DNA of 64,000 nt. It comes from Solobacterium sp. (lineage in GTDB: Bacteria; Bacillota_I; Bacilli_A; Erysipelotrichales; Erysipelotrichaceae). The notes beneath the pieces are model-generated. The model did not search any database and was not told the DNA's origin. It saw only the letters and a list, made by a program, of their open reading frames with translations. This document shows positions 1 to 64,000 of this stretch, piece after piece. The stretch spans positions 1 to 64,000 of the forward strand of contig JAFRMA010000071.1 of assembly GCA_017430925.1 (NCBI GenBank), in the 5' to 3' direction. How positions within the stretch are numbered: the first letter of the stretch is position 1; every line of letters starts with the position of its first letter. The position numbers and the translations under genes were made by a program.

Positions 1-122
1 GACAGGAGGCGTCCCTGGGACAAGCTGCATCGTCCGCTGGTTCCCCGATCTTCGTAAAGGCCGGCAGGACGTTGACCGCCGCGGCAGGATGCTCCGCGGT
101 CCATCTGCAACTCTTCTCCGTT

Positions 123-1178
123 TTATCTCTCTACCGCCGTCAGTTCTTGTCCTTCATACAACAAATGTATGATTCTGTCAGCACCGATGATCTCCGTATA
201 GTCTATGACTGCCGGAACACCTTCTGTACCAAGCAGGAGATTTGTCCCGCGCACTCCTGCCGTCACGCTTTTCTGTCTTTTCAAGTGTTTCTTCTGTCTG
301 CGGTCAAGGGTATATTCTGATCCGAGAAGGAAGAGCTTCCCCTGTTCATCCACCGGCAAATCCTCAAAAATCATCATCGGCGGTGTTCCCACAAATTCCG
401 CACAGAAACGGTTCACCGGATAGTTGTATACTTCCGCCGCACTGTCATTCATCTGCACGATCCCGTCCCTGAGAATAATGATCCTGTCCGCAAGAGCCAG
501 CGCATCATTCTGATCATGTGTCACATAGACGATCGTTGTCCCGTAGACTTCGTGAATCTTCTTCAGTTCAGCTTTCAGCCGGTTTCTGATCAGTATATCC
601 AGGTTGGAGAACGGTTCATCAAGAAGTAATATTCCCGGACGTCTGACCATGGCGCGTGCCAATGCCACTCTCTGCCGTTCACCTCCGGAGAGATCCTGAG
701 GAAGTTTCTTCAGTTTCTTCTCCAGCTTAAGAAGTTCACTGATCTGCTGTACTTCTTTTTCGATTTCTTCTCTAGGTATATGCTTTACTTCCAGCGGGAA
801 AGCGATATTACTGTAAACGGTCTGATTCGGGTACAGGGAATAGTTCTGGAATACCATGGAGATATCCCTGTCTTCCGCACGTACTTCCGCCATGTCCTGA
901 CCATCAATCGTGATCTTTCCCAGAGCCGGTTCTTCCAGTCCGGCAATCAGCCTCAATAAAGTACTCTTGCCTGATCCGGAAGGTCCGATAATCACCGCGA
1001 ATTCACCATCATGGATGACAACATCACAGTGCTGCAGGGCAACCACTCCCTCATTCGAGGTATACGGCATCTCCATCTGCGCTTTCAAGATCTTCTCTTT
1101 CTCTTTCCGTCCGAAAATACCTGTCACTTTCTGAAAGGGATAGATCTTGGTCACATCTTCAAATACGATCTCCGGCAT
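123..1178 (-). CDS. Sugar ABC transporter ATP-binding protein (MalK/UgpC class)
   Basis: Cytoplasmic ATPase that would energise the sugar permeases encoded upstream in the same direction. Walker A GPSGSGKST lies at residues 65-73, the Q-loop Gln near 111, the signature LSGGE at 163-167 and Walker B LLLDEP at 184-189. The C-terminal third (from about 245) matches the regulatory region of MalK-type subunits. An extra stretch of about 28 residues (15-43, Lys-rich) sits between the first beta strand and the usual GVVALQ segment. Its ATG overlaps the stop of the DUF624 gene by one base (TAATG), so translation is probably coupled. It is the last recognisable gene of a nine-gene operon. Subfamily confidence is high; the substrate is inferred only from context. 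Confidence 0.93.
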   Translation of the reverse strand: MPEIVFEDVTKIYPFQKVTGIFGRKEKEKILKAQMEMPYTSNEGVVALQHCDVVIHDGEFAVIIGPSGSGKSTLLRLIAGLEEPALGKITIDGQDMAEVRAEDRDISMVFQNYSLYPNQTVYSNIAFPLEVKHIPREEIEKEVQQISELLKLEKKLKKLPQDLSGGERQRVALARAMVRRPGILLLDEPFSNLDILIRNRLKAELKKIHEVYGTTIVYVTHDQNDALALADRIIILRDGIVQMNDSAAEVYNYPVNRFCAEFVGTPPMMIFEDLPVDEQGKLFLLGSEYTLDRRQKKHLKRQKSVTAGVRGTNLLLGTEGVPAVIDYTEIIGADRIIHLLYEGQELTAVER

Positions 1179-1894
1179 TATCGGTTACCCTTTCTTTTCT
1201 CAGATAATTGTCTGTCCAGATCAACAGAAGATACCTCTTCCTCATCCGTATCTTCTTCCGCTTCTTCTTCATCCTCCTGTACCTGTAAGCCTTGTTCGGT
1301 GATGAAGGTATTCATATCCCTCTCCAGATACGGACGGATCAGATCCGTAAACAGCGCGGGAACGATGACAATCGCAAGAGGCACAAGATCACACATCCAG
1401 ACCAGTGCCGCAAACAATACCGCAAACAAGATACTGCGTAACGGATGACGCAGACCGAAATACGCCGAGATCCTCAGTATAGATAATACCGGCGCGTCAA
1501 ATCTGGACAATACCGGAGGTACGTGGATCCACGTGCATATAAACACAAAGGTGATCACGATTCCCAGGATCATATACAACATGCCGGGAATCCCCAGACG
1601 CCAGATCTGATATCCTGTCCAGAGACCTTCCGCAATGATCAGAACTGCCAGTACAGTGATCATGGAAAGGATGACACCGCTTTTGAGATTACTGCGGAAA
1701 GAGGATACGAAGTCTTTGACTACACCAATCCCCCTGCCCTCACCGAAGATAATGTGAACTGAGGTATGATACAGTGCTGCCGAAGCCGGGATGACCGTGA
1801 TCACAGGCACGGAAAAAAGAAGCCAGAGCATACTGACTATGATCATATTGGCTGCGGTTTCCAGCATTTTTATCACAGGGTTGTTGTAGTTCAT
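1178..1894 (-). CDS. DUF624 (YesL-like) membrane protein
   Basis: A 238-residue integral membrane protein with about five hydrophobic segments and the layout of the YesL/DUF624 family, which is usually encoded with LplB/YtcP-type sugar importers. Its molecular role is unknown; a helper role in transport is commonly assumed. The last roughly 35 residues form a strongly acidic Glu/Asp tail with a final Lys/Arg patch, which I do not regard as typical of the family. It starts three bases after the deacetylase stop with a weak ribosome site, so it probably depends on coupling. The family call rests on topology and neighbours. Confidence 0.8.
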   Translation of the reverse strand: MNYNNPVIKMLETAANMIIVSMLWLLFSVPVITVIPASAALYHTSVHIIFGEGRGIGVVKDFVSSFRSNLKSGVILSMITVLAVLIIAEGLWTGYQIWRLGIPGMLYMILGIVITFVFICTWIHVPPVLSRFDAPVLSILRISAYFGLRHPLRSILFAVLFAALVWMCDLVPLAIVIVPALFTDLIRPYLERDMNTFITEQGLQVQEDEEEAEEDTDEEEVSSVDLDRQLSEKRKGNR

Positions 1895-1897
1895 ATA

Positions 1898-2761
1898 TTA
1901 CAAAGGTGTATCCTCAATTTCCGTACAGGTTCCTGCTTTCAGACATACGGCTGTACCGAATGCCGGTTTCATCCAGAGATCCATAGCAGAAGGATTGCGG
2001 ATAAACGAACCATCTACACTATATTCCAGACGGCTGAATGCTTCAAGATAGTCCAGGATTTCTCCGTTGGACGCGAACCAGATTTCTTCTCTGCCCTGCT
2101 GCAGATACTGCAGAAGGTCCTCCATGATCTGCCAGTTATCATCTCCGTCAAACTCATATCCATGACCCCAGACATAGAATAATTCCGGTTTAAACGCAGG
2201 TTCATGGATAAACTTATCTGCCAGATCCATCAGCCGTTCATCTTTATGATGACAGGTAGGATTCCATTCAAAAGGATCTTCCGGCAGTTCAAAAGAATAC
2301 GTGGACTTTACGGTACGAGCACCTTTATAACCGGCGGTCTTTAACATTTCCTTTACTTCTTCGTTAAAGAAACCGAAAGGATAGGCAAACATCTTCAGAG
2401 GTCTATGAACCAGTTTCTCCAGTTGTTTCTTATCTTCCAGTATTTCATACATGGCATAGGGAGAGCCCAAAGCCGTAAGATCGGAATGATATAAGCTGTG
2501 TCCCCCGACTTCCTGGTTCTTGTACAGTTCCTGTACTTCTTCCGGTTCTACCTTGGAAATATCTGTCCTGCGTTTTCCCGGCGCATCCACGACCTGCTTA
2601 TATCCAAGCACACCATAACCCAGGTTAAACGTGCATTTCACCTGATAGCGGTTATACATCTCCACAAGTCTTCTGTCCTGGACTACGCCGTCATCATAGC
2701 TGAGAGAGAATGCCTTGGCTTTACCGCCCGGGAATAACATGATATCAAAACGTTTGCCCAT
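1898..2761 (-). CDS. Polysaccharide deacetylase family protein (NodB-type)
   Basis: Predicted metal-dependent deacetylase (carbohydrate esterase 4-like fold), 287 residues. The NodB-type first motif SLSYDDG is near residue 20 and the metal-binding H-x3-H motif GGHSLYH follows near residue 90. There is no signal peptide, so it is probably cytoplasmic and acts on imported sugars. I placed the start at MGKRF because AAAGGAG lies five bases upstream; a frame nine codons longer lacks a good ribosome site. It lies between the serine hydrolase and DUF624 genes of the ABC operon, consistent with removing acetyl groups from the imported substrate. Confidence 0.85.
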   Translation of the reverse strand: MGKRFDIMLFPGGKAKAFSLSYDDGVVQDRRLVEMYNRYQVKCTFNLGYGVLGYKQVVDAPGKRRTDISKVEPEEVQELYKNQEVGGHSLYHSDLTALGSPYAMYEILEDKKQLEKLVHRPLKMFAYPFGFFNEEVKEMLKTAGYKGARTVKSTYSFELPEDPFEWNPTCHHKDERLMDLADKFIHEPAFKPELFYVWGHGYEFDGDDNWQIMEDLLQYLQQGREEIWFASNGEILDYLEAFSRLEYSVDGSFIRNPSAMDLWMKPAFGTAVCLKAGTCTEIEDTPL

Positions 2762-2811
2762 ACTGCTCCTTTCTGAAAAACGATCCACGGAATGTGGACC
2801 GTTATTCTTTC

Positions 2812-4311
2812 TTACTGTACTTCTGCCTTGATTGGCTCTTTATTGCCGAACTTCCAGGCAGAATTATTATCTGCGTCAATTGTGATCTGATCTCCGTCAA
2901 AGGTCAGTGTATAGGTATCCTGGATACAGGTTTCCACCCACCTTCCGTGCATCACCAGAACATTATCTTCTTTCCAGTACGCATCGCCCAGATACAATTG
3001 TGTGAGATCTTCCGGCTTGCCTAACAGGTTGGTAAAGCGTGTTCCCGAAGTGGAGAAACGAATACTTTCCTGTCTGCCGCCGTCTGTCGCAAACTTCCAC
3101 ACAAGCCCGTAATCATCGAAATCCAGAGAGAATGTACGGATACCATCCGCCTTCAGACCGGTCATGAAATTCCCTCCGAACGGTGTCACTGTACCGCTGC
3201 TGACACGGTACGTCTTACCGCTGATCTTTTCTGTCAGAGGGCTGAATGGCTGACATTCCGGATTTCCGATATTCAATGTTCTGAGCTTACGGCAAAGCTT
3301 ATCATACGCTTCCGGATCCTCAGGCAGCACTTCATCACCTTTGATCTTCTCAACAAAATCCCAGGTAATATTCAGTGTACTCTGTGCCCAGTGCGCACCG
3401 ACCGCCGTTTCCGTAATGGCAATTTCCAGATCCTGATCCGGGAGAATGATCGTGAACTGACCCATAGCTCCGTCTGCGCGGTAAGAATGCGCAGGCTTGC
3501 ACATCCAGATCTGGAAACCATAGCCAAGGAAGTTATCGGAAGCTTCCGGATTATTGATGGACTCTGTCGCGGAGTCATTCTGATTGGTTGTTGCCAGACG
3601 GACATAGTCTTCCGCCAGAATTCTCTCACCTTCCCAGACACCGCCGTCCGCATACAGTTTCATCAGACGGAAGTTATCTTCTGTTGTGGCATACAAACCG
3701 CCTCCGCCGACTTCCATACCGTCCGCCATGCACATCCAGCGCAGATTATCCGGGTTGATCCCGATCTTGTTGAAGAGTCTCGGTGTCAGGTAGTCATGCA
3801 GTCCCAATCCGGTTTTTTTGCGTACGATCGCACCCAGCATCGTTGACCCGGTGGAGTTGTACATGTAGGTCGTACCAGGTTTGTGGTTGACCGGTGTATG
3901 CATGAAGTCACGGATCCAGTGTTCTGAGTTCCACGGCATCGTATCCATACCGCAGCCCATGCACAGAACATCGCGAATCGTCAGAAGCTTGAGATTTTCA
4001 CTTGGTTCTTCCGGAGATTCCTCGGGGAAGATATCGATCAATCTCTCATCGAGTTTTAACAAACCTTCGGTATAGGCGATTCCTACAGCTGTAGCCGCAT
4101 AAGTCTTTGTATGACTCTGCAGTCCATGACGGATATTCGGTCCGTAAGGTGTCCACCATCCTTCGGTGATCATCTTGTTGTGACGCATGATCATCAGACC
4201 ATGCATCTCTGTCTGGCTCTTTTCCAGGTTTTCAATATATTCCAGGATAAGCTTGCTGGGAACTCCGACCTCTTCCGGACGGGCTTTTTCAAAAGGTTTA
4301 CGTGTATCCAT
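2812..4311 (-). CDS. Serine hydrolase, beta-lactamase/class C-like
   Basis: A 499-residue member of the beta-lactamase-related serine hydrolases (class C, penicillin-binding protein and esterase EstB group). The active-site S-x-x-K is SHTK at residues 66-69, and the second motif region is YNS near 151-153, with Ser in place of the usual Asn. A C-terminal domain of about 130 residues resembles the beta-barrel tail of such proteins. No signal peptide is visible, so a cytoplasmic esterase or amidase acting on imported substrate is more likely than a cell-wall enzyme. It begins just after the permease stop, inside the ABC operon. Confidence 0.85.
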   Translation of the reverse strand: MDTRKPFEKARPEEVGVPSKLILEYIENLEKSQTEMHGLMIMRHNKMITEGWWTPYGPNIRHGLQSHTKTYAATAVGIAYTEGLLKLDERLIDIFPEESPEEPSENLKLLTIRDVLCMGCGMDTMPWNSEHWIRDFMHTPVNHKPGTTYMYNSTGSTMLGAIVRKKTGLGLHDYLTPRLFNKIGINPDNLRWMCMADGMEVGGGGLYATTEDNFRLMKLYADGGVWEGERILAEDYVRLATTNQNDSATESINNPEASDNFLGYGFQIWMCKPAHSYRADGAMGQFTIILPDQDLEIAITETAVGAHWAQSTLNITWDFVEKIKGDEVLPEDPEAYDKLCRKLRTLNIGNPECQPFSPLTEKISGKTYRVSSGTVTPFGGNFMTGLKADGIRTFSLDFDDYGLVWKFATDGGRQESIRFSTSGTRFTNLLGKPEDLTQLYLGDAYWKEDNVLVMHGRWVETCIQDTYTLTFDGDQITIDADNNSAWKFGNKEPIKAEVQ

Positions 4312-4317
4312 ATACTT

Positions 4318-5229
4318 TTATCCTTTCACGCCGCCGATAACCATACCCTTGATCAGTTTCTTCTGTACAAACGGATAAACTGCCAGGATCGGGATCAGCG
4401 CGATGATTGCGACTGCCATACGCGCAGACTCTGTAGGAAGGTTACGCTGTGCAAGCAGGACGGCTTCGTTGGACAGGTCTGTAGTCTTGAGGAACTGGAT
4501 ACTGTCCATCAGCTTCTTCAGGTAAACCTGGATCGTATATAACTTCGGGTTATTGATGTAGTAGATACCGGCAGTCCAGTTGTTCCAGTAACCTAATGCG
4601 GAGAACAGACCAATCGTTGTCATGATCGGCTTGGAGAGCGGAACCATGATCTTGGAATAGATCGTCCAGTCTTTCGCACCGTCCAGACGTGCCGCTTCAA
4701 TAATGGAGTAAGGGATGTTTGCGTTGAAGTAGTTACGTACAAGCAGGACATTCATACCGCCCATAAGTGATCCCGGCAGCAGGTATGCCCAGAGTGTATC
4801 CTTTACGTGGAAGATTCTTGTCCAGACCATGTAGGACGCAACCATACCACCATTGAACAACATCGTGAAGAACAGAATAAATGCGAATACGTTTCTGAGT
4901 TTGAAGTCTTTTCTGGACAACGGATAGGCAAACAGTGAAGTCATCACAAGACTTGCGGCTGTACCGACAACCGTAACCAGGATCGTCAGACCGTAAGCAC
5001 GGAAGATCGTTGCCCTCTTTGCCCACATGAACATGTAAGCATCGAAAGACCATTCCTCAGGAATGAACCGGTAGCCATATACCAGAGATGTTTCGGAGGA
5101 TAAAGATACGGTGAACATCAGGATCAGAGGAACGACACAGAAGATCATCATGAGAGTCATGATCACCAATGCTGTATAGTGGAAGCCGCGCTCCCCTCTC
5201 ATCATTTGGATCTTGTTTTTCTTTGCCAT
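4318..5229 (-). CDS. Carbohydrate ABC permease (YtcP/LplC family)
   Basis: Inner-membrane permease with six predicted transmembrane helices. The EAA-type loop that contacts the ATPase, EAARLDGAKDW, lies near residue 190. The N-terminus (MAKKNKIQMMRGERGF) and length (303) are typical of the LplC/YtcP family, which imports oligosaccharides or uronate-containing glycans. AGGAGG lies five bases upstream of the ATG and the gene follows the partner permease by nine bases. It would form the heterodimer with the LplB-type subunit and work with the lipoprotein at 10306-11796 and the ATPase at 123-1178. Confidence 0.95.
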   Translation of the reverse strand: MAKKNKIQMMRGERGFHYTALVIMTLMMIFCVVPLILMFTVSLSSETSLVYGYRFIPEEWSFDAYMFMWAKRATIFRAYGLTILVTVVGTAASLVMTSLFAYPLSRKDFKLRNVFAFILFFTMLFNGGMVASYMVWTRIFHVKDTLWAYLLPGSLMGGMNVLLVRNYFNANIPYSIIEAARLDGAKDWTIYSKIMVPLSKPIMTTIGLFSALGYWNNWTAGIYYINNPKLYTIQVYLKKLMDSIQFLKTTDLSNEAVLLAQRNLPTESARMAVAIIALIPILAVYPFVQKKLIKGMVIGGVKG

Positions 5230-5238
5230 GTTTACCTC

Positions 5239-6204
5239 CTAGAACAGTGAGTTCTCCGGATTGATCTTACGGACAAGCGCATTGGACATCATAACCAGAG
5301 CAAAGCCGATGATTGCCTGGAAGACACTGGCTGCCGAAGATTGACCAACGTTGTTGGAGAGAATCAGCGCGCGGTAGACGAAGGTATCGATCGTCTGTGT
5401 GGTTTCATACAACATACCATTGCCTAACGGTACCTGATAGAAGAGACCGAAGTCGGAGTTGAAGATACGTCCGATCGATAAGAGAAGCATCATCGTGATC
5501 ATCGGTTTCAGAAGCGGTAATGTGATATACCGGATCTGTTCCAACTTGGTGGCGCCGTCAATACGTGCAGATTCATACAGACCTTTGTCAATACCGCCGA
5601 TCGATGCCATGTAGATAACCGAACTTTGTCCCGCACCCTGCCAGATATGTACGATCGTCAGGATAAACGGCCAGTAAGCGGCTGTTGTATACCATTCTTT
5701 CGGACTGTCACTGAAGACTGTCGTATTCAGGTAACCGTAGCTCTGACTCAGGAAGGCATAAACCAGGAAAGACAGAATAACCGCGGAAACCATGGACGGA
5801 AAACAGATGATCGGCTGGATGACTTTGGCAATCTTCCGCTGCGCGATCTCGTTCATGCACAGAGCGATAAATACGGCTATGCAAAGGTCCATGATGATCC
5901 AGAAACCGTTATAAGCCAGAGTATTCCGGATCATGATGAAGGCATCCTTGGTCTTGAACAGGTATTCAAAGTTATCTAAGCCACACCAGGGACTCTTAAG
6001 GATACCAATCGAATAGTTAATACGCTTGAATGCAAGCAGAATACCAAACATCGGCAGGTAGTTGTTGCATACAAGGTAGATCATTCCCGGAAGCATCATC
6101 AGATACAGCGGGAAATCATTCTTGAAGCGTTCTTTTCGTTTGAGTTTTTCCTGTTGTTTCAGGACGTCATCAAACTCCGAACCGGATTTCTTTTTTTCGG
6201 ACAT
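5239..6204 (-). CDS. Sugar ABC permease (LplB family)
   Basis: Partner permease of 321 residues. A charged cytoplasmic N-terminus is followed by six hydrophobic helices and the EAA-like motif ESARIDGATKLEQ near residue 225. I chose MSEKKKSG as the start because AAGGAG stands six bases upstream; the longer reading frame adds 15 residues with no ribosome site. An 87-base gap separates it from the preceding gene and contains a second AGTGTACT copy matching the one next to the ribosome site, with no clear terminator. Substrate is unknown; LplB relatives import pectin- or xylan-type oligosaccharides. Confidence 0.95.
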   Translation of the reverse strand: MSEKKKSGSEFDDVLKQQEKLKRKERFKNDFPLYLMMLPGMIYLVCNNYLPMFGILLAFKRINYSIGILKSPWCGLDNFEYLFKTKDAFIMIRNTLAYNGFWIIMDLCIAVFIALCMNEIAQRKIAKVIQPIICFPSMVSAVILSFLVYAFLSQSYGYLNTTVFSDSPKEWYTTAAYWPFILTIVHIWQGAGQSSVIYMASIGGIDKGLYESARIDGATKLEQIRYITLPLLKPMITMMLLLSIGRIFNSDFGLFYQVPLGNGMLYETTQTIDTFVYRALILSNNVGQSSAASVFQAIIGFALVMMSNALVRKINPENSLF

Positions 6205-6291
6205 AGTACACTCCTTACCTGTAGATTCATCCATAATTTCATGGTACAAAACAAGCAGGTCTCATTCATTAAAAAAAGTACACTGCATTTG

Positions 6292-6963
6292 TCATTTTCT
6301 ATCCCGCAGGATCTCCGTAAGAAAGTCCAGCGCTTCCTGCAGTCTGTCTGCCTGTGCCGCCACTCCCATCACAACATCATTGTGGTAGTATCCTGCTTCA
6401 TGTAGCGGAGATCCCTGGTGCAGGATGATTCCGGCGAGGATCTCAGATCCGTCTTCCCGCGTGCACCAGAACAGATCTTCCGGTGTATTCTCCCACAGAC
6501 TGCGGTCCGCTAACAAAGAGAGATCCGCAAAGGCTCCCTGTTCCGCAAAAGACCGGAAATACTCCTCATCAGCGATGTAAAGATCCACATCACTGACCAT
6601 AAACAATGCGCTGAGAACCTGGAGAGTATCCGCATCCGTAGTCTCTCCCCTGCCTAATGAAAGATCTGTACGGACATCCACACGGCTGTGTGACATATCA
6701 TATCCTGCCTGTGTCATGAGGTCACTGAACACAGATTCATCATATTGGGTAACCAGGCAGTCATTGTTCAGAAGCACCGCATGAAACTTTACCCGGCTTC
6801 TTCCTATACCGGACACAACACTCGTCACGATCAGGATCACCGTGACCAGGATCACCAGGATAGGAACCTTGTAGTAGTCATAGAGAAACGTGATCTTACT
6901 GCCGGTATCCGGCAGTGTATACCAGCGCTGACGGTCAGTCTTCAGCTGCTCAGTCCATCTCAT
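6292..6963 (-). CDS. Single-pass membrane protein of unknown function
   Basis: A 223-residue protein with a charged N-terminus, one strong transmembrane helix at about residues 29-50 and a 170-residue domain predicted outside the membrane. That domain includes a stretch (DVDLYIADEEYF and following) reminiscent of solute-binding-protein strands, but I cannot assign a family. The start MRWTEQL overlaps the end of the response-regulator gene by 14 bases, and a GGAG site inside that gene supports it. A much longer frame exists but is only the regulator gene read out of frame. Its position between regulator and permeases suggests an accessory sensor or transport role. Confidence 0.75.
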   Translation of the reverse strand: MRWTEQLKTDRQRWYTLPDTGSKITFLYDYYKVPILVILVTVILIVTSVVSGIGRSRVKFHAVLLNNDCLVTQYDESVFSDLMTQAGYDMSHSRVDVRTDLSLGRGETTDADTLQVLSALFMVSDVDLYIADEEYFRSFAEQGAFADLSLLADRSLWENTPEDLFWCTREDGSEILAGIILHQGSPLHEAGYYHNDVVMGVAAQADRLQEALDFLTEILRDRK

Positions 6964-8530
6964 CAGAGATTTCTCCTTTCTTGTTCCGCCAGTCAAACGG
7001 ACTGACTCCGACAAGTTTATGGAAAACCGTTGAGAAGTAGGAAATATTGTAGTAACCAACGTAGGAAGCGATTTCTGATACCGACATGGATGTGGACAGG
7101 AGTAATCTCTTGGCTTCTTCCACACGAAGCTGGTTGATATACTCACGCAGATTCATATTCATACTGTTCTTGAATAGTTTTGACAGGTAGTTCGGTGTCA
7201 CAAAGGTCACTGCCGCGACATTATTCCGGTCAATATTCTCCCGGTAATTCTCATCGATATACTTGCGTGCTCTGGCGATGATGTCTTCAGAATCCACAAC
7301 TTCACGGAGTTTTGCCTGCTGTACATGGAATAACCCTTCCGCATAGTCCAGCAGTGCTTTCTTTCCGGTAAGGGCTTTTTCATCCAGGAGAATGATCTTC
7401 GGATCCATGAAGATGATGTTGGAACTCATTCCGTTATCCCTGAAATGTGTCACAAAGATATTTACCAGTTCTTTACGGAAACGGTCCAGGTTTTCTTCGG
7501 TATTGTTCAGATTCTCGATCCTGTCACGGATGTATTCCATGTATCCGGTCTCATCTCTCTTCTTGAGATACCACAGGATCTGGTTTTCACTCAGACGGAT
7601 AGGGTTATCATCATATTCGATTTTCTGGCTGCGGAAAAAGATCTTCCCGGAGAAGTAACGGATACGGCGCATCTCTTCATAGAGTTTGGAAATGATATTG
7701 CCGGTTTCATAGAACGGAAACGCTTCACTGATTAGCACCACCGGATTCAGAGACATGTGCTGATCCGCAAAACTGATCAGTTTCTCACAACGTGCTTTCA
7801 GGATATCATCTTCCGGGGCTCCGCTGACAAAACAAAAGCACCAGACAAAGCGGTCATCGGAATTCACCACGGTATGCGCTGATCCCACATAATCCAGTAA
7901 AGCTTCATCATGCAGGCGGGACAAAGTAAACAACAGGAGATCCTTATTCCAGGTCTTACGGATCGCATCGGTCATATCCGAACAGGTAAAGACGATCTTC
8001 CACATACTGTCCGCAGAGAACTCTATGCCGTTGGACCGCAGCCCGGCTTCCACGATATCCCTGCTGGTACCGAGGATACCGTAACTTGCCTGACGGAAGA
8101 TTGAAGACATCAGAGAGTCATACTGGCTCTGCGGCTTTGCGGAAGCGGATAGTTTCTTCTTCTGCACGTTGGCGACCATCTTCTGAATACATACTTTGAC
8201 TTCTTCCAGATCAAAGGGTTTGGTCAGATAGCTGGTCACTCCGTACTGGATTGCGATTTGTGCATATTCGAACGTCTCATAGCAGGTCAGAAAAGAGAAT
8301 TCCGCGTCATGGTTTTTCTCATAGACGTATTTCAGCACATCAATTCCGGTGCTTAAAGGCATATCAATGTCGCAGAGAATCAGATCCGGATGTTCACGGT
8401 CGATGATCTCCATGGCCATCTTGCCGTTATATGCGCGCAAAATGGTGGATATCCCCAGTTCTCTGCAGTCCAGCTGACTCTGGATCACATCGATTGTCGA
8501 AATGTCATCATCACATACCAGCAGTTTCAT
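6950..8530 (-). CDS. YesN-type response regulator with AraC DNA-binding domain
   Basis: A 526-residue transcription regulator. The N-terminal receiver has the acidic cluster CDDD at residues 6-9, phospho-acceptor Asp54 in CDIDMP and the conserved Lys of YLTKPF near 103. A long middle region precedes a C-terminal AraC-type pair of helix-turn-helix units (TPNYLSKLFK and ISYFSTVFHKLVG). The ATG at 8530 is preferred over a TTG two codons upstream because GGAG is seven bases away. The gene overlaps the kinase gene by 20 bases. It would be phosphorylated by that kinase and activate the ABC operon and lipoprotein gene. Confidence 0.93.
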   Translation of the reverse strand: MKLLVCDDDISTIDVIQSQLDCRELGISTILRAYNGKMAMEIIDREHPDLILCDIDMPLSTGIDVLKYVYEKNHDAEFSFLTCYETFEYAQIAIQYGVTSYLTKPFDLEEVKVCIQKMVANVQKKKLSASAKPQSQYDSLMSSIFRQASYGILGTSRDIVEAGLRSNGIEFSADSMWKIVFTCSDMTDAIRKTWNKDLLLFTLSRLHDEALLDYVGSAHTVVNSDDRFVWCFCFVSGAPEDDILKARCEKLISFADQHMSLNPVVLISEAFPFYETGNIISKLYEEMRRIRYFSGKIFFRSQKIEYDDNPIRLSENQILWYLKKRDETGYMEYIRDRIENLNNTEENLDRFRKELVNIFVTHFRDNGMSSNIIFMDPKIILLDEKALTGKKALLDYAEGLFHVQQAKLREVVDSEDIIARARKYIDENYRENIDRNNVAAVTFVTPNYLSKLFKNSMNMNLREYINQLRVEEAKRLLLSTSMSVSEIASYVGYYNISYFSTVFHKLVGVSPFDWRNKKGEISDEMD

Positions 8531-10217
8531 CTTCAATCTCCTCTTCCGGGATCAGTAATTCTATGCGGGCTCCGCCCTCAGGTTTATTCATCAATCTCAG
8601 CAGATCATTACGTTGATAAATCAGGTTCATACTGTAATGAACATTTGTTAAACCAAGATGTTCCTTGGTGTACAGGTCATCCATGTCCGCAAGTTTTTCC
8701 AAAGCTTCCGGGCTGAATCCGGGTCCGTTATCTTCTTCGATAAGACGGATTCCCTTGAAGCCTTCTTCTTCGTATGGTTCTCCGGTAATTTTCACATACA
8801 TCGTGTCCACCAAAGTCATCGCATGCTTAAAGGAATTCTCCACCAGGGAGAACAACGTCAGATACGGGATCTTTTCCTCAAGAACTTCCGGGGAACAGTT
8901 ATAGGTGATCTCTATACTGTTCGGGAAACGGATCTTCTGCATGTTCACGTAGTTATCGATATGCCTGAGTTCATCCTTGACCGTAGTCCAGTCTCCGGCA
9001 TTATGCAGCATATATCTCGTAAAAGACGCAAACGATGAGATATACTTTCTTATCTCCTCCGGCTTGGAGGTATAGGTCATGTTGGATATCGTTGTTATAC
9101 CGTTGAGGAACGTATGGGGACGCATCTGTGCCCTGAGCATCTTCAGACGATTCTGTTCTCTCTTGATCTTCAGGTCATAGGATTCAATCGTCAGTTTCTC
9201 AATCTTGCCTGACATATCGTTGAAACTATGAAACAGTTCCTCAAATTCCGAGCTTCCGGATTCACCGGGGGCGAGCTGGTAATCAAAGTTGCCCTTCGCT
9301 ACTTCCTGGTTGGCGTCCACGAGTTTCCGGATAGGTTTACGTACTTTCTGGTTCAGATAATACATCAGTACAAAGACCAGGATCACGCAGATCGCGGAGT
9401 CCAGGATCATGAAGATCGATGCGATCCGCAGCGGCATTCCCGCTCCCTTCGGTCTGGAAACAAGAATGGCTGACGCATTGGCTGAATTCTGTTCATCTGC
9501 TGTTATCGCATATCCGTTCTGAAAACTGCTGCCTTCGGCAACCGCGTCCGCATAATCTTTCTGGCCGGGATCTCCCTGACACAGAATCGTAGAGGAATCA
9601 TTGCGGATAAAAAGTGATATTTGTTCATCATCATCGATCCAGGTGGGATCCATGGAATAATTGCGGCAGTCACTGACCGCTCCGACAATATATTTACCCA
9701 TGGATAAGGCCTTATAGTAGTACCCGTGCTCCAGGATCTCCAGGACATCCCAGGTCTTGTTGTTCAGCGAAGAATGATGTTCAAGACAGTGCTGTTTCAT
9801 AAACAACTTGAGATTGTAGTTTACGGACTGCACCAGCGCGCTGTTATGATAATACAAATACAGATCACTCTCGGTATCCAGCAGAAACAACACGGTTGTA
9901 TCCTGCGATGCCAACACCTTGTAGTTCATCGCATCCTGCAGCTCATTCTTGATCGTATAGTCCATCTCCGGTGAACCGGGACGCACTTCTGTTTTCTTAT
10001 ACAAGGTGGCCGCAAGATCATATAGATGTTCGTAGATATTGTCCAGACGCCGGTCAATATCGGAAGTCCAGCGGGCTGAAAGATTCTCATTGGCATTGAG
10101 GATCGTCTGCATATAAAACGAGTTATATGTCAGGGTGGTCACAACAAAAAACAGGATCGAAGTAATGAGGATACTTACAGTAAGAATAATTGTCTTCCTG
10201 ATCAGTGATTGTTTCAT
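8511..10217 (-). CDS. YesM-type sensor histidine kinase
   Basis: A 568-residue membrane kinase. An N-terminal transmembrane helix is followed by an extracytoplasmic sensor of about 250 residues, a second helix near 270-295, a HAMP linker, a His-kinase domain and a HATPase domain with N-box VENSFKHA, G1 DNGPGF and G2 HLGLTNV. The phosphorylatable His lies in RPHTFLNG; relatives usually read NPHFLYNT, so residues around the His differ. It is encoded first, directly ahead of the overlapping regulator gene. Its presumed signal is an extracellular sugar or a solute-loaded binding protein. Confidence 0.92.
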   Translation of the reverse strand: MKQSLIRKTIILTVSILITSILFFVVTTLTYNSFYMQTILNANENLSARWTSDIDRRLDNIYEHLYDLAATLYKKTEVRPGSPEMDYTIKNELQDAMNYKVLASQDTTVLFLLDTESDLYLYYHNSALVQSVNYNLKLFMKQHCLEHHSSLNNKTWDVLEILEHGYYYKALSMGKYIVGAVSDCRNYSMDPTWIDDDEQISLFIRNDSSTILCQGDPGQKDYADAVAEGSSFQNGYAITADEQNSANASAILVSRPKGAGMPLRIASIFMILDSAICVILVFVLMYYLNQKVRKPIRKLVDANQEVAKGNFDYQLAPGESGSSEFEELFHSFNDMSGKIEKLTIESYDLKIKREQNRLKMLRAQMRPHTFLNGITTISNMTYTSKPEEIRKYISSFASFTRYMLHNAGDWTTVKDELRHIDNYVNMQKIRFPNSIEITYNCSPEVLEEKIPYLTLFSLVENSFKHAMTLVDTMYVKITGEPYEEEGFKGIRLIEEDNGPGFSPEALEKLADMDDLYTKEHLGLTNVHYSMNLIYQRNDLLRLMNKPEGGARIELLIPEEEIEDETAGM

Positions 10218-10227
10218 GTTAACTCTA

Positions 10228-10233
10228 ATTATA
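10228..10233 (-). promoter_or_regulatory. Candidate -10 box of the kinase/ABC operon
   Basis: A perfect TATAAT on the minus strand ends ten bases before the kinase ATG. A normal start point would leave only about four untranslated bases, and no good -35 box is seen. Readthrough from the lipoprotein gene is an alternative source of transcript. Confidence 0.35.
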
Positions 10234-10250
10234 CCCGGTATTCTGTCTCA

Positions 10251-10276
10251 AAGAAAACGGATAAGTAATTATCCGT
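10251..10276 (-). terminator. Terminator after the solute-binding lipoprotein gene
   Basis: On the minus strand a perfect 8-bp stem (ACGGATAA with TTATCCGT, four-base loop) is followed by TTTCTTT. It lies between the lipoprotein stop and the kinase gene. It probably lowers expression of the downstream operon relative to the binding protein, a common arrangement for ABC systems. Confidence 0.75.
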
Positions 10277-10305
10277 CTTCTTTGATTAAATTGTCTGTTT
10301 AAAGT

Positions 10306-11796
10306 TTAGCCGTTGGTCTTGTACCATTCATCGGCCTGTGTCTGGAAGTCCTGTACGATCTTGTCAATACCGGCATCCTTCAGAGCCTTGATGAATTCAG
10401 GATACTTGACTTCCGGATCAACGTCACCGTACATCAGAACGTCAGAGTACTGTTCTACAACGTTGGAAACAGCAGTGATTTCGTTCATGACATTTACGGT
10501 TGTCGGTGTAAAGCCATACAGAGGCGGGCACCATGCAGTTTCCATCAGTTTCTTACCGTAGACACGGTCAGATCCGCTTTCGTCATCAGTTTCATATTCC
10601 AGACCCTGGAAACCGTTACCGATCATACCGCAGGAGTAAATGCAGTTATACGGTACAGAGTTGAAGTCCAGTCCTTCCGGATAGTTAACCTTTGTATGAT
10701 CTGCGTTCCAGACATAGTCCTGACCTTCCGCACCATAGATCAATGTATCCCATACGAATTCATCCGTATAGAGCAGGTTGATGAAGCGTGCAGCTGCAGC
10801 CGGATCCTTGCAGGAATGAGAGATACCGATACCTAATGTATCTGTAGCGAGGTCATCAATACCGATGTTTACAGCACCGAATGTAGCACCGTAAGTATTG
10901 GTTCTGGTGAACATGCTGGCAATGCCTTCTGTATCTGCAGAGTGACCCATGATGACACCCTTGGAAGAACCACCCATGACAACCGCGTCATGGCTCAGAG
11001 TATTGGCAGAACCTTCCGGATCCGCATAACCCTTCTGACGGAATTCGTATGCTTTATATACAGCATTCTTGAACGCATCGGTTTCATAGTAGTCATACAG
11101 CTTGGTGTCGCTGCCGACAGTCGCGGTATATGTACCTACCTGGGATGTATGTGTCTTCAGGTTGTACAGACGGTTGAACTGATCACAGTAGACCAGGAAG
11201 TGTTCGTTCGGATAAACTTCCTTGAGTTCCGCAAGAACATCACCTAAGGAATCAATATCCTTAGCCTGGGTTACATCAACACCTGATGCGTCTACCAGTT
11301 CCTTGTTGTAAATGAACTTCCAGTCAAGAACTGTACCGAAGTAACGAGGAATCATGTAGGTATGACCGGACATCTTACCGGAACCGATGATATTGCCGAT
11401 CAGATCTACTGTCGGTTTAAGTTCATTGTCCAGATAATCATCCAGAGGAATGATGTAGCCCTGGTTTACCCAGTCCGCCATGGAGAAGACCTGTACGAGG
11501 TCAGGTGATTCGTCACCGCCGCTCGCCAGTTCCATCGGAATCTTCTGGAAGTAGTCACCGATCGCTGTAATTACCAGGTGGATCTTGTAACCTTCTTCAT
11601 GAAGAGTGTTCTTGAGGTAGTCGTTGATGACATCTTCGACCTTCTGTGTAGCGTCCAGAGACGGTACGATGAAGAGCGTAGACATATCCAGTGTGATAAT
11701 GGATGGTTCATGCGCCTCTTCTTTCGGTTTGCTTCCGCAGCCTACCATGGAAACAACAAGAAGAAGAGACAACAGTATGGAATTAAGCTTTTTCAT
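10306..11796 (-). CDS. Extracellular solute-binding lipoprotein (LplA-like)
   Basis: A 496-residue substrate-binding protein for the LplB/YtcP permeases. A lipoprotein signal peptide with lipobox SMVGC places the lipidated Cys at residue 20, so the mature protein is tethered outside the membrane. Family-1 features follow: a central RYFGTVLDWKFIYNKE segment and a C-terminal QADEWYK helix. GGGAGG precedes the ATG. The gene is separated from the rest of the operon by its own terminator, fitting higher expression. The ligand is unknown; the linked deacetylase and serine hydrolase suggest an acylated oligosaccharide. Confidence 0.94.
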   Translation of the reverse strand: MKKLNSILLSLLLVVSMVGCGSKPKEEAHEPSIITLDMSTLFIVPSLDATQKVEDVINDYLKNTLHEEGYKIHLVITAIGDYFQKIPMELASGGDESPDLVQVFSMADWVNQGYIIPLDDYLDNELKPTVDLIGNIIGSGKMSGHTYMIPRYFGTVLDWKFIYNKELVDASGVDVTQAKDIDSLGDVLAELKEVYPNEHFLVYCDQFNRLYNLKTHTSQVGTYTATVGSDTKLYDYYETDAFKNAVYKAYEFRQKGYADPEGSANTLSHDAVVMGGSSKGVIMGHSADTEGIASMFTRTNTYGATFGAVNIGIDDLATDTLGIGISHSCKDPAAAARFINLLYTDEFVWDTLIYGAEGQDYVWNADHTKVNYPEGLDFNSVPYNCIYSCGMIGNGFQGLEYETDDESGSDRVYGKKLMETAWCPPLYGFTPTTVNVMNEITAVSNVVEQYSDVLMYGDVDPEVKYPEFIKALKDAGIDKIVQDFQTQADEWYKTNG

Positions 11797-11828
11797 TAAG
11801 AGCCTCCCTTGTTAGTTAAGCCCATTTA

Positions 11829-11877
11829 AACATATCCCCATGTTGATTTCTTTCAAAAAAAATCACAGCGATTTCAA
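11829..11877 (-). promoter_or_regulatory. Candidate promoter and cre-like site of the lipoprotein gene
   Basis: On the minus strand TTGAAA, a 16-base spacer and TATGTT form a moderate sigma-A-like promoter (11829-11856). Just upstream, TTGAAATCGCTGTGAT (11862-11877) differs at one defined base from the CcpA operator consensus WTGNAANCGNWNNCAW. Catabolite control would suit a sugar-binding protein. Both calls are by eye. Confidence 0.35.
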
Positions 11878-12001
11878 AATTAAATTCACACGTTATTCAC
11901 AAAGGGCAGAAATCATTAAACTCAAAAATGAATGACACTTTTTTGATATTCCCGGAATATTTCTTTTTTTAAAATTGTAATCAATAAAGGAGAGTTTTAT
12001 C

Positions 12002-12811
12002 ATGTCTGTACTACATGTACGTTTCCGTTCCGAAGCTCTGGCAGGCAACGGAGAATTTTATCTTCATCTTCCGGATAAGGAGATTCCCTTCTTTCTCAAG
12101 GGTAATCCTTACTACGAACGTCCGGTGAAGACGCTCATCCTTCTTCACGGATACAGCGGTGATGCCACGGACTGGCTGTATAATTCAGCTGCTGCGGATT
12201 TTGCGATGAAATACAATCTTGCGGTGGTCATGCCCAGCGGTACGAACGGCTTCTATGTGGATAAGAAAGCGACCGGTCATCATTATGCCCAGTTTATCGG
12301 CAGAGATCTGATCAAGTATCTGCAGGATACATTCCATCTGGCAATGACAAAGGAAGATACGCTCATCGGAGGATTATCCATGGGTGGTTTCGGAGCCCTG
12401 CATACCGGTTTGATGTTCCCGGAGAAATTCGGAGGAATCATGGCTTTATCTTCAGCGTTAATTATCTATCACCTGAAAGACATGAAACCGAAAATGGCAG
12501 ACCCGGTCATGGCGAACTACGAATACTACGTGGATACGTTCGGAGATCTCTCCAAAGCAGAAAAGAGCGATCATAACCCGGAAGTACTCTTCCGCCGGAA
12601 CAAGCGTAAAGGAATCCAGAATCCGCCGATATACATGGCCTGCGGAAGTGAAGATTTCCTGCTTGACGTCAATCACCGGATGAGAGATTTCCTGAAGAAA
12701 CAGAAAGCGGTATTTACGTATTCCGAAGGTCCCGGTATTCATGACTGGAACTTCTGGACCCCACATGCGTACGAAGGTATTGAATACTTATTATCAATAA
12801 TGGAGGAATAG
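12002..12811 (+). CDS. Alpha/beta hydrolase, esterase D-like (PF00756 family)
   Basis: A 269-residue serine esterase of the esterase D/acetylxylan esterase group. The nucleophile elbow GLSMGGFG puts the catalytic Ser at residue 126; the acidic residue is probably the Asp of CGSEDFLLD and the His that of GIHDWNFW near the end. There is no signal peptide, so it is probably cytoplasmic. AAAGGAGAG lies upstream of the ATG. It heads a plus-strand operon divergent from the ABC lipoprotein gene, and the next gene starts three bases later. Likely job: release of acyl groups from imported sugars. The exact ester is unknown. Confidence 0.9.
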   Translation: MSVLHVRFRSEALAGNGEFYLHLPDKEIPFFLKGNPYYERPVKTLILLHGYSGDATDWLYNSAAADFAMKYNLAVVMPSGTNGFYVDKKATGHHYAQFIGRDLIKYLQDTFHLAMTKEDTLIGGLSMGGFGALHTGLMFPEKFGGIMALSSALIIYHLKDMKPKMADPVMANYEYYVDTFGDLSKAEKSDHNPEVLFRRNKRKGIQNPPIYMACGSEDFLLDVNHRMRDFLKKQKAVFTYSEGPGIHDWNFWTPHAYEGIEYLLSIMEE

Positions 12812-12814
12812 ATT

Positions 12815-14413
12815 ATGACAGATTTCGAACAGGCAAAAGTACAGGTCAAACAGGGCTGGCTTCAGGGTTACACCGAGGAAGGTGTAAAGATCTTTAAGGG
12901 TATCCCCTACGCGGCACCGCCGGTAGGTGCTTTACGTTTCCGTCATCCGCAGGATCCGGAACGCTGGAGAGGTGTGCGTAAGGCAACACAATACAGCGCG
13001 GCGGCGATCCAGCACGTGATGGAGATTGCGGATATGCCTGCCAACGTACATGGTGTACCGCAGTTCATGGCTCCTTCCCAGTATGAAGAAGATTGTCTTT
13101 ATTTGAATGTCTGGACACCCGCAAAAACTGCAGAGGATAAGCTCCCGGTATTTATCTGGATCCACGGCGGAGGTATGGTTGCGGGAAGCGGATGTGAGGT
13201 TGTATGCGACGGTATCGGCTTCGCAAAACGCAAGGATATCGTTGTCGTGACGATCAACTATCGTCTGGGATTCTTCGGCTTCTTTGCGCATCCGGAACTG
13301 ACTGCGGAAGCAGGCGGCACAAGCGGAAACTACGCGCTCTACGATATGCGTAAGGCATGTCTGTGGGTCAAAGAGAATATCGCGAAATTTGGCGGTGATC
13401 CGGATCGTATTACCGTTGCCGGGCAGTCCGGAGGCGCAGCCGGCACAGGTGCTCTGCACGCTTCTCCTCTGATGAAAGGTGTCATTCAGAGAGTATCCAT
13501 CGAAAGCGGACCGATCTACTGGGGATTCATGCAGCCGGGACCACGCAAAAAGATGGAAGATCTCGGTGTGGAATATATGAACTTTATCGGATGTAAATCT
13601 CTTGAGGAACTGCGCCGTAAAGACGCATGGGAACTCTTTGACCAGTATGAAGCGTTCCAGAAGTCCAAGGGAATCGGTCCGATGGGCTTTGGTTTCTCCT
13701 TCTGCATTGACGGAGAGTTCCTGCCGAAACCGTATTCCGAAATCATGGATAACGGTGAATTCAACGACTTTGATGTACTGATGGGTTCCTGCGCGCAGGA
13801 ATTCCCGGCAGTCAGAGCCAGCGAATACTCCGTGGAGAAGTTCCATGAATATCTGGAAGAAGCTTTCCCGGACAATGTGGAAAACATGAAGCGCTGGTAT
13901 CCGGCAGAAAACGGCATTGAAGCAGCGAAACAAGTATCCACGATTGCCAGTGATATCATGCTGCTGGGAAGCGCCAAACTCGGTGAACTCTGCCATGCGA
14001 ACGGAAAGAATGCCTATATCTGGCTGATGTCCAAAGAGAATGAAACCGAAAGAGGTCATAACGATGGTTCTCCGCACTGCGCGGAAATGCCGTATGTCTT
14101 CGGCAGAGTGGATCACGGAGAACGCAATCCGTTCTTCCCGTATCACTGGGTAGGCGCGGACTATGACTTCATGGAGCTCATTCAGGGCTACTGGTATAAC
14201 TTTGCGGCAACCGGTGATCCCAACGGGGAAAACCGTCCTTACTGGAAGAAATACGAAGACAAGTTCGATATCATCAACCTGAATAACCATTCGGATATGA
14301 TGCCGGAAGCACAGCAGGAGAAGTACCATTACTTCTACGAGAAACTCCAGAATAATAACTTTGTTGTATCCCTCTTCGGTCCCGCAAAATTCACACCGAA
14401 GAAAGAAGACTGA
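12815..14413 (+). CDS. Carboxylesterase, type B
   Basis: A 532-residue cholinesterase-fold carboxylesterase. The oxyanion-hole HGGG motif is present (WIHGGGMVAGSG) and the nucleophile sits in GQSGGAAG at Ser205. The catalytic His is probably in the GHNDGSPHCAEMPYVFG segment, where these enzymes carry it. Length is normal for bacterial members, and there is no signal peptide. It sits three bases behind the esterase gene and one base ahead of the DUF3237 gene, so the set is surely co-transcribed. A second type B carboxylesterase lies at 21280-22689. Substrates of such enzymes are broad and cannot be named here. Confidence 0.93.
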   Translation: MTDFEQAKVQVKQGWLQGYTEEGVKIFKGIPYAAPPVGALRFRHPQDPERWRGVRKATQYSAAAIQHVMEIADMPANVHGVPQFMAPSQYEEDCLYLNVWTPAKTAEDKLPVFIWIHGGGMVAGSGCEVVCDGIGFAKRKDIVVVTINYRLGFFGFFAHPELTAEAGGTSGNYALYDMRKACLWVKENIAKFGGDPDRITVAGQSGGAAGTGALHASPLMKGVIQRVSIESGPIYWGFMQPGPRKKMEDLGVEYMNFIGCKSLEELRRKDAWELFDQYEAFQKSKGIGPMGFGFSFCIDGEFLPKPYSEIMDNGEFNDFDVLMGSCAQEFPAVRASEYSVEKFHEYLEEAFPDNVENMKRWYPAENGIEAAKQVSTIASDIMLLGSAKLGELCHANGKNAYIWLMSKENETERGHNDGSPHCAEMPYVFGRVDHGERNPFFPYHWVGADYDFMELIQGYWYNFAATGDPNGENRPYWKKYEDKFDIINLNNHSDMMPEAQQEKYHYFYEKLQNNNFVVSLFGPAKFTPKKED

Positions 14414-14414
14414 T

Positions 14415-14828
14415 ATGAAGGATGAACCTGTCCTGGAGATCCGGATCGATATTGACAGACCCGGTCTGCGCATGGAAACCGAACGCGGAGAAGTATCCAT
14501 GATTCCCTTCTCCGGAGCAGCAGACTCAGATCTCTTTCACGGGATCGTTGAACCATGGGGTGTGGATACGCAGATATTAAATCATGCAGGTGTACGTCAT
14601 ATGTCTGCGCGGTATGTACTTACCGGGAAAGACAAAGACGGACAGGAATGCCACATCTACATCGAAAATAACGGATACCTGCCGAATGTCCCTTCCAAGG
14701 TCTTCAAGACTGTCCCGACATTTTATACCGACAGTAAGCTTCTGGCTCCGTATCTGCACTATGACCATTTCTACGGGATCGGCAGTGTGGAAGACGGACA
14801 GCTTTGGATACGATTCTACGAAGTCTGA
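14415..14828 (+). CDS. DUF3237-like protein
   Basis: A 137-residue soluble protein. The segment DLFHGIVEPWGVDTQ and the C-terminal HYDHFYGIGSVEDGQL resemble the small beta-barrel family DUF3237, whose function is unknown. I start it at MKDEPVL, one base after the carboxylesterase stop, because the longer frame lies inside that gene. Translation is probably coupled. It shares the operon with two esterases and precedes a Nif3-like gene, so a role in the same acyl-sugar route is likely. The family assignment is by motif memory only. Confidence 0.65.
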   Translation: MKDEPVLEIRIDIDRPGLRMETERGEVSMIPFSGAADSDLFHGIVEPWGVDTQILNHAGVRHMSARYVLTGKDKDGQECHIYIENNGYLPNVPSKVFKTVPTFYTDSKLLAPYLHYDHFYGIGSVEDGQLWIRFYEV

Positions 14829-14845
14829 CGATCATACAATAATGA

Positions 14846-14882
14846 AAAGACCAGATCCTGTACCCAGTGTCATCTGGTCTTT
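14846..14882 (+). terminator. Hairpin between the DUF3237 and Nif3-like genes
   Basis: An 11-bp perfect stem (AAAGACCAGAT with ATCTGGTCTTT) encloses a 15-base loop. Only a short T stretch follows, so it may attenuate transcription or protect the transcript end rather than stop everything. Confidence 0.55.
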
Positions 14883-14913
14883 GTTTGAAAACATAAGTAA
14901 AGGAGAAACAACT

Positions 14914-15726
14914 ATGACGATCCAAGAAATACTCGACAAGATCCTGGCTTATCATCCTGATCTCGGAGATAACCGTACATGCGATGTTGTCGTAGGCGCA
15001 GATCCGGACCGGGAATGCACAGGTATCCTGATTTCCATCGCCCCGACTGTTCCGGTCATACGGAAAGCTATTGAAACCGGTGCAAACTTCATCTTTGTGC
15101 ATGAGCCAACGTTCTGGAGCGGTTATGACGATGAATGTGAATGGCTGGAAGGAAATGATGTATATGAAGAGAAACTTAGTCTTCTCTTAAATAACGGGAT
15201 CACTGTTTACCGCGATCATGACCACATGCATGCGCACAGACCGGACGGGATCTTCCATTACATGCTGAAACACCTGGGCTGGCTGGAATACATGAAACCG
15301 GAAGCCAGAGGTTTTGAAATCGTTCTGCCGCCTACACGTTTGGGAGACCTCATTGCTCATGTGAAGGAACGCATGGGTCTTGAATATATCCGCTATATCG
15401 GCAACCCGGATGTGGTTGTCTCCACCATCGGATTCTGCGGACATCTCTTACCGGGTCCGGACAGCAACTGGTCCAATAACGCCCAGGTGGCAGCCAGCTG
15501 GAAATACGATGTCGTCATTCCGGGAGAAACCGTCGACTGGACCTTGCCGCTCTACATCCGTGACGCGGCGGATCTCGGAAGAGCCAAAGCCATGATCGTA
15601 CCAGGTCACTTCGTCTCGGAAGAAGCCGGTATGCGTCTGGCCGAGGAATGGCTGAGACCGGTCATCGGTGATGATGATTTGCCGATCACCTTCTTTGCAG
15701 CAGGTGATATGTGGAAATACGCCTGA
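14914..15726 (+). CDS. Nif3-like dinuclear metal-centre protein (paralog 1)
   Basis: A 270-residue member of the Nif3/GTP cyclohydrolase I type 2-like fold. The family's early metal-ligand segment appears as FVHEPTFW (His63), a His-rich stretch DHDHMHAHRPD follows, and the C-terminal ligands are in PGHFVSEEAG. The start MTIQEIL has AAAGGAG nine bases upstream; an in-frame extension of 110 residues upstream is noise through the hairpin. The biochemical role of the family is unresolved. A close paralog lies at 26363-27232, also beside esterases, which suggests a metal-dependent hydrolase in the same pathway. Confidence 0.8.
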   Translation: MTIQEILDKILAYHPDLGDNRTCDVVVGADPDRECTGILISIAPTVPVIRKAIETGANFIFVHEPTFWSGYDDECEWLEGNDVYEEKLSLLLNNGITVYRDHDHMHAHRPDGIFHYMLKHLGWLEYMKPEARGFEIVLPPTRLGDLIAHVKERMGLEYIRYIGNPDVVVSTIGFCGHLLPGPDSNWSNNAQVAASWKYDVVIPGETVDWTLPLYIRDAADLGRAKAMIVPGHFVSEEAGMRLAEEWLRPVIGDDDLPITFFAAGDMWKYA

Positions 15727-15758
15727 TCTATACCAAGGTATCTTCAGTAAATCATCAG

Positions 15759-15787
15759 GACAGATGGTTGTTCCGTCTGTCTTTTTC
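15759..15787 (+). terminator. Rho-independent terminator of the esterase/Nif3 operon
   Basis: A 9-bp stem (GACAGATGG with CCGTCTGTC, one G-T pair), a five-base loop and five T make a textbook terminator 32 bases after the Nif3-like stop. Confidence 0.88.
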
Positions 15788-15887
15788 TTGTTCAGAATTC
15801 ATTTTCAAAAATCTTCTGCTCCTATTCAAATGTAAAGATTCCCTCCCTTCCCTACAATGGATTTAAAGAAGCGAAAAGGAGGACACT

Positions 15888-17570
15888 ATGTCTGCACTAA
15901 GAACTGTCATTACCACAGAAACCAAGACCGGCGGATATCTCACCTCTCTCTTGATCGATCAGAATGAAGTCCTGGTATACCAGCCGAAGGATCTCATGGA
16001 GTCTGACATCATCAACCACGGGTATTCCGCACCGTTATTGTTAGTATTCGGTGAAGGGAGATTCACCGGACAGGAAGCAGTCAGTTATGCCGAAGAGACA
16101 AAACTTGCGCAGATTGCGCAGGAAAACGGAGGGACAGTGATCTTTGTCAATCCGAAGGATACCTGGGATACCGAAGAAGAAGGTGTCTATGAACGTGTAT
16201 TATCCAAGGCGAGAGTAAGTCAGTGGGGATTCTCCCACGGGATTCTCTACGATGAAAAGATCCCGCACAACCGCTTTGAGGAAATGGCGATGAAACGTCC
16301 GGGATTTGATCCGGTTCCGGAATATTTCATCTTTGGTTCTCCGGTTGCGACCTATGTGTATACCAAAGGTGCCGGAGCAGATTACTTTGCGCGTTATTAT
16401 CTGAAGGAAGTCAAGGGACAGAATGCCATGGGTGATCTGGGGTTTGCGGATATCACCATGACAGCAGTCACTCTGGAGAATCTCTCTGTACTGCCGGAGG
16501 TTACCTGTAAGGACGTATCCATCGTTTCCGTGAATAACAGCGAAGAGATCAACCGTGTGCTGCTCGCTTCGGATAACCGTACAGCGGTATGTGATACGCT
16601 GGATGTTGTGGCGCAGTATGACGCATATATCGGCGATTATAAGCGCTGGGCAGGAAAGATACGCAAATCCGTAAATTACCGCAAGGAAGGCATCATTATG
16701 CGTCCGCAGAGAATGTTTGTACAGACTTCACCAGACAACGTGGCGCCAAAAGTAACACGTCCGGAACATGAGGTTGGTTATGTGCTCTTCTACGGAAAAG
16801 ATCTGGACCTGCATGATCCGGAACATCCGGTTCCCCTGCTGTTGTGCTTCCATGGCGGCGGAGATACAGCGATTGCGACGGCGATCATCGGGCAGTGGCC
16901 GGAAATTGCCAGAGAAAACGGATTTATCCTCTGTGCTGTGGAAATGCACCTGGAAGTTACAGCTACAGAGACCTTGGAAATCGTCCGCAAACTTGAATCA
17001 GAATACGCCATCGACAAAAGCCGCATCTATGTGACCGGTTTCTCCATGGGCGGAATCAAGTCCTGGGATTTCTGTCAGGAATATCCGGAGGTCATTGCTG
17101 CGGCAGCACCGATGGATGCGACGGTGGATGTCGGAGAGAACACGCAGTTTACCAAAGCCTGGAAAGTAAATCAGGATATCCTTGTGCCGGTCTTCTACAA
17201 CGGAGGAGAAGAATCCCCTCTGGCAGAAACCGCTTATCAGGAAGGGAAATGCATGAACCGCTTCCGATATACCTTCAAGATCAACTGTGTAGTCAAACCA
17301 TACGACTGCAGGTTTGAGGAAAGAGACCAGTGGGAAGATAAATTCTACGGTGTATCCGGAGATATCACGGAAGTTCTGCATGATCCGGATTTCCCGATGA
17401 GTGAAACAACCGTACGCTATTACCGCAGCGATGATGGCAACATTTATACCGCCTTCTGTTCCATCAGCAATCATAAACACGAGATCCGTCCGTTCACCTG
17501 CCGTCTTGCGTGGAACTTCCTGAAACAGTTCCGCAGGAATGAACAGGGAGAGATCGAAATCACCGCATAA
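15888..17570 (+). CDS. Two-part esterase with C-terminal alpha/beta hydrolase domain
   Basis: A 560-residue protein. The C-terminal half is an alpha/beta hydrolase like the feruloyl esterase/polyhydroxybutyrate depolymerase group: an oxyanion segment CFHGGGD near 325, nucleophile GFSMGG with Ser386 and a late His in ISNHKHEIRP. The N-terminal 250 residues contain a second region (FTGQEAV, then FIFGSPVATYVY) that looks like another degenerate hydrolase-type lobe, which I cannot place. There is no signal peptide. It has its own GGAGG site and is flanked by terminators, so it is a single-gene unit. The substrate ester is unknown. Confidence 0.8.
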   Translation: MSALRTVITTETKTGGYLTSLLIDQNEVLVYQPKDLMESDIINHGYSAPLLLVFGEGRFTGQEAVSYAEETKLAQIAQENGGTVIFVNPKDTWDTEEEGVYERVLSKARVSQWGFSHGILYDEKIPHNRFEEMAMKRPGFDPVPEYFIFGSPVATYVYTKGAGADYFARYYLKEVKGQNAMGDLGFADITMTAVTLENLSVLPEVTCKDVSIVSVNNSEEINRVLLASDNRTAVCDTLDVVAQYDAYIGDYKRWAGKIRKSVNYRKEGIIMRPQRMFVQTSPDNVAPKVTRPEHEVGYVLFYGKDLDLHDPEHPVPLLLCFHGGGDTAIATAIIGQWPEIARENGFILCAVEMHLEVTATETLEIVRKLESEYAIDKSRIYVTGFSMGGIKSWDFCQEYPEVIAAAAPMDATVDVGENTQFTKAWKVNQDILVPVFYNGGEESPLAETAYQEGKCMNRFRYTFKINCVVKPYDCRFEERDQWEDKFYGVSGDITEVLHDPDFPMSETTVRYYRSDDGNIYTAFCSISNHKHEIRPFTCRLAWNFLKQFRRNEQGEIEITA

Positions 17571-17594
17571 TAATAAACAAACAGTTCTGACAAA

Positions 17595-17630
17595 GGTGCT
17601 GTACCTCCCAGGAGATACAGCATCTTTTTT
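17595..17630 (+). terminator. Rho-independent terminator of the 560-residue esterase gene
   Basis: The GGTGCTGTA/TACAGCATC stem, with one G-T pair and further inner pairing, is followed by six T, 24 bases after the stop codon. Confidence 0.88.
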
Positions 17631-17657
17631 CTTCCACATGACCACATCGTATATATG

Positions 17658-17716
17658 TTCACTTAAAGTTCACACAACATTCAAGTGCACTTCATGTTAT
17701 CTGATTAGACTATATA
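17658..17716 (+). promoter_or_regulatory. Four 11-bp-spaced TTCA repeats (Pho-box-like) plus -10 of the VTC operon
   Basis: TTCACT, TTCACA, TTCAAG and TTCATG begin at 17658, 17669, 17680 and 17691, exactly 11 bp apart. Tandem hexamers on an 11-bp period are the hallmark of PhoB/PhoP (OmpR-type) binding sites. The last repeat takes the -35 place ahead of TATATA at 17711. Phosphate-responsive control of a polyphosphate-polymerase-like gene would make sense, but which regulator binds is inferred. Confidence 0.6.
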
Positions 17717-17740
17717 AGTCAACTTGAAAGGAGGTGCGGA

Positions 17741-18433
17741 ATGGAACAGGAAAAACACTACAGACATGAGCTCAAGTATGCCATCCCCTATGGTGACTAT
17801 CTTGCCATACGCAAGCGTTTACAGAAGATCATGACCTCTGATTCGCATGCCGATTCATCCGGGTTATACCGTATCCGAAGTATCTATTTCGACAACAGTG
17901 ATGACAAGGCTCTCAGAGAAAAGGCCGACGGAATCGCAAAGCGCGAGAAATTCCGTATCCGTTACTACAACGATGACTTCTCGTTCATCACTCTGGAGAA
18001 AAAAATGAAGATCAATAACCTGTGTCTGAAATATGACGCGCAGATCACGGAAGAAGAATGCCGGAAGATCGTGAACGGAGATCTTGGTTTTATGAAGGAA
18101 CATCCGCAGGAACTGGTCAGGGAACTGTATGCCAAGATGCAGTATCAGCGTCTTCGTCCTCGTGTACTGGTCTCCTATGTCCGTGAGCCCTATATCTATG
18201 CGCCGGGGAATGTCCGTGTCACCTTTGATTCCCAGATCCGGACCACCCTGTTCCATCAGGAATTTCTGACAAAACAAGTATCCGATATCAGCGCAACAGA
18301 TACACCGCAGGACATGTTTCTTGAAGTTAAATATGACGCGTTTTTACCGGAAATCATACAGGATCTGATCCAGATCCCCTGGATCCGGCAACAGGCCTTT
18401 TCCAAGTATGGTGCGTGCCGCAGGTTTGGTTAA
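17741..18433 (+). CDS. VTC-domain protein (polyphosphate polymerase-like)
   Basis: A 230-residue soluble protein matching the VTC domain, the tunnel-shaped catalytic domain that makes polyphosphate from ATP in yeast Vtc4. Basic and acidic strand motifs are present in order: RHELKY (8-13), YRIRSIYFDN, REKFRIRYYN, LEKKMK and, near the end, FLEVKYD. The C-terminal SKYGACRR is also typical. AAAGGAGG precedes the ATG. It is first in a three-gene operon with a DUF4956 membrane protein and a CotH-like kinase, a set that recurs in bacteria. Bacterial members are poorly tested, so the activity is inferred from the family. Confidence 0.88.
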   Translation: MEQEKHYRHELKYAIPYGDYLAIRKRLQKIMTSDSHADSSGLYRIRSIYFDNSDDKALREKADGIAKREKFRIRYYNDDFSFITLEKKMKINNLCLKYDAQITEEECRKIVNGDLGFMKEHPQELVRELYAKMQYQRLRPRVLVSYVREPYIYAPGNVRVTFDSQIRTTLFHQEFLTKQVSDISATDTPQDMFLEVKYDAFLPEIIQDLIQIPWIRQQAFSKYGACRRFG

Positions 18434-18454
18434 TAAGTAAAGGAGGAAAATCAA

Positions 18455-19126
18455 ATGACATTCGGCGATATTTTCAAATCTAGTTTTCTGGAGAGTATAA
18501 CAGAGTTTTCTGCAGTGGATACACTGATCGGCATGTGTTTTGCGCTGGTTATCGGATTATTTATCTTTGAGATCTATAAGAAAACGTTCAGCGGGATCAT
18601 GTATTCCAACGGTTTCGGTATGTCTCTTGTCGGATTAGCTCTGGTAACGACGCTTGTGATCATGGCAGTGACTTCCAACGTTGTATTATCCCTCGGTATG
18701 GTCGGTGCCCTTTCAATCGTCCGTTTCCGTGCTGCCATCAAAGAACCAATGGAGATCGTCTTCCTGTTCTGGTCACTTGCGGTCGGTATTGTCATCGGTG
18801 CCGGAATGATCCCGCTGGCAGTGATTGGTTCTGTCATCATCGGCTTGATCCTGGTTCTGTTTGTAAGTAAGAAAATCACCAATACTCCGTATATTCTGAT
18901 TGTGAACTGCCAGGGTGAAAACGCTGAAGCAGATATGCTGAATATTCTCAAGAATTCTGCGGAAAAGTATATCGTCAAGTCAAAAACAGTAAACGATGCC
19001 GGGATTGAATTGACAACGGAGATTCGTGTAAAAGATACAGATACAGGCTTTGTCAATCGTATTAATGAGCTCGCCGGTGTTTCCGGTGCCACTCTGGTGA
19101 TGTTTAACGGGGAATACATGTCCTGA
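18455..19126 (+). CDS. DUF4956 membrane protein
   Basis: A 223-residue membrane protein with about four helices in the first 150 residues and a cytosolic domain of about 75 residues after them. The conserved core LSIVRFRAAIKEPMEI, between helices 2 and 3, marks DUF4956, a family of unknown function found beside VTC-domain genes. The tail (NCQGENAEADMLNILK and following) looks like a small ferredoxin-like fold. It follows the VTC gene by 21 bases with a strong AAAGGAGG site. It could pass the VTC product across the membrane or anchor the enzyme; neither is shown. Confidence 0.88.
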   Translation: MTFGDIFKSSFLESITEFSAVDTLIGMCFALVIGLFIFEIYKKTFSGIMYSNGFGMSLVGLALVTTLVIMAVTSNVVLSLGMVGALSIVRFRAAIKEPMEIVFLFWSLAVGIVIGAGMIPLAVIGSVIIGLILVLFVSKKITNTPYILIVNCQGENAEADMLNILKNSAEKYIVKSKTVNDAGIELTTEIRVKDTDTGFVNRINELAGVSGATLVMFNGEYMS

Positions 19127-19140
19127 GGAAAGGAATCGTC

Positions 19141-21232
19141 ATGGCTGCAAACAAACATATAACGAAAGTAATCATCGCACTTATGGCCGCAGCCGTCGCA
19201 CTGTGCTTCCTCGCAATCGGATATTCCGGCAAATTAACGGAACTGGCCGGCGGCCTCGGTGTCCGGATGGAATATGAATCGAAACTCTTTGATACGGATG
19301 AAGTCATACAAATAGATATTCAGATGGATGAAGACACATGGAATGAGATGCTTGACAATGCCATGGCGGAAGAATACTACGTCTGTAACGTCGTCATCAA
19401 CGGGAAAAGAGTAAACAATGTTGCTATCCGTCCGAAAGGAAATACCAGCTTGTCGGCAATCGCGATGGATCCTGAAACAGACCGGTACAGCCTGAAACTG
19501 GAGTTTGGTCATTATGTGAAAGGACAGACTTGTTTCGGTCTGGATAAACTGATCCTGAATAATAACTATGCCGATGCCACAAATATGAAGGAAGCCATCA
19601 TCTATGATATGTATCAGTACCTCGGTGCGGCATCTTCCCTGTACAACTATGCGGAAGTATCCGTCAACGGAGAATACTGGGGTGTATATCTGGCCCTGGA
19701 AGGTGTGGAAGACAGTTTCCTTCTCAGGAACTACGGAGCCCAGGATGGTGAGTTATACAAACCGGATAGTATGGAGATGGGCGGCGGTAATTCCTCTTCG
19801 GGCTCTTCCATGCCGAATATGGGAAACATGGATTTCTCCAACTTCGACATATCGGACTTCAAGGATATGACTCCTCCGTCCGGTGAAGGTGGTTTCTCCT
19901 TCGGAGGCGGTCCGTCTCAGGAAGAAAGCAGTGACAGACCTTCCGGTGATTTCTCCGGAGGTAACTTCAGTTTTGATCCGAATAATATGCCGGATACGGG
20001 TGATTCCCGGCCTTCGGGCTTTGGCGGCTTCTCCATGGGAGGCGGCGGAGCTAACCTGAATTACACAGATGATGATCTGGACAGTTATTCCACGATCTGG
20101 GAAGGCTCAGTCACAAAAACCAGTAAATCTGATCATAGAAAGGTCGTAACTGCTCTGAAGAATATCAGTGAGGGAACGGATCTGGAAACTTACCTGGATG
20201 TGGATAATATACTTAAATATATGGCTGTACATACCTTTTCGGTAAACATGGACAGTCTCTCCGGTTCCATGGCGCACAACTATTATCTTTACGAGTATGA
20301 TGGTCAGCTGAATCTGTTTCCCTGGGACTATAACCTCTCTTTAGGCGGAATGTCCATGGGGAGTGATGCGAATGCGACGGAGATGATCAATGACGCTATT
20401 GATACTCCATTCTCCGGCACTAAGTTCTTTGACGCCTTGCTTGAAAATGAAGAATACCTGACACGGTACCATGAGTATTTACAGCAACTGGTGGATGAAT
20501 ATGTGAACGGCGGACGGTTTGATGAAGTATATAACCGGATCAGGAATCAGATTGATTCTCTTGTGGAAACCGATCCCACCGCATTCTACCCGTATGATGA
20601 ATACCAGACGGCAGCAGACATCCTGTATGAGACTATCAAGTTACGTGCAGAAAGCATTGACGGGCAGCTGGATGGTACGATTCCTTCCACGGATGAAGGT
20701 CAGCGTCAGGATTCCTCCTCACTGATCGACGCATCACATATCGATATTAAAGCAATGGGTCGTTTCAATATGGGCGGTAGCTCCGAAGGTGACTTCGGAC
20801 GTTCCGATAAGATAAAAAAAAACTTGTTTCCCGGGATCCTCCAATACAGCAGAGGAAAACGGTCAGATGCAGGAAGGCGGTATGCCTTCCGGAATGCCTG
20901 ACGGGTTTGATCCGGGGAATATGCCGGACCAGTCCGGCGGAGAAAACACCCCGGGTATGAGTAATTTCAATCCCGGATCCATGCCGGATATGGGCGGCTT
21001 TACACCTCCCGGTTCAAGTGATTCTTCAGCGGATGTTTCCCAGAGTAAGCCGGATAGTGAGATGCCTGCAGGATTCCCTTCTGGCGCAGGAAATGAGCGC
21101 CCCTCCTCCTTCTCCGCTATGCCGGGACAGTCTTCCCAGGCAAAAACCAGTAATCTGATCACATACGGAATATGCCTGGCAGGAATGATCACAGCACTTC
21201 TGATCGTAACCCGGGTCAAGCGTAGAAGATAA
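19141..21232 (+). CDS. CotH-like kinase, frame-broken at a run of nine A
   Basis: A membrane-bound, outward-facing CotH-type protein kinase. An N-terminal helix (residues 9-29) is followed by CotH signatures RPKGNTS, RYSLKLEF, NNNYADATNMKEA, VNGEYWGVYL and, near 395, FPWDYNLSLGG. A low-complexity Gly/Ser/Met/Pro insert lies at about 218-300. As written, the frame stops at 20901 after 586 residues. The next frame (to 21232) continues the same Gly/Pro/Met composition, then a transmembrane helix and a KRRR tail. Removing one A from the run at 20814-20822 joins them into about 696 residues. Slippage, phase variation, mutation or a read error are all possible. Confidence 0.85.
20814..20822 (+). 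repeat. Homopolymer of nine A inside the CotH gene
   Basis: The run spans codons ATA AAA AAA AAC. With eight A the frame runs on into the 3' reading frame. Such runs are prone to polymerase slippage and to sequencing error. Confidence 0.9.
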
Positions 21233-21236
21233 TATA

Positions 21237-21266
21237 AAACAGGAGATCTCAGGATCCCCTGTTTTT
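21237..21266. terminator. Terminator between convergent CotH and carboxylesterase genes
   Basis: The AACAGG/CCTGTT stem continues, after one mismatch, into GATC/GATC around a four-base loop, with five T on the plus strand and A-rich sequence on the other side. It may serve both convergent genes. Confidence 0.75.
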
Positions 21267-21279
21267 CTTTGAATACGAT

Positions 21280-22689
21280 TTATTTGCCGGACTGACGTAT
21301 GATTTCTTCCCGGAGTTCTGTGAGCTTTCCGCTGGTGATCTCATCATAGTCATCCATATGGCACCCTTCCCTGCACAGTGTCATGCTCAGGTGTCTTTCG
21401 TCGTATGGTTTCCATACGGATAATCCTTCACCGTTGGGATTTCCTGTCCCTGCGAAATTCGCCCAGTATTTCTGCATTTCTTCAGACAAACGCCAGTCTT
21501 CACCGGTATAGGGTCTCCAAGACCCATCCAGTGTTCCGAATTGGTAACGGTTGTCGCAGGAATGCGGTGTTCCGGCATCGTCTCCCGGCTGCGGAGCGTC
21601 AAAGATATAGTGATATACCGGTTTCTTTCCGTTTCGATACATTGTTTTCGCAAAAGCTGTACTCTGGGCAGCGAGGTTTGAGCCGAACATCGGCGGTTTC
21701 TCACTGATACCTTCATCCACCGTACAGCCGATAATGATATCCAGGTCATCCAGTTTTCCCTTAACGATCATCTGGTCGATATCCTCCGGAAGAACATAAC
21801 CGTCTGTATACAGGTTGAATCCGTTAAAGAACCCCAGTGTATCGTTGGCATCCCGCAGTGTTTCCGCACTGAGTCTGCGCATCTCCGCAATATTCCGGCA
21901 TCCCAGCATCCGCATGAAATCGATGCCTTTCTGTTCCTGTTGTTTTCGTGTAGTACTTCCCATTACGGAACCGATACCGCCGGCCGACTGCACGGAGATA
22001 CGGCGTATACTGTGTTCACTGAGCGGGGAACATACAGCCGCAAGCGCACATCTGCCCCCTGCCGACTGTCCGAATACCGTGATGTTCTCCGGATCTCCGC
22101 CAAATGCACGTATATTATCCCGGACCCACTTTATCGCCGCAATCTGATCCATCAGACCGTAATTTCCGGAAGAATCGTGACCGCTTTCTTCCGCAAGTTC
22201 CGGATGTACATAGAAACCGAAGATATTCAGCCGGTAAGTAACCGAAATCAGGATACATCCCTGCCTGCAGAAAGCATCTCCACAGTATTCATAGTCTGAT
22301 CCATACCACTGCTGGCATCCTCCGCCGTGAATATAGATCATCACCGGGAGATTCGACTCCGGTGTTTCTGCCGGAGTATAGATATTCAGATACAGGCAGT
22401 CTTCGCTCATCTCCGGAGGATACGGATAATTTGGAATCAGGATATACGGATGCCCGCTGTCGTCCGTGACATCATCCACAGCTTCTGTCCAGCGGTCATA
22501 CTGCATACATGCAGGTCCATAGGTATCTGTCACGCGTATTCCCTGCCAGGATTCAGGTTCTTGAGGGGCTTTCCAGCGTAGTTCTCCTGTTGGTGCTTTC
22601 GCATAGGGAACACCGCGGAAAAGCGTGTAGCCCGCATTGGAGGATACACCCTGCAGGATTCCGTATTTTGTCTGTACTTCTCTGATCAT
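21280..22689 (-). CDS. Carboxylesterase, type B (second copy)
   Basis: A 469-residue cholinesterase-fold carboxylesterase, shorter than the copy at 12815-14413. The oxyanion motif IHGGG is near residue 120 and the nucleophile is Ser209 in GQSAGG. The C-terminal region carries the expected acidic and His segments (TVDEG and AGTPHSCD). There is no signal peptide. It starts four bases after the GH13 gene, whose stop lies in its ribosome site, and it is last in a seven-gene operon. It probably removes an acyl or methyl ester from a sugar processed by the neighbouring enzymes. Confidence 0.93.
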   Translation of the reverse strand: MIREVQTKYGILQGVSSNAGYTLFRGVPYAKAPTGELRWKAPQEPESWQGIRVTDTYGPACMQYDRWTEAVDDVTDDSGHPYILIPNYPYPPEMSEDCLYLNIYTPAETPESNLPVMIYIHGGGCQQWYGSDYEYCGDAFCRQGCILISVTYRLNIFGFYVHPELAEESGHDSSGNYGLMDQIAAIKWVRDNIRAFGGDPENITVFGQSAGGRCALAAVCSPLSEHSIRRISVQSAGGIGSVMGSTTRKQQEQKGIDFMRMLGCRNIAEMRRLSAETLRDANDTLGFFNGFNLYTDGYVLPEDIDQMIVKGKLDDLDIIIGCTVDEGISEKPPMFGSNLAAQSTAFAKTMYRNGKKPVYHYIFDAPQPGDDAGTPHSCDNRYQFGTLDGSWRPYTGEDWRLSEEMQKYWANFAGTGNPNGEGLSVWKPYDERHLSMTLCREGCHMDDYDEITSGKLTELREEIIRQSGK

Positions 22690-22693
22690 CCGA

Positions 22694-24358
22694 TCACTCC
22701 TGTGTTATCGTATAGGTTTCTTTCTCAAAGTCCACATCCAGGGATACAGTGCCGTAAGCATTTCTCCATGTGATCTTCAAATAGGTTTCAACACAGTGTA
22801 CCGTGATCTCCGCATCTTCCGAGAATACCGGACATGTGTTGCGGAAACGCAACAGATCGAGCTGTTTCTTCACGATATCCTTTTCCAGAAGTTGTTCCGC
22901 TTCTTCAAGAGAGAGATTTGTCCGGTTGATCTCCTTATGTCCTCCGGGACCTGCTTTCCGCATGGCTTCATAGTCATTCTTTCCCGCAAAGAGATCCAGA
23001 TACCAGATCTGCGGTTTGCCCGGCATGAAGAGTTGAATCGCTCTTGCCAAAAGCATTCTCGCGTCACTTTCGCCCAGCGCGCTGTAATACGTCGCGTTGA
23101 CCTGGTAATAGACGTTCTTTGCGCCGTGCAGATCCTTGACATAACCGCCGCGGCCAACCACGGTATCAATCAGTGTCTGGATATCATCTTCCGGTAATAA
23201 TCCCTTGAGATCCAGCAGAGGAATTCCGTCATGGCATCCCAGCATGTTTACGGTACGGATATGGTTCTCAATGATCTCATCTGCCCAGGCTTTCAGGTAT
23301 ACGCCGTTCCTGCGGATAAACGCGTCAATGATCAGTCCCGGAAGGAAGAAGTCATAGACCATATATCCCTTCTCTGCCAGTAACTGATATGTCTTTTCTC
23401 CGTAACTCGCATGGATTTCCGGCAATAATGTCAGTCCGTATTCCGAAGCGATACTGTCGATCTTTCCCAGCAGATCCCAGGTTCCGGGATCATTCAGGAA
23501 ATTTCTGGCACCCGGTTCTTTCGGCGCGTAGGCAAACGCATCCAGACGGACGATCGCCACACCGTAATCCGAAAGCTTCTTCAGTGTTTCTCTGTAGTAT
23601 TCCCAGACCAGAGGAGACTTGATGTTCAGATCCATCTGTCCCAGATAACTGCGCTTCGCTTCCAGCTTTTCTCTCAGTTCAGGCGCATACTTCTCGTATG
23701 GTCCGAATCCGATTTCTGCCGGTGTCTTCTTCTGCTTCAGCGCTTCATTGACGATCCTGCATACTTCTGTGGCTGTTCCGTACTGCATGCCGAGATCTCT
23801 GACCAGTTCCAGAGGGTCCAGAGGATTGTAGATCACTTCCTGGTAGAACGTATTCCAGTACGGGACATCTCTTCCGTCCGGGAAACGTACCATCAAGATC
23901 GGCAATCCGGCTTTGCGGAAGAACATGTCCTTGATGATCTCGGGATCCGGCTGGATATATCCTCCTTCGGTCATTGTCCCGTGACCTTCCCAGAAACGGT
24001 TCCAGTCAATGAAGAAGTCCCTGTATGGTGATTCTTCCCCGTTGCGGATAATATCCTGGAACTGGCGGGAAAGCACAGAAATATGATTGAGGATGAAATC
24101 CATCAGAAGATCGATTCCGAGTTTGTGCAGATCTTCAATATCTTTCGGATCAGCCAGGGTCTCGGAGATCTCATAATCGATCAGGGAGAAGCCCCGGTCT
24201 AAATCGGTATTGAATACACTTGGCAGGATATAGAAAGAACGGAATACATCTTTGAATTCCTCTTTCTGCAGTAGAGAGACAATATCGGATAACCTTCCCC
24301 CGACACTGTCCGGGTAGGCGTTCAGCATTGTACCAATGCCCATTTTCTTCTGTTCCAT
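22694..24358 (-). CDS. GH13 sucrose-phosphorylase-like enzyme
   Basis: A 554-residue alpha-amylase-family protein. The four conserved regions read DFILNH (His92), VRLDAFAYA (nucleophile Asp273), LLPEIH (acid/base Glu314) and GCHDGIP (His376-Asp377). The HDGI form in place of HD-N/Q is typical of subfamily GH13_18, which holds sucrose, sucrose-6-phosphate and glucosylglycerate phosphorylases. Such enzymes split the glycoside with phosphate to give alpha-glucose 1-phosphate. I place the start at MEQKKMG with AGGAG five bases away. The adjacent P-loop kinase could phosphorylate the second product; the acceptor sugar is unknown. Confidence 0.85.
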   Translation of the reverse strand: MEQKKMGIGTMLNAYPDSVGGRLSDIVSLLQKEEFKDVFRSFYILPSVFNTDLDRGFSLIDYEISETLADPKDIEDLHKLGIDLLMDFILNHISVLSRQFQDIIRNGEESPYRDFFIDWNRFWEGHGTMTEGGYIQPDPEIIKDMFFRKAGLPILMVRFPDGRDVPYWNTFYQEVIYNPLDPLELVRDLGMQYGTATEVCRIVNEALKQKKTPAEIGFGPYEKYAPELREKLEAKRSYLGQMDLNIKSPLVWEYYRETLKKLSDYGVAIVRLDAFAYAPKEPGARNFLNDPGTWDLLGKIDSIASEYGLTLLPEIHASYGEKTYQLLAEKGYMVYDFFLPGLIIDAFIRRNGVYLKAWADEIIENHIRTVNMLGCHDGIPLLDLKGLLPEDDIQTLIDTVVGRGGYVKDLHGAKNVYYQVNATYYSALGESDARMLLARAIQLFMPGKPQIWYLDLFAGKNDYEAMRKAGPGGHKEINRTNLSLEEAEQLLEKDIVKKQLDLLRFRNTCPVFSEDAEITVHCVETYLKITWRNAYGTVSLDVDFEKETYTITQE

Positions 24359-24365
24359 AGTTCTC

Positions 24366-25274
24366 CTAAAAGTCTTCCGGTGACATGAATTCACCGCTCT
24401 TGGATAAGATGATCTTTGCGTATTTTGCCCGCTCTGTCAGTTCTTCCTGCTCGATTTCCAGAACCATTGTCGTAAAATCCGAATCGGTCTTTCCGTCACG
24501 GGCACGTAATCTGCGATGTTCTCTGGTTTCTTCCGGTGTGGAATTCAGCAGTACCGGGATGTCGATCCCGTTGATATTTCCATTTCCTCCGTGTGTCCAT
24601 TCCAGAATCAGAACATCGGTTTCCGTAAGATCTACGGGGTCATACCAGCGTGCTTCTTCACTGCGCCCCATACGCTTGAAGTATATCTGGTTCTTCCCCT
24701 CCCTGAATGCCTGCAGGATCGCGTTGACTTCATCGTAATCCTGTTCAAGTCTTGTGCCGAGATACCCTTTCAAAGCTTTTCTTCCGGCTTCCTGGTAGGA
24801 TTTCAGCCAGGGATATTCTTCTCTTCGTTTCGGATCGGGATCTTTCTCCGTTTCCCAGAGAGAAGAGAGTTCCTTCTGTACTTCTTCGTTATATTGTCCG
24901 GAAGAAACCAGTCCCTTGAGTCCGTTGGCGCGGAAGATGGAGAGACGTTCAGCATCGTTGTACAGAGGGATGCGGAACGGATAGTTGTCTCCGGACATGA
25001 CATAGGTTCCTATCCCGCATTCATTCAGGTAATACGCCAGCAGAGACGCAATCTCACTCTTCCCTACTCCGGATCCTCCGAATACCGAAACAACAGCACG
25101 TTCCGTACCAAGTGCTTTCAATTCTTCAAGTAAGACCGGGAAGATCTTCTCTGCTTTATGTACGTGGGTTTCATCAATGCGGATCTTATCCCCAGGCATA
25201 TCTCCGTGCGGCAGGTTCTCCGCAAGTTCGGGGAATCCCCGGAATTCCAGGTTTTCCAGTTTTTCTTTTAACAT
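24366..25274 (-). CDS. P-loop kinase (uridine kinase/APS kinase-like)
   Basis: A 302-residue soluble ATPase or kinase. A P-loop GGSGVGKSE lies at residues 66-74, and the following SGDNYPFRIPLYND resembles the substrate loop of uridine kinase/phosphoribulokinase relatives. A likely Walker B strand is VLILEWTHG. A basic RRLRARDGKTDSDF segment near 260 could form the lid. Databases often label similar proteins adenylylsulfate kinase, but nothing here points to sulfate metabolism. Flanked by a GH13 phosphorylase and a sugar deacetylase, a sugar or sugar-acid kinase is more plausible. Confidence 0.7.
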   Translation of the reverse strand: MLKEKLENLEFRGFPELAENLPHGDMPGDKIRIDETHVHKAEKIFPVLLEELKALGTERAVVSVFGGSGVGKSEIASLLAYYLNECGIGTYVMSGDNYPFRIPLYNDAERLSIFRANGLKGLVSSGQYNEEVQKELSSLWETEKDPDPKRREEYPWLKSYQEAGRKALKGYLGTRLEQDYDEVNAILQAFREGKNQIYFKRMGRSEEARWYDPVDLTETDVLILEWTHGGNGNINGIDIPVLLNSTPEETREHRRLRARDGKTDSDFTTMVLEIEQEELTERAKYAKIILSKSGEFMSPEDF

Positions 25275-25277
25275 GTT

Positions 25278-26366
25278 TTACTCCTTCACCGTTTTGCGGA
25301 TAAAGGCTGCCAGTTCTCTTCCCATACGTTCATGGGACTTCGCAGACGGATGTCCGGCTGCCCCGAAGCCTTCCATCATCACGATCACCGGGATGAACTC
25401 GAAACAGAAGAGTTTCTCGTCTCCTGTTTCTTCCTTGAGTTCATTGACCACATCACGGATCCGGTGATAGAGATAGTAATCGATCGATCCGAGGGAACAG
25501 ATGATCACGGTATCGGGACCGTTCAGTTCACGTACTTTCTTCACGAATTCCTTATAGCGGTCATGGAACCAGAGTTCCATTCCTTCAACCGCATTGAAAT
25601 CCCGGTAGAAACGAATCGGATTGGCATCGTTTGTCCCGAGATTCAGGACGATGACATCATTCTTGTGTGTATGAAAATCCCACTTCGTGAGTTCCCTGCC
25701 GTGTTTTGTTTCATAGAGTTCATCGGTATATTCGTAGATATCTTCCATGGCATGCATAGGCCAGAGAGGATGTTCCGGCTTCGCTGCGTTGATTCCGGAT
25801 TCCGCGATCACGGACCACTCATATCCCAGTTCGCGGGCTGCCAGAGCTTCATAGGTGATCCATCCGTTTTCTTCCGATGTCTTGAACTCAAAAGAATTAT
25901 TCGGTGATTCATTGCCGAAGCCGCAGGTAATGGAATCTCCGATGATCTCCATGACCGGTTTCTTTTCTTCCGGCAGGTCCAGGAATTCACCGTCGGTGAC
26001 CACATCTGCCAGCCCCAGTTTCCCGCGGGCATTCTCCGAAAGCTTGATCAGACGCAGATCCACAGTCTTTTCTTCTTCACTTTCGTATACGGTGAGCCAT
26101 TGTTCGGGTTCTCTGCATTCATGGCGGTATATGAGTTCATCACCAACTGCCGCCCCCAGACACGGCCAGTCTGCCGGAGGCTGAGGCATACCCGGCATCG
26201 CAGCGATTTGATCCGGCTCCGCATACACACGCACTTTGAGCGTTTTTCCGCGGAAACGGACAGTAATACCGGTACATGTCCAGTTCATGTAAAGAGCGTT
26301 CTTTTCCTCATCGTACAACGTTCTGCCGTGGATCCGGCATTTCGGTAAGAGTTCTTTTATCTTCAT
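25278..26366 (-). CDS. SGNH/GDSL hydrolase, CE2-like acetylesterase
   Basis: A 362-residue esterase. The N-terminal 135 residues look like the beta-sandwich domain of CE2-type acetylxylan esterases (WTCTGITVRFRG). The SGNH domain follows with block I GDSIT (Ser145), the GTNDAN block and the catalytic His in AAGHPSAKSH near 335. There is no signal peptide, although CE2 enzymes are usually secreted, so it may act on imported acetylated sugars. Its ATG overlaps the Nif3-like stop as ATGA and the kinase follows three bases later, so translation is tightly coupled. Confidence 0.88.
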   Translation of the reverse strand: MKIKELLPKCRIHGRTLYDEEKNALYMNWTCTGITVRFRGKTLKVRVYAEPDQIAAMPGMPQPPADWPCLGAAVGDELIYRHECREPEQWLTVYESEEEKTVDLRLIKLSENARGKLGLADVVTDGEFLDLPEEKKPVMEIIGDSITCGFGNESPNNSFEFKTSEENGWITYEALAARELGYEWSVIAESGINAAKPEHPLWPMHAMEDIYEYTDELYETKHGRELTKWDFHTHKNDVIVLNLGTNDANPIRFYRDFNAVEGMELWFHDRYKEFVKKVRELNGPDTVIICSLGSIDYYLYHRIRDVVNELKEETGDEKLFCFEFIPVIVMMEGFGAAGHPSAKSHERMGRELAAFIRKTVKE

Positions 26367-27232
26367 CCGTGATTTCCTCCTTTGACGATAAATCCATACA
26401 TATCCCTGCTGGGCACATAATGAACCGGTACTTCTGTTACCAGATCACCCAGCCAGTCTTTCATATAACGCATACCCAGTTCTTCCCAGTTGAAGTGACC
26501 GATATTGATCACTGCCTTGGTCTTCCCCAGTTCTACAGCGTCACGTACATAGGAGAGTGTTGTCCAGTCAATCACTTCTCCCGGCAGGATCACATCTGCC
26601 TTCTTTTCCAAAGTTTCAATGACCTTTACGGAGTATTCGCCTGCCGTTCCGTCTTTCTTCTTGTAGTTCATCGGATAGAGATGGCCGACGAACGCAATTC
26701 TGGAAACGACCGCATCCGGATCACCGACATACCGCAGTCCGTTGAGACCGATCTTTTCAATGATCTCTTCACATAGTTCTCTCAGTGTCTCCGGTTCAAT
26801 TGTCACAAGATAATGTCCGAACAGAACACTGTCGGGGTCAAGTACAGCCTTGTCTTCCCAGCCCAGGTATTTCAGCACACCGGTAAAGATGGAATCCGGA
26901 CGATGCGCGTGCATATGATCGTGGTCTCTCCAGATACAGATACCGTGTTCATCAATCAATGCTTTCTTCTCTTCGTAGACCGTATTCTCAAAATCTTCAA
27001 ACCACCCGTCTTTATCCGCGGATGTATAGAACGTCGGTTCGTGTACAACAATGAGATTCGCGCCGAGTTCGATTGCTTTACGCAGCACATGGATATTGGG
27101 TGTCAGCGCACATACGACACCTGTGCACTCTGCTTCCGGATCACCGGCCTTGTAATCATCACAGCCTGCGTATTCTGCCGGAAACTGCGGATGATATGCC
27201 AGGATCTTTTCGATTACTTCTCTGTTTTTCAT
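26363..27232 (-). CDS. Nif3-like dinuclear metal-centre protein (paralog 2)
   Basis: A 289-residue paralog of the protein at 14914-15726. Shared features are an N-terminal ILAYHP, the VHEPTF metal segment, the DHDHMHAHRPD stretch and a C-terminal NIGHFNWEE. The pair are far closer to each other than to housekeeping Nif3. It overlaps the SGNH esterase by four bases and follows the sialate O-acetylesterase by 21. Its repeated pairing with esterases suggests it processes a product released by them; the reaction is unknown. Confidence 0.8.
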   Translation of the reverse strand: MKNREVIEKILAYHPQFPAEYAGCDDYKAGDPEAECTGVVCALTPNIHVLRKAIELGANLIVVHEPTFYTSADKDGWFEDFENTVYEEKKALIDEHGICIWRDHDHMHAHRPDSIFTGVLKYLGWEDKAVLDPDSVLFGHYLVTIEPETLRELCEEIIEKIGLNGLRYVGDPDAVVSRIAFVGHLYPMNYKKKDGTAGEYSVKVIETLEKKADVILPGEVIDWTTLSYVRDAVELGKTKAVINIGHFNWEELGMRYMKDWLGDLVTEVPVHYVPSRDMYGFIVKGGNHG

Positions 27233-27253
27233 CTTCCCTCTTCTGTGTAATAT

Positions 27254-28786
27254 CTAAAGACTGCAGGTAAATCCGTAAACCGGATCCCCTTCGGAATTGA
27301 ACAATTTAGCGACACAATAGTTTTCTTCACAATACCGGATCTGTATCTCCGGTTCGTTCCTGAAATTCCCTTTCAGAACCAGATGTTCACCGGTTACTTC
27401 CGCTTCGTATTCCAGCGATCTTTCCCCGGCGTACAGGAAGAGATCCTGGTGAAGGTCTCCGCGGATGTGTAATCCTTCCGCATGGTCAAACGTGAATTCT
27501 ATACAGTCTTCACCACGCTTCACCGAAGATAATGACGGACAATCGCCGATATACTTGTCATTCCCGTAGACATGTCTCATGACACTTCGTCCGAGACGTT
27601 CACCGACAAGTCTCTTATGACGGGGATGGATGTTAAACTCTTCTCCGGCATCCAGGATACAGATATCATGAACATCTGCCAGTTCCAGGGAAACCTTGTG
27701 CTGCAGATGACGCATTTCCGCGTACTTCTTCGCACCGGTGATTCCGACACCGCGGAACGGAGCCAGTTCAACCTGGAAGAACGGAAGTTCTTCAGCCCAG
27801 AGTCTGCGCCAGCTTTGAATCATTGTCTTCATACTTTCGTCGTAGAAGTCTGCCCAGTCACGCGCGTCATCGTCTTCTCCCTGATACCAGAGGAAGCCCT
27901 TCAGCGCATACGGAGCCACCCGCTTCAGCATCATCTCATATAACCCGGAGGGTCTTGTGGCAGAGCGCGGTGCGATTGGATATGTCCCCCAGATACTGAT
28001 ATCCGGTTTTGGCAGATTCCCCAGATTCTTGAAGAATTCTGTCATATCCTCACCCATCATGAACCTGTCGTTGAATTCTCTCTGTTTTTCATCCGGTACA
28101 GGTACAGGCAGTTCCGAAGTCTCAATATACTTCCGCCAGTCGATCTGACTGCAGTTGTTTTCATATTCTTCCAATACCGGTGATAGTTTTTCGTTATTCT
28201 TCAGGTCTTCCATCGCTGTCCACGCAGATGCCGGTGTGCCGCCCCAGTTACAACCGATGATTCCCACCGGCACTCTCAGTTCTTTCCTCAGGATCCTTGC
28301 CATGTATGCGCCGACAGCCGAAAACATGATCTTATTTGACGGTCCTTCCCAGCGTCTCCAGAATCCCTGTTCGGGAACAGGTTCCTTCTCCAGATAGCCC
28401 AGGAACGGTGTCTGCGGGAAACAGAAGAAACGCAGGTCAGGATCGTCTTCTGAATTCTTCATTTCTTCCGCGTCCACGTCATATTTCATGATGAATTCCA
28501 TGTTGGATTGTCCGCCCGCAAGCCAGACTTCTCCTACCGCAATATCCGTGAACTGCAGTACTTCACCGGTAACTTTGGAAGCGACTTTCAACGTGATTCC
28601 GGTTCCCGGCTCCTGCGGCGGAAGCACAACCTTCCAGAATCCGTTATCCGTGTTTGCGCACACACGATCTTCTCCCAGTTCAACGAGGATCTCGTCATCC
28701 GCAGCGCTTCTGCCCCATACCGGGATCTCCTTGTGCTGCTGGAAGACCATGTGTTCTCCGAATATTTCAGCTAGTTGTAATTTCAT
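27254..28786 (-). CDS. Sialate O-acetylesterase family protein
   Basis: A 510-residue SASA-type carbohydrate esterase. The N-terminal beta domain begins LAEIFGEHMVFQQ. Block I of the SGNH fold appears as LAGGQSNMEF (Ser about 95), and the central WYQGEDDA block is typical. A late RHKRLVGERLG region precedes a C-terminal beta domain. There is no signal peptide. These enzymes remove acetyl groups from sialic acids or from xylan-type sugars; no sialic acid genes are present here, so the latter fits better. The gap to the next gene upstream is 11 bases. Confidence 0.92.
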   Translation of the reverse strand: MKLQLAEIFGEHMVFQQHKEIPVWGRSAADDEILVELGEDRVCANTDNGFWKVVLPPQEPGTGITLKVASKVTGEVLQFTDIAVGEVWLAGGQSNMEFIMKYDVDAEEMKNSEDDPDLRFFCFPQTPFLGYLEKEPVPEQGFWRRWEGPSNKIMFSAVGAYMARILRKELRVPVGIIGCNWGGTPASAWTAMEDLKNNEKLSPVLEEYENNCSQIDWRKYIETSELPVPVPDEKQREFNDRFMMGEDMTEFFKNLGNLPKPDISIWGTYPIAPRSATRPSGLYEMMLKRVAPYALKGFLWYQGEDDDARDWADFYDESMKTMIQSWRRLWAEELPFFQVELAPFRGVGITGAKKYAEMRHLQHKVSLELADVHDICILDAGEEFNIHPRHKRLVGERLGRSVMRHVYGNDKYIGDCPSLSSVKRGEDCIEFTFDHAEGLHIRGDLHQDLFLYAGERSLEYEAEVTGEHLVLKGNFRNEPEIQIRYCEENYCVAKLFNSEGDPVYGFTCSL

Positions 28787-28797
28787 ATTTCTTCCTC

Positions 28798-29659
28798 CTA
28801 GAGTATTCTTCCTTCAACATCCTTGAAGAAACGGTCACAATCTCTTGCGGTAAGCTCCGGCATTTCATCGGCACCGCCGTGTCCGAGATGCTGGTACATC
28901 AGGTATTGTGCTCCTGGAATGGCTTTGGCAACTTCCAGGGCTGCTTCCGGTGTCGCAAGAGGATCCAGCCCTCCTTCCCAGATCAGTATCGGGAAAGATA
29001 TTTCGTGAAGTCTTTCAATCAGTTCTTCCTGGCTCTTTGCCTTACATCCGGTCATATCTCCCAGCATAGGCAAGGCAAAATTCTTCTTTCTTTCTGTGCA
29101 TCAGGATATCCAGATGTTCCTCAAAGTTTTCTTTTCTTCTCTTAAGTCTCTGCGGATTCTCCGTAGGCCAGTTTTCGATCCAGGCAACCCGGGAGAGTAC
29201 TTCTTTATTCCCGACGTATTCTTCCGCATGATCACGCATCTTCTTCAGCGGACCGGGCAGGTCTCTCTCCTCGTGGTATTGGGTGATTCCGTCACAGCAG
29301 ACGTAGGCACGGATCAGTTCCGGCTTATGGAAGGCAATATACCAGGCCGCCCAGTTTCCGTGGGATATTCCTGTATAGTAAAACGATTTGATACCCATGA
29401 CTTCCGCAAATGCCATCAAATCTTCACCCCAGACTTCGGCATAGTCTCTTAACGTTTCATCATAGATATGTTCAGATTCACCGTATCCTCTCATATACAC
29501 GAGGAAGCAGTGATAATCATACGGAGGCTGTCCCAGTAAAGCCATGTGGGAGTCCTTGAAGAAGAAGTTCTGTGTTGACAAGAGATACTTATCTCCGCTT
29601 CCGTATTCACGGTAAGCCAGCGTAATACCATTTACTTTTACAGTCTTGATTTCATGCAT
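28798..29659 (-). pseudogene. Alpha/beta hydrolase split by a one-base frameshift
   Basis: Two overlapping frames make one hydrolase of about 286 residues. The first (29042-29659, 205 residues) holds the nucleophile elbow TGISHGN. The second (28798-29073) holds the acidic residue of WEGGLDPL and the catalytic His of YQHLGHGG. Dropping one T from the four-T run (plus-strand A at 29077-29080) gives a smooth join, EEFALPMLGD. As written, neither part has a full triad. It is first in the minus-strand operon, so a real break would also affect coupling to the next gene. A sequencing error is the main alternative. Confidence 0.8.
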
Positions 29660-29691
29660 GATGGTTCCTCATTTCTGTATCTGTTTCAAGC

Positions 29692-29721
29692 ATAACAAAG
29701 CCTGTATATAAAAGAATTCAA
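29692..29721 (-). promoter_or_regulatory. Candidate promoter of the minus-strand esterase/GH13 operon
   Basis: Minus strand: TTGAAT, an 18-base spacer and TGTTAT, each four of six to consensus, about 32 bases upstream of the hydrolase ATG. The surroundings are very AT-rich. Confidence 0.35.
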
Positions 29722-29848
29722 ATAAAAATTCTCTGTTTATAAATTTCTATTCTTTCTTTTTTTTGGAAATTCAGCATACATATTTACAAGGATTTTCCCT
29801 GTGTTCTTGGGATAATGAACATAGAAAACTGCGCTCCACCGAAACAGG

Positions 29849-29943
29849 CGGTAAAGAAAAGGAGGAATACCGTGGCTCGCGGGTCAGCATTGTGGAGACG
29901 TGCTGAGAATGTCTCATATCTTTATGTCGGTATGAGATGAGAC
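29849..29943 (+). promoter_or_regulatory. Structured leader upstream of the UgpC-like ATPase gene
   Basis: Three small stems follow each other: CGGTA/TACCG (29849-29853 with 29868-29872), enclosing a perfect AAGGAGG; TCAGCA/TGCTGA (29884-29889 with 29901-29906); and TCTCATATC/GGTATGAGA (29912-29920 with 29929-29937). GTCTCAT at 29911 can pair instead with ATGAGAC at 29937, giving two exclusive folds. It matches no riboswitch class I can recall. Confidence 0.4.
29872..29940 (+). CDS. Possible 22-residue leader peptide
   Basis: A GTG start six bases after a perfect AAGGAGG opens a 22-codon frame ending in TGA. It is rich in Arg, begins with ARGSALW and ends with YVGMR. It lies in the same frame as the downstream ATPase, whose ATG comes 13 codons after the TGA and lacks a good ribosome site of its own. 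A regulatory upstream frame is possible. No homolog is known to me. Confidence 0.35.
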   Translation: MARGSALWRRAENVSYLYVGMR

Positions 29944-29979
29944 AGGAAAGCGGAGGCGGAACTGTCAGAGCGGTCAAGA

Positions 29980-31176
29980 ATGTCTAGTATAACATTAAAG
30001 AACATTAAGAAGATCTATCCGATCACAGCAGATGAAGTAAAATCCCGGAAGAAAGCAAAGAAACCGCAGGAAACTGCGCCGGCAGAAGGTTTTGTCCCGA
30101 ATCTGCAGATCACCGATGAAGGTGTTGTGGCTGTACAGGAATTTAATCTTGAAATCAAAGATAAGGAATTCGTCGTACTTGTAGGACCTTCCGGATGCGG
30201 TAAGTCAACAACACTGCGTATGATTGCAGGTCTGGAAGAAATCACTTCCGGTGAATTGTATATCGGAGATGTCCTGTCCAACGTCATTGCGCCGAGAGAC
30301 CGGAACATTGCGATGGTTTTCCAGAACTATTCCCTTTATCCGCATATGACGGTCTATGATAACATGGCGTTCTCTCTGAAACTGGCGAAGATGCCGAAAG
30401 ATGAGATCGACAAGAAAGTACGCGAAGCAGCCAAGACCCTGGAGATCACCCAGATTCTGGACAGACTGCCTAAAGCTCTTTCCGGCGGTCAGAGACAGCG
30501 TGTCGCTATCGGACGTGCAATCGTCAGACAGCCGCAGGTCATCCTGATGGATGAGCCTTTGTCCAACCTGGATGCCAAATTACGTGGTCAGATGCGTTCA
30601 GAGATCATCAAGCTTCGTAAGAAGATCGATACAACCTTTGTCTACGTTACTCATGACCAGGTGGAAGCCATGACCCTTGGAGACCGTATCGTTGTCATGA
30701 AAGACGGCTTTATCCAGCAGGTAGGTGCACCGCAGGAAGTCTTCAATCATCCTGTTAACACATTCGTCGCAGGCTTTATCGGTACACCGCAGATCAACTT
30801 CTTCCATCATGTGCCGATGACCAGGAAAGACGGTGACTACTACATCACGATCCAGGGTCTGGATATCAAACTGGATGACAAGCACCAGAAAACCCTGAAA
30901 GAAAAGAATTATCCGGAATGTGAGGTCATTGTCGGCGTACGTCCTGTCCATGTGGAAATGGCAGACCAGGGTTTCAGCGGTGAGATCGAAGTATCCGAAA
31001 TGATGGGCAGTGAGGTACATCTCCACATTAATATGAACGGTGATGATATCGTAGCTGTTATTCCTACAGCAAATCTGGATCTGGACAAGGTTGAGATCGG
31101 TGAGAAGTTTACATTTAACTTCAATCCGAGATTACTTCATGTCTTCAATGCTGAGACAGAAGAGAACGTGATCTAA
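29980..31176 (+). CDS. Multi-sugar ABC ATPase UgpC/MsmX-like
   Basis: A 398-residue ATPase of the UgpC/MsmX class, which often serves several sugar importers from one unlinked gene. Walker [10 protein letters not shown] is at 69-77, the Q-loop [15 protein letters not shown] at 114-128, LSGGQ at 167-171 and Walker B ILMDEP near 188-193, followed by the regulatory beta domain. A Lys/Pro/Ala-rich insert of about 30 residues lies at 15-47, in the same place as in the ATPase at 123-1178. No permease gene adjoins it. A terminator follows directly. The leader upstream suggests special control. Confidence 0.94.
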
Positions 31177-31183
31177 AACATAA

Positions 31184-31209
31184 AGGTCCATACAGTGTAT
31201 GGACTTTTT
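31184..31209 (+). terminator. Rho-independent terminator of the UgpC-like gene
   Basis: A perfect 8-bp stem GTCCATAC/GTATGGAC with a three-base loop and five T. The T run also abuts the ribosome site of the next gene, so some readthrough may supply that gene. Confidence 0.9.
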
Positions 31210-31220
31210 CAGGAGGAACT

Positions 31221-32183
31221 ATGTATCAGAAGAATTATGAGGAATTAGCCAGGTGTATACAGGAAGATGCGGTGATCATCCCTGTCGCAAGACATAGAAA
31301 ACCGGACGGGACGATGAATGTCGAACAGAACCTGAAAACCTGGAATGATGCGGTCAAAAGGTTTATCCAGACACCGTTGTGGCCAGAGGGACAGACACCG
31401 GGATACGATGACCGGGATCCTCTTCAGCCGGAACCATCCCTGATTTTCGTGCCGGGACAGAATACGGAAGAAAAGAGAGGAACGATCATCGTCAGCTGCG
31501 GCGGAGGTTTCGAGACCAGAACCGGATGCGAAGGATTCAACGTTGCGGAATACTTCTCCAGACATGGGTTTAATACAGCGATCCTCACTTATCGTCTTAA
31601 GCCTTACGGAAGAAAAGATGCCCTGCTGGATATCCAGAGAGCGATCCGTATGATCCGCAGCAAGAAAGATGAATTCGGTGTAACGGATAAAGTTGTATGT
31701 ATGGGCTTCTCCGCAGGTGGTATGTTGTCCGGGAATGCGGCAACACACTTTGACTCCGGAGATCCGCAGGCACAGGATCCTGTGGAAAGAGAGTCCTGCC
31801 GTCCTGACGGTGCTGTATTAGGCTACGGAGCATTCGCGTTTGCGGGTCTTCCCGGAGGATTCTTTGTGGATCCTTTCTCCAATGTGATCCGCAACCCGTT
31901 CTTTGCGGATAAAGAAGAACTGTTCTATTATTCGCCGGAAGTGAACATCACGCGGGAAACACCTCCGTTCTTCATCTGGCAGACAAACAGTGATGATCCG
32001 CGGAATTCCTTTACTCTCGGGCAGGCACTGACGGCTGCAGGTATTCCCTTTGAGATGCATCTGTTCCCGGAGGGTGTACATGGTCTGGCGCTGGCAGACG
32101 GCAGGAACGATCTCGGGATGAATGTGCCGCAGACAGCGAAATGGGCAGAACTTTGTACTGGCTGGCTGGACAAGATTCTATAA
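31221..32183 (+). CDS. Alpha/beta hydrolase (acetyl esterase/lipase group)
   Basis: A 320-residue esterase of the hormone-sensitive-lipase/BD-FAE-like group. The oxyanion segment VSCGGGF is near residue 95, the nucleophile elbow GFSAGGM near 165, the acidic residue likely in QTNSDDPR near 257 and the His in EGVHGLAL near 290. There is no signal peptide. AGGAGG lies five bases from the ATG. It sits between two terminators and could rely on readthrough from the ATPase gene. Likely substrate: acetylated oligosaccharides. Confidence 0.88.
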   Translation: MYQKNYEELARCIQEDAVIIPVARHRKPDGTMNVEQNLKTWNDAVKRFIQTPLWPEGQTPGYDDRDPLQPEPSLIFVPGQNTEEKRGTIIVSCGGGFETRTGCEGFNVAEYFSRHGFNTAILTYRLKPYGRKDALLDIQRAIRMIRSKKDEFGVTDKVVCMGFSAGGMLSGNAATHFDSGDPQAQDPVERESCRPDGAVLGYGAFAFAGLPGGFFVDPFSNVIRNPFFADKEELFYYSPEVNITRETPPFFIWQTNSDDPRNSFTLGQALTAAGIPFEMHLFPEGVHGLALADGRNDLGMNVPQTAKWAELCTGWLDKIL

Positions 32184-32206
32184 GTTTATTCCTATACAGA
32201 TAAGAT

Positions 32207-32229
32207 AAAGGTTCCTCAAAGGAACCTTT
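32207..32229. terminator. Bidirectional terminator, esterase and TfoX-like genes
   Basis: A 9-bp perfect stem AAAGGTTCC/GGAACCTTT with a five-base loop, placed between convergent genes and touching the stop codon of the minus-strand gene. Confidence 0.85.
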
Positions 32230-32555
32230 CATTTCTTCTTCGTCTTTCTTTCCGGGAGTTCATCCCACATCTCTTCAATCATTTCCTGCAGAGTATCTCT
32301 GTCCTCCAGGATCGTACATACCAGCATCTCCTTTGCGCCTTCGTACGGCAATGCCAGATAACTGTCCGGCATATATTTCTTACTGGTTTCCGTAACCCGG
32401 ATCAGTAACTCTCCGGACTCATAGATACCTCCGAAGATCCGGTCGTTATAGTAGAAGATATAACCTCCCATCATGCCGATCTGCCGTATTCCCGGTAATC
32501 CGCGCAGCTGGTCCATGACATATTCCATCATGTGTTTATTCTGTTCTTTTCCCAT
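32229..32555 (-). CDS. TfoX N-terminal domain protein
   Basis: A 108-residue protein with the TfoX/Sxy N-terminal fold: the IRQIGMMGGYIFYYNDRIFGGIY segment (residues about 24-46), then LLIRV and YLALPYEGA. In proteobacteria TfoX promotes competence genes, but stand-alone N-terminal domains in Firmicutes are uncharacterised. It is the last gene of a six-gene minus-strand operon led by a WYL regulator, and its Lys-rich tail ends on the terminator. Confidence 0.85.
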   Translation of the reverse strand: MGKEQNKHMMEYVMDQLRGLPGIRQIGMMGGYIFYYNDRIFGGIYESGELLIRVTETSKKYMPDSYLALPYEGAKEMLVCTILEDRDTLQEMIEEMWDELPERKTKKK

Positions 32556-32564
32556 GATTTACCT

Positions 32565-33311
32565 CTATTCCTCCAGTAATTTCAGGAACTTCTTATCGGA
32601 CTGTATTTCATTTGTGACATAACTTCCGTCCTTGAACAGGGCGTAGGTAGTGACCGGTGACGGTGTATTCTGCGCCGTGATTCTGTCCTGAATATGCACA
32701 GAGCGGAACGGCACTCCGTGTGCTTTGGCTATCTCTTCAATTACCGGTACATATTTGGCTGTAAACGGACACTGGTGTGTGTAATACAGGACATAACCGG
32801 TTTCTTCCGTATGCGGGTGTTTCGCGCATTCTCTGAACTTCGGAGACGGCGTTCCTGCCTCAAGGGGTAGATACCACAGCTGTATACCGTTATCGGATTC
32901 ATCTGCCACGGCAAACCCCTTATATTTCAGGAACTTGGGATCTGCCAGGAATCCCCTTTTCTTTGCGGAAGACAGGATACATAACCCGGTTTTCCCTTTC
33001 GCTTTACTGTCCTCGATACAATACCCAAGCAGGTCATTCGCATATCCATGTCCCTTAAACGAACCGGATACCCACAGACAATCAATATACATGTATTCCG
33101 GGGCTTCAACGGGGATCCATGCGTTCTCCGCCGGGATATACTCAATAAAGCATTTTCCTCTTTCCTTACTCTTCAGGAAAACAAGACCTTCATCCAGTCT
33201 GTCTTTCAGCCAGGCTTTCTTGGAAGATACCTGGATATCCTTGTTGTTGGATATGGCACAGCAAATATGTTCCTGTTCAAGATTTTCTTTTGTGATCCGG
33301 ATATATTCCAT
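32565..33311 (-). CDS. GNAT acetyltransferase with YoaP-like C-terminal domain
   Basis: A 248-residue protein. The N-terminal 150 residues form a GNAT N-acetyltransferase fold, with an acetyl-CoA-loop-like GHGYANDLLGY near 95-105. The C-terminal 75 residues (VLYYTHQCPFTAKYV to ITAQNTPSPVTTYALF) match the YoaP-like domain found on such proteins in Bacillota. The substrate is unknown. AAGGAG lies ahead of the ATG, overlapping the stop of the radical SAM gene. It belongs to the WYL-led operon. Confidence 0.82.
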   Translation of the reverse strand: MEYIRITKENLEQEHICCAISNNKDIQVSSKKAWLKDRLDEGLVFLKSKERGKCFIEYIPAENAWIPVEAPEYMYIDCLWVSGSFKGHGYANDLLGYCIEDSKAKGKTGLCILSSAKKRGFLADPKFLKYKGFAVADESDNGIQLWYLPLEAGTPSPKFRECAKHPHTEETGYVLYYTHQCPFTAKYVPVIEEIAKAHGVPFRSVHIQDRITAQNTPSPVTTYALFKDGSYVTNEIQSDKKFLKLLEE

Positions 33312-33322
33312 AGTTCTTCTCC

Positions 33323-34201
33323 TTAGATGGCAAATAGATCAATTTGTTTGTATTTCTCCGGCAGTGTACGCATATACCGGAAACAATCTTCCGTCGTATA
33401 CAGGATCTGATGTGTCTGACATACTTCCCGGAACAGCTTCATCAGTTTCTCTGCATTTGGACTTGGCAGTTCGTAGGCATCACCGTATACTTTCATGTAT
33501 TTCTCTTTCATTCCCGGAAATTGTTTGTCCAGGGCTGCATAATAGTATTCCCGGTCTCCTTCTCTCAGGGTAAGTCCCATGTTGAAACAGAGAATTCCCT
33601 TTACACCGGTACGTACACAGGCATCCAGGATCTGCCGGACATTCTCCTCCGTATCGTTGATATACGGCAGGATCGGGGTCATCCATACAACTGTGGGTAT
33701 ACCTCGTTCCTGTAAGATCCGAAGCACTTCGATTCTCCGCTTCGTATTACAGACCTCCGGTTCAATGATCCGGCACAGATCATCGTCATACGTCGTCAGG
33801 GTGATCTGTACGACACATTTCGTTTCCTTGTTTATTTCTTCCAGTAAATCAAGATCCCGGAGTATCCGGTCGGATTTTGTCTGAATCGCGGCGCCGAAGC
33901 CATACTGATGAATGATCTCCAGACATCTGCGGGTCAGACCAAGCTGTTCCTCACAGTGCATGTATGGATCCGACATGGACCCTGTACCGATCATGGCCTT
34001 GTGTCTTTTGGACCGCAGGGCTTTCTCCAGAAGTTCCGGCGCGTTTCGTTTTACTTCGATATCTTCAAACGGGTGGGTAAACTGGTAACACTTACTCCGG
34101 CTGTCACAGTAGATACATCCGTGGGAACATCCCCGGTAGATATTCATTCCGTACCAGCTGCCGCTGCCGGTCAACAATCCCTTCGCGTCGACATAGTGCA
34201 T
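33323..34201 (-). CDS. SPL-family radical SAM protein
   Basis: A 292-residue radical SAM enzyme related to spore photoproduct lyase but lacking its full length. The cluster motif C-x3-C-x2-C is Cys25, Cys29, Cys32 in RGCSHGCIYCDSR. Conserved GTGSMSDPY and QTKSDRILRD segments follow. Members of this subfamily have unknown substrates, and repair of a nucleic acid lesion is only one guess. It sits between GyrI-like and GNAT genes in a probable stress or detoxification operon. Confidence 0.85.
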   Translation of the reverse strand: MHYVDAKGLLTGSGSWYGMNIYRGCSHGCIYCDSRSKCYQFTHPFEDIEVKRNAPELLEKALRSKRHKAMIGTGSMSDPYMHCEEQLGLTRRCLEIIHQYGFGAAIQTKSDRILRDLDLLEEINKETKCVVQITLTTYDDDLCRIIEPEVCNTKRRIEVLRILQERGIPTVVWMTPILPYINDTEENVRQILDACVRTGVKGILCFNMGLTLREGDREYYYAALDKQFPGMKEKYMKVYGDAYELPSPNAEKLMKLFREVCQTHQILYTTEDCFRYMRTLPEKYKQIDLFAI

Positions 34202-34204
34202 GCG

Positions 34205-34837
34205 TTATTTCTCCCGGATCGGATGGCGGATCACGGTCTTCTGCTTCTCCGGAGCGGTCTTTCTTGCGTCAGACAGATAGATTTCATGATGTCTTCGGGT
34301 ATCGGAGAAATCATTCGCATAACCGTTTTCTTCGATGTACTTGTCCATCGCAGCGACAGTTTCCGGTTCGTCGTCATACGCGCCGATATGCATGCATTGT
34401 ACGCACAGGCCTTCCTCCAGAGTCAGATATTCCACTTTGGAAAAATCCTGTTTCTTCTTTACGGACGCTTCCTGTTTTGCCCACGCAAAGTCTTCTTCTG
34501 CCACAAAATCCGGCAGACGGATTACGGAGATCCACTGAAACTTGTCTTTTTGTGTATAATCGACTCCGTTTATGCCTTCCTGCCACCAGAAGCCTTCCAG
34601 GGGCGGTACGACATAATCATAGTATCCCTCAATCTTATGATCACCCTTCTTACTCATCTTGATCGTAAAGGCTATGCCATACAACAACCCGATGGCTTCC
34701 TTGTATTCTCCGCCTTCCTGGTTAGGATCACCGCTGCCGCGAATAGCGATGTAATTCATCTTTGGTACAGTAATGATCTCCGGTCTGGCTTTGGGCAGGT
34801 AAAATTCTTTATATTCTTTCTTAAAGTCAAATGCCAT
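34205..34837 (-). CDS. GyrI-like small-molecule-binding domain protein
   Basis: A 210-residue protein of the GyrI-like/SOUL-fold group (MAFDFKKEYKEFYLP, then IAIRGSGDPN and a C-terminal HEIYLSDARKT). Members bind or hydrolyse small hydrophobic molecules, and some accompany drug-responsive regulators. I start it at MAFDF, eight bases after AAGGAG; an alternative GTG three codons upstream is too close to that site. It follows the VOC gene by five bases. Confidence 0.85.
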   Translation of the reverse strand: MAFDFKKEYKEFYLPKARPEIITVPKMNYIAIRGSGDPNQEGGEYKEAIGLLYGIAFTIKMSKKGDHKIEGYYDYVVPPLEGFWWQEGINGVDYTQKDKFQWISVIRLPDFVAEEDFAWAKQEASVKKKQDFSKVEYLTLEEGLCVQCMHIGAYDDEPETVAAMDKYIEENGYANDFSDTRRHHEIYLSDARKTAPEKQKTVIRHPIREK

Positions 34838-34842
34838 GGTTA

Positions 34843-35235
34843 TCACTCCTTCTGAAACGATCCAATCTCAATCAAATTCCCTTCCGGGTCCGCAATATAG
34901 CAGGTACGTTGTCCCCAGGGTTCTGTTACAGGTGCCAGGATACTCTCTGCCCCGGCGGAGATGACTTGTTCGTATGCTTTGTCTACTGCCGCGTAATTCT
35001 CAACACTCAGGGCAATTTCGTAGTGTCCGTTTATACCATGGCAGTAGGAGAAGGCTCTCCCCGTCATCTTTTCAAAATCTGTTTTTCTGTACAGCAGGAA
35101 CAGCGTACCATCCTTTTCCAGATATACATTGGAGGTATTCTCTTCCTCCTGAATCTCAAATCCCAGTACATCCCTGTAAAAACGGATCATGACCGCCATA
35201 TCATCGACCATAATGCCTAATCCATCCAGCTTCAT
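34843..35235 (-). CDS. VOC-family (glyoxalase/bleomycin-resistance fold) protein
   Basis: A 130-residue VOC protein starting MKLDGLGIMVDDM, with DVLGFEIQEEE and a C-terminal YIADPEGNLIEIGSF, the usual last strand with the metal-ligand Glu. The function could be metal-dependent isomerisation or binding of a toxic ligand; the substrate is unknown. Its ribosome site overlaps the stop of the WYL regulator, so the two are co-translated. Confidence 0.9.
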   Translation of the reverse strand: MKLDGLGIMVDDMAVMIRFYRDVLGFEIQEEENTSNVYLEKDGTLFLLYRKTDFEKMTGRAFSYCHGINGHYEIALSVENYAAVDKAYEQVISAGAESILAPVTEPWGQRTCYIADPEGNLIEIGSFQKE

Positions 35236-36150
35236 CTATTTTTCCTCCCGGTAGATCTCCATCATATGTTCTGTAATCTTCCGGATCTTTTCACGGACTT
35301 CCGCCGGCTCCAGGATCTCTGCTTTATCTCCGAAGGTAAGCAGCCACGTAACCAGGTTCTCCATATCCGTGTAATCCGCGGTAAATAATAAGTATCCATC
35401 TTCTGTTTCGGTATAACTCTGCGGTCCGAATTCTTCCGCAAGCCTCCAGCGGACTTCCGGGGAAAACCGCGCTCTGACCTTGATTTCTCCGGGAAAGATC
35501 TTCTCATCTGTCAGATCCGGCATAGGTACTTCCCGGCAGGTAAAGGTTTCTTCGGTTAACTGTACATGGTCCATGCGGTTTAACTTGAACAGACGGTAGT
35601 CTTCCCTCGTCCTGCACCATCCCCAGACATACCAGCTGGACCAGCGGAAGATCAGATAATACGGTTCAATGATCCGCTCACTGTCTCCGGACGGCGCATA
35701 ATAGTAAAAGCTGAGATGCTGTCTGTTTTCAATCGCATTCTGTATCGTTTCGATCTTTGGGGCAAGTGAATTCTTATACCAGGAAGACAAGTCGATCAGA
35801 ATGGAATCTTTACCGCTGACAAACTCCGAAGAACCTGCCTGGATCTTTTCCATCAGCCGGCGGTAATACGTACTTCCGCTGACACTGTCCAGGCTTCGCA
35901 ATCCGGCAAGGATCACCTGCATATCTCTGGAGGTCAGTAATGTCCTGTCCATACGGTATCCCTCCATAATACGGATCCCTCCCCCGGAGCCTTGTAAGGT
36001 AACAATGGGTATTCCTGCCTTGCATAAGTCTTCAATATCCCTGTTTATGGTCCTGCGGGATACTTCAAACTGTTCTGCCAGTTCCGGGGCAGTAACTTGT
36101 TCTTTCTGCAGTAACACGGATAATATGCCGATCAGCCGGTCAATCTTCAT
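35236..36150 (-). CDS. YafY-type regulator with HTH and WYL domains
   Basis: A 304-residue transcription regulator. The N-terminal winged helix (TAPELAEQFEVSRRTINRDIEDL) is followed by a WYL ligand-sensing domain (SFYYYAPSGDSERIIEPYYLIFRWSSWYVWGW) and a C-terminal WCX-like region. WYL regulators usually control their own operon in answer to a small ligand or nucleic acid. It is the first gene of a six-gene operon (VOC, GyrI-like, radical SAM, GNAT-YoaP, TfoX), divergent from the esterase/ATP-grasp pair. Confidence 0.93.
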   Translation of the reverse strand: MKIDRLIGILSVLLQKEQVTAPELAEQFEVSRRTINRDIEDLCKAGIPIVTLQGSGGGIRIMEGYRMDRTLLTSRDMQVILAGLRSLDSVSGSTYYRRLMEKIQAGSSEFVSGKDSILIDLSSWYKNSLAPKIETIQNAIENRQHLSFYYYAPSGDSERIIEPYYLIFRWSSWYVWGWCRTREDYRLFKLNRMDHVQLTEETFTCREVPMPDLTDEKIFPGEIKVRARFSPEVRWRLAEEFGPQSYTETEDGYLLFTADYTDMENLVTWLLTFGDKAEILEPAEVREKIRKITEHMMEIYREEK

Positions 36151-36310
36151 CTTTCATCACTCCGTAATTATCATAGCAAACCTAACAGGACAACTGTATG
36201 TCATGTTCCTGAAATAATCTGAAAAACATTCCCATCCAGTGTCACTTGCACAGTGCTAAAGTAATACCGAACATAAACCTTGCTTAACAGATAATATATC
36301 CTGTACCGTG

Positions 36311-36339
36311 TTGACCCCTTGTCTGTTCTCATCTAAAAT
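36311..36339 (+). promoter_or_regulatory. Sigma-A-type promoter of the esterase/ATP-grasp operon
   Basis: TTGACC, a 17-base spacer and TAAAAT; each hexamer has five of six consensus bases. Transcription would start near 36346, giving a leader of about 50 bases before AAAGGAGG and the ATG at 36396. Confidence 0.75.
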
Positions 36340-36395
36340 TTGATAGTAAAAGACTGAATTACTCAGGTTTATCACGTACAAAGGAGGCAAATCTT

Positions 36396-37151
36396 ATGAA
36401 TACTGCATATTACAAGGAATATAGCCAGGCTCTGCACAGAGATATGGAATTCAAGGTATACGGACACAGCGGACGTCCGGTTCTTGTCTTTCCTTCCCAA
36501 AGCGGACGCTTCTATGATTTTGAGAATAACGGAATGGTAGACTGTATTCATGAGTATATCGATGCCGGCAGGATCCAGTTATTCTGCTGTGATTCCAACG
36601 ATGACAACAGCTGGTCTTCCACAAGCTGGGATAACCGCAAGCGTATCGAGGCACAGGAAGAATACGTGGACTATATCTGTAATGAATTATGTCCCCGGAT
36701 CTTTGACATTAACGCAGAAGCCAACAACGGCAATTATGCGGCAGGTATTCTTACGACCGGTTGTTCGATGGGAGGTACACATGCGTTGAATTTTGCGCTG
36801 CGCAGACCGGATATCTTTGCCGGATGTATCGCTCTTTCCGGCGCTTATGATGCCAGATTATTCTTCCCTGACTACTTCGATGATCTGGTTTATGCCAACT
36901 CTCCTGTAGATTACATCAACGGTATGCCGTACGATCACCCGTATGTGGAAATGTATCGCAACAGGGAGATCATTATCTGCTGCGGCAGAGGTCCGTGGGA
37001 GCACCCCATGCAGGAAGATTCAGCCAGGATGAAGGAATTATTCGACTATAAGGATATTCCTGCCTGGGTGGATTTCTGGGGATATGATGTGGCGCATGAC
37101 TGGCCGTGGTGGAAGAAAGAGTTACCCTACTATATGAGCTTTGTCTGCTAA
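36396..37151 (+). CDS. Esterase D-like alpha/beta hydrolase
   Basis: A 251-residue PF00756-type hydrolase. The nucleophile elbow is TTGCSMGGTH near residue 125, the acidic residue is probably in the ICCGRGPWEHPMQED stretch and the His in DVAHDWPWW near the end. There is no signal peptide. It lies 12 bases ahead of an ATP-grasp gene and has a good promoter. The pairing suggests it forms or breaks an ester or amide made by that ligase rather than a polysaccharide ester. The substrate is unknown. Confidence 0.87.
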   Translation: MNTAYYKEYSQALHRDMEFKVYGHSGRPVLVFPSQSGRFYDFENNGMVDCIHEYIDAGRIQLFCCDSNDDNSWSSTSWDNRKRIEAQEEYVDYICNELCPRIFDINAEANNGNYAAGILTTGCSMGGTHALNFALRRPDIFAGCIALSGAYDARLFFPDYFDDLVYANSPVDYINGMPYDHPYVEMYRNREIIICCGRGPWEHPMQEDSARMKELFDYKDIPAWVDFWGYDVAHDWPWWKKELPYYMSFVC

Positions 37152-37163
37152 AAGGAGATGTTT

Positions 37164-38354
37164 ATGAAGAATTTCGTGTTTATTTCTCCTACATTTCCTG
37201 ATACATATTACCAGTTTCCCCGTGCCTGGAAAGAACTTGGAGGGAACTCTCTTTGTATAGCGGAAGATCCCTATGACTATCTCAGTGAATCCATGAAACA
37301 GGCATGTACGGAGTATTATCAGGTCTCATCTCTATCCGATTATGATCAGGTATACCGGGCGGTTGCCTGGTTTGCCCACAAATACGGTAAAATCGACTGG
37401 CTTGAAAGCAATAATGAATTCTGGCTTGAACAAGATGCCAGACTGCGTACGGATTATAATATCACTACCGGAGATGACGAAGTATCTGTCATGCGTTTTA
37501 AGAAGAAATCCTCGATGAAGGCATTCTATCAGAGAGCCGGTGTGAAAACAGCGCGGTATATTCTTCCGACATGTCCGGAAGACGCGGAAGCCTTTGTCCG
37601 GGAGGTTGGGTACCCGATTATTGCGAAACCGGATGATGGTGTCGGTGCCAACAATACGTATAAGATCCGGAATGAGGAACAGCTCAGAGAGTTCTTTGAC
37701 TATAATGATCCGCACGGGTATATCATGGAAGAATTCATTACCGGTGAGATCTGGTCCTTTGACGGACTTACAGATCAGAATGGTGAGATCATCTACCGCA
37801 CGGTCCATGTCTATAAAACACAGGTCATGGACGTTCTTAACGACGGAGCTGAGAATTACTTCTACTCTCTGCGTGAGATCCCGGAAGAGATTGATCAGAA
37901 AGCCGCAGGAGTTCTCCGTCAGTTCGGAATCAAAGCCAGATTCTTCCACACAGAATACTTTGTCATGACCCAGGACAAGGAAGGACTGGGTAAAGCCGGT
38001 GATCTGGTTGGTCTGGAAGTGAATATGCGTCCTCCGGGAGGATATATCCTGGATATGATGAACTATGAATGTGATGTGGATCTGTACCGGATGTACGCAA
38101 GGATGTGCATGTATAACGAATCTCCGGCAGAGATCTCCCATTCCTGGCATTGTGTTTTTGCGGGCAGACGTGATTACTGCAGGTATGCGAACAGCAGAGA
38201 AGACATGTGGAGAAATTACGGACAGAATATGTGCATGCAGGGACGAATGCCTGGAATCCTGCAGGGAATGGCAGACGAGTACTACATTGCCCGCTTCCGT
38301 ACAATGCCTAAGGCGGAAAAATTTGCCGCAGATGCGTTTGCCAAACAACAATAA
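37164..38354 (+). CDS. ATP-grasp ligase-like protein
   Basis: A 396-residue ATP-grasp enzyme of the carboxylate-amine ligase type. The ATP-binding half carries PIIAKPDDGVGANNTYKI near 155-172 and YIMEEFITGEIWS near 193-205. Metal-binding acidic residues and the GLEVNMRPPGG signature come near 285-295. I start it at MKNFVF, six bases after GGAG; a Met two codons earlier overlaps that site. Such enzymes join a carboxylate to an amine or thiol via an acyl phosphate. A terminator follows it directly, so it closes a two-gene operon. The product is unknown. Confidence 0.85.
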   Translation: MKNFVFISPTFPDTYYQFPRAWKELGGNSLCIAEDPYDYLSESMKQACTEYYQVSSLSDYDQVYRAVAWFAHKYGKIDWLESNNEFWLEQDARLRTDYNITTGDDEVSVMRFKKKSSMKAFYQRAGVKTARYILPTCPEDAEAFVREVGYPIIAKPDDGVGANNTYKIRNEEQLREFFDYNDPHGYIMEEFITGEIWSFDGLTDQNGEIIYRTVHVYKTQVMDVLNDGAENYFYSLREIPEEIDQKAAGVLRQFGIKARFFHTEYFVMTQDKEGLGKAGDLVGLEVNMRPPGGYILDMMNYECDVDLYRMYARMCMYNESPAEISHSWHCVFAGRRDYCRYANSREDMWRNYGQNMCMQGRMPGILQGMADEYYIARFRTMPKAEKFAADAFAKQQ

Positions 38355-38356
38355 AT

Positions 38357-38388
38357 ACTCTTCATCTTAAGCGGTGAAGAGTTTTTTT
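38357..38388 (+). terminator. Rho-independent terminator of the ATP-grasp operon
   Basis: An 8-bp stem ACTCTTCA/TGAAGAGT, a ten-base loop and a run of seven T, two bases after the stop codon. Confidence 0.88.
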
Positions 38389-38394
38389 CTGGTT

Positions 38395-39876
38395 TTAGAT
38401 CAGGAACCGGTCTTTAACCGCGTTTTTAATCGTCCACATGCGCGGGAAGACATCTCCCTGCACCTTGAACCAATGTTCTTCTTCAGTCGGGAATACACGG
38501 GAAGTAAAGACTGCGTCACCATCATTGACAAAGATCTCGATGGAACTGGCATCCACAAAAATACGCAGATGGTTTAAACCATTGTCCAGAGGACGTGTTC
38601 GTACAGAGCCCTCTTCGGTATTGAAAGTAATACGCATGGGACTGCGGTCGATGGATATTTTGTGTTTCTTCTCATCATACGCGATCGTGATGCCGCCATG
38701 TCCCGCTGAATCCGTGAATACATTCAGCAGTACATCTCCGGGTCTGCAGTCGATCTCAATCTCTGCGGCTTCAGGTAAGGCATAACAATCCTGTTCGTTT
38801 GCGGATAGAGATACCGGGGCTTCCCTGAGTTTTTTCAGTTCAGGTAGTGGTTGTTGAATCAATCTGCGTCCGCGTACAGTCAGCTCCCGCGGAAGCGTCA
38901 AACATCCTGCCCACTCCTCATCATCCGTAGGATAGGAAACATCCGGCACTCCCATCCAGCTGATCAGGATCGCTTTATCTTCTTCCTGCAGATTATTGGC
39001 ACAGGCAGCCGCATAGGAATCAAAACCGAAATCCAGCACATGGAACTGTCCTTCAGGTGTAAATGTCAATGTATCCCAGTTCATTGTTCCGAGGATATAT
39101 CCGTTATGATTCCGGCTTCCTCCCCTTCCCGGTATCGTCAGGTGCTGAGGACAGAACAACAGTACTTCCTTACCGCCGATATGTTCTATGGACGGACATT
39201 CCCACATATCACCGAAATGTTCGTATCCCGGCACTTTCAGTTCACCCGCAAAAGTCCAGCCATGCTGCAGATCTTCTGAAGAATAGACCAGCGCGCATCC
39301 ATCTCCGGATTTCGTCTGCGCACCGATGATCATATACCAAAGATCACGGTCAGGCACACGGATGCTCTTCGGATCCCGCTGATGTTCGGTATAGTCCGGA
39401 TGAGATCCAAAAAGAGGCAGCGGATACTTCTCCGGCCAGCCGTCATTTCCGAGTCTTGCCAGACAGGTATATGCATGTCTGGTCCAGTCCGGATCACGGT
39501 GGTTCCCGGTATAGTACAGGTAGATCTTATCTCCTATAGGCATGGCAGACCCGGAATAAGCACCTTTATTGTCATAACCATCTCCCTGATCCGGCATCAG
39601 GCATACACCGAGATTCTGCCATGTCACAAGATCTCTGGATACGATATGATACCAGTACTTCAATCCGTGTACAGCACCCCACGGACACCACTGATAGAAT
39701 AAATGCCAGCGGTTATCATGCCAGACAAACCCGTTGGGATCATTCATCAGTCCGGTGACTGCCTGGTTGTGGTAGGTCTGACGCCAGATAGAAGATGATA
39801 CTTTTTCATAGAGTTCTTTCAGTTCCTGAGGATCTTTCAGATAGCGGTATTTTTCTTCTCTTGTCCATTCACGCAT
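38395..39876 (-). CDS. Glycoside hydrolase family 32 beta-fructosidase
   Basis: A 493-residue GH32 enzyme that cleaves terminal fructose from sucrose, sucrose-6-phosphate or fructans. The nucleophile motif is LMNDPNG with Asp46 (family usually WMNDPNG), followed by QRDPKS (RDP motif) and WECPSIE (acid/base Glu). A C-terminal beta-sandwich ends the protein. There is no signal peptide, so it acts inside the cell on imported saccharide. It stands alone between a terminator and an operator-like palindrome. Confidence 0.93.
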   Translation of the reverse strand: MREWTREEKYRYLKDPQELKELYEKVSSSIWRQTYHNQAVTGLMNDPNGFVWHDNRWHLFYQWCPWGAVHGLKYWYHIVSRDLVTWQNLGVCLMPDQGDGYDNKGAYSGSAMPIGDKIYLYYTGNHRDPDWTRHAYTCLARLGNDGWPEKYPLPLFGSHPDYTEHQRDPKSIRVPDRDLWYMIIGAQTKSGDGCALVYSSEDLQHGWTFAGELKVPGYEHFGDMWECPSIEHIGGKEVLLFCPQHLTIPGRGGSRNHNGYILGTMNWDTLTFTPEGQFHVLDFGFDSYAAACANNLQEEDKAILISWMGVPDVSYPTDDEEWAGCLTLPRELTVRGRRLIQQPLPELKKLREAPVSLSANEQDCYALPEAAEIEIDCRPGDVLLNVFTDSAGHGGITIAYDEKKHKISIDRSPMRITFNTEEGSVRTRPLDNGLNHLRIFVDASSIEIFVNDGDAVFTSRVFPTEEEHWFKVQGDVFPRMWTIKNAVKDRFLI

Positions 39877-39902
39877 ATTATTCGTCCTCCGTGTTATTTA
39901 AC

Positions 39903-39916
39903 TGATGTTTACATCA
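39903..39916. promoter_or_regulatory. Operator-like palindrome upstream of the GH32 gene
   Basis: TGATGT-TT-ACATCA is a perfect 6-bp inverted repeat 27-40 bases upstream of the GH32 ATG, next to its ribosome site. The size and place suit repression by a LacI-type sugar regulator, though no such gene is in the window. Confidence 0.5.
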
Positions 39917-40013
39917 ACACACGACATATTTCTTTAAATACTATTGTAATTCATACATTCTTATCTGTCTGTAAGCGAAAAAACAGATATACTGATATCA
40001 GAGGTAAACGGAT

Positions 40014-40691
40014 ATGGGTAACAGTATCATTGTATTGATTATTATCGGTTTTATCCTGCAGGTTTTATTCATTAAAGCAGAGCATGAGGAGAAGTATCTG
40101 GCAGCGGATATTCTCAAGGGCAGTGCTTCCCTGATGTTCGTAATCATCGGCTATATTGCGTATACGACTGTAAACAATGTCTTCAATAAGATGTTCTTCT
40201 ACGGCTTACTCTTCGGGATGATCGGAGATATCCTGCTGAATCTGCGCTTTGTTTTTGAAAAACAGGGACAGAAGATCTTTCTTGCGGGTATATTGGCTTT
40301 CCTGATCGGGCATATCATCTATCTTGTGGCATTGATTCCCCAGGCCCGGCATGTCTGGATCTGGCATTGTACAATTGCCGGCGCATTGGCAGCCGTGTGT
40401 CTTCTTGCCTATATCTTCAAGACCATGGATGTGAAGCCGGCGTTCAAGATCTTTGGTGTATTCTACCTTGGGGCGGTATTTATTATGACTGCGATTGCCC
40501 TGGGTATCGCTTTCTTCACACCTTCAAAACGAGCGATCATCTATGCCATAGGTGCTGTTCTGTTTACCGCTTCGGATGTCGTCCTGATCTTTAATACGTT
40601 TTCCGGTGTCACAAAGTTTTCTCTCCGTATCACCAATCTTACACTTTACTATATCGGACAGATGATGATCGCCTGTTCTTTATTCTTCTGA
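40014..40691 (+). CDS. Lysoplasmalogenase-like membrane protein (YhhN family)
   Basis: A 225-residue membrane protein with about eight helices, matching the YhhN/TMEM86 family, in which some members cleave the vinyl ether bond of lysoplasmalogen. The GMIGDILLNL segment (residues about 75-84) and a later AIGAVLFTASDVVLIFN carry the conserved Asp residues. Plasmalogens are common in anaerobic Bacillota, so the role is reasonable. A TATACT at 39988 may be its -10 box, with a weak -35. A membrane protein of another family follows 68 bases later. Confidence 0.82.
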   Translation: MGNSIIVLIIIGFILQVLFIKAEHEEKYLAADILKGSASLMFVIIGYIAYTTVNNVFNKMFFYGLLFGMIGDILLNLRFVFEKQGQKIFLAGILAFLIGHIIYLVALIPQARHVWIWHCTIAGALAAVCLLAYIFKTMDVKPAFKIFGVFYLGAVFIMTAIALGIAFFTPSKRAIIYAIGAVLFTASDVVLIFNTFSGVTKFSLRITNLTLYYIGQMMIACSLFF

Positions 40692-40747
40692 ATCATCTCA
40701 ATAAAATATTGTGTACTACGCATACTATCTTTTTTCTGGGTGTTGTT

Positions 40748-40753
40748 TATAAT
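40748..40753 (+). promoter_or_regulatory. TATAAT box next to the YwaF-like start codon
   Basis: A perfect TATAAT ends six bases before the ATG at 40760, so a start seven bases after it would begin the transcript at the A of the ATG. No ribosome site is present. The -35 region is poor. Confidence 0.35.
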
Positions 40754-40759
40754 TCTACT

Positions 40760-41503
40760 ATGAATAGAAACTATTTCTGGACACATAAGAATCATATTCC
40801 CGAAGGAATCGGGTACGGGCAGTTCACTCCTGCTCATTTTGTATGGATTGCCGCATCGGTTATTTTTGTGGCTGTCATTTCCTTTGTCTATAGTATTTCA
40901 GGGCTTGCGGACAGATATACCATACTGAGGGTGATTGCGGCAATCCTGATCATCATCGATGTCATAAAACTGGTTCTGATCGGTTATTCCGATGTTAAGG
41001 TAACGGAATACCTGCCTTTGGAACTCTGTAGTTTTGCGGCATATTTCATCGTGATAGATTCGATCTTTCCGGAGAATACGATTACACCGCTGATGTTACT
41101 GATCGTCTTTCTTCCTGCGGCGACCATGGCTGTTGTCTTCCCTACCACACAGACACTTCCTTCATTTAACTTCTATACGATTCATCAGTTCTTATATCAC
41201 GATCTGATCATTGCGTACGTCATATCCCGTTTTATCAGCGGTGAGATTGATTTCAGTTATCTGGGGGTCTGGATATCGATACTGAGTACACTGGCACTGG
41301 CAGGTATCGTCTATGTTATCGATACTGTGTTTAACCGCAATTATATGTTCCTGCGTGGTACGGAAGGTAATCCCCTGCTGGAAGTGATCTGGAAAGTAAC
41401 CAAGGGTGGTATAGCCTATACCGGAGGGCTTGTCTGTTTCTGTATCATCATAATTCATTTCTTCTTTCTTCTCTTTACGTGTATCCGGCTGATGATCTTC
41501 TAG
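40760..41503 (+). CDS. YwaF/TIGR02206-type membrane protein
   Basis: A 247-residue protein with six or seven helices. The N-terminal FWTHKNHIPEGIGYGQFTPAH and the internal LPLELCSFAAY are hallmarks of the YwaF family of unknown function. I start it at MNRNYF, matching family length; the longer frame adds 17 residues through the TATAAT box. No Shine-Dalgarno sequence precedes this ATG, which raises the option of a leaderless transcript. Confidence 0.8.
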   Translation: MNRNYFWTHKNHIPEGIGYGQFTPAHFVWIAASVIFVAVISFVYSISGLADRYTILRVIAAILIIIDVIKLVLIGYSDVKVTEYLPLELCSFAAYFIVIDSIFPENTITPLMLLIVFLPAATMAVVFPTTQTLPSFNFYTIHQFLYHDLIIAYVISRFISGEIDFSYLGVWISILSTLALAGIVYVIDTVFNRNYMFLRGTEGNPLLEVIWKVTKGGIAYTGGLVCFCIIIIHFFFLLFTCIRLMIF

Positions 41504-41539
41504 TTTATTGTCAGAAATGAAATTGCAGGATTTCGGACG

Positions 41540-41583
41540 ATTTGTGCAGTATTTGTGCCGAATCTTTTTTTTTGCGATATACT
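41540..41583 (+). promoter_or_regulatory. Promoter region of the aminotransferase gene with an 11-bp direct repeat
   Basis: ATTTGTGC occurs at 41540 and again at 41551, exactly 11 bp apart. The second copy holds TTGTGC, a possible -35, and TATACT lies at 41578 after a 19-base spacer rich in T. Same-face repeats suggest a regulator site; which protein binds is unknown. Confidence 0.35.
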
Positions 41584-41607
41584 TTAGGATAAATACAGGA
41601 CAAGGTC

Positions 41608-42810
41608 ATGATCAAAAACGCAAGAAGAATGAATACAGTTCATTCGGATATCCGTGGTCCCCTTTATCAGGAAGCACTGCGGATGATGAAGGACGGGACA
41701 TCGATCCTCAGATTAAATACCGGGAATCCGGCAGCTTTTGGATTTACACTTCCTGACAGTGTCAGAAGTGCCCTTCTGGATGGAATCGACAAAGCTGTCG
41801 CGTATTGTGATTCCCGGGGTATGCCGGACAGCAGAGAAGCAATTCTTTCTTATCACCGTTCAAAAGGTCTGCAGCATCCGGTCATGGAAGATATCTTCAT
41901 CGGTAACGGTGTCAGCGAAATGGCGCAGATGGCAGCGATGGCTGTACTGGATCCCGGAGATGAGATCCTTGTGCCATGTCCGAATTATTCCCTGTGGTCC
42001 AACGCGGCGTATCTTGCCGGCGCAGTACCTGTATATTACCGCTGCGTAGAAGAGAATCACTGGCTTCCGGATCTGCAGGATATTGAGTCTAAGATCACAG
42101 ACAGGACAAAAGTATTATTGATTATCAATCCGAATAATCCTACCGGTGTACTCTATCCGGAAGAGTGTGTAAAAGCGTTGTGTGATATAGCCCGCCGTCA
42201 CGGACTGATCATCTTTTCCGATGAGATCTATGATCGTCTGGTCATGGATGGCAAAGTCCATGTGTCTTCCGCTGCCGCGGCAGAAGATCTTCCGGTCATT
42301 ACGTTCAACGGTCTTTCAAAATCGCATATCATCTGTGGTTTCCGCTGCGGATGGATGGTATTGTCTTCTCCGGACGGTGAACTCAACGAGATCCGTGATG
42401 CCCTGGAACGTCTGTCTTCCATGCGTCTGTGCGGCAATACCCTGACACAGCTGGTTATACCGGCTGCGTTGAATGATCCCGAAAGTACGAAAGCAATGCT
42501 GGTTCCGGGAGGAAGATTATACGAACAGAGAAAAGCCGTTGTGGACGTGATTTCCCGCAATGATGGTATCAGTGTAGTACCGAATGACGCTGCTTTCTAC
42601 GTATTCCCCAAATATGACGCGAAACGTTTCCACATTTGTGATGACCATGACTTTGGCATGGGTGTACTCAAGGAGAAACATATCCTGATTGTACCAGGCA
42701 GTGGTTTCGGTTATCCCGCACCGGATCATTTCCGGATCGTGATGCTTCCGGAAGCAGATGAACTGGCAAAGGCAGTACAAGATATTGCGGATTATCTTCA
42801 TCAATTATAA
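41608..42810 (+). CDS. alaA: Alanine aminotransferase, AlaA-like
   Basis: A 400-residue class I/II PLP-dependent aminotransferase. It follows E. coli AlaA closely along its length: DIRGPLYQEA near 15, LNTGNPAAFGF near 36, YIGNGVSE-like FIGNGVSEM near 96, IINPNNPTG, FSDEIYD and the PLP-lysine segment FNGLSKS before CGFRCGWM. AlaA converts pyruvate and glutamate to alanine and 2-oxoglutarate. It is a single-gene unit with its own candidate promoter and a strong terminator. The reaction is inferred from similarity. Confidence 0.88.
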   Translation: MIKNARRMNTVHSDIRGPLYQEALRMMKDGTSILRLNTGNPAAFGFTLPDSVRSALLDGIDKAVAYCDSRGMPDSREAILSYHRSKGLQHPVMEDIFIGNGVSEMAQMAAMAVLDPGDEILVPCPNYSLWSNAAYLAGAVPVYYRCVEENHWLPDLQDIESKITDRTKVLLIINPNNPTGVLYPEECVKALCDIARRHGLIIFSDEIYDRLVMDGKVHVSSAAAAEDLPVITFNGLSKSHIICGFRCGWMVLSSPDGELNEIRDALERLSSMRLCGNTLTQLVIPAALNDPESTKAMLVPGGRLYEQRKAVVDVISRNDGISVVPNDAAFYVFPKYDAKRFHICDDHDFGMGVLKEKHILIVPGSGFGYPAPDHFRIVMLPEADELAKAVQDIADYLHQL

Positions 42811-42836
42811 ATACCGGGAAATCCCGGTATTTTTTC
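42810..42836 (+). terminator. Rho-independent terminator of the aminotransferase gene
   Basis: A 10-bp perfect stem AATACCGGGA/TCCCGGTATT with a two-base apex and a run of T. It begins on the last base of the stop codon and lies just before the convergent MFS gene. Confidence 0.92.
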
Positions 42837-42838
42837 GT

Positions 42839-44143
42839 TTAGTCAGAGTCTTTTCTTACATACCAGATTGGTATCACCGCGAATAGCGCTACAATCGCTG
42901 CTGCCATGAATAACGCGTACGGAGGCACAAATCCCTCACCGTTCATCCCCATCGCATCCAATCCGATCAACAGAGATATGATTGGTCCCACGATCATCGG
43001 GATCAGCACCATAAAGCACATCCGCACACCCTGGAAACGCCCTTCGGTACCTTCCGGAAGATAGTCCTGGAAAGAAGAAGTAAATGCCCCGGTCAGAGAT
43101 AATATACCACCCATCATCAATACTCCGCCAACGTACAGGATCAGGGTTTTCGTTATCCCGGAAGTAAACTGGATCATCCAGAAAGAGAGGATACCCAGAA
43201 TCATAATCGTGAGTAAAGGATAATAGAAATGTTTTCTTCCCTTCTTGTCAAATAAGATTCCCATGACTGCGGTAAAGACTGCCGCGCCGACGATGATCAC
43301 TGCCATCGGAATCACAAAACCATCTCCCAGGCCAAGAGTAACGATCAGGAAGTTGATCAGATAAGAGAAGAATGTCTGCTGGGCAATACCGATAATACAC
43401 GCGGCAGAAAGACAGATGTAGATCATCTTGTTGTTTCTGATGATCTCCTTTTGGAATCCGTAGAAAGTTTCTTTCAGGTAATTCTTTCCCTCAGCCTTCT
43501 GGATACCCGGCGCATCCTGCAGGACAAACAATGCAAGGATCCCCGCCACGATTGGAATTATACCCAGTACGATGAAGAACAGCGCGTTACTTTCATTTGC
43601 GGAATTGTACAAACTGCCGAGACCGACGAACACGATAACTACCGCAATCACCGGCAGTATTGCAAGAATGGAGTTTAACTTGCCGCGGTTGGTCTTGTCG
43701 GTGACATCTGCCACCCACGCGTTGAACGCCGCGTCGTTGGATGTGGAACCCGCAAAAGTCATTAAGCAGTCAAAGAATACAAGGAGAGCCGCAATCAATC
43801 CTACTCTGGACGCGTCTGCCTTCATCGGCAATAACGCAAACAACATGATGGTAAAGCCCCAGAAGATATAGCCAAACGCAATAAACGGCTTACGTTTCCC
43901 GGTTCTGTCACTGAGTCCTCCCGCAAAGATGGTCGTTGCGGTAGCCGCAACAGCGGATAAAATCACCATCAGCGTGGTTACACCGTAAGACATGTCTGCC
44001 CTTCCGGAATTAGCAAAGATATCCTGCGCAAATGTCGCAAAATACATATTCTCTACGATCCAGGCAATCTGTCCGACAAGCCCGAAAAAGACTGCGGAAA
44101 ACCATACTCTTCCGCCTAATGGTGTAGATTTCTTTCCGTCCAT
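42839..44143 (-). CDS. MFS transporter (sugar-carrier-like)
   Basis: A 434-residue carrier with 12 predicted helices. The loop GGLSDRTGKRKPFI after helix 2 is the MFS A-motif, and a second copy GILFDKKGRKH begins the C-terminal half. The N-terminal PLGGRVWFSAVFFGL and the central loop resemble the sugar-cation symporter and SLC45-type carriers. It has AGGAGG upstream and stands alone. Candidate cargo is a sugar or oligosaccharide; nothing in the sequence fixes it. Confidence 0.88.
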   Translation of the reverse strand: MDGKKSTPLGGRVWFSAVFFGLVGQIAWIVENMYFATFAQDIFANSGRADMSYGVTTLMVILSAVAATATTIFAGGLSDRTGKRKPFIAFGYIFWGFTIMLFALLPMKADASRVGLIAALLVFFDCLMTFAGSTSNDAAFNAWVADVTDKTNRGKLNSILAILPVIAVVIVFVGLGSLYNSANESNALFFIVLGIIPIVAGILALFVLQDAPGIQKAEGKNYLKETFYGFQKEIIRNNKMIYICLSAACIIGIAQQTFFSYLINFLIVTLGLGDGFVIPMAVIIVGAAVFTAVMGILFDKKGRKHFYYPLLTIMILGILSFWMIQFTSGITKTLILYVGGVLMMGGILSLTGAFTSSFQDYLPEGTEGRFQGVRMCFMVLIPMIVGPIISLLIGLDAMGMNGEGFVPPYALFMAAAIVALFAVIPIWYVRKDSD

Positions 44144-44253
44144 GAGTACCCCTCCTGAACAACTATCGTTGCTTATACAATGTCATTATATACCACATGC
44201 GGATAAGTGCAGGAGAATACGAGGCTATATATGATTTGGGAAAAGAATATTTC

Positions 44254-44287
44254 AAAAGACCTCACATTTCCATGCGAGGTCTTTTTT
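44254..44287 (-). terminator. Hairpin downstream of the M20 peptidase gene
   Basis: A 10-bp stem AAAAGACCTC/GAGGTCTTTT with a 12-base loop. The T run is stronger on the plus strand (seven T) but the only gene ending here is the minus-strand peptidase, where four T follow the stem. Confidence 0.65.
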
Positions 44288-44324
44288 ACTTGTTCTGAAT
44301 ACTACCGATCAGGATACACCGGAA

Positions 44325-45710
44325 TCAGGATTCCACGGAATCTCCCGCAAGCGCCGCAATGGCATCTGCCAGAAGCTTGGTGTTCAGATCAATCTGTTCC
44401 ATGGTAATAAATTCGTTTGCCACATGGACGCTGCTTGGGCACTTGTAGCCTTCCGGACCGAAACTGACCGCGTTCTTCAGGTGCCTTGCATAAGTACCGC
44501 CGCCGATTCTCTGCGGTTTGGCATCTGTTTCTCCGGTACGTTCAATGAAGACCTTCAGCAGTCCCTGCACCAGTTCCGAATCTTCCGGAATGGAGAAGCC
44601 CTGTCCATAGTACCAGTGTTCCAGGGTTCCTCCGGCAGCCTGTGCGGCTTCATCCAGTTTCTTGTGGATGAAATCGCCGTCTATACTGGTAGGTACCCGC
44701 AGATCCAGTGTGATAAAGAAACCATTCTCATCCCAGTGCATGACACCGAGGTTGCATGTCAGTCTGCCCGAATAATCCTCGAAGTCCAGCCCCAGATTCT
44801 CTCCGTAATAACCCATACCGAAGCTCTTTACAAGACCGTCGATACTTTGTTTGTCTTCGGGTGCAAGGGGCAGATCCTTCATGAGGTAAATCAGTCCCTG
44901 CAGCGCATTGGCACCTTCCCACGGCAGTGATGCATGGCAGCTCTCTCCCTGCATTAAGATTTCCGTGCCTCCTTCTGCCGGTGTCAGAGTCCATTTGAAC
45001 TTTTCCGGCATCTCAATGCAGGAGACACAGCTGCGGACTGTCTGCAGATCCAAAGGGACAAATGCTTTTGCTGTTCCCGGAGCAATATTTGGTGCCTGCC
45101 CTGCATCCAGACGGATTGTTGACGCGTATTTCCGCACGATCCGTCCGCCGCAGCCGCTCTTTTCAGAACTGACAACCGGATAGTTCGCATCCGGGCTGAA
45201 AGACATATCCGGCATACCCATCTTCTCAATATAGTAATCCACACACTTCATGCCCGTTTCTTCATTACAGCCGAGAATAATACGCACTTTGCGCTTCAGG
45301 GGTATGCCTGCTTCCTTGACTGCTTTCAAAGCATAGATGGACATGATTGCCGGTCCCTTGTCATCCAGCGCACCACGGGCATACAGTTTATCATCATGAA
45401 TTTCTGCCGCAAACGGAGGATACAGCCAGCCGTCCCCCGTAGGCACGACATCCAGATGCGCCAGGATTCCGAGCATCTCATCCCCTTCGCCGTAATCAAC
45501 ATAACCACAGTAACCATCCAGGTTATGGGCTTCAAAACCCAGTCGTCTGGACATTGCCAGTGTGCTTTCCAGACAGTCATTGACATCTTTACCAAACGGC
45601 ATCCCGTCTTCCGGGGCACCTTCCAGTGACGGATAACGCAGACATTCCTGCATATCCGCAATCAGCTCACCCTTGTGGTCATCAATCCACTGATCTGCTT
45701 TTTTGTTCAT
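44325..45710 (-). CDS. M20 family dipeptidase (PepV/Sapep-like)
   Basis: A 461-residue zinc dipeptidase. Metal and catalytic motifs are in order: LAHLDVVPTG (His and Asp near 80), ARGALDDKGP (bridging Asp), GCNEETGM (catalytic Glu-Glu) and SFSPDANYP; the last His is in GGGTYARHLKN. PepV-type length and the DDK motif fit a cytoplasmic dipeptidase. I start it at MNKKADQW, five bases after AAGGAGG; a longer frame runs 30 residues into non-coding sequence. Confidence 0.9.
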   Translation of the reverse strand: MNKKADQWIDDHKGELIADMQECLRYPSLEGAPEDGMPFGKDVNDCLESTLAMSRRLGFEAHNLDGYCGYVDYGEGDEMLGILAHLDVVPTGDGWLYPPFAAEIHDDKLYARGALDDKGPAIMSIYALKAVKEAGIPLKRKVRIILGCNEETGMKCVDYYIEKMGMPDMSFSPDANYPVVSSEKSGCGGRIVRKYASTIRLDAGQAPNIAPGTAKAFVPLDLQTVRSCVSCIEMPEKFKWTLTPAEGGTEILMQGESCHASLPWEGANALQGLIYLMKDLPLAPEDKQSIDGLVKSFGMGYYGENLGLDFEDYSGRLTCNLGVMHWDENGFFITLDLRVPTSIDGDFIHKKLDEAAQAAGGTLEHWYYGQGFSIPEDSELVQGLLKVFIERTGETDAKPQRIGGGTYARHLKNAVSFGPEGYKCPSSVHVANEFITMEQIDLNTKLLADAIAALAGDSVES

Positions 45711-46017
45711 ATTTCCTCCTTGTATATTTCTATTCTGCATGCCAGGCACTGATGCCTGCTGCTTTACTTGTATATTAACAGGTATGCGGCTGAAATACAT
45801 CTGCCCTATGCATAAGAAATGGCTTCACAAATATATAACTTTGACTAGTCTGCTTTTAATGTATCCGTTCAGATCATTCAGATCTACTCCTCTTTAGTGT
45901 TCAGAGACTTAAACCGTTGTATTTCATCCTGATCTTCAGGGTTTTTCCGAAAAAAACATGTCTGCTTTACAACAGACATGTCTTTATGAGTTACCCGGAT
46001 AATCAGGTTTATTTGTC
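45711..46017. other. Intergenic region with hairpins only
   Basis: These 307 bases are upstream of the peptidase and downstream of the rubrerythrin gene. They hold a short palindrome AGGCA-CTGA-TGCCT near 45745, a small CCTGA/TCAGG hairpin followed by GTTTTT near 45928-45946, and the rubrerythrin terminator. A 64-codon plus-strand frame here is poor in composition. No gene is supported. Confidence 0.6.
45950..45981 (-). terminator. Rho-independent terminator of the rubrerythrin operon
   Basis: On the minus strand ACATGTCTG pairs with CAGACATGT around an eight-base loop and is followed by six or seven T, 37 bases past the stop codon. Confidence 0.88.
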
Positions 46018-47181
46018 TTAGTAGTTCTCAGCGTTGACTTCAAAGTATGCCTGCGGATGCGCACATACCGGGCAGACTTCCGGAGCCTGGGTTCCGACGA
46101 CAATATGACCGCAGTTACGGCATTCCCACACCTTGACTTCACTCTTCTTAAAGACTTCCTGGGCTTCAACATTCCTCAGCAATGCGCGGTATCTTTCTTC
46201 GTGATGTTTCTCAATTGCCGCAACACCGCGGAACTTGGCTGCCAGTTCCGGGAATCCTTCTTCTTCCGCTGTCTTCGCAAAGCCTTCATACATGTCGGTC
46301 CACTCATAGTTCTCACCGTCTGCGGCTGCCGCGAGATTCTCTGCGGTCGTACCGATGCCGTTGAGTTCCTTGAACCACATCTTGGCATGTTCCTTCTCGT
46401 TGTCTGCTGTCTTCAGGAACAATGCCGCTATCTGTTCGTAGCCTTCTTTCTTGGCTTTACTTGCAAAGTAGGTATATTTGTTTCTTGCCTGGGATTCACC
46501 GGCAAACGCAGCTTCCAGATTCTTCTCTGTCTGGGTTCCTGCATACGGGTTCTTCTTCGGCTCTTCCACCAGCTGCAGGTTATCTCCTGTTGCCTTGCAC
46601 AGAGGGCATACCGGCTCTGTTCCTTCTTCTGCTTCAAACACCTGGCCGCAGATCAAACATTTGTAAGTCTTCATTGTCTTCTTTTCTCCTTCTTTATTAA
46701 ATGTTAACTTTTCCAGCAGACACGCTGCTGTTTCTGCCTGTTTTCCTTCCGTCGTTTTGACGATTTCTTCCAGCATTTCTCTGGTATTTTCTCCCTGCGG
46801 AAGCATATATCCTGCTTCGCGCATGATGTCTTCCGTAACTAACCGGATCGATCCGGCAGCTGCTGTCATCAGGCGGTATAAGCCATCCAGTTCCGTACCA
46901 TCCGCAATCTGACGCGCTGTCTGTTCTTCCCGTGACTTCTGCTGCGCAAAGTCATAGAGTACCTGCCTTACCTGGTCATCTTTCACCTGAGGAACTGGAT
47001 ACTCATACGGAACCATACTGATTGCATGACTGGGACAGGCATCCGCGCATACGCCGCATCCGATGCACCTTTCCACATCAATGACGCTGTTCTCGGTATC
47101 GGAAGCTCCGGTCGGACAGACATACAGACAAAGACAATCCTTTGTACAGAGACGTACATTTCTTACCGCAAACTTCTTCAT
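46018..47181 (-). CDS. Ferredoxin-rubrerythrin fusion protein
   Basis: A 387-residue redox protein. Residues 1-60 form a two-cluster ferredoxin, the first set (Cys12, 16, 18, 22) with odd C-x3-C-x-C spacing, the second (Cys39, 42, 45, 49) normal. A helical linker of about 100 residues follows. From Met170 a complete rubrerythrin begins: rubredoxin site (Cys175, 178, 192, 195), ferritin-like diiron domain ([25 protein letters not shown]) and a second rubredoxin site at the end. It should reduce hydrogen peroxide. GGAG before Met170 could also allow separate translation of the rubrerythrin part. It overlaps the upstream gene by ATGA. Confidence 0.9.
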
Positions 47182-47816
47182 CTTCCGTCTCTCCCTTCGA
47201 TCTTCTCAAACTTCCATGCCGGGACCTTGCATACAGGACAGAGTTCCGGAGGTGTATCTCCGATATAAACAAAGCCGCATACCGTACAAAGCCATACCTC
47301 TGTACCTTCCAGCATCGCTTCTCCTTCCCGCAGATATCTGCCGACTAACGATGACAACATCCTGGTCACCTTCTCACCCCACACACAGCTTCTGGCTGCG
47401 CCGCGATCTTTCGCTTCGTCTGTGCATGCCCGTACAGCCGGATATCCGCTGATATCCTCCGCAAGCATCTGCGCAAGTTTCTCCGTTTCCGCATCATTTA
47501 CCGGTGTGATATTGGCGGTAAAGTATTCTGCCAGCTGACGGAAGAGTTCTGCTTCTTCGGGTTTATATTGTTTCTCACAACCCCGGGATAGATTTGAACA
47601 TACTGCTGCAAGCTGCCCGGCAGAGAGCTTTTTCAGGTCTGTCTGTGCATACTTCAGCGTGGATGAAGAAGATACGGTTACTGGTTCTTCAGCCTTGAAA
47701 TCCGCCTTTAATGCCCCGCAGAGAGGACATTTCCAATCTTCTGGCAATTCCGCAAAAGGAATCTTTTCTCTGCTGTCATCATAAACATAACCGCAGATCT
47801 GGCAAACATATCTCAT
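47178..47816 (-). CDS. Double-rubredoxin protein with helical middle domain
   Basis: A 212-residue cytoplasmic redox protein. A rubredoxin domain at 1-40 (Cys5, 8, 30, 33) and a rubredoxin-like site at the C-terminus ([14 protein letters not shown]) flank about 120 helical residues. The middle may be a decayed ferritin-like domain; I see no clear diiron ligands. It is the first gene of the operon, with AGGAGG and a good promoter, and overlaps the ferredoxin-rubrerythrin gene by four bases. It probably passes electrons to that peroxidase. Confidence 0.85.
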
Positions 47817-47887
47817 ACGCGTGTTCCTCCTGTATCAGAAATATCGCAATGATGCCGTATCGGTTTGAAATCGTCCGGAATGAATTG

Positions 47888-47916
47888 TATATATCTGGTG
47901 ATACTCTCTATCTCAA
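47888..47916 (-). promoter_or_regulatory. Sigma-A-type promoter of the rubredoxin/rubrerythrin operon
   Basis: Minus strand: TTGAGA (five of six), a 17-base spacer and TATATA (four of six), about 72 bases upstream of the ATG at 47816. Confidence 0.6.
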
Positions 47917-48006
47917 TGTTATCGTTACTCGCTGTATGCGTCAATTTGAAACTTAAGCAGTACACAAAAAGAAACGGATATTACGAAATTAATAACTATT
48001 TATATT

Positions 48007-48035
48007 TTGACCATCCAACCAATTTATATTACTAT
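48007..48035 (+). promoter_or_regulatory. Sigma-A-type promoter of the glycyl radical operon
   Basis: TTGACC (five of six), a 17-base spacer and TACTAT (four of six), about 88 bases before the activase ATG. Confidence 0.6.
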
Positions 48036-48122
48036 TACATTGATATATTCGTACTTACCGGAAGATATGCCTCGTACAGGTCATCTTCGTACTTTGAAAA
48101 TACGGATCACAGGAGTGAAAAG

Positions 48123-49037
48123 ATGAACATACCGCTGATTACAGATATCCGTGGAAACTGCCTGGATGACGGACCCGGCATACGTACCATCATCTTTTTC
48201 AAAGGATGCACACTTCACTGTATCTGGTGTCACAATCCTGAAACATACTCTTCCAGCCCGGAACTATCCGTGTCAAGGGATGATTGTATACGATGCGGCA
48301 GCTGTGCGCCGGTATGCCCTCAGGGTGCCATATCCCCTCTTCATCCGGAGATCACCGACCGGGAGAAATGTAACCTCTGTTTTCAATGCACCGGACATTG
48401 TCCGTCCAAAGCACGCCGGAGAGTAGGCATACCCATGACCGTGGAAGAAGTTCTGGATATCTGTCTATCTGACAAAGCGTTCTATGATGTTTCCGGTGGA
48501 GGAGTAACCTTCAGCGGCGGAGAACCCGGTATGTATCCGGAATGGACAGGTCAGCTGGCAAGACAACTGAAAGATAACGGCATATCCGTATACATGGAAA
48601 CTGCCGGCTGTATTCCCTACAGGGAAGTCAGAAAACATCTTCTTCCTTATCTTTCCGGTATATATATGGATATTAAACTGATAGATCCGGAACTGCATAA
48701 ACGATACTGCGGCAGAGACAACCAGGAGATTCTCGGCAACTTCCGGCACTTTCTGGAAGATTCAGAAGAACTGGGATACGAATTCCTGCCTCGTACACCT
48801 CTGATTCCCGGAATCACCGATACGGAGGACAATCTGAGACAAATCGCCGCTTTCTACCACACCAATGGAGTTACCCGTACACAGCTTCTTCCCTACAATC
48901 CCACCTGGTATCCAAAAGCAGAGAAACTGGGAATCCGGATCAACGAAGAACTAAGCGGACTGCAGCAGCCGCAAAGTATTGAGCATCTGCAGAAATGCCG
49001 GGATATCTTTGAGGAAGCCGGTATACCATGTATATAA
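48123..49037 (+). CDS. Glycyl radical enzyme activase (radical SAM)
   Basis: A 304-residue activating enzyme. The radical SAM motif C-x3-C-x2-C is Cys29, Cys33, Cys36 in KGCTLHCIWCHNPET, the form seen in activases of the pyruvate formate-lyase type. A ferredoxin insert follows with two four-Cys sets (55, 58, 61, 65 and 83, 86, 89, 93), as in activases of dehydratase and decarboxylase glycyl radical enzymes. SGGGVTFSGGEP and the C-terminal RTPLIPGITD are conserved. It abstracts hydrogen from the glycine of its partner. The start MNIPLITD has GGAG nearby; the partner starts 16 bases after its stop. Confidence 0.95.
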   Translation: MNIPLITDIRGNCLDDGPGIRTIIFFKGCTLHCIWCHNPETYSSSPELSVSRDDCIRCGSCAPVCPQGAISPLHPEITDREKCNLCFQCTGHCPSKARRRVGIPMTVEEVLDICLSDKAFYDVSGGGVTFSGGEPGMYPEWTGQLARQLKDNGISVYMETAGCIPYREVRKHLLPYLSGIYMDIKLIDPELHKRYCGRDNQEILGNFRHFLEDSEELGYEFLPRTPLIPGITDTEDNLRQIAAFYHTNGVTRTQLLPYNPTWYPKAEKLGIRINEELSGLQQPQSIEHLQKCRDIFEEAGIPCI

Positions 49038-49053
49038 ATTTCAGGAAACAGTT

Positions 49054-52020
49054 ATGAGCAGCACCATGAACAGACGCATCGCAAATCTCTGCACAGCCGG
49101 AGTACTCCGGTATTTTGCGCTGGTTTTTACCCGTGTCAGGAAATACAGGGAATATCTGAAGACAAAAGATGGGTGGAAACAGTTCTCCATCGGTATTCTG
49201 ACCGAAGATGGTTCCGTCTCCCAGAGTATCTGGTTCTCTGACGGTAAAGCCACTGTCAATAATACAGCGAAAGGCGCAGACACAAAACTGATCATCCAGG
49301 ATACCGGCGTTTTGAAACAACTCGCGGTACTTCCTCCAAACGAAGTACTGAATCTGATTCTGAAGAACCGGATGAGGATCAGCGGGAATGCCGCTAACAT
49401 GGAGTTATTCAATTTACTGATCTCCGTTCTGATGAAAGATCGTCAGATTGCCCAGATGCGTGCGCAGGCCGAAGAACGGAAAACAAGCGGACAAGCCATG
49501 GTTTCCGGCAATAGTACAAATACTCATTCAAAACGCGGGATGACCTTTTTGAAAGCAGAAAGTACTGACCCGGGGGTGAAGTATCTGAATGATGACCCTT
49601 ACCTCTCTGCCTGGTCACTTGAAGATTTTCCGCGTCTTCAGAAATTCCTGAAGATCCATCACGAAGTACGTCCGGCAATTTGTATCGAAAGAGCGCAGAT
49701 CCTCACCGATTTCTTCCGTTCCGAGGGTTTTGAAACACAAACAGATGGTACCCCATGGATACCGGAGATACGTCAGGGACGTGCTTTCCGGCACCTGATG
49801 GAGCAGAAAAAACCGATCATACGTAAAAATGACCTGCTTGCCGGCACAACTACATCCAAAGAGATTGGTGTTCCGCTGTATCCGGATGGAGCCGGAGTCA
49901 TGTTGTGGGGTGAACTGTTAACTGTCCACGAACGGGTGCTGAATCCCTATCAGCCCCTCAGTGAGCAGGAAATCCGGGCATTGAATCAGGATATCTTCCC
50001 GTTCTGGTCCCACCGCAATTTCCGGGAATATGTCCGTGACGTGTATCATGAGCCTTTAGGTCAGCAGCTCGACGAACGCTGCGCAGCGACTTTCCTGTGG
50101 AAGACGGTTGCTCTTTCCCATACCGTTCTGGATTATCCGAAATTACTGCGTCTCGGTCTTCGCGGGATCCTGCGGGAGATTGACGAAGAGATTGCCGGCG
50201 GAAACACTTCTATACAAAAGAAACAGTATCTCGAAGCGATGAAGGATACGTGTCAGGGGATGATCACCTATGCGCACCACCTGGCTGAAGAAGCCCGGAA
50301 AGAGGCAAAAACAGAGACAGACCCAAAACGGAAAGAAGAACTTTTACACATCGCTGAAACAGCCGCGCACTCACCCGAGCATCCTGCCCGGACACTGGAT
50401 GAAGCAGTCCAGGCAATCTGGACACACTGGATTGGTGTACACATGGAAAACACCAATGCCGGTTTCTCGCTGGGAAGAATGGATCAGTGGCTCCAGCCTT
50501 ACTTTGAAAGGGATATGTCATTACTAAACACCGATACAGAGAGGAAAGCCTATCTGGCACATGTCATTGAACTGATCGGATGTTTCTATCTCCGCTGCCA
50601 GGATCACCTTCCGATGATACCGGATATCGGTAATTACTTGTTTGGAGGAAGTTCTTCGGATCAGGCAATCACCCTGGGAGGAGTCACTACTGAAGGAGAA
50701 GATGCGGTCAATGACATGACCTATATCTTTTTGAAAGTAACAGAGATCCTGAGTATGCGTGATCCGAATGTGAATGCCCGCTATCATCCGCAGAAGAACA
50801 GTCTGACTTATCTGAAACGTTTATGTGAAGTCAATGTCCATACTACATCCACGCCTTCCATACACAACGATGAAGCGGTCATGCGTTCACTGCAGGGTCA
50901 TGGATATACGCAGGAGGATATTCGGAATTGGGCGGCTACCGGCTGTGTGGAACCAACCCTCTCCGGAAAACATATGGGACATACCAACTGTATGATGTTC
51001 AACATGGTATCTGCGTTGGAAATGGCCATGTATAACGGGTATCACCCTTTAATGCGCTGGCATCTCGGTCCCAAAACCGGGGAAGCCGGGGATCTGCGGA
51101 CATTTGAAGATTTCCTGAATGCTTTCTTTACGCAGCTGCAGTATCAGGCAGACCTCGCCTGTGAATTCAATCATCAGCTGGGTGAAGCACACGCAGTACT
51201 GCGGCCTACTCCATTCATGTCCACGCTGATGGACGGATGTATCCGCAGCGGTAAAGATGCAGTAAAAGGAGGAGCTGTATACAATACTTCCGGTACTGCC
51301 TGTATCGGTCTTGCGGATGTTGTGGATTCCCTGCTGGCTGTCAAATCATTAGTCTATGACCGGAAGCTTTATCGTCTGGAAGAGATTACGGAAGCCGCCG
51401 GGCAAAACTTTGAGGGCTATGAAACAATGCGCAGGATCATCCTGACTGAAACTCCCCGTTTCGGGTCTGGTAATACGGAGGCAGTAAACATGGCCAACCG
51501 GGTTACTTCCTTCGTTCATGACTGTTTCCGCAGACATACGAATTACCGCGGCGGTCCGTATACCACAGGTTTCTGGTCCATGTCCAACCATGTGGCTTTC
51601 GGCTCACTGACCGGTGCCCTTCCCTCCGGAAGACTGGCGTATCAGCCGTTTACTCCCGGGCTTACACCTGAAGCCAACGCATCCCGTAATCTTCTGGATA
51701 ATCTGAAAGACGTTGCGGCTCTGGATCCGGTGAACCTGGATAACAATATTGCGTTTAACGTGAAGGTGAATCCTTCGCCAATGGACAGCCATGAGACCAC
51801 AGTAGAACATCTGGCTTCCTATGTCCGTGCTTACAGCAAACTTGGAGGTATGCAGATGCAGTTCAACGTTGTCTCTTCCGATACAATGCGGGCTGCCATG
51901 GCGGATCCTGAACAGTACCGGAATCTGATGGTACGTATCTCGGGATATAATGCATACTTTACGGAATTGAACCGTGATTTACAGTTGGAACTAATCCGGA
52001 GGGCAGATTACAAGATATAG
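49054..52020 (+). CDS. Glycyl radical enzyme with N-terminal SCP2-like domain
   Basis: A 988-residue enzyme. Residues about 15-130 look like an SCP2 sterol-carrier fold: FSIGILTEDGSVSQ, then FSDGKATV, TKLIIQDTGVL and RMRISGNAANMELFN. A linker of about 40 residues leads to the glycyl radical barrel from about 200. The thiyl Cys631 and Glu633 sit in ATGCVEPTLSGKH, as in dehydratase, lyase and decarboxylase types, and the radical Gly964 is in VRISGYNAYF. The reaction is unknown. The SCP2-like part could bind a hydrophobic substrate. I start it at MSSTMNRR, with AGGA about eight bases upstream; a longer frame lies within the activase gene. Confidence 0.9.
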   Translation: MSSTMNRRIANLCTAGVLRYFALVFTRVRKYREYLKTKDGWKQFSIGILTEDGSVSQSIWFSDGKATVNNTAKGADTKLIIQDTGVLKQLAVLPPNEVLNLILKNRMRISGNAANMELFNLLISVLMKDRQIAQMRAQAEERKTSGQAMVSGNSTNTHSKRGMTFLKAESTDPGVKYLNDDPYLSAWSLEDFPRLQKFLKIHHEVRPAICIERAQILTDFFRSEGFETQTDGTPWIPEIRQGRAFRHLMEQKKPIIRKNDLLAGTTTSKEIGVPLYPDGAGVMLWGELLTVHERVLNPYQPLSEQEIRALNQDIFPFWSHRNFREYVRDVYHEPLGQQLDERCAATFLWKTVALSHTVLDYPKLLRLGLRGILREIDEEIAGGNTSIQKKQYLEAMKDTCQGMITYAHHLAEEARKEAKTETDPKRKEELLHIAETAAHSPEHPARTLDEAVQAIWTHWIGVHMENTNAGFSLGRMDQWLQPYFERDMSLLNTDTERKAYLAHVIELIGCFYLRCQDHLPMIPDIGNYLFGGSSSDQAITLGGVTTEGEDAVNDMTYIFLKVTEILSMRDPNVNARYHPQKNSLTYLKRLCEVNVHTTSTPSIHNDEAVMRSLQGHGYTQEDIRNWAATGCVEPTLSGKHMGHTNCMMFNMVSALEMAMYNGYHPLMRWHLGPKTGEAGDLRTFEDFLNAFFTQLQYQADLACEFNHQLGEAHAVLRPTPFMSTLMDGCIRSGKDAVKGGAVYNTSGTACIGLADVVDSLLAVKSLVYDRKLYRLEEITEAAGQNFEGYETMRRIILTETPRFGSGNTEAVNMANRVTSFVHDCFRRHTNYRGGPYTTGFWSMSNHVAFGSLTGALPSGRLAYQPFTPGLTPEANASRNLLDNLKDVAALDPVNLDNNIAFNVKVNPSPMDSHETTVEHLASYVRAYSKLGGMQMQFNVVSSDTMRAAMADPEQYRNLMVRISGYNAYFTELNRDLQLELIRRADYKI

Positions 52021-52075
52021 TCTATAATCGGGCGGACAGCATAGTATAATATTCTCAGAAAAGGAGATCTGAATA

Positions 52076-52897
52076 ATGAAATACAAGAAGATCTTACGTT
52101 CTTTCCTGGCTGTTGTGATGACTGTCTGCTTATCCGGATGTCTACGGGTCAGCGTTGATATCAACGTGAAAAAGAACGGAAAAGCCGATGTTTCCGTTTT
52201 GTATGCGACTGTTGACATGTCTTCCATGACAAATGACAGCAGCTCTTTAGGTTTAACACCGGAACAGGTTGAAGAATACCGCAGTGAAGGATGGGATGTT
52301 GCTGATTACAATGAAGATGAATATGCCGGATATATACTCTCTCAGAAAGACATGGATCTTACCAAGGCAGACTTCGTCGAGGCCGGTGAGGGAACAGTAA
52401 AAAAAGAAGGATCTCTCTATATCGTTGATCTCTTGCTGTTTTCCGAAGAAGATCAGACGAATCTGAAGACCTATGGATCATTGATTAAATCCGCAGGAGG
52501 ATACTTCAATGTTCGTGTCACTCTGCCGGTGAAGCCTGAAAAACATAATGCGACATCTGTATCCGAAGATGGAAAGACCCTGGAATGGGATGTCCTGGAA
52601 ATGGAAGCCGGAGAACCTGTACACCTGGAAGTGAAACTTCCGAATATCATGCTCTATGTCATCCTCGGTTTAGCAGCAGTTGCTGCCATAGCCGCATTCT
52701 TCCTCTTCAAAAAGAATTCCGGTAAAGAGAAAACTATTCCGGACACTGTTCCCGTACAGGTAGTAAAAGAAGATGTACCTGAGGAAAAAGCTGAGCCTGT
52801 CAATACAGACGAAGTTCTTGAGGAAAAAGGAGAACCTGTCAGTATAGACGAAGTACCTGAGCCTGAAACTCCCTCAGAAGAAAAACCGGAACAATAA
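52076..52897 (+). CDS. Membrane lipoprotein, LppM/DUF3153-like
   Basis: A 273-residue exported protein. The lipobox LSGC places the lipidated Cys at residue 22. The next 160 residues (LRVSVDINVKKNGKADVSVLY and on) resemble the LppM/DUF3153 beta domain. A transmembrane helix (about 198-215) is followed by a cytoplasmic tail with near-repeats of EEK-EPV-DEV rich in Glu and Pro. A TATAAT at 52045 may be its promoter -10, with no clear -35. Its stop codon abuts that of the convergent HAD gene with no base between. Function unknown. Confidence 0.75.
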   Translation: MKYKKILRSFLAVVMTVCLSGCLRVSVDINVKKNGKADVSVLYATVDMSSMTNDSSSLGLTPEQVEEYRSEGWDVADYNEDEYAGYILSQKDMDLTKADFVEAGEGTVKKEGSLYIVDLLLFSEEDQTNLKTYGSLIKSAGGYFNVRVTLPVKPEKHNATSVSEDGKTLEWDVLEMEAGEPVHLEVKLPNIMLYVILGLAAVAAIAAFFLFKKNSGKEKTIPDTVPVQVVKEDVPEEKAEPVNTDEVLEEKGEPVSIDEVPEPETPSEEKPEQ

Positions 52898-53713
52898 TCA
52901 GTAATTGACATAGTTCTCTTCAAGCCACCTGGCAACCCCGTCTTCATCATTAGACAGCAGGATGCCGGTGGCTTTCTTTTTCAGTTCTTCATCCGCATTT
53001 GCGACCGCATAACATTCATCAGCAATTTCAAACAAGTCCAAATCATTCTTCCCATCCCCGAAAACAACCAGTTTGTCACAGTCCATCAATTCCTTTAACT
53101 GTGAAACAGCTGCTGCCTTGGACGTTTCCGCAGGCATGATCTCCAGCCATTGATCATGGGTATAAATATCTTTTTGATAGACGCAGTGATATATGTCTTT
53201 GTACTTTTCATAGCACGGATATAGTTTTGCCGGTTCATCGATACAGGTAATGTAGAACTTGTTTCCTGTACGCAGATCTTCCGGAGAGGTAACCGTACGG
53301 ATCCGGATATCCCCTTTGCGGCTGTCGGTAAATCTCTTCATTCCGGGAGAACGCAGGTCCGGAACAAAAGACATTTTCTCCCTGCCGTCTATATGCGCGT
53401 ATATGATGGGATAGATCTCCTTCGCAAACAAACCGTCCAGCAGTTCGTCAACCAACTCATCAAAATAATTCGCGTACAGGATTTCTTCTGTTACGTTATC
53501 TGTGATAAATGCCCCGTTATAGAGGATCAGCGGTATCTCTGCACTGATACCTTCCGTAACCTTCTTAGCTGTTACCAGAGACCTGGCTGTCGCATAGGAA
53601 AACAACATCCCCTGTGTTACCAGTTCATTGATCACCTGATTCGTATACGCGGATGTCCTCTGATCACTTCTGAGCAATGTCCCGTCAAGATCAGAGACGA
53701 ATAGTGTCTTCAT
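52898..53713 (-). CDS. Cof-type HAD hydrolase
   Basis: A 271-residue HAD phosphatase of the Cof/YbiV class. Motif I is FVSDLDGTLL (Asp8, Asp10), the C2-type cap is in the middle, and the C-terminal motif is VVFGDGKNDLDLFEIAD. Such enzymes dephosphorylate sugar phosphates or flavin-like metabolites. I start it at MKTLFVS with GGGGAG close by; the longer frame would begin with TTG and no ribosome site. It ends exactly where the convergent lipoprotein gene ends. Confidence 0.92.
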   Translation of the reverse strand: MKTLFVSDLDGTLLRSDQRTSAYTNQVINELVTQGMLFSYATARSLVTAKKVTEGISAEIPLILYNGAFITDNVTEEILYANYFDELVDELLDGLFAKEIYPIIYAHIDGREKMSFVPDLRSPGMKRFTDSRKGDIRIRTVTSPEDLRTGNKFYITCIDEPAKLYPCYEKYKDIYHCVYQKDIYTHDQWLEIMPAETSKAAAVSQLKELMDCDKLVVFGDGKNDLDLFEIADECYAVANADEELKKKATGILLSNDEDGVARWLEENYVNY

Positions 53714-53756
53714 TCTTTCTCCCCTGTACCTGAAAGTATTATACCCTACCTCATTC

Positions 53757-53786
53757 GTCAAAACAGAAATAATCCCTGTTTATGAC
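53757..53786. promoter_or_regulatory. Imperfect inverted repeat between HAD and dehydrogenase genes
   Basis: GTCAAAACAG pairs with CTGTTTATGAC save for one bulged base, around a nine-base centre. It lies 44 bases upstream of the HAD start and just upstream of the dehydrogenase promoter, so it could be a shared operator. Confidence 0.4.
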
Positions 53787-53804
53787 AGAGATAGGAAAAC
53801 CGAA

Positions 53805-53835
53805 TTGTACCGTATACGGAGGAGAATGCTACACT
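53805..53835 (+). promoter_or_regulatory. Candidate extended -10 promoter of the dehydrogenase gene
   Basis: TGCTACACT forms an extended -10 box at 53827-53835, with TTGTAC 19 bases upstream of the hexamer as a weak -35. The transcript would begin near 53842, ahead of a GGAGG site. Confidence 0.4.
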
Positions 53836-53869
53836 TAACGTGGAGATATTTACGGGACGGAGGTGCGCG

Positions 53870-54916
53870 ATGAAAATAGATAAAGACTCTCTGAAAAGCA
53901 GTCTTAAAGCCCTGCTGATCTCACTTGGTGAAAGTGAAGAGAATGCGGAAACAGTTTCCGGATATATGATGATGTGTGACGCCAGAGGTGTAACCACCCA
54001 TGGTTCATACATGGTGAATCCGGTGTGTGACCGCCGGGAAGCCGGTATGATGGAACTGCCTACACAGCTGGACATTGTCATCGACAGCGGCGCAGTCTGT
54101 GTGATTGACGGCAATGACGGCCTCGGACAGGCAGCGGCAGATAAAGCCTGTGAGATTGCCAGTGCCAAAGCCAGAGAATACGGGATATCCGCAGTACTGT
54201 TACGGAACACAAACAACGTAGGCGCGCTTGGTCCCTACACGGAAAAGATTGCCGCCAGGGGAATGATCGCACTGATGTGCTGCAACGCTTCACCGGCCAT
54301 GGCCCCCTGGGGAGGCAGAGAACAATTCACCGGTACCCAGCCTTTCGCCATCGGTGTATATACCGGGGAAGAACCGGTATTCAGCGCGGATATGGCTACC
54401 GCAGCTGTTGCCCGCGGTAAGATCCGGCAGGCCATGCGGGAAGGAAAAACAATACCTGAGACATGGGCGCTTGACGCTGAGGGAAAACCGACTACGGATC
54501 CGGCAGAAGCGATCCGCGGTATATTACTGCCCATCGGCGGTCCGAAGGGATCAGCCATGGCTCTGGCCATTGATATCGCAGCCGGTATGCTTTCAGGATC
54601 CGCGTATGCCCCGAATGTCAAAGCTATTCACTATCCGGAAGGAAAAGCCGGTGTCGGCGGATGTATTATCGCCATCGATATCGCCCATTTCATGGATCTG
54701 GAAGAATTCCGTGCAAAGATGCAGGAATATCTGTCATCGATCCGGAACATGCAGAAAGCCGAAGGTGTAACCCGCATCTATATTCCCGGAGAGATTGAAT
54801 ACGAGAAGACTCTTGCCTCCTATGCGGAGGGAATCAGCCTCTCGGATACCGCTGTTGAACAACTGAACCGGAAACTGGAAAAGTACGGTATACCCGCACT
54901 TGTGCCTGTTGAATAA
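53870..54916 (+). CDS. Ldh-family oxidoreductase (malate/L-lactate dehydrogenase type)
   Basis: A 348-residue NAD(P)-dependent dehydrogenase of the YlbC/malate-L-sulfolactate-ureidoglycolate family, which has its own fold unlike classic lactate dehydrogenase. The MMCDARGVTTHGSYMV segment near 35-50 carries the catalytic His of the family, and GGPKGSAMALAIDI near 222 is conserved. Substrates in the family include malate, lactate and other 2-hydroxy acids. GGAGG lies six bases from the ATG. It converges on the iron-sulfur module and shares a terminator with it. Confidence 0.9.
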   Translation: MKIDKDSLKSSLKALLISLGESEENAETVSGYMMMCDARGVTTHGSYMVNPVCDRREAGMMELPTQLDIVIDSGAVCVIDGNDGLGQAAADKACEIASAKAREYGISAVLLRNTNNVGALGPYTEKIAARGMIALMCCNASPAMAPWGGREQFTGTQPFAIGVYTGEEPVFSADMATAAVARGKIRQAMREGKTIPETWALDAEGKPTTDPAEAIRGILLPIGGPKGSAMALAIDIAAGMLSGSAYAPNVKAIHYPEGKAGVGGCIIAIDIAHFMDLEEFRAKMQEYLSSIRNMQKAEGVTRIYIPGEIEYEKTLASYAEGISLSDTAVEQLNRKLEKYGIPALVPVE

Positions 54917-54926
54917 ACATGAAGAT

Positions 54927-54957
54927 AAAACCGGGAAGTAATCCCTTCCCGGTTTTT
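54927..54957. terminator. Bidirectional terminator, dehydrogenase and iron-sulfur module
   Basis: A 10-bp perfect stem AACCGGGAAG/CTTCCCGGTT, a six-base loop and T runs on both strands. Confidence 0.9.
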
Positions 54958-55598
54958 CAGTTCTGTCCTGCCGCAGGTACGTACTTCTGCAGTAATGCGA
55001 CTGCTCTTGTCGGATTGAAGAATCCGCAGACACAGGGTGTACCGATCCTTACCGCTCCCTGTTCCGGAGTCATCTTCCCTGCTTTAACCTTGTTGATCGT
55101 ATCTTCCACCAAAGTCCGGGAAATCAGACCATGCCCGCACATGGTAATAAACTTCATGATATCTTCTTCAGGCAGTTTTTCGGTTCTGCCCCACACCTGC
55201 AGGGAGAGATTAACCGAATGTGGTTTGATTCCGAATTCACGGCAGAGTTCTTCCACGTCACTGCGGGAACCGGAGATCGTGACAGATACACCGAGATCCA
55301 TCGCAATCAGCCTTCTCAGCATCTCCCTTATTTTCTCTTTACTGTCGAAACAGCAGCGTATTCTGGGGACTTTGGTAAATCCCTGCTTGATTTCATCTAC
55401 ACTTACTCCGGAGAGGATGGTTCCTGTCTCATTGGATCCGGTATTGACAGGTCCTACATCCCACATTTCATCCAGAACCCTTCTTAGTTTATCCTTGGCA
55501 TCCGGACTGTTATTTACCCCGTTTGCGATCGTCACCAGCAGAAGGTATTCATCCTTCAGTTCTTCATACGTGCCTCTTCTGTGCAGTGAATGTGTCAT
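54957..55598 (-). CDS. Uncharacterised Cys-containing partner of a ferredoxin-like protein
   Basis: A 213-residue soluble protein that I do not recognise. Notable segments are ANGVNNSPDAKDKLR, a central EFGIKPHSVNLSLQVWGRTEKLP and, near the end, MCGHGLISR and GTPCVCGFFNPTRA, whose Cys residues could bind a metal or cluster. There is no signal peptide or membrane helix. Its ATG overlaps the stop of the iron-sulfur gene (ATGA), so the two are made together. A LysR gene lies divergent to the pair. The function cannot be inferred beyond a probable redox enzyme role. Confidence 0.75.
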   Translation of the reverse strand: MTHSLHRRGTYEELKDEYLLLVTIANGVNNSPDAKDKLRRVLDEMWDVGPVNTGSNETGTILSGVSVDEIKQGFTKVPRIRCCFDSKEKIREMLRRLIAMDLGVSVTISGSRSDVEELCREFGIKPHSVNLSLQVWGRTEKLPEEDIMKFITMCGHGLISRTLVEDTINKVKAGKMTPEQGAVRIGTPCVCGFFNPTRAVALLQKYVPAAGQN

Positions 55599-56371
55599 TG
55601 TGCGTTCCTCCTGTCTCTTTCCTCTTTGTCGATAACATAGGGTCTGCCCAGACCTACATTGACCTTGGAGTTGAAACGCGGTTCAAATCCCATATTCCGG
55701 CAGAGTTCCAGAGCAGGAATCGTACCATCTTCGTCATAACAGCACACCATGTCAAGAGAGAATACCGTGTTGACTTCCTCCGCAATCTCTCTGACCTTAT
55801 TGAGTACTTCTTCTCCTCTTTCGAAGGGAATCGTAAACTCGATGATGGCACTGACAAACCTCTCATCAAGGAATTCTTCCTTAAAGGTACCTTTCACGGG
55901 ATCTTCCAGCAGATCATACAAGGGATTGCAGTCTTCCAGTTTTACACCCAGTTCAGCCAGCGCCGTAGTTGCTTTCTGGATCTCTCTGACATCTGTCCCA
56001 AGTACCGGTCTGCCCAGTTCCAGGCAGAGTCCGAGTTCACCGCGGCACACTCTTCCGGTAACGTCATTAGTCTTGACTTCTTCGGTACCACGGCCGGGAA
56101 CACCGGTCAGCGGATGTGTAGTGGAAGGGTCACTGAAGAATCTGCGCATTCTGCGGCCGATACTTCTTTCTTCTTCAGGCAGTTCATAGATTGCGTCTGC
56201 CGGGCATTTCACTACCCTTCTGCGGATACAGTTTCCGCACTCCAGACAAGTATCCTGATCAATTACTGCTTTTCTCTTGCCTTCCGCGTTAAGCCGGATG
56301 GTGATCGCATCCGCAGGACAGTACAGTGTACATATACCGCAGCCGATACACTTGTTCTGATCAACAATCAT
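55595..56371 (-). CDS. 4Fe-4S protein with an unknown C-terminal domain
   Basis: A 258-residue protein. Two cluster motifs open it: CIGCGICTLYCP (Cys9, 12, 15, 19) and CLECGNC with an unusually long seven-residue step to the last Cys (IRRRVVKCP). The remaining 190 residues contain VFSLDMVCCYDEDG and GFEPRFNSKVNVGLGRP, which I cannot place. I start it at MIVDQNK with AAGGAG six bases away. It is the first gene of the LysR-linked pair and probably supplies electrons to its partner. Confidence 0.8.
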   Translation of the reverse strand: MIVDQNKCIGCGICTLYCPADAITIRLNAEGKRKAVIDQDTCLECGNCIRRRVVKCPADAIYELPEEERSIGRRMRRFFSDPSTTHPLTGVPGRGTEEVKTNDVTGRVCRGELGLCLELGRPVLGTDVREIQKATTALAELGVKLEDCNPLYDLLEDPVKGTFKEEFLDERFVSAIIEFTIPFERGEEVLNKVREIAEEVNTVFSLDMVCCYDEDGTIPALELCRNMGFEPRFNSKVNVGLGRPYVIDKEERDRRNAQ

Positions 56372-56518
56372 GATCTTCTCCTTTCTGCCGTATGATAAAC
56401 GACATGTTCTCATCCTCAAGGTAACAGAGAAGACAGCATATGTATAATTCAAAAAAAAAATCCTGATAATCAGCTTTCTTTATAACAAAATTATGTGTAT
56501 CCCCTCTTCTACTGCAGT

Positions 56519-56547
56519 TATACCAAACATGGTATACTTCCGGTATA
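56519..56547. promoter_or_regulatory. LysR-type operator with three half-sites
   Basis: TATACC-N6-GGTATA (56519-56536) is a perfect inverted repeat, and a further GGTATA begins at 56542, exactly 11 bp after the second half. An inverted repeat plus an in-phase extra half-site is the usual plan for LysR regulators. It lies 30 bases upstream of the lysR-type ATG, in the divergent gap. Confidence 0.65.
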
Positions 56548-56576
56548 GAGGAATCTTGTTCCGGAAGGAGAAAACC

Positions 56577-57503
56577 ATGAAGACGGAAGACTGGCAGATC
56601 CTGGCATCCCTGTATAACACAAAGAATCTAACCAAGACCGCAAGATCCCTGTATCTCTCTCAGCCGGCGTTAACAGCACGTCTGCACAGTATCGAAGAAG
56701 AACTGGGGATCGAGATTGCTGTACGTTCCAACCGCGGTATCTTGTTTACACCGGAAGGAAAATACCTGGCTGGAAATGCCGCTGAAATACTCGACCATAT
56801 TGACCGTGTTACCGAACAGGCGCAGATGATCCGCCGCCGGGAAAACGCCATGATCAACATCTGTGCCAATTCCACATTTACCCGCTATCATCTCCCGGAG
56901 ATCCTCTTCCGCTACACGGAAACACATCCGGATACCCGTTTCTATATCAAGGTTTCAGCATCTTCCGGAATCCGGGATTTCATCAATACCGGTGTATGTG
57001 ACTGCGGATTCATGAACGGACAGCCGACAGGCAGACTTCCCGGAAAAAAGATCGTCACCCAGCAGGCCTATATCGTCAGTTCACAGCCCATTACTTCCCG
57101 GGAGTATCTCGGGGATACGCCTTTGATCATGCATAACACGGATATTCCTACCCAGCGGATCATCAACGCCTGGTGGAAGAGTTGTTTCAGCAAGAAACCG
57201 GAAGTTATCATGGATGTGACTACTCTGGATACTTGTCTGGAGATGGTGATGAAGGGATTCGGCAACGCTGTTGTCTTCGGGGATTTCTGGTCTGCCCGAT
57301 ATCCGAAACTATACAAGGAAGCTCTTTTCCGTGATCAGGATATGCCTTTTACCAGGGATACCTGGTTCATCTGGTGTGAAGATATACCGGCATCCCCGGC
57401 AGCTGACTTTGTACGCTTTATCTGTGATGAACTTGATGAGGATTTCTTCCGTACAGCCAGAGAACCCGGAGAGTATCCCGGACTATCCGTACTGGAGGAA
57501 TAA
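56577..57503 (+). CDS. LysR-family transcriptional regulator
   Basis: A 308-residue regulator. The N-terminal winged helix (NLTKTARSLYLSQPALTARLHSIEEELG) is followed by a periplasmic-binding-like effector domain. It is divergent from the iron-sulfur pair at 54957-56371, with an operator-like palindrome between them, so it probably controls that pair and itself. GGAGAAAACC precedes the ATG, whereas the longer frame through the operator is noise. The effector is unknown. Confidence 0.93.
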   Translation: MKTEDWQILASLYNTKNLTKTARSLYLSQPALTARLHSIEEELGIEIAVRSNRGILFTPEGKYLAGNAAEILDHIDRVTEQAQMIRRRENAMINICANSTFTRYHLPEILFRYTETHPDTRFYIKVSASSGIRDFINTGVCDCGFMNGQPTGRLPGKKIVTQQAYIVSSQPITSREYLGDTPLIMHNTDIPTQRIINAWWKSCFSKKPEVIMDVTTLDTCLEMVMKGFGNAVVFGDFWSARYPKLYKEALFRDQDMPFTRDTWFIWCEDIPASPAADFVRFICDELDEDFFRTAREPGEYPGLSVLEE

Positions 57504-57504
57504 A

Positions 57505-57535
57505 AAGCCGGATCAGCATGAATCCGGTTTTCTTT
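57505..57535. terminator. Terminator shared by the LysR and flavodoxin-like operons
   Basis: CCGGAT/ATCCGG stem with an eight-base loop; TTTTCTTT follows on the plus strand and CTTTTTA on the minus strand. Confidence 0.8.
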
Positions 57536-57550
57536 CGCGATGATAAACAC

Positions 57551-58312
57551 TCAGTGGGCTCTGCCTGATGCGCCGCTGTATTCTTTCCTCGACAGCCAGC
57601 CGCGGAAGATTCCTCCTTCAAGAACAGAAGTGATAATAAAGAAGATATCCGCAAAGATGATAAAGACAAAAGAAGGAATCAGGATCCGGGTGTATTTCTT
57701 ACCGCTGAACGTACCGGTACGGATACAATGTCCCATATGAATCAGATAATACAGAACACCCAGGTTGAAATACAGCAGAAGAGCCGCATTCTCACCAAAA
57801 CTAATCCAGGCATCCTTCGGGAAGAAATCCCCGGTATTGAGCACACTAAGTACGGTATTCAGTACAAGCAGGACAATCTCCACGACAAACAAGATCCGTG
57901 TTACGTTTAACATCACACCGCCGCCGATACCGACGCCGCCGCCCCAGGTTAACCCTGCCCGGCTGCAGAAGTGCTCAAACACCTGCATTAACGGTTCATT
58001 CTGCCGTCCTTCGATAAATCCGTTGTTGGCGATACAGTATACGCTGAATTGCATATCGTTCTGCCGGCAGTATTCCTCCATCTCCACCATGAACCGGAGC
58101 ACATGGGAAGGAACACCATCTACGTATAGAGGCAAGCCGAATACTACTGCCTGCGAGTCACGGAGTTGTTCGAGTATACGGGCATGGTCTGCCGGTGTAC
58201 GCAGTTTTTCATTCGTTTTCTCACCGCGGACAAACAAGCTCTGCAGGTAGAGAAAGTACGAAGAAGCACAGAATCTTTTTTTCGGACTGCAATTAATGAA
58301 TATGGTTTTCAT
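57551..58312 (-). CDS. Flavodoxin-like domain fused to three membrane helices
   Basis: A 253-residue protein. The first 130 residues have flavodoxin/NADPH-FMN-reductase features: FINCSPKKRF at the phosphate-loop position, AVVFGLPLYVDGVPSHVLRFM and IANNGFIEG. After a Gly-rich turn come three hydrophobic helices (about residues 138-160, 175-195 and 213-235). A membrane-anchored flavodoxin of this form is unusual. Its ATG overlaps the stop of the next flavodoxin-like gene by four bases, in a PadR-led operon. Electron transfer at the membrane is a reasonable guess. Confidence 0.7.
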   Translation of the reverse strand: MKTIFINCSPKKRFCASSYFLYLQSLFVRGEKTNEKLRTPADHARILEQLRDSQAVVFGLPLYVDGVPSHVLRFMVEMEEYCRQNDMQFSVYCIANNGFIEGRQNEPLMQVFEHFCSRAGLTWGGGVGIGGGVMLNVTRILFVVEIVLLVLNTVLSVLNTGDFFPKDAWISFGENAALLLYFNLGVLYYLIHMGHCIRTGTFSGKKYTRILIPSFVFIIFADIFFIITSVLEGGIFRGWLSRKEYSGASGRAH

Positions 58313-58797
58313 AATTGTTCCTCCAGTTCGGTAAGATTCTCAAGGAATACGACTTCTGAGCGTTGATAACCATCATTGATCGCATTACGTTCTGCCATAT
58401 AACGGAACGTTTCTTTTTCGGCATCACTGATGTCTCCGTAAACAACTACCTTCCAGAGATCATGTTTGCCGTAGCGCAGAGTATGGTGCATCTGCCTGCC
58501 GCGATAAGTACTGAATGGTGTAGATGTACCGATGGAACGATCCAGGATATTCTTTACGGCAGCGCTGTAGCCGCCGTACAGGTTCTTCGTGACGATCACA
58601 AGCTCATCTGCCTTACCGATCAGCCGGCATACCTGCTGAAGTCTATCCTTCATAAAACATTCCGCAGGATGTTTGGTCCAGCAGCCAAAACATCCCTGGC
58701 ATGGCGCGTATTTGCCGTCTGCGGCCAACGCAAGATCACATCTGGACTGCATCATTTCATCATACTGATTATCCAGATCATACAGAATCACCTTCAT
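58309..58797 (-). CDS. Flavodoxin/NADPH-dependent FMN reductase-like protein
   Basis: A 162-residue soluble protein. CQGCFGCWTKHPAECFMKD is the typical middle segment of the iron-sulfur-flavoprotein-like reductases, and VIVTKNLYGGYSAAVKNILDRS is the second flavin-contact region. The N-terminal phosphate loop is atypical (YDLDNQYDEMM), so FMN binding is less sure. It overlaps the PadR gene by one base and the fused flavodoxin by four. Confidence 0.8.
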   Translation of the reverse strand: MKVILYDLDNQYDEMMQSRCDLALAADGKYAPCQGCFGCWTKHPAECFMKDRLQQVCRLIGKADELVIVTKNLYGGYSAAVKNILDRSIGTSTPFSTYRGRQMHHTLRYGKHDLWKVVVYGDISDAEKETFRYMAERNAINDGYQRSEVVFLENLTELEEQL

Positions 58798-59396
58798 TAT
58801 CCTTCCTCCTCTGTGGTTTTGTCCCGGGTATTTCCATAGTCCCGGCCGGTTTTCAAGCGCTGAAATTCCTCCAGTTCCTTAATGCAGTAATCACACCATT
58901 CACGCTGCATCTTTTCATACATACGTCCGAATTCAATCGTAAGTTTCCAGTAGATTGCCTTTTCCGGATGTCTTATCGCCTGCCGGTACAGGTCTACGTT
59001 GGCAGAGGCCCCCTTCCCTTCATCAGGAAATACTGAATCATTCCGGAACATCTTGAAGAAAGCGATATTCTCTTCTACCGGCAGATCACCCATGAAAAAG
59101 GTCTTCAAGAGAAACGGATTCTTGTATCCTGCAGGTATTTCATCTTCCCGCAGCCACCGTACTAATTCATCATGACCGGCAGGGGTGATGGAAAACACGT
59201 TCTTATCTGGTTTGCCTGTTTGTTCAACATGGGTCTGAGTGATCCATCCGGCTTTCTCCAGTGTTTTTAATTCCCGGTAGATCTGGCTTGTCTGCGCCGT
59301 CCAGAAATGACTTAGAGAATCCCTGAACACTGTCATGATCTCATATCCGGTTTTATCCCCGTTATCGATCAGACCAAGGATACCGTGCTTAAGCAT
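58797..59396 (-). CDS. PadR-family transcriptional regulator
   Basis: A 199-residue regulator. The N-terminal winged helix starts LKHGILGLIDNGDKTGYEIM and includes YRELKTLEKAGWI; the C-terminal half is the Vir-type helical dimerisation domain. PadR proteins repress their own operons and respond to phenolics or drugs. It leads the operon of two flavodoxin-like genes, and a perfect palindrome overlaps its promoter. I start it at MLKHGIL, because the longer frame runs through the palindrome. Confidence 0.93.
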   Translation of the reverse strand: MLKHGILGLIDNGDKTGYEIMTVFRDSLSHFWTAQTSQIYRELKTLEKAGWITQTHVEQTGKPDKNVFSITPAGHDELVRWLREDEIPAGYKNPFLLKTFFMGDLPVEENIAFFKMFRNDSVFPDEGKGASANVDLYRQAIRHPEKAIYWKLTIEFGRMYEKMQREWCDYCIKELEEFQRLKTGRDYGNTRDKTTEEEG

Positions 59397-59411
59397 GATT
59401 TCCCTCCTTTG

Positions 59412-59458
59412 ATATTCCACTTATGGAATATGATATCATCCCGTCAGAGACATTTCAA
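59412..59458 (-). promoter_or_regulatory. PadR operon promoter with overlapping operator
   Basis: Minus strand: TTGAAA, a 17-base spacer and TATCAT (each five of six). ATATTCCA-TTAG-type palindrome: ATATTCCA and TGGAATAT (59412-59431) form a perfect 8-bp inverted repeat starting on the -10 box. This is an ideal place for autorepression by PadR. Confidence 0.75.
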
Positions 59459-59479
59459 CAGATGAATCATGCACCTAAA

Positions 59480-59509
59480 AAGACCTTACGTGAATTACGT
59501 AAGGCCTTA
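59480..59509 (-). terminator. Terminator of the flavodoxin-family gene
   Basis: An 8-bp stem CCTTACGT/ACGTAAGG, extended past a mismatch by AAG/CTT, with a five-base loop. On the minus strand it is followed by CTTTTTAG, 20 bases past the stop. Confidence 0.8.
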
Positions 59510-59528
59510 TTCACAAGGTCCAGCGCGA

Positions 59529-60074
59529 TTATTCAAATTCTTCCGCAAATCGTTTCCCTGCTTCTTCTAATGCGGGCAGCATATACTCTCTGCTGAACCG
59601 TGTTACCGGAAGACGTTCAACGGTTTTCATATTCATCTTATCCAAGGCATACTCCATGACCTCAAGACAGCGGGTAACACCATTACCGCTTCCTCCAGCG
59701 CAGGCGGTGATCATCACTTTTTTGCCGTCAAGAGTGTGATTGTGGTGACGGTCACATCTGCGCATCCGGTCTATAAATGCTTTCAGACATTCGGTCATAT
59801 CATGCCAGTAAACTGCAGTCACAAATACGACTCCATCTGCCTCCTGCACTGCCGCATACACATCCGCAAAGCCATCCTGGATCACGCATGTTCCATCACT
59901 CCGGCAGGTTCCCCAACCGTTGCCGCAAGCCTGACACATCCGGATATCTGCCTGATTCAGCCAGATTTCGTGAATCTCTGCACCTTTTTCTTTTAGTCCG
60001 GCAACGACTCTGTCTTTCGCAGAAGCGGTTAATCCATCAGAATTCGCACTTGAATATATTACTGTTATTTTCAT
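59529..60074 (-). CDS. Flavodoxin-family NAD(P)H-dependent reductase
   Basis: A 181-residue flavoprotein. The phosphate-loop region VIYSSANSDGLT is followed by the Cys-rich segment MCQACGNGWGTCRSDGTCVIQDG and VVFVTAVYWHDMTECLKAFIDRM, the usual arrangement in iron-sulfur flavoprotein/NQO-type reductases. It has its own GGGAGG site and terminator, so it is separate from the PadR operon but encoded in the same direction. Likely role: reduction of quinones or other electrophiles. Confidence 0.88.
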   Translation of the reverse strand: MKITVIYSSANSDGLTASAKDRVVAGLKEKGAEIHEIWLNQADIRMCQACGNGWGTCRSDGTCVIQDGFADVYAAVQEADGVVFVTAVYWHDMTECLKAFIDRMRRCDRHHNHTLDGKKVMITACAGGSGNGVTRCLEVMEYALDKMNMKTVERLPVTRFSREYMLPALEEAGKRFAEEFE

Positions 60075-60336
60075 TATCTTATTCCTCCCTGATCATCCGT
60101 TATTATCATACTTCAGACAAAATCTATTCAGGAATACTGAGGAATAACGTATCTCTTCGCTAATATGTACAAAACAAATTCTTTTGACAGCTATCACGGA
60201 GTTTACCTGTATTGACAAAAAGTATGAAATCATCCTCTGAATTCTGTTTATAACGTGTATATGCATCGGATTTACTGTATATTTATAGTAAGAGAACTAT
60301 AAGCTTCAGATGCACTGGAAGCAGAAAGGGTATCAT

Positions 60337-63300
60337 ATGAAAAGGCTATCTTACAAAAAGATCATTTCTGTCTTTCTTTCGTTGATGATGCTTGCGGGAA
60401 ACACGCAGGTACATGCGGAAGAACTACCTCCGGAAGAAACCACTCCCGAAGAAACAATACTTGTTGAAGAACTGCCCGCGGATGAGCAGGTTCCTGCAGA
60501 AGTACAGGAAGAAGACGAGGAAGAAGTAGTGGTCCTTGCCGGCAATGAGGAACCTGATGAGCCTGCGGATGAGACAGAGACGGATGAGACAACAGAATCG
60601 GTTGTTGAAGAGGTCAACGAAGTACAGACTCTCACAGTAAATGAAGATGGTCCTGTATTTGACCTGCCGGAACAGTTATTTCTGCCGGTATGGTATGAGA
60701 AACAATACGAACTTCCGTTCACGCTGGCAGACGGATATAACGCAGCTGACATTGTGTGGTCGACAGACAATGATAATGTTGCCCTGATTGAAGAAAAAGA
60801 CGGTGTCCTGTATCTTTCCACAAAACAGGAAGGTGAAACAGTGATTACCGGCAGCCTGAACACGGGAGACGGAGAAGTCAGTGATTCCGTACACGTTATT
60901 ACGGCGCACTGGTTTGAGCCAAGTATCCCGGGGATGATGTTTGAAGCTCCTGGCGGAGATCCAAAAACATTTACTGTTATGGCAATCAATGCGGCAGCGG
61001 AGATGAACTACACGGTATATTCAAAGGATCCTGCGATTGCTTCTGTTTCTGTTTCCGGAGACGGCAGCACCAAGACCGTAACCATTACGGCTGTCACCCC
61101 TGGCACTACAGAACTCTATGCCAGAATCACGGACCCCAACGATCCTGCGAAAGAACTTGATAATACTTTCCTGGGTGTAATTGTCTGTGACCCTGAAGCC
61201 GTTCTGGAAGACCTGAAGATCCTTTCTTTGGATGATGAAGAAATCACTGAACTTTATCTCCAAACCGGTGATGATCCAACCTGGGTCACTGCGGATATTT
61301 ATCCCGGAACGATTCTTCCCGACAAGCTGCTTATGAGCAGCACAGATCCGGAAGTTGCTTATGCGACACACGGACCTGCAGAACTACCTCCTTCCTTGTT
61401 CTTCATCCATGCCGGTAATAAGGCTGGTACAGCGGATATCACCTTCTACATGGAAGGAAGTGATGTTAATGTTGTTATTCATGTTACCGTGGAAAAAGGA
61501 GAACCGGAGTTTAGCATCAGTGAGGAATTATACCTGCCGATCTGGTATGACAATGGTTATGAACTGACAGTTTATCTGTCTGAAGAATTTGAACTTGATG
61601 ATATTGAATGGACAACGGAAGATGAGGGTATCGCCTGGATTGAAAAGCGTGAAGGCATCCCATATGTGGTAACGGACATGTCCGGTGAAACAACGATTAC
61701 CGGTACGATTCATACAGAAAACGGTGATCTCAGTGATTCTGTCCTTGTCCACGTGGATAACTGGTTTGAGACAGACTGTCCGGGTATGATGTTTGAACGT
61801 CCCGAGGGATCACAGACATTCCATATCCGTGCGGTTAATCAAGCTTCAGGTAAATATTACGAGGTATATGCACAGGATACGAATGTTGCGGAAATCACTG
61901 TCACCGGTGAAGGAGATGAGAAGACTGTCACCGTCACTCCTGCCGGGCCTGGCATGACTGTGCTTGCAGTACATATGCAAGATCCCAACCAGCCGGATTT
62001 TTTCCTGGAAAACAATATCCTCATGGATGTCATCGTCGGCGATCCAAATGCCGTACCGGAATCCATCAATGTACGCCGTACTGACAACGGACCGATAGAT
62101 GATATCCATCTCAGAACATCCGGAGATCCCCTCTGGGTCGTTCTCGATATCGAACCGAAAAGCGTGCTTCCTGACCGTATTGCGTTTGAGAGTGATTATC
62201 CGGAAGTTGCCTATGTAACGGAAGGTCCGGAATTCCTCAGTCCTTATCTCTTCCAGGTCTTCCCGGGAAGCGAAGAAGGTAATGCGGTGATCACCTTCCA
62301 TATAAACAACAGCGATGTCTCTGTATCCCTCAACGTTACGGTCGAAAAAACGATCTTCTCCTTTGGTCATAATGACATGGTTGTTCCGGAGTGGGAAAAT
62401 TACACACTGGATTATATTCTGGATTATCCCGGTGCCACGCTGGATGACATCACCTGGGAAACCGATAATAACGACCGTGCTGAGATCGAGGTCAACGGAT
62501 CCACAGTGGAACTGTTTACCTATAACAGCGGTCCCGTCCATCTGACAGGGATCCTGCGTATGGATGGTGAGGAAATCGCAAGGCATGAAATTAACGTGAA
62601 TATTGTCCAATGGTTCGATTCAAGTACCTCATTTGTGAAATTTGCCGATCAGAATGCTGAACCGCAGAGTGTCTGGCTCGCTCCTGAAGGTCCGGTCAAA
62701 AACAGAGGTATGGATTATGAGTTCCTCTCTGCTGATGAATCTGTCGCTGTACTGGAAAAGACCGACAATATGGATGAATTCGGCAGGACAGAATACATTA
62801 TCCGGCCATTATCTCCCGGTAATATCCCCGTCTTATTTGTCAGTAAGGATCCTAATGATGAATCAAGAGATTTATCTGTCCGTGTTTTAGGTATTAAGGT
62901 ATGTGATAATTCTGCTTTAAAGAAAATCATTACTGTCAGCGAGATGGAAATGCAGCCGAACGAGCACACTGCCATCCGGATCAGTACGGACCCGGATGTT
63001 GTTGATCCTGCCCATATTTCCTTTACAAGTTCCGATGAATCAATTGTACATATCGAACGTAGTTCCTGGAATGAATATATGTACATGCTTGAAACATTCG
63101 ACAAGGAAGGTACCGCAACCCTGACCTTCTCAGAAGGAAAAGTAAAAGCCACAACAAAGATCACCGTTACCCGCTTTGTCAACACTGACAAAGACTACTT
63201 CCCTCTCACCTATGTGGAAGGTGCGGCAGAACAAGGCTACAGTGATATCACCGTAACACTGAAAGGCAAGGTTGCTGGTTATGAACCCGTATGGGAAGTC

Positions 63301-64000
63301 TGGAATACCGGTGAAAACGAAGAAGACCACTTCCCGATGGAAGATCCGGATGACTGGCCTTTCACTGTTGAAAAGATTTCACAGAACAATGACGGAACAC
63401 AGTTTATCTATCGCGTAAGACCCGTAAGAGAAGGACAGGCACAGATCCGGTTTATTTCAAGAAACAACGAGACCAATTACTGGGCTGACTCATGGACACA
63501 TGTCGATGTCAGAGGTCTGGAAAAACTGAGATGGGCACCTTGGCGTCTGGAAGAATTCAATGACCCGGACAGAATCTGGCATAACAATGAAGATATCTGG
63601 CTGGATCTTGAAAACGGTGATGCCCCAAACATCTGGTACCAGGTCTTCTACACCGAAGATGACACCATGCCGGAAGGTATGCCCTCAACTGCGGAAGAAC
63701 TGCTTGCCTCGGAAAACAAGCTTTACTGCAACCGTTTCCTCAAGGTTGACTCCCCTTACTTTGACCAAAGCAGAATGTGGATCGCAGCAGCAGCTGTAAA
63801 ACAGGGATGGGCAACATCTGACCTGCTCTGTGTGAAACTGAATGTTGAAAATGATTCCCTTGACGGTATCTGGGACGATGATTACAAGCAATACATCATC
63901 GACAACAACCTGACCCTGACAGACTTGAAAGGCACCCTGCACGTCTTTGGTATTCCGGATGAAGCACTATACACCGGGGATAAGATCACCTTTGAAGATA
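60337..64000 (+). CDS. Very large secreted protein with tandem repeats (runs off the window)
   Basis: An open frame of at least 1221 residues with no stop before the window end. A signal peptide (MKRLSYKK, hydrophobic core, likely cut after QVHA) precedes an acidic Glu/Thr/Pro-rich stretch to about residue 105. Then about 285-residue units repeat: each starts with P-x-W-Y (LFLPVWYEKQY, LYLPIWYDNGY, then the drifted VVPEWENYTL) and has a WFE-CPGMMFE-type block in the middle. Sub-segments such as WSTDNDNVALIEE and PGTTELYA resemble bacterial Ig-like (Big) domains. It is probably a surface or adhesive protein. AAAGGG lies six bases from the ATG; two TTGACA boxes upstream lack well-spaced -10 partners. 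Confidence 0.85.
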   Translation, partial: MKRLSYKKIISVFLSLMMLAGNTQVHAEELPPEETTPEETILVEELPADEQVPAEVQEEDEEEVVVLAGNEEPDEPADETETDETTESVVEEVNEVQTLTVNEDGPVFDLPEQLFLPVWYEKQYELPFTLADGYNAADIVWSTDNDNVALIEEKDGVLYLSTKQEGETVITGSLNTGDGEVSDSVHVITAHWFEPSIPGMMFEAPGGDPKTFTVMAINAAAEMNYTVYSKDPAIASVSVSGDGSTKTVTITAVTPGTTELYARITDPNDPAKELDNTFLGVIVCDPEAVLEDLKILSLDDEEITELYLQTGDDPTWVTADIYPGTILPDKLLMSSTDPEVAYATHGPAELPPSLFFIHAGNKAGTADITFYMEGSDVNVVIHVTVEKGEPEFSISEELYLPIWYDNGYELTVYLSEEFELDDIEWTTEDEGIAWIEKREGIPYVVTDMSGETTITGTIHTENGDLSDSVLVHVDNWFETDCPGMMFERPEGSQTFHIRAVNQASGKYYEVYAQDTNVAEITVTGEGDEKTVTVTPAGPGMTVLAVHMQDPNQPDFFLENNILMDVIVGDPNAVPESINVRRTDNGPIDDIHLRTSGDPLWVVLDIEPKSVLPDRIAFESDYPEVAYVTEGPEFLSPYLFQVFPGSEEGNAVITFHINNSDVSVSLNVTVEKTIFSFGHNDMVVPEWENYTLDYILDYPGATLDDITWETDNNDRAEIEVNGSTVELFTYNSGPVHLTGILRMDGEEIARHEINVNIVQWFDSSTSFVKFADQNAEPQSVWLAPEGPVKNRGMDYEFLSADESVAVLEKTDNMDEFGRTEYIIRPLSPGNIPVLFVSKDPNDESRDLSVRVLGIKVCDNSALKKIITVSEMEMQPNEHTAIRISTDPDVVDPAHISFTSSDESIVHIERSSWNEYMYMLETFDKEGTATLTFSEGKVKATTKITVTRFVNTDKDYFPLTYVEGAAEQGYSDITVTLKGKVAGYEPVWEVWNTGENEEDHFPMEDPDDWPFTVEKISQNNDGTQFIYRVRPVREGQAQIRFISRNNETNYWADSWTHVDVRGLEKLRWAPWRLEEFNDPDRIWHNNEDIWLDLENGDAPNIWYQVFYTEDDTMPEGMPSTAEELLASENKLYCNRFLKVDSPYFDQSRMWIAAAAVKQGWATSDLLCVKLNVENDSLDGIWDDDYKQYIIDNNLTLTDLKGTLHVFGIPDEALYTGDKITFED

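Follow-up and report, generated by a model that had tools for sequence, protein, structure and literature searches.

The locus analysed here lies in a 64-kb stretch of DNA (hereafter the window) from Solobacterium sp. It holds three closely spaced genes on one strand, which encode a VTC-domain protein, a DUF4956 membrane protein and a CotH-type kinase (the trio), and they are preceded by a tandem array of short repeats. Pfam matches bear out the assignment of all three genes in the initial annotation. The positions of all features are given in Table 1.

Table 1. Features of the trio locus, numbered from the first nucleotide of the window
Feature	Position	Strand	Basis or remark
Operator, four 11-bp units: TTCACTTAAAG TTCACACAACA TTCAAGTGCAC TTCATGTTATC	17658..17701	+	Sequence, pattern searches
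-10 element TAGACT	17706..17711	+	15 nt after start of fourth TTCA
Ribosome binding site aaaggaggt	17727..17735	+	Sequence
VTC-domain protein, polyphosphate-polymerase fold, 230 aa	17741..18433	+	PF09359, 2.7e-38
DUF4956 membrane protein, 223 aa	18455..19126	+	PF16316, 5.2e-10
CotH-type kinase, N-terminal signal anchor	19141..20901	+	PF08757, 1.5e-58
Run of nine A, where CotH and membrane-anchor tail frames part	20814..20822	+	Sequence
Out-of-frame CotH continuation	20823..21232	+	Met/Pro/Gly-rich linker, C-terminal TM, RVKRRR anchor
Trio and carboxylesterase gene (- strand)	17570..22698		Missing from same site in sister species G060

The VTC protein has no predicted membrane segment. A single-sequence search with it gave no match in the PDB, and a profile was required to reach VTC4: the family profile built from 22 relatives matched the yeast VTC4 structure 3g3q with an E-value of 1.3e-9. 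Its charged residues are invariant across the 22-sequence alignment, so that domain and conserved tunnel residues are both present (PF09359, alignment, VTC4 match). The protein is a predicted polyphosphate polymerase and would synthesise polyphosphate. For the DUF4956 protein, the AlphaFold model (pLDDT 78) combines a helical membrane part with a C-terminal ACT/MgtC-like domain. The top Foldseek match of the model was the MgtC C-domain 2lqj, a weak match with an E-value of 1.4e-3, and the sequence also matched MgtC weakly (NF007431). The CotH protein aligns with 5jd9, the structure of a B. cereus CotH family spore coat protein (E-value of 1.4e-10), and the alignment covers the HNY.LY and PWDY kinase motifs. 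A membrane segment is predicted at residues 10-28, and because this is an N-terminal anchor, the catalytic part is predicted to face, and probably faces, the outside.

The initial annotation extended the operon to position 21232. The trio itself stands, while the end of CotH had to be corrected, as its frame stops at 20901. A C-terminal membrane anchor is in frame with CotH in many orthologs, and some orthologs end naturally without it. The run of nine A may mark a genuine frameshift or a place of slippage, or it may stem from an error in the assembly. Programmed slippage at a conserved A run was considered and found unsupported, as orthologs lack the run of nine.

In several genus trios (L224-L227) the third gene encodes, instead of CotH, a Cthe_2159 protein whose N-terminal anchor is similar. 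The genome analysed here also has a second VTC-DUF4956 pair (contig C30; L233:12423-14394). Downstream of it a small secreted protein resembling Cthe_2159 is encoded, and the TTCA promoter pattern gave no match at this pair. Between positions 12002 and 27232 the window trio lies among numerous genes of esterase type (COesterase, esterase D-like, GDSL), together with two that are NIF3-like.

The flanks corresponding to 14400-17569 and 22699-25300 are about 72 bp apart in G060, a sister species, so that the trio and the carboxylesterase gene were either acquired in the present genome or lost from the other. The window trio proteins are about 80% identical to proteins of rumen Lachnospiraceae and others and about 53% identical to those of genus relatives. 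Because the identity is higher outside the genus, these comparisons favour a gain of the segment in this lineage.

The array was described in the initial annotation as four TTCA units spaced 11 bp apart, and this is exact: the TTCA starts are at 17658, 17669, 17680 and 17691. The four-unit pattern, searched with up to two mismatches, matched once in the window without any mismatch (0.05 expected). The three-unit pattern has just three separate sites in the whole genome (2.7 Mb), and the reversed control gave 0. With its layout, and standing where a -35 element would be, the array is an operator that follows the OmpR/PhoB site plan, as had been proposed.

Eighty related loci, chosen by similarity to DUF4956, were compared. 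Most of the relatives are metagenome bins whose taxon names may be wrong; the order of the trio is the same nearly everywhere. The exact triple TTCA was found in none of the trio promoters of these 80 loci, and its one match, in L076, is elsewhere. Taken at face value this would count against the array, and that reading was overturned once the promoters were aligned, as the units read TTTCAGG. The aligned ortholog promoters mostly carry TTTCAGGTTCATTTCAGGTTG and otherwise TTTAAGGTTCATTTAAGG, usually 60-65 bp upstream of the start codon; the last two units of the window array fall into line with this operator at 62 bp. Thus the array predicted for other VTC-DUF4956-CotH promoters is there, with varied unit sequence: TTYAR units at 11-bp spacing occur in 41 of 70 non-redundant ortholog promoters, and every other spacing in nine or fewer. 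In the promoter alignment, about a third of the orthologs have no recognisable array. For 32 of 47 ortholog promoters the best -10 element began 15 nt downstream of the last TTCA. In the same genus, the TTCA array is also present before the more distant trios, where three or four of its units can be recognised. A script placed the -10 element in register in four of the five genus promoters tested, and in the fifth (L135) a triple TTCA with TATAAC is in register by eye.

In many relatives a candidate regulator is encoded next to the trio. Directly upstream of it and on the same strand, 36 of the 80 loci encode an OmpR-type regulator together with a histidine kinase. A strong operator match (16/20 or better) precedes 10 of 37 trio-linked regulator genes, usually 54-59 bp from the start codon, while weak matches precede a few others; most promoters of these genes, for example in Butyrivibrio, have no operator. 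The strict pattern TTYARGTNNAYTTYARGT gave 22 matches in 22 genomes, about one per genome, with 1 in the control, most of these genomes having been selected for carrying the site at their trio. Its matches are nearly always at the trio, and the other two clear sites precede a response regulator gene (G001) and an HtrA gene (G016). Three-mismatch matches near a Butyrivibrio GDSL gene were rejected, their positions being inside the gene.

The genome carrying the window trio is 94% complete and encodes six OmpR-type regulators. For the regulators, every NCBIfam match was below the cut-off. Among the six, only the regulator on contig C52 has the TTCA array before its own gene. The spacing TTCA-N7-TTCA is kept in the promoters of 29 of 30 genus orthologs of this regulator. 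In ten genus genomes the longer pattern TTCA-N7-TTCA-N11-TAnnnT gave 79 matches against 15 in the reversed control; 10 of the 79 stem from two repeats that are present in copies within a single genome, and several matches sit inside genes. Among the intergenic targets of these ten genomes, an HtrA protease recurs in 8 and a secreted Cthe_2159 protein in 7 (Pfam-confirmed). The pattern appears to mark a small regulon consisting of an autoregulated OmpR-type system, HtrA, Cthe_2159 and the trio. By this pattern the C52 regulator is the likely binder of the window array; since it shares only about 30% identity with the regulator linked to the trio, its link to the array in this genome is drawn from the likeness of the sites.

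Our preferred reading, to which we give a probability of about two in three, is that a phosphorylated OmpR-family regulator binds the array and that the trio belongs to a small envelope-stress regulon resembling CiaRH, with the C52 pair as the likely regulator here. Binding to the tandem repeats that replace the -35 element would switch on the operon. In the many relatives that have it, the regulator pair next to the trio would do the switching, and in the present genome, in which no ortholog of that pair was found, the conserved autoregulated C52 pair would take this role and, by its sites, would also control the HtrA protease and the secreted Cthe_2159 protein. The inducing signal would be envelope damage, as deduced from HtrA and from CiaRH. 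In this scheme VTC would link phosphate into a polymer on the inner side of the membrane, with DUF4956 serving it as membrane partner or conduit, and the part of CotH would be to modify targets at the surface. The binding regulator in this genome, the signal and every biochemical step are what we infer; the site with its geometry and conservation, the neighbouring genes and the shared sites can be read directly from the DNA.

The alternative that survives best keeps an OmpR-type regulator as reader of the operator and replaces the C52 regulator by another, encoded elsewhere in this genome or on the missing 6%; the envelope regulon would then hold for the relatives. The absence of the trio segment from the sister species lends it some weight, as the promoter may retain a foreign operator, and the best match to the trio-linked regulator in this genome is just 37% identical. 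On the other hand, the array fits the TTCA sites of the host and not the TTTCAGG sites found at Lachnospiraceae trios, and it also occurs in genus members whose trio is more distant. We regard this alternative as possible, though unlikely. A bolder extension of the preferred reading, which we hold to be improbable, would make the trio a self-contained, envelope-stress-induced surface phosphorylation module with its own sensor and regulator in many relatives, in which VTC would make polyphosphate on the inner side of the membrane, DUF4956 would export it and the outward CotH would use polyphosphate in place of ATP to phosphorylate targets on the surface or in the matrix.

The initial annotation had instead taken the array to be phosphate-responsive. 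If so, a PhoB/PhoP-type regulator would bind it and the operon would make polyphosphate in response to phosphate supply. The 11-bp tandem plan is indeed common to the array and Pho boxes, the trio concerns phosphate polymers, and a PhoB/PhoR-like pair adjoins a Na/Pi cotransporter on contig C9 of this genome. However, comparison with pst promoters spoke against this reading. PstS was found above the cut-off in 11 of 60 genus genomes, and the promoters were read in ten of the eleven (L313 was left out). TTCA-N7-TTCA occurs in none of these ten promoters, while TTTACA occurs in nine, in L312 and L315 as TTTACA-N5-TTTACA; these elements are likely to be the Pho box of this genus. In five of the genus pstS promoters (L305-L315) a TTTACA pair lies 34 bp apart. 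The genome itself gave no PstS match and no PstB match above the cut-off, its PhoB-like gene has no array before it on its own strand, and the motif was absent from the PstS loci of trio-bearing Lachnospiraceae genomes. Lastly, the other targets of the array are HtrA, Cthe_2159 and a different regulator. Of the two observations that the initial annotation named as refuting it, absence of the array from orthologous operons does not hold, whereas its absence from pst promoters does. For these reasons control by phosphate is considered very unlikely. The idea that no regulator reads the repeats, which would then be a product of chance or the decayed trace of a promoter feature, finds some footing in the ortholog promoters that lack them; it is hardly credible given spacing and -10 register conserved over many genera and near-unique occurrence per genome.

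The trio is widespread and nearly unstudied. A dedicated two-component system and an operator in common with htrA would place it in an envelope-stress response, and a candidate regulator, a site and sister targets can now be named for it.

The closest parallel to the proposed regulation is streptococcal CiaRH. CiaR binds TTTAAG-N5-TTTAAG, with the -10 element ten nt after the last hexamer, and its targets include ciaRH itself and htrA (PMC3091779, PMC8317062). The sites described here resemble this box in sequence and have the same 11-bp direct repeat and the same -10 position ten nt past the last hexamer, and some ortholog sites read exactly TTTAAG-N5-TTTAAG. In addition, the regulator genes carry their own box (29 of 30 for the C52 type, 10 of 37 strongly for the trio-linked type), and htrA is a target in 8 of ten genus genomes and in one Lachnospiraceae genome. 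In contrast, most sites here read TTTCAG or TTCAC, and in the recognition helices, the sole region compared and by eye, L016 (VVWTHIGFVRKKL) and C52 (TLDTHIKLLRKNL) differ from CiaR (VVEVYVSKVRKKL). As the comparison of the regulators covered the recognition helices, the system is likened to CiaRH and not classed as CiaRH. The VTC-CotH trio was not found as a CiaR target in the portions of the CiaRH literature seen.

PhoP/PhoB Pho boxes resemble the window array in having 11-bp tandem repeats that replace the -35 element, and differ from it in sequence, with TTTACA at genus pstS and TTCA here, and in targets. With the yeast VTC complex the window protein shares the VTC catalytic domain and conserved charged residues. 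However, the membrane partner of this predicted enzyme would be the MgtC-like DUF4956, where that of yeast is VTC1, and the third protein is CotH.

As a gene set, the trio is already known beside streptococcal Pel clusters. CotH, polyphosphate polymerase and DUF4956 are accessory genes of Gram-positive pel clusters, in S. intermedius SIR_1592-1594, where SIR_1592 is characterised as MgtC-like and as having an ACT domain (PMC7112168, PMC12345266). Deletion of the DUF4956 or CotH gene there led to less aggregation and changed Pel levels, whereas loss of the polymerase gene is not reported to have affected them, which counts against the preferred reading (PMC12345266). The window trio unites the same three families in one cluster. 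It is not beside pel genes, however, its neighbours being esterases and others, and it is led by its own operator, while the trios of relatives are often led by their own two-component system. Thus, in contrast to the S. intermedius study, which reports that the arrangement is not found outside the Pel locus (PMC12345266), the trio appears as a module outside pel clusters, and what is new is its regulatory wiring.
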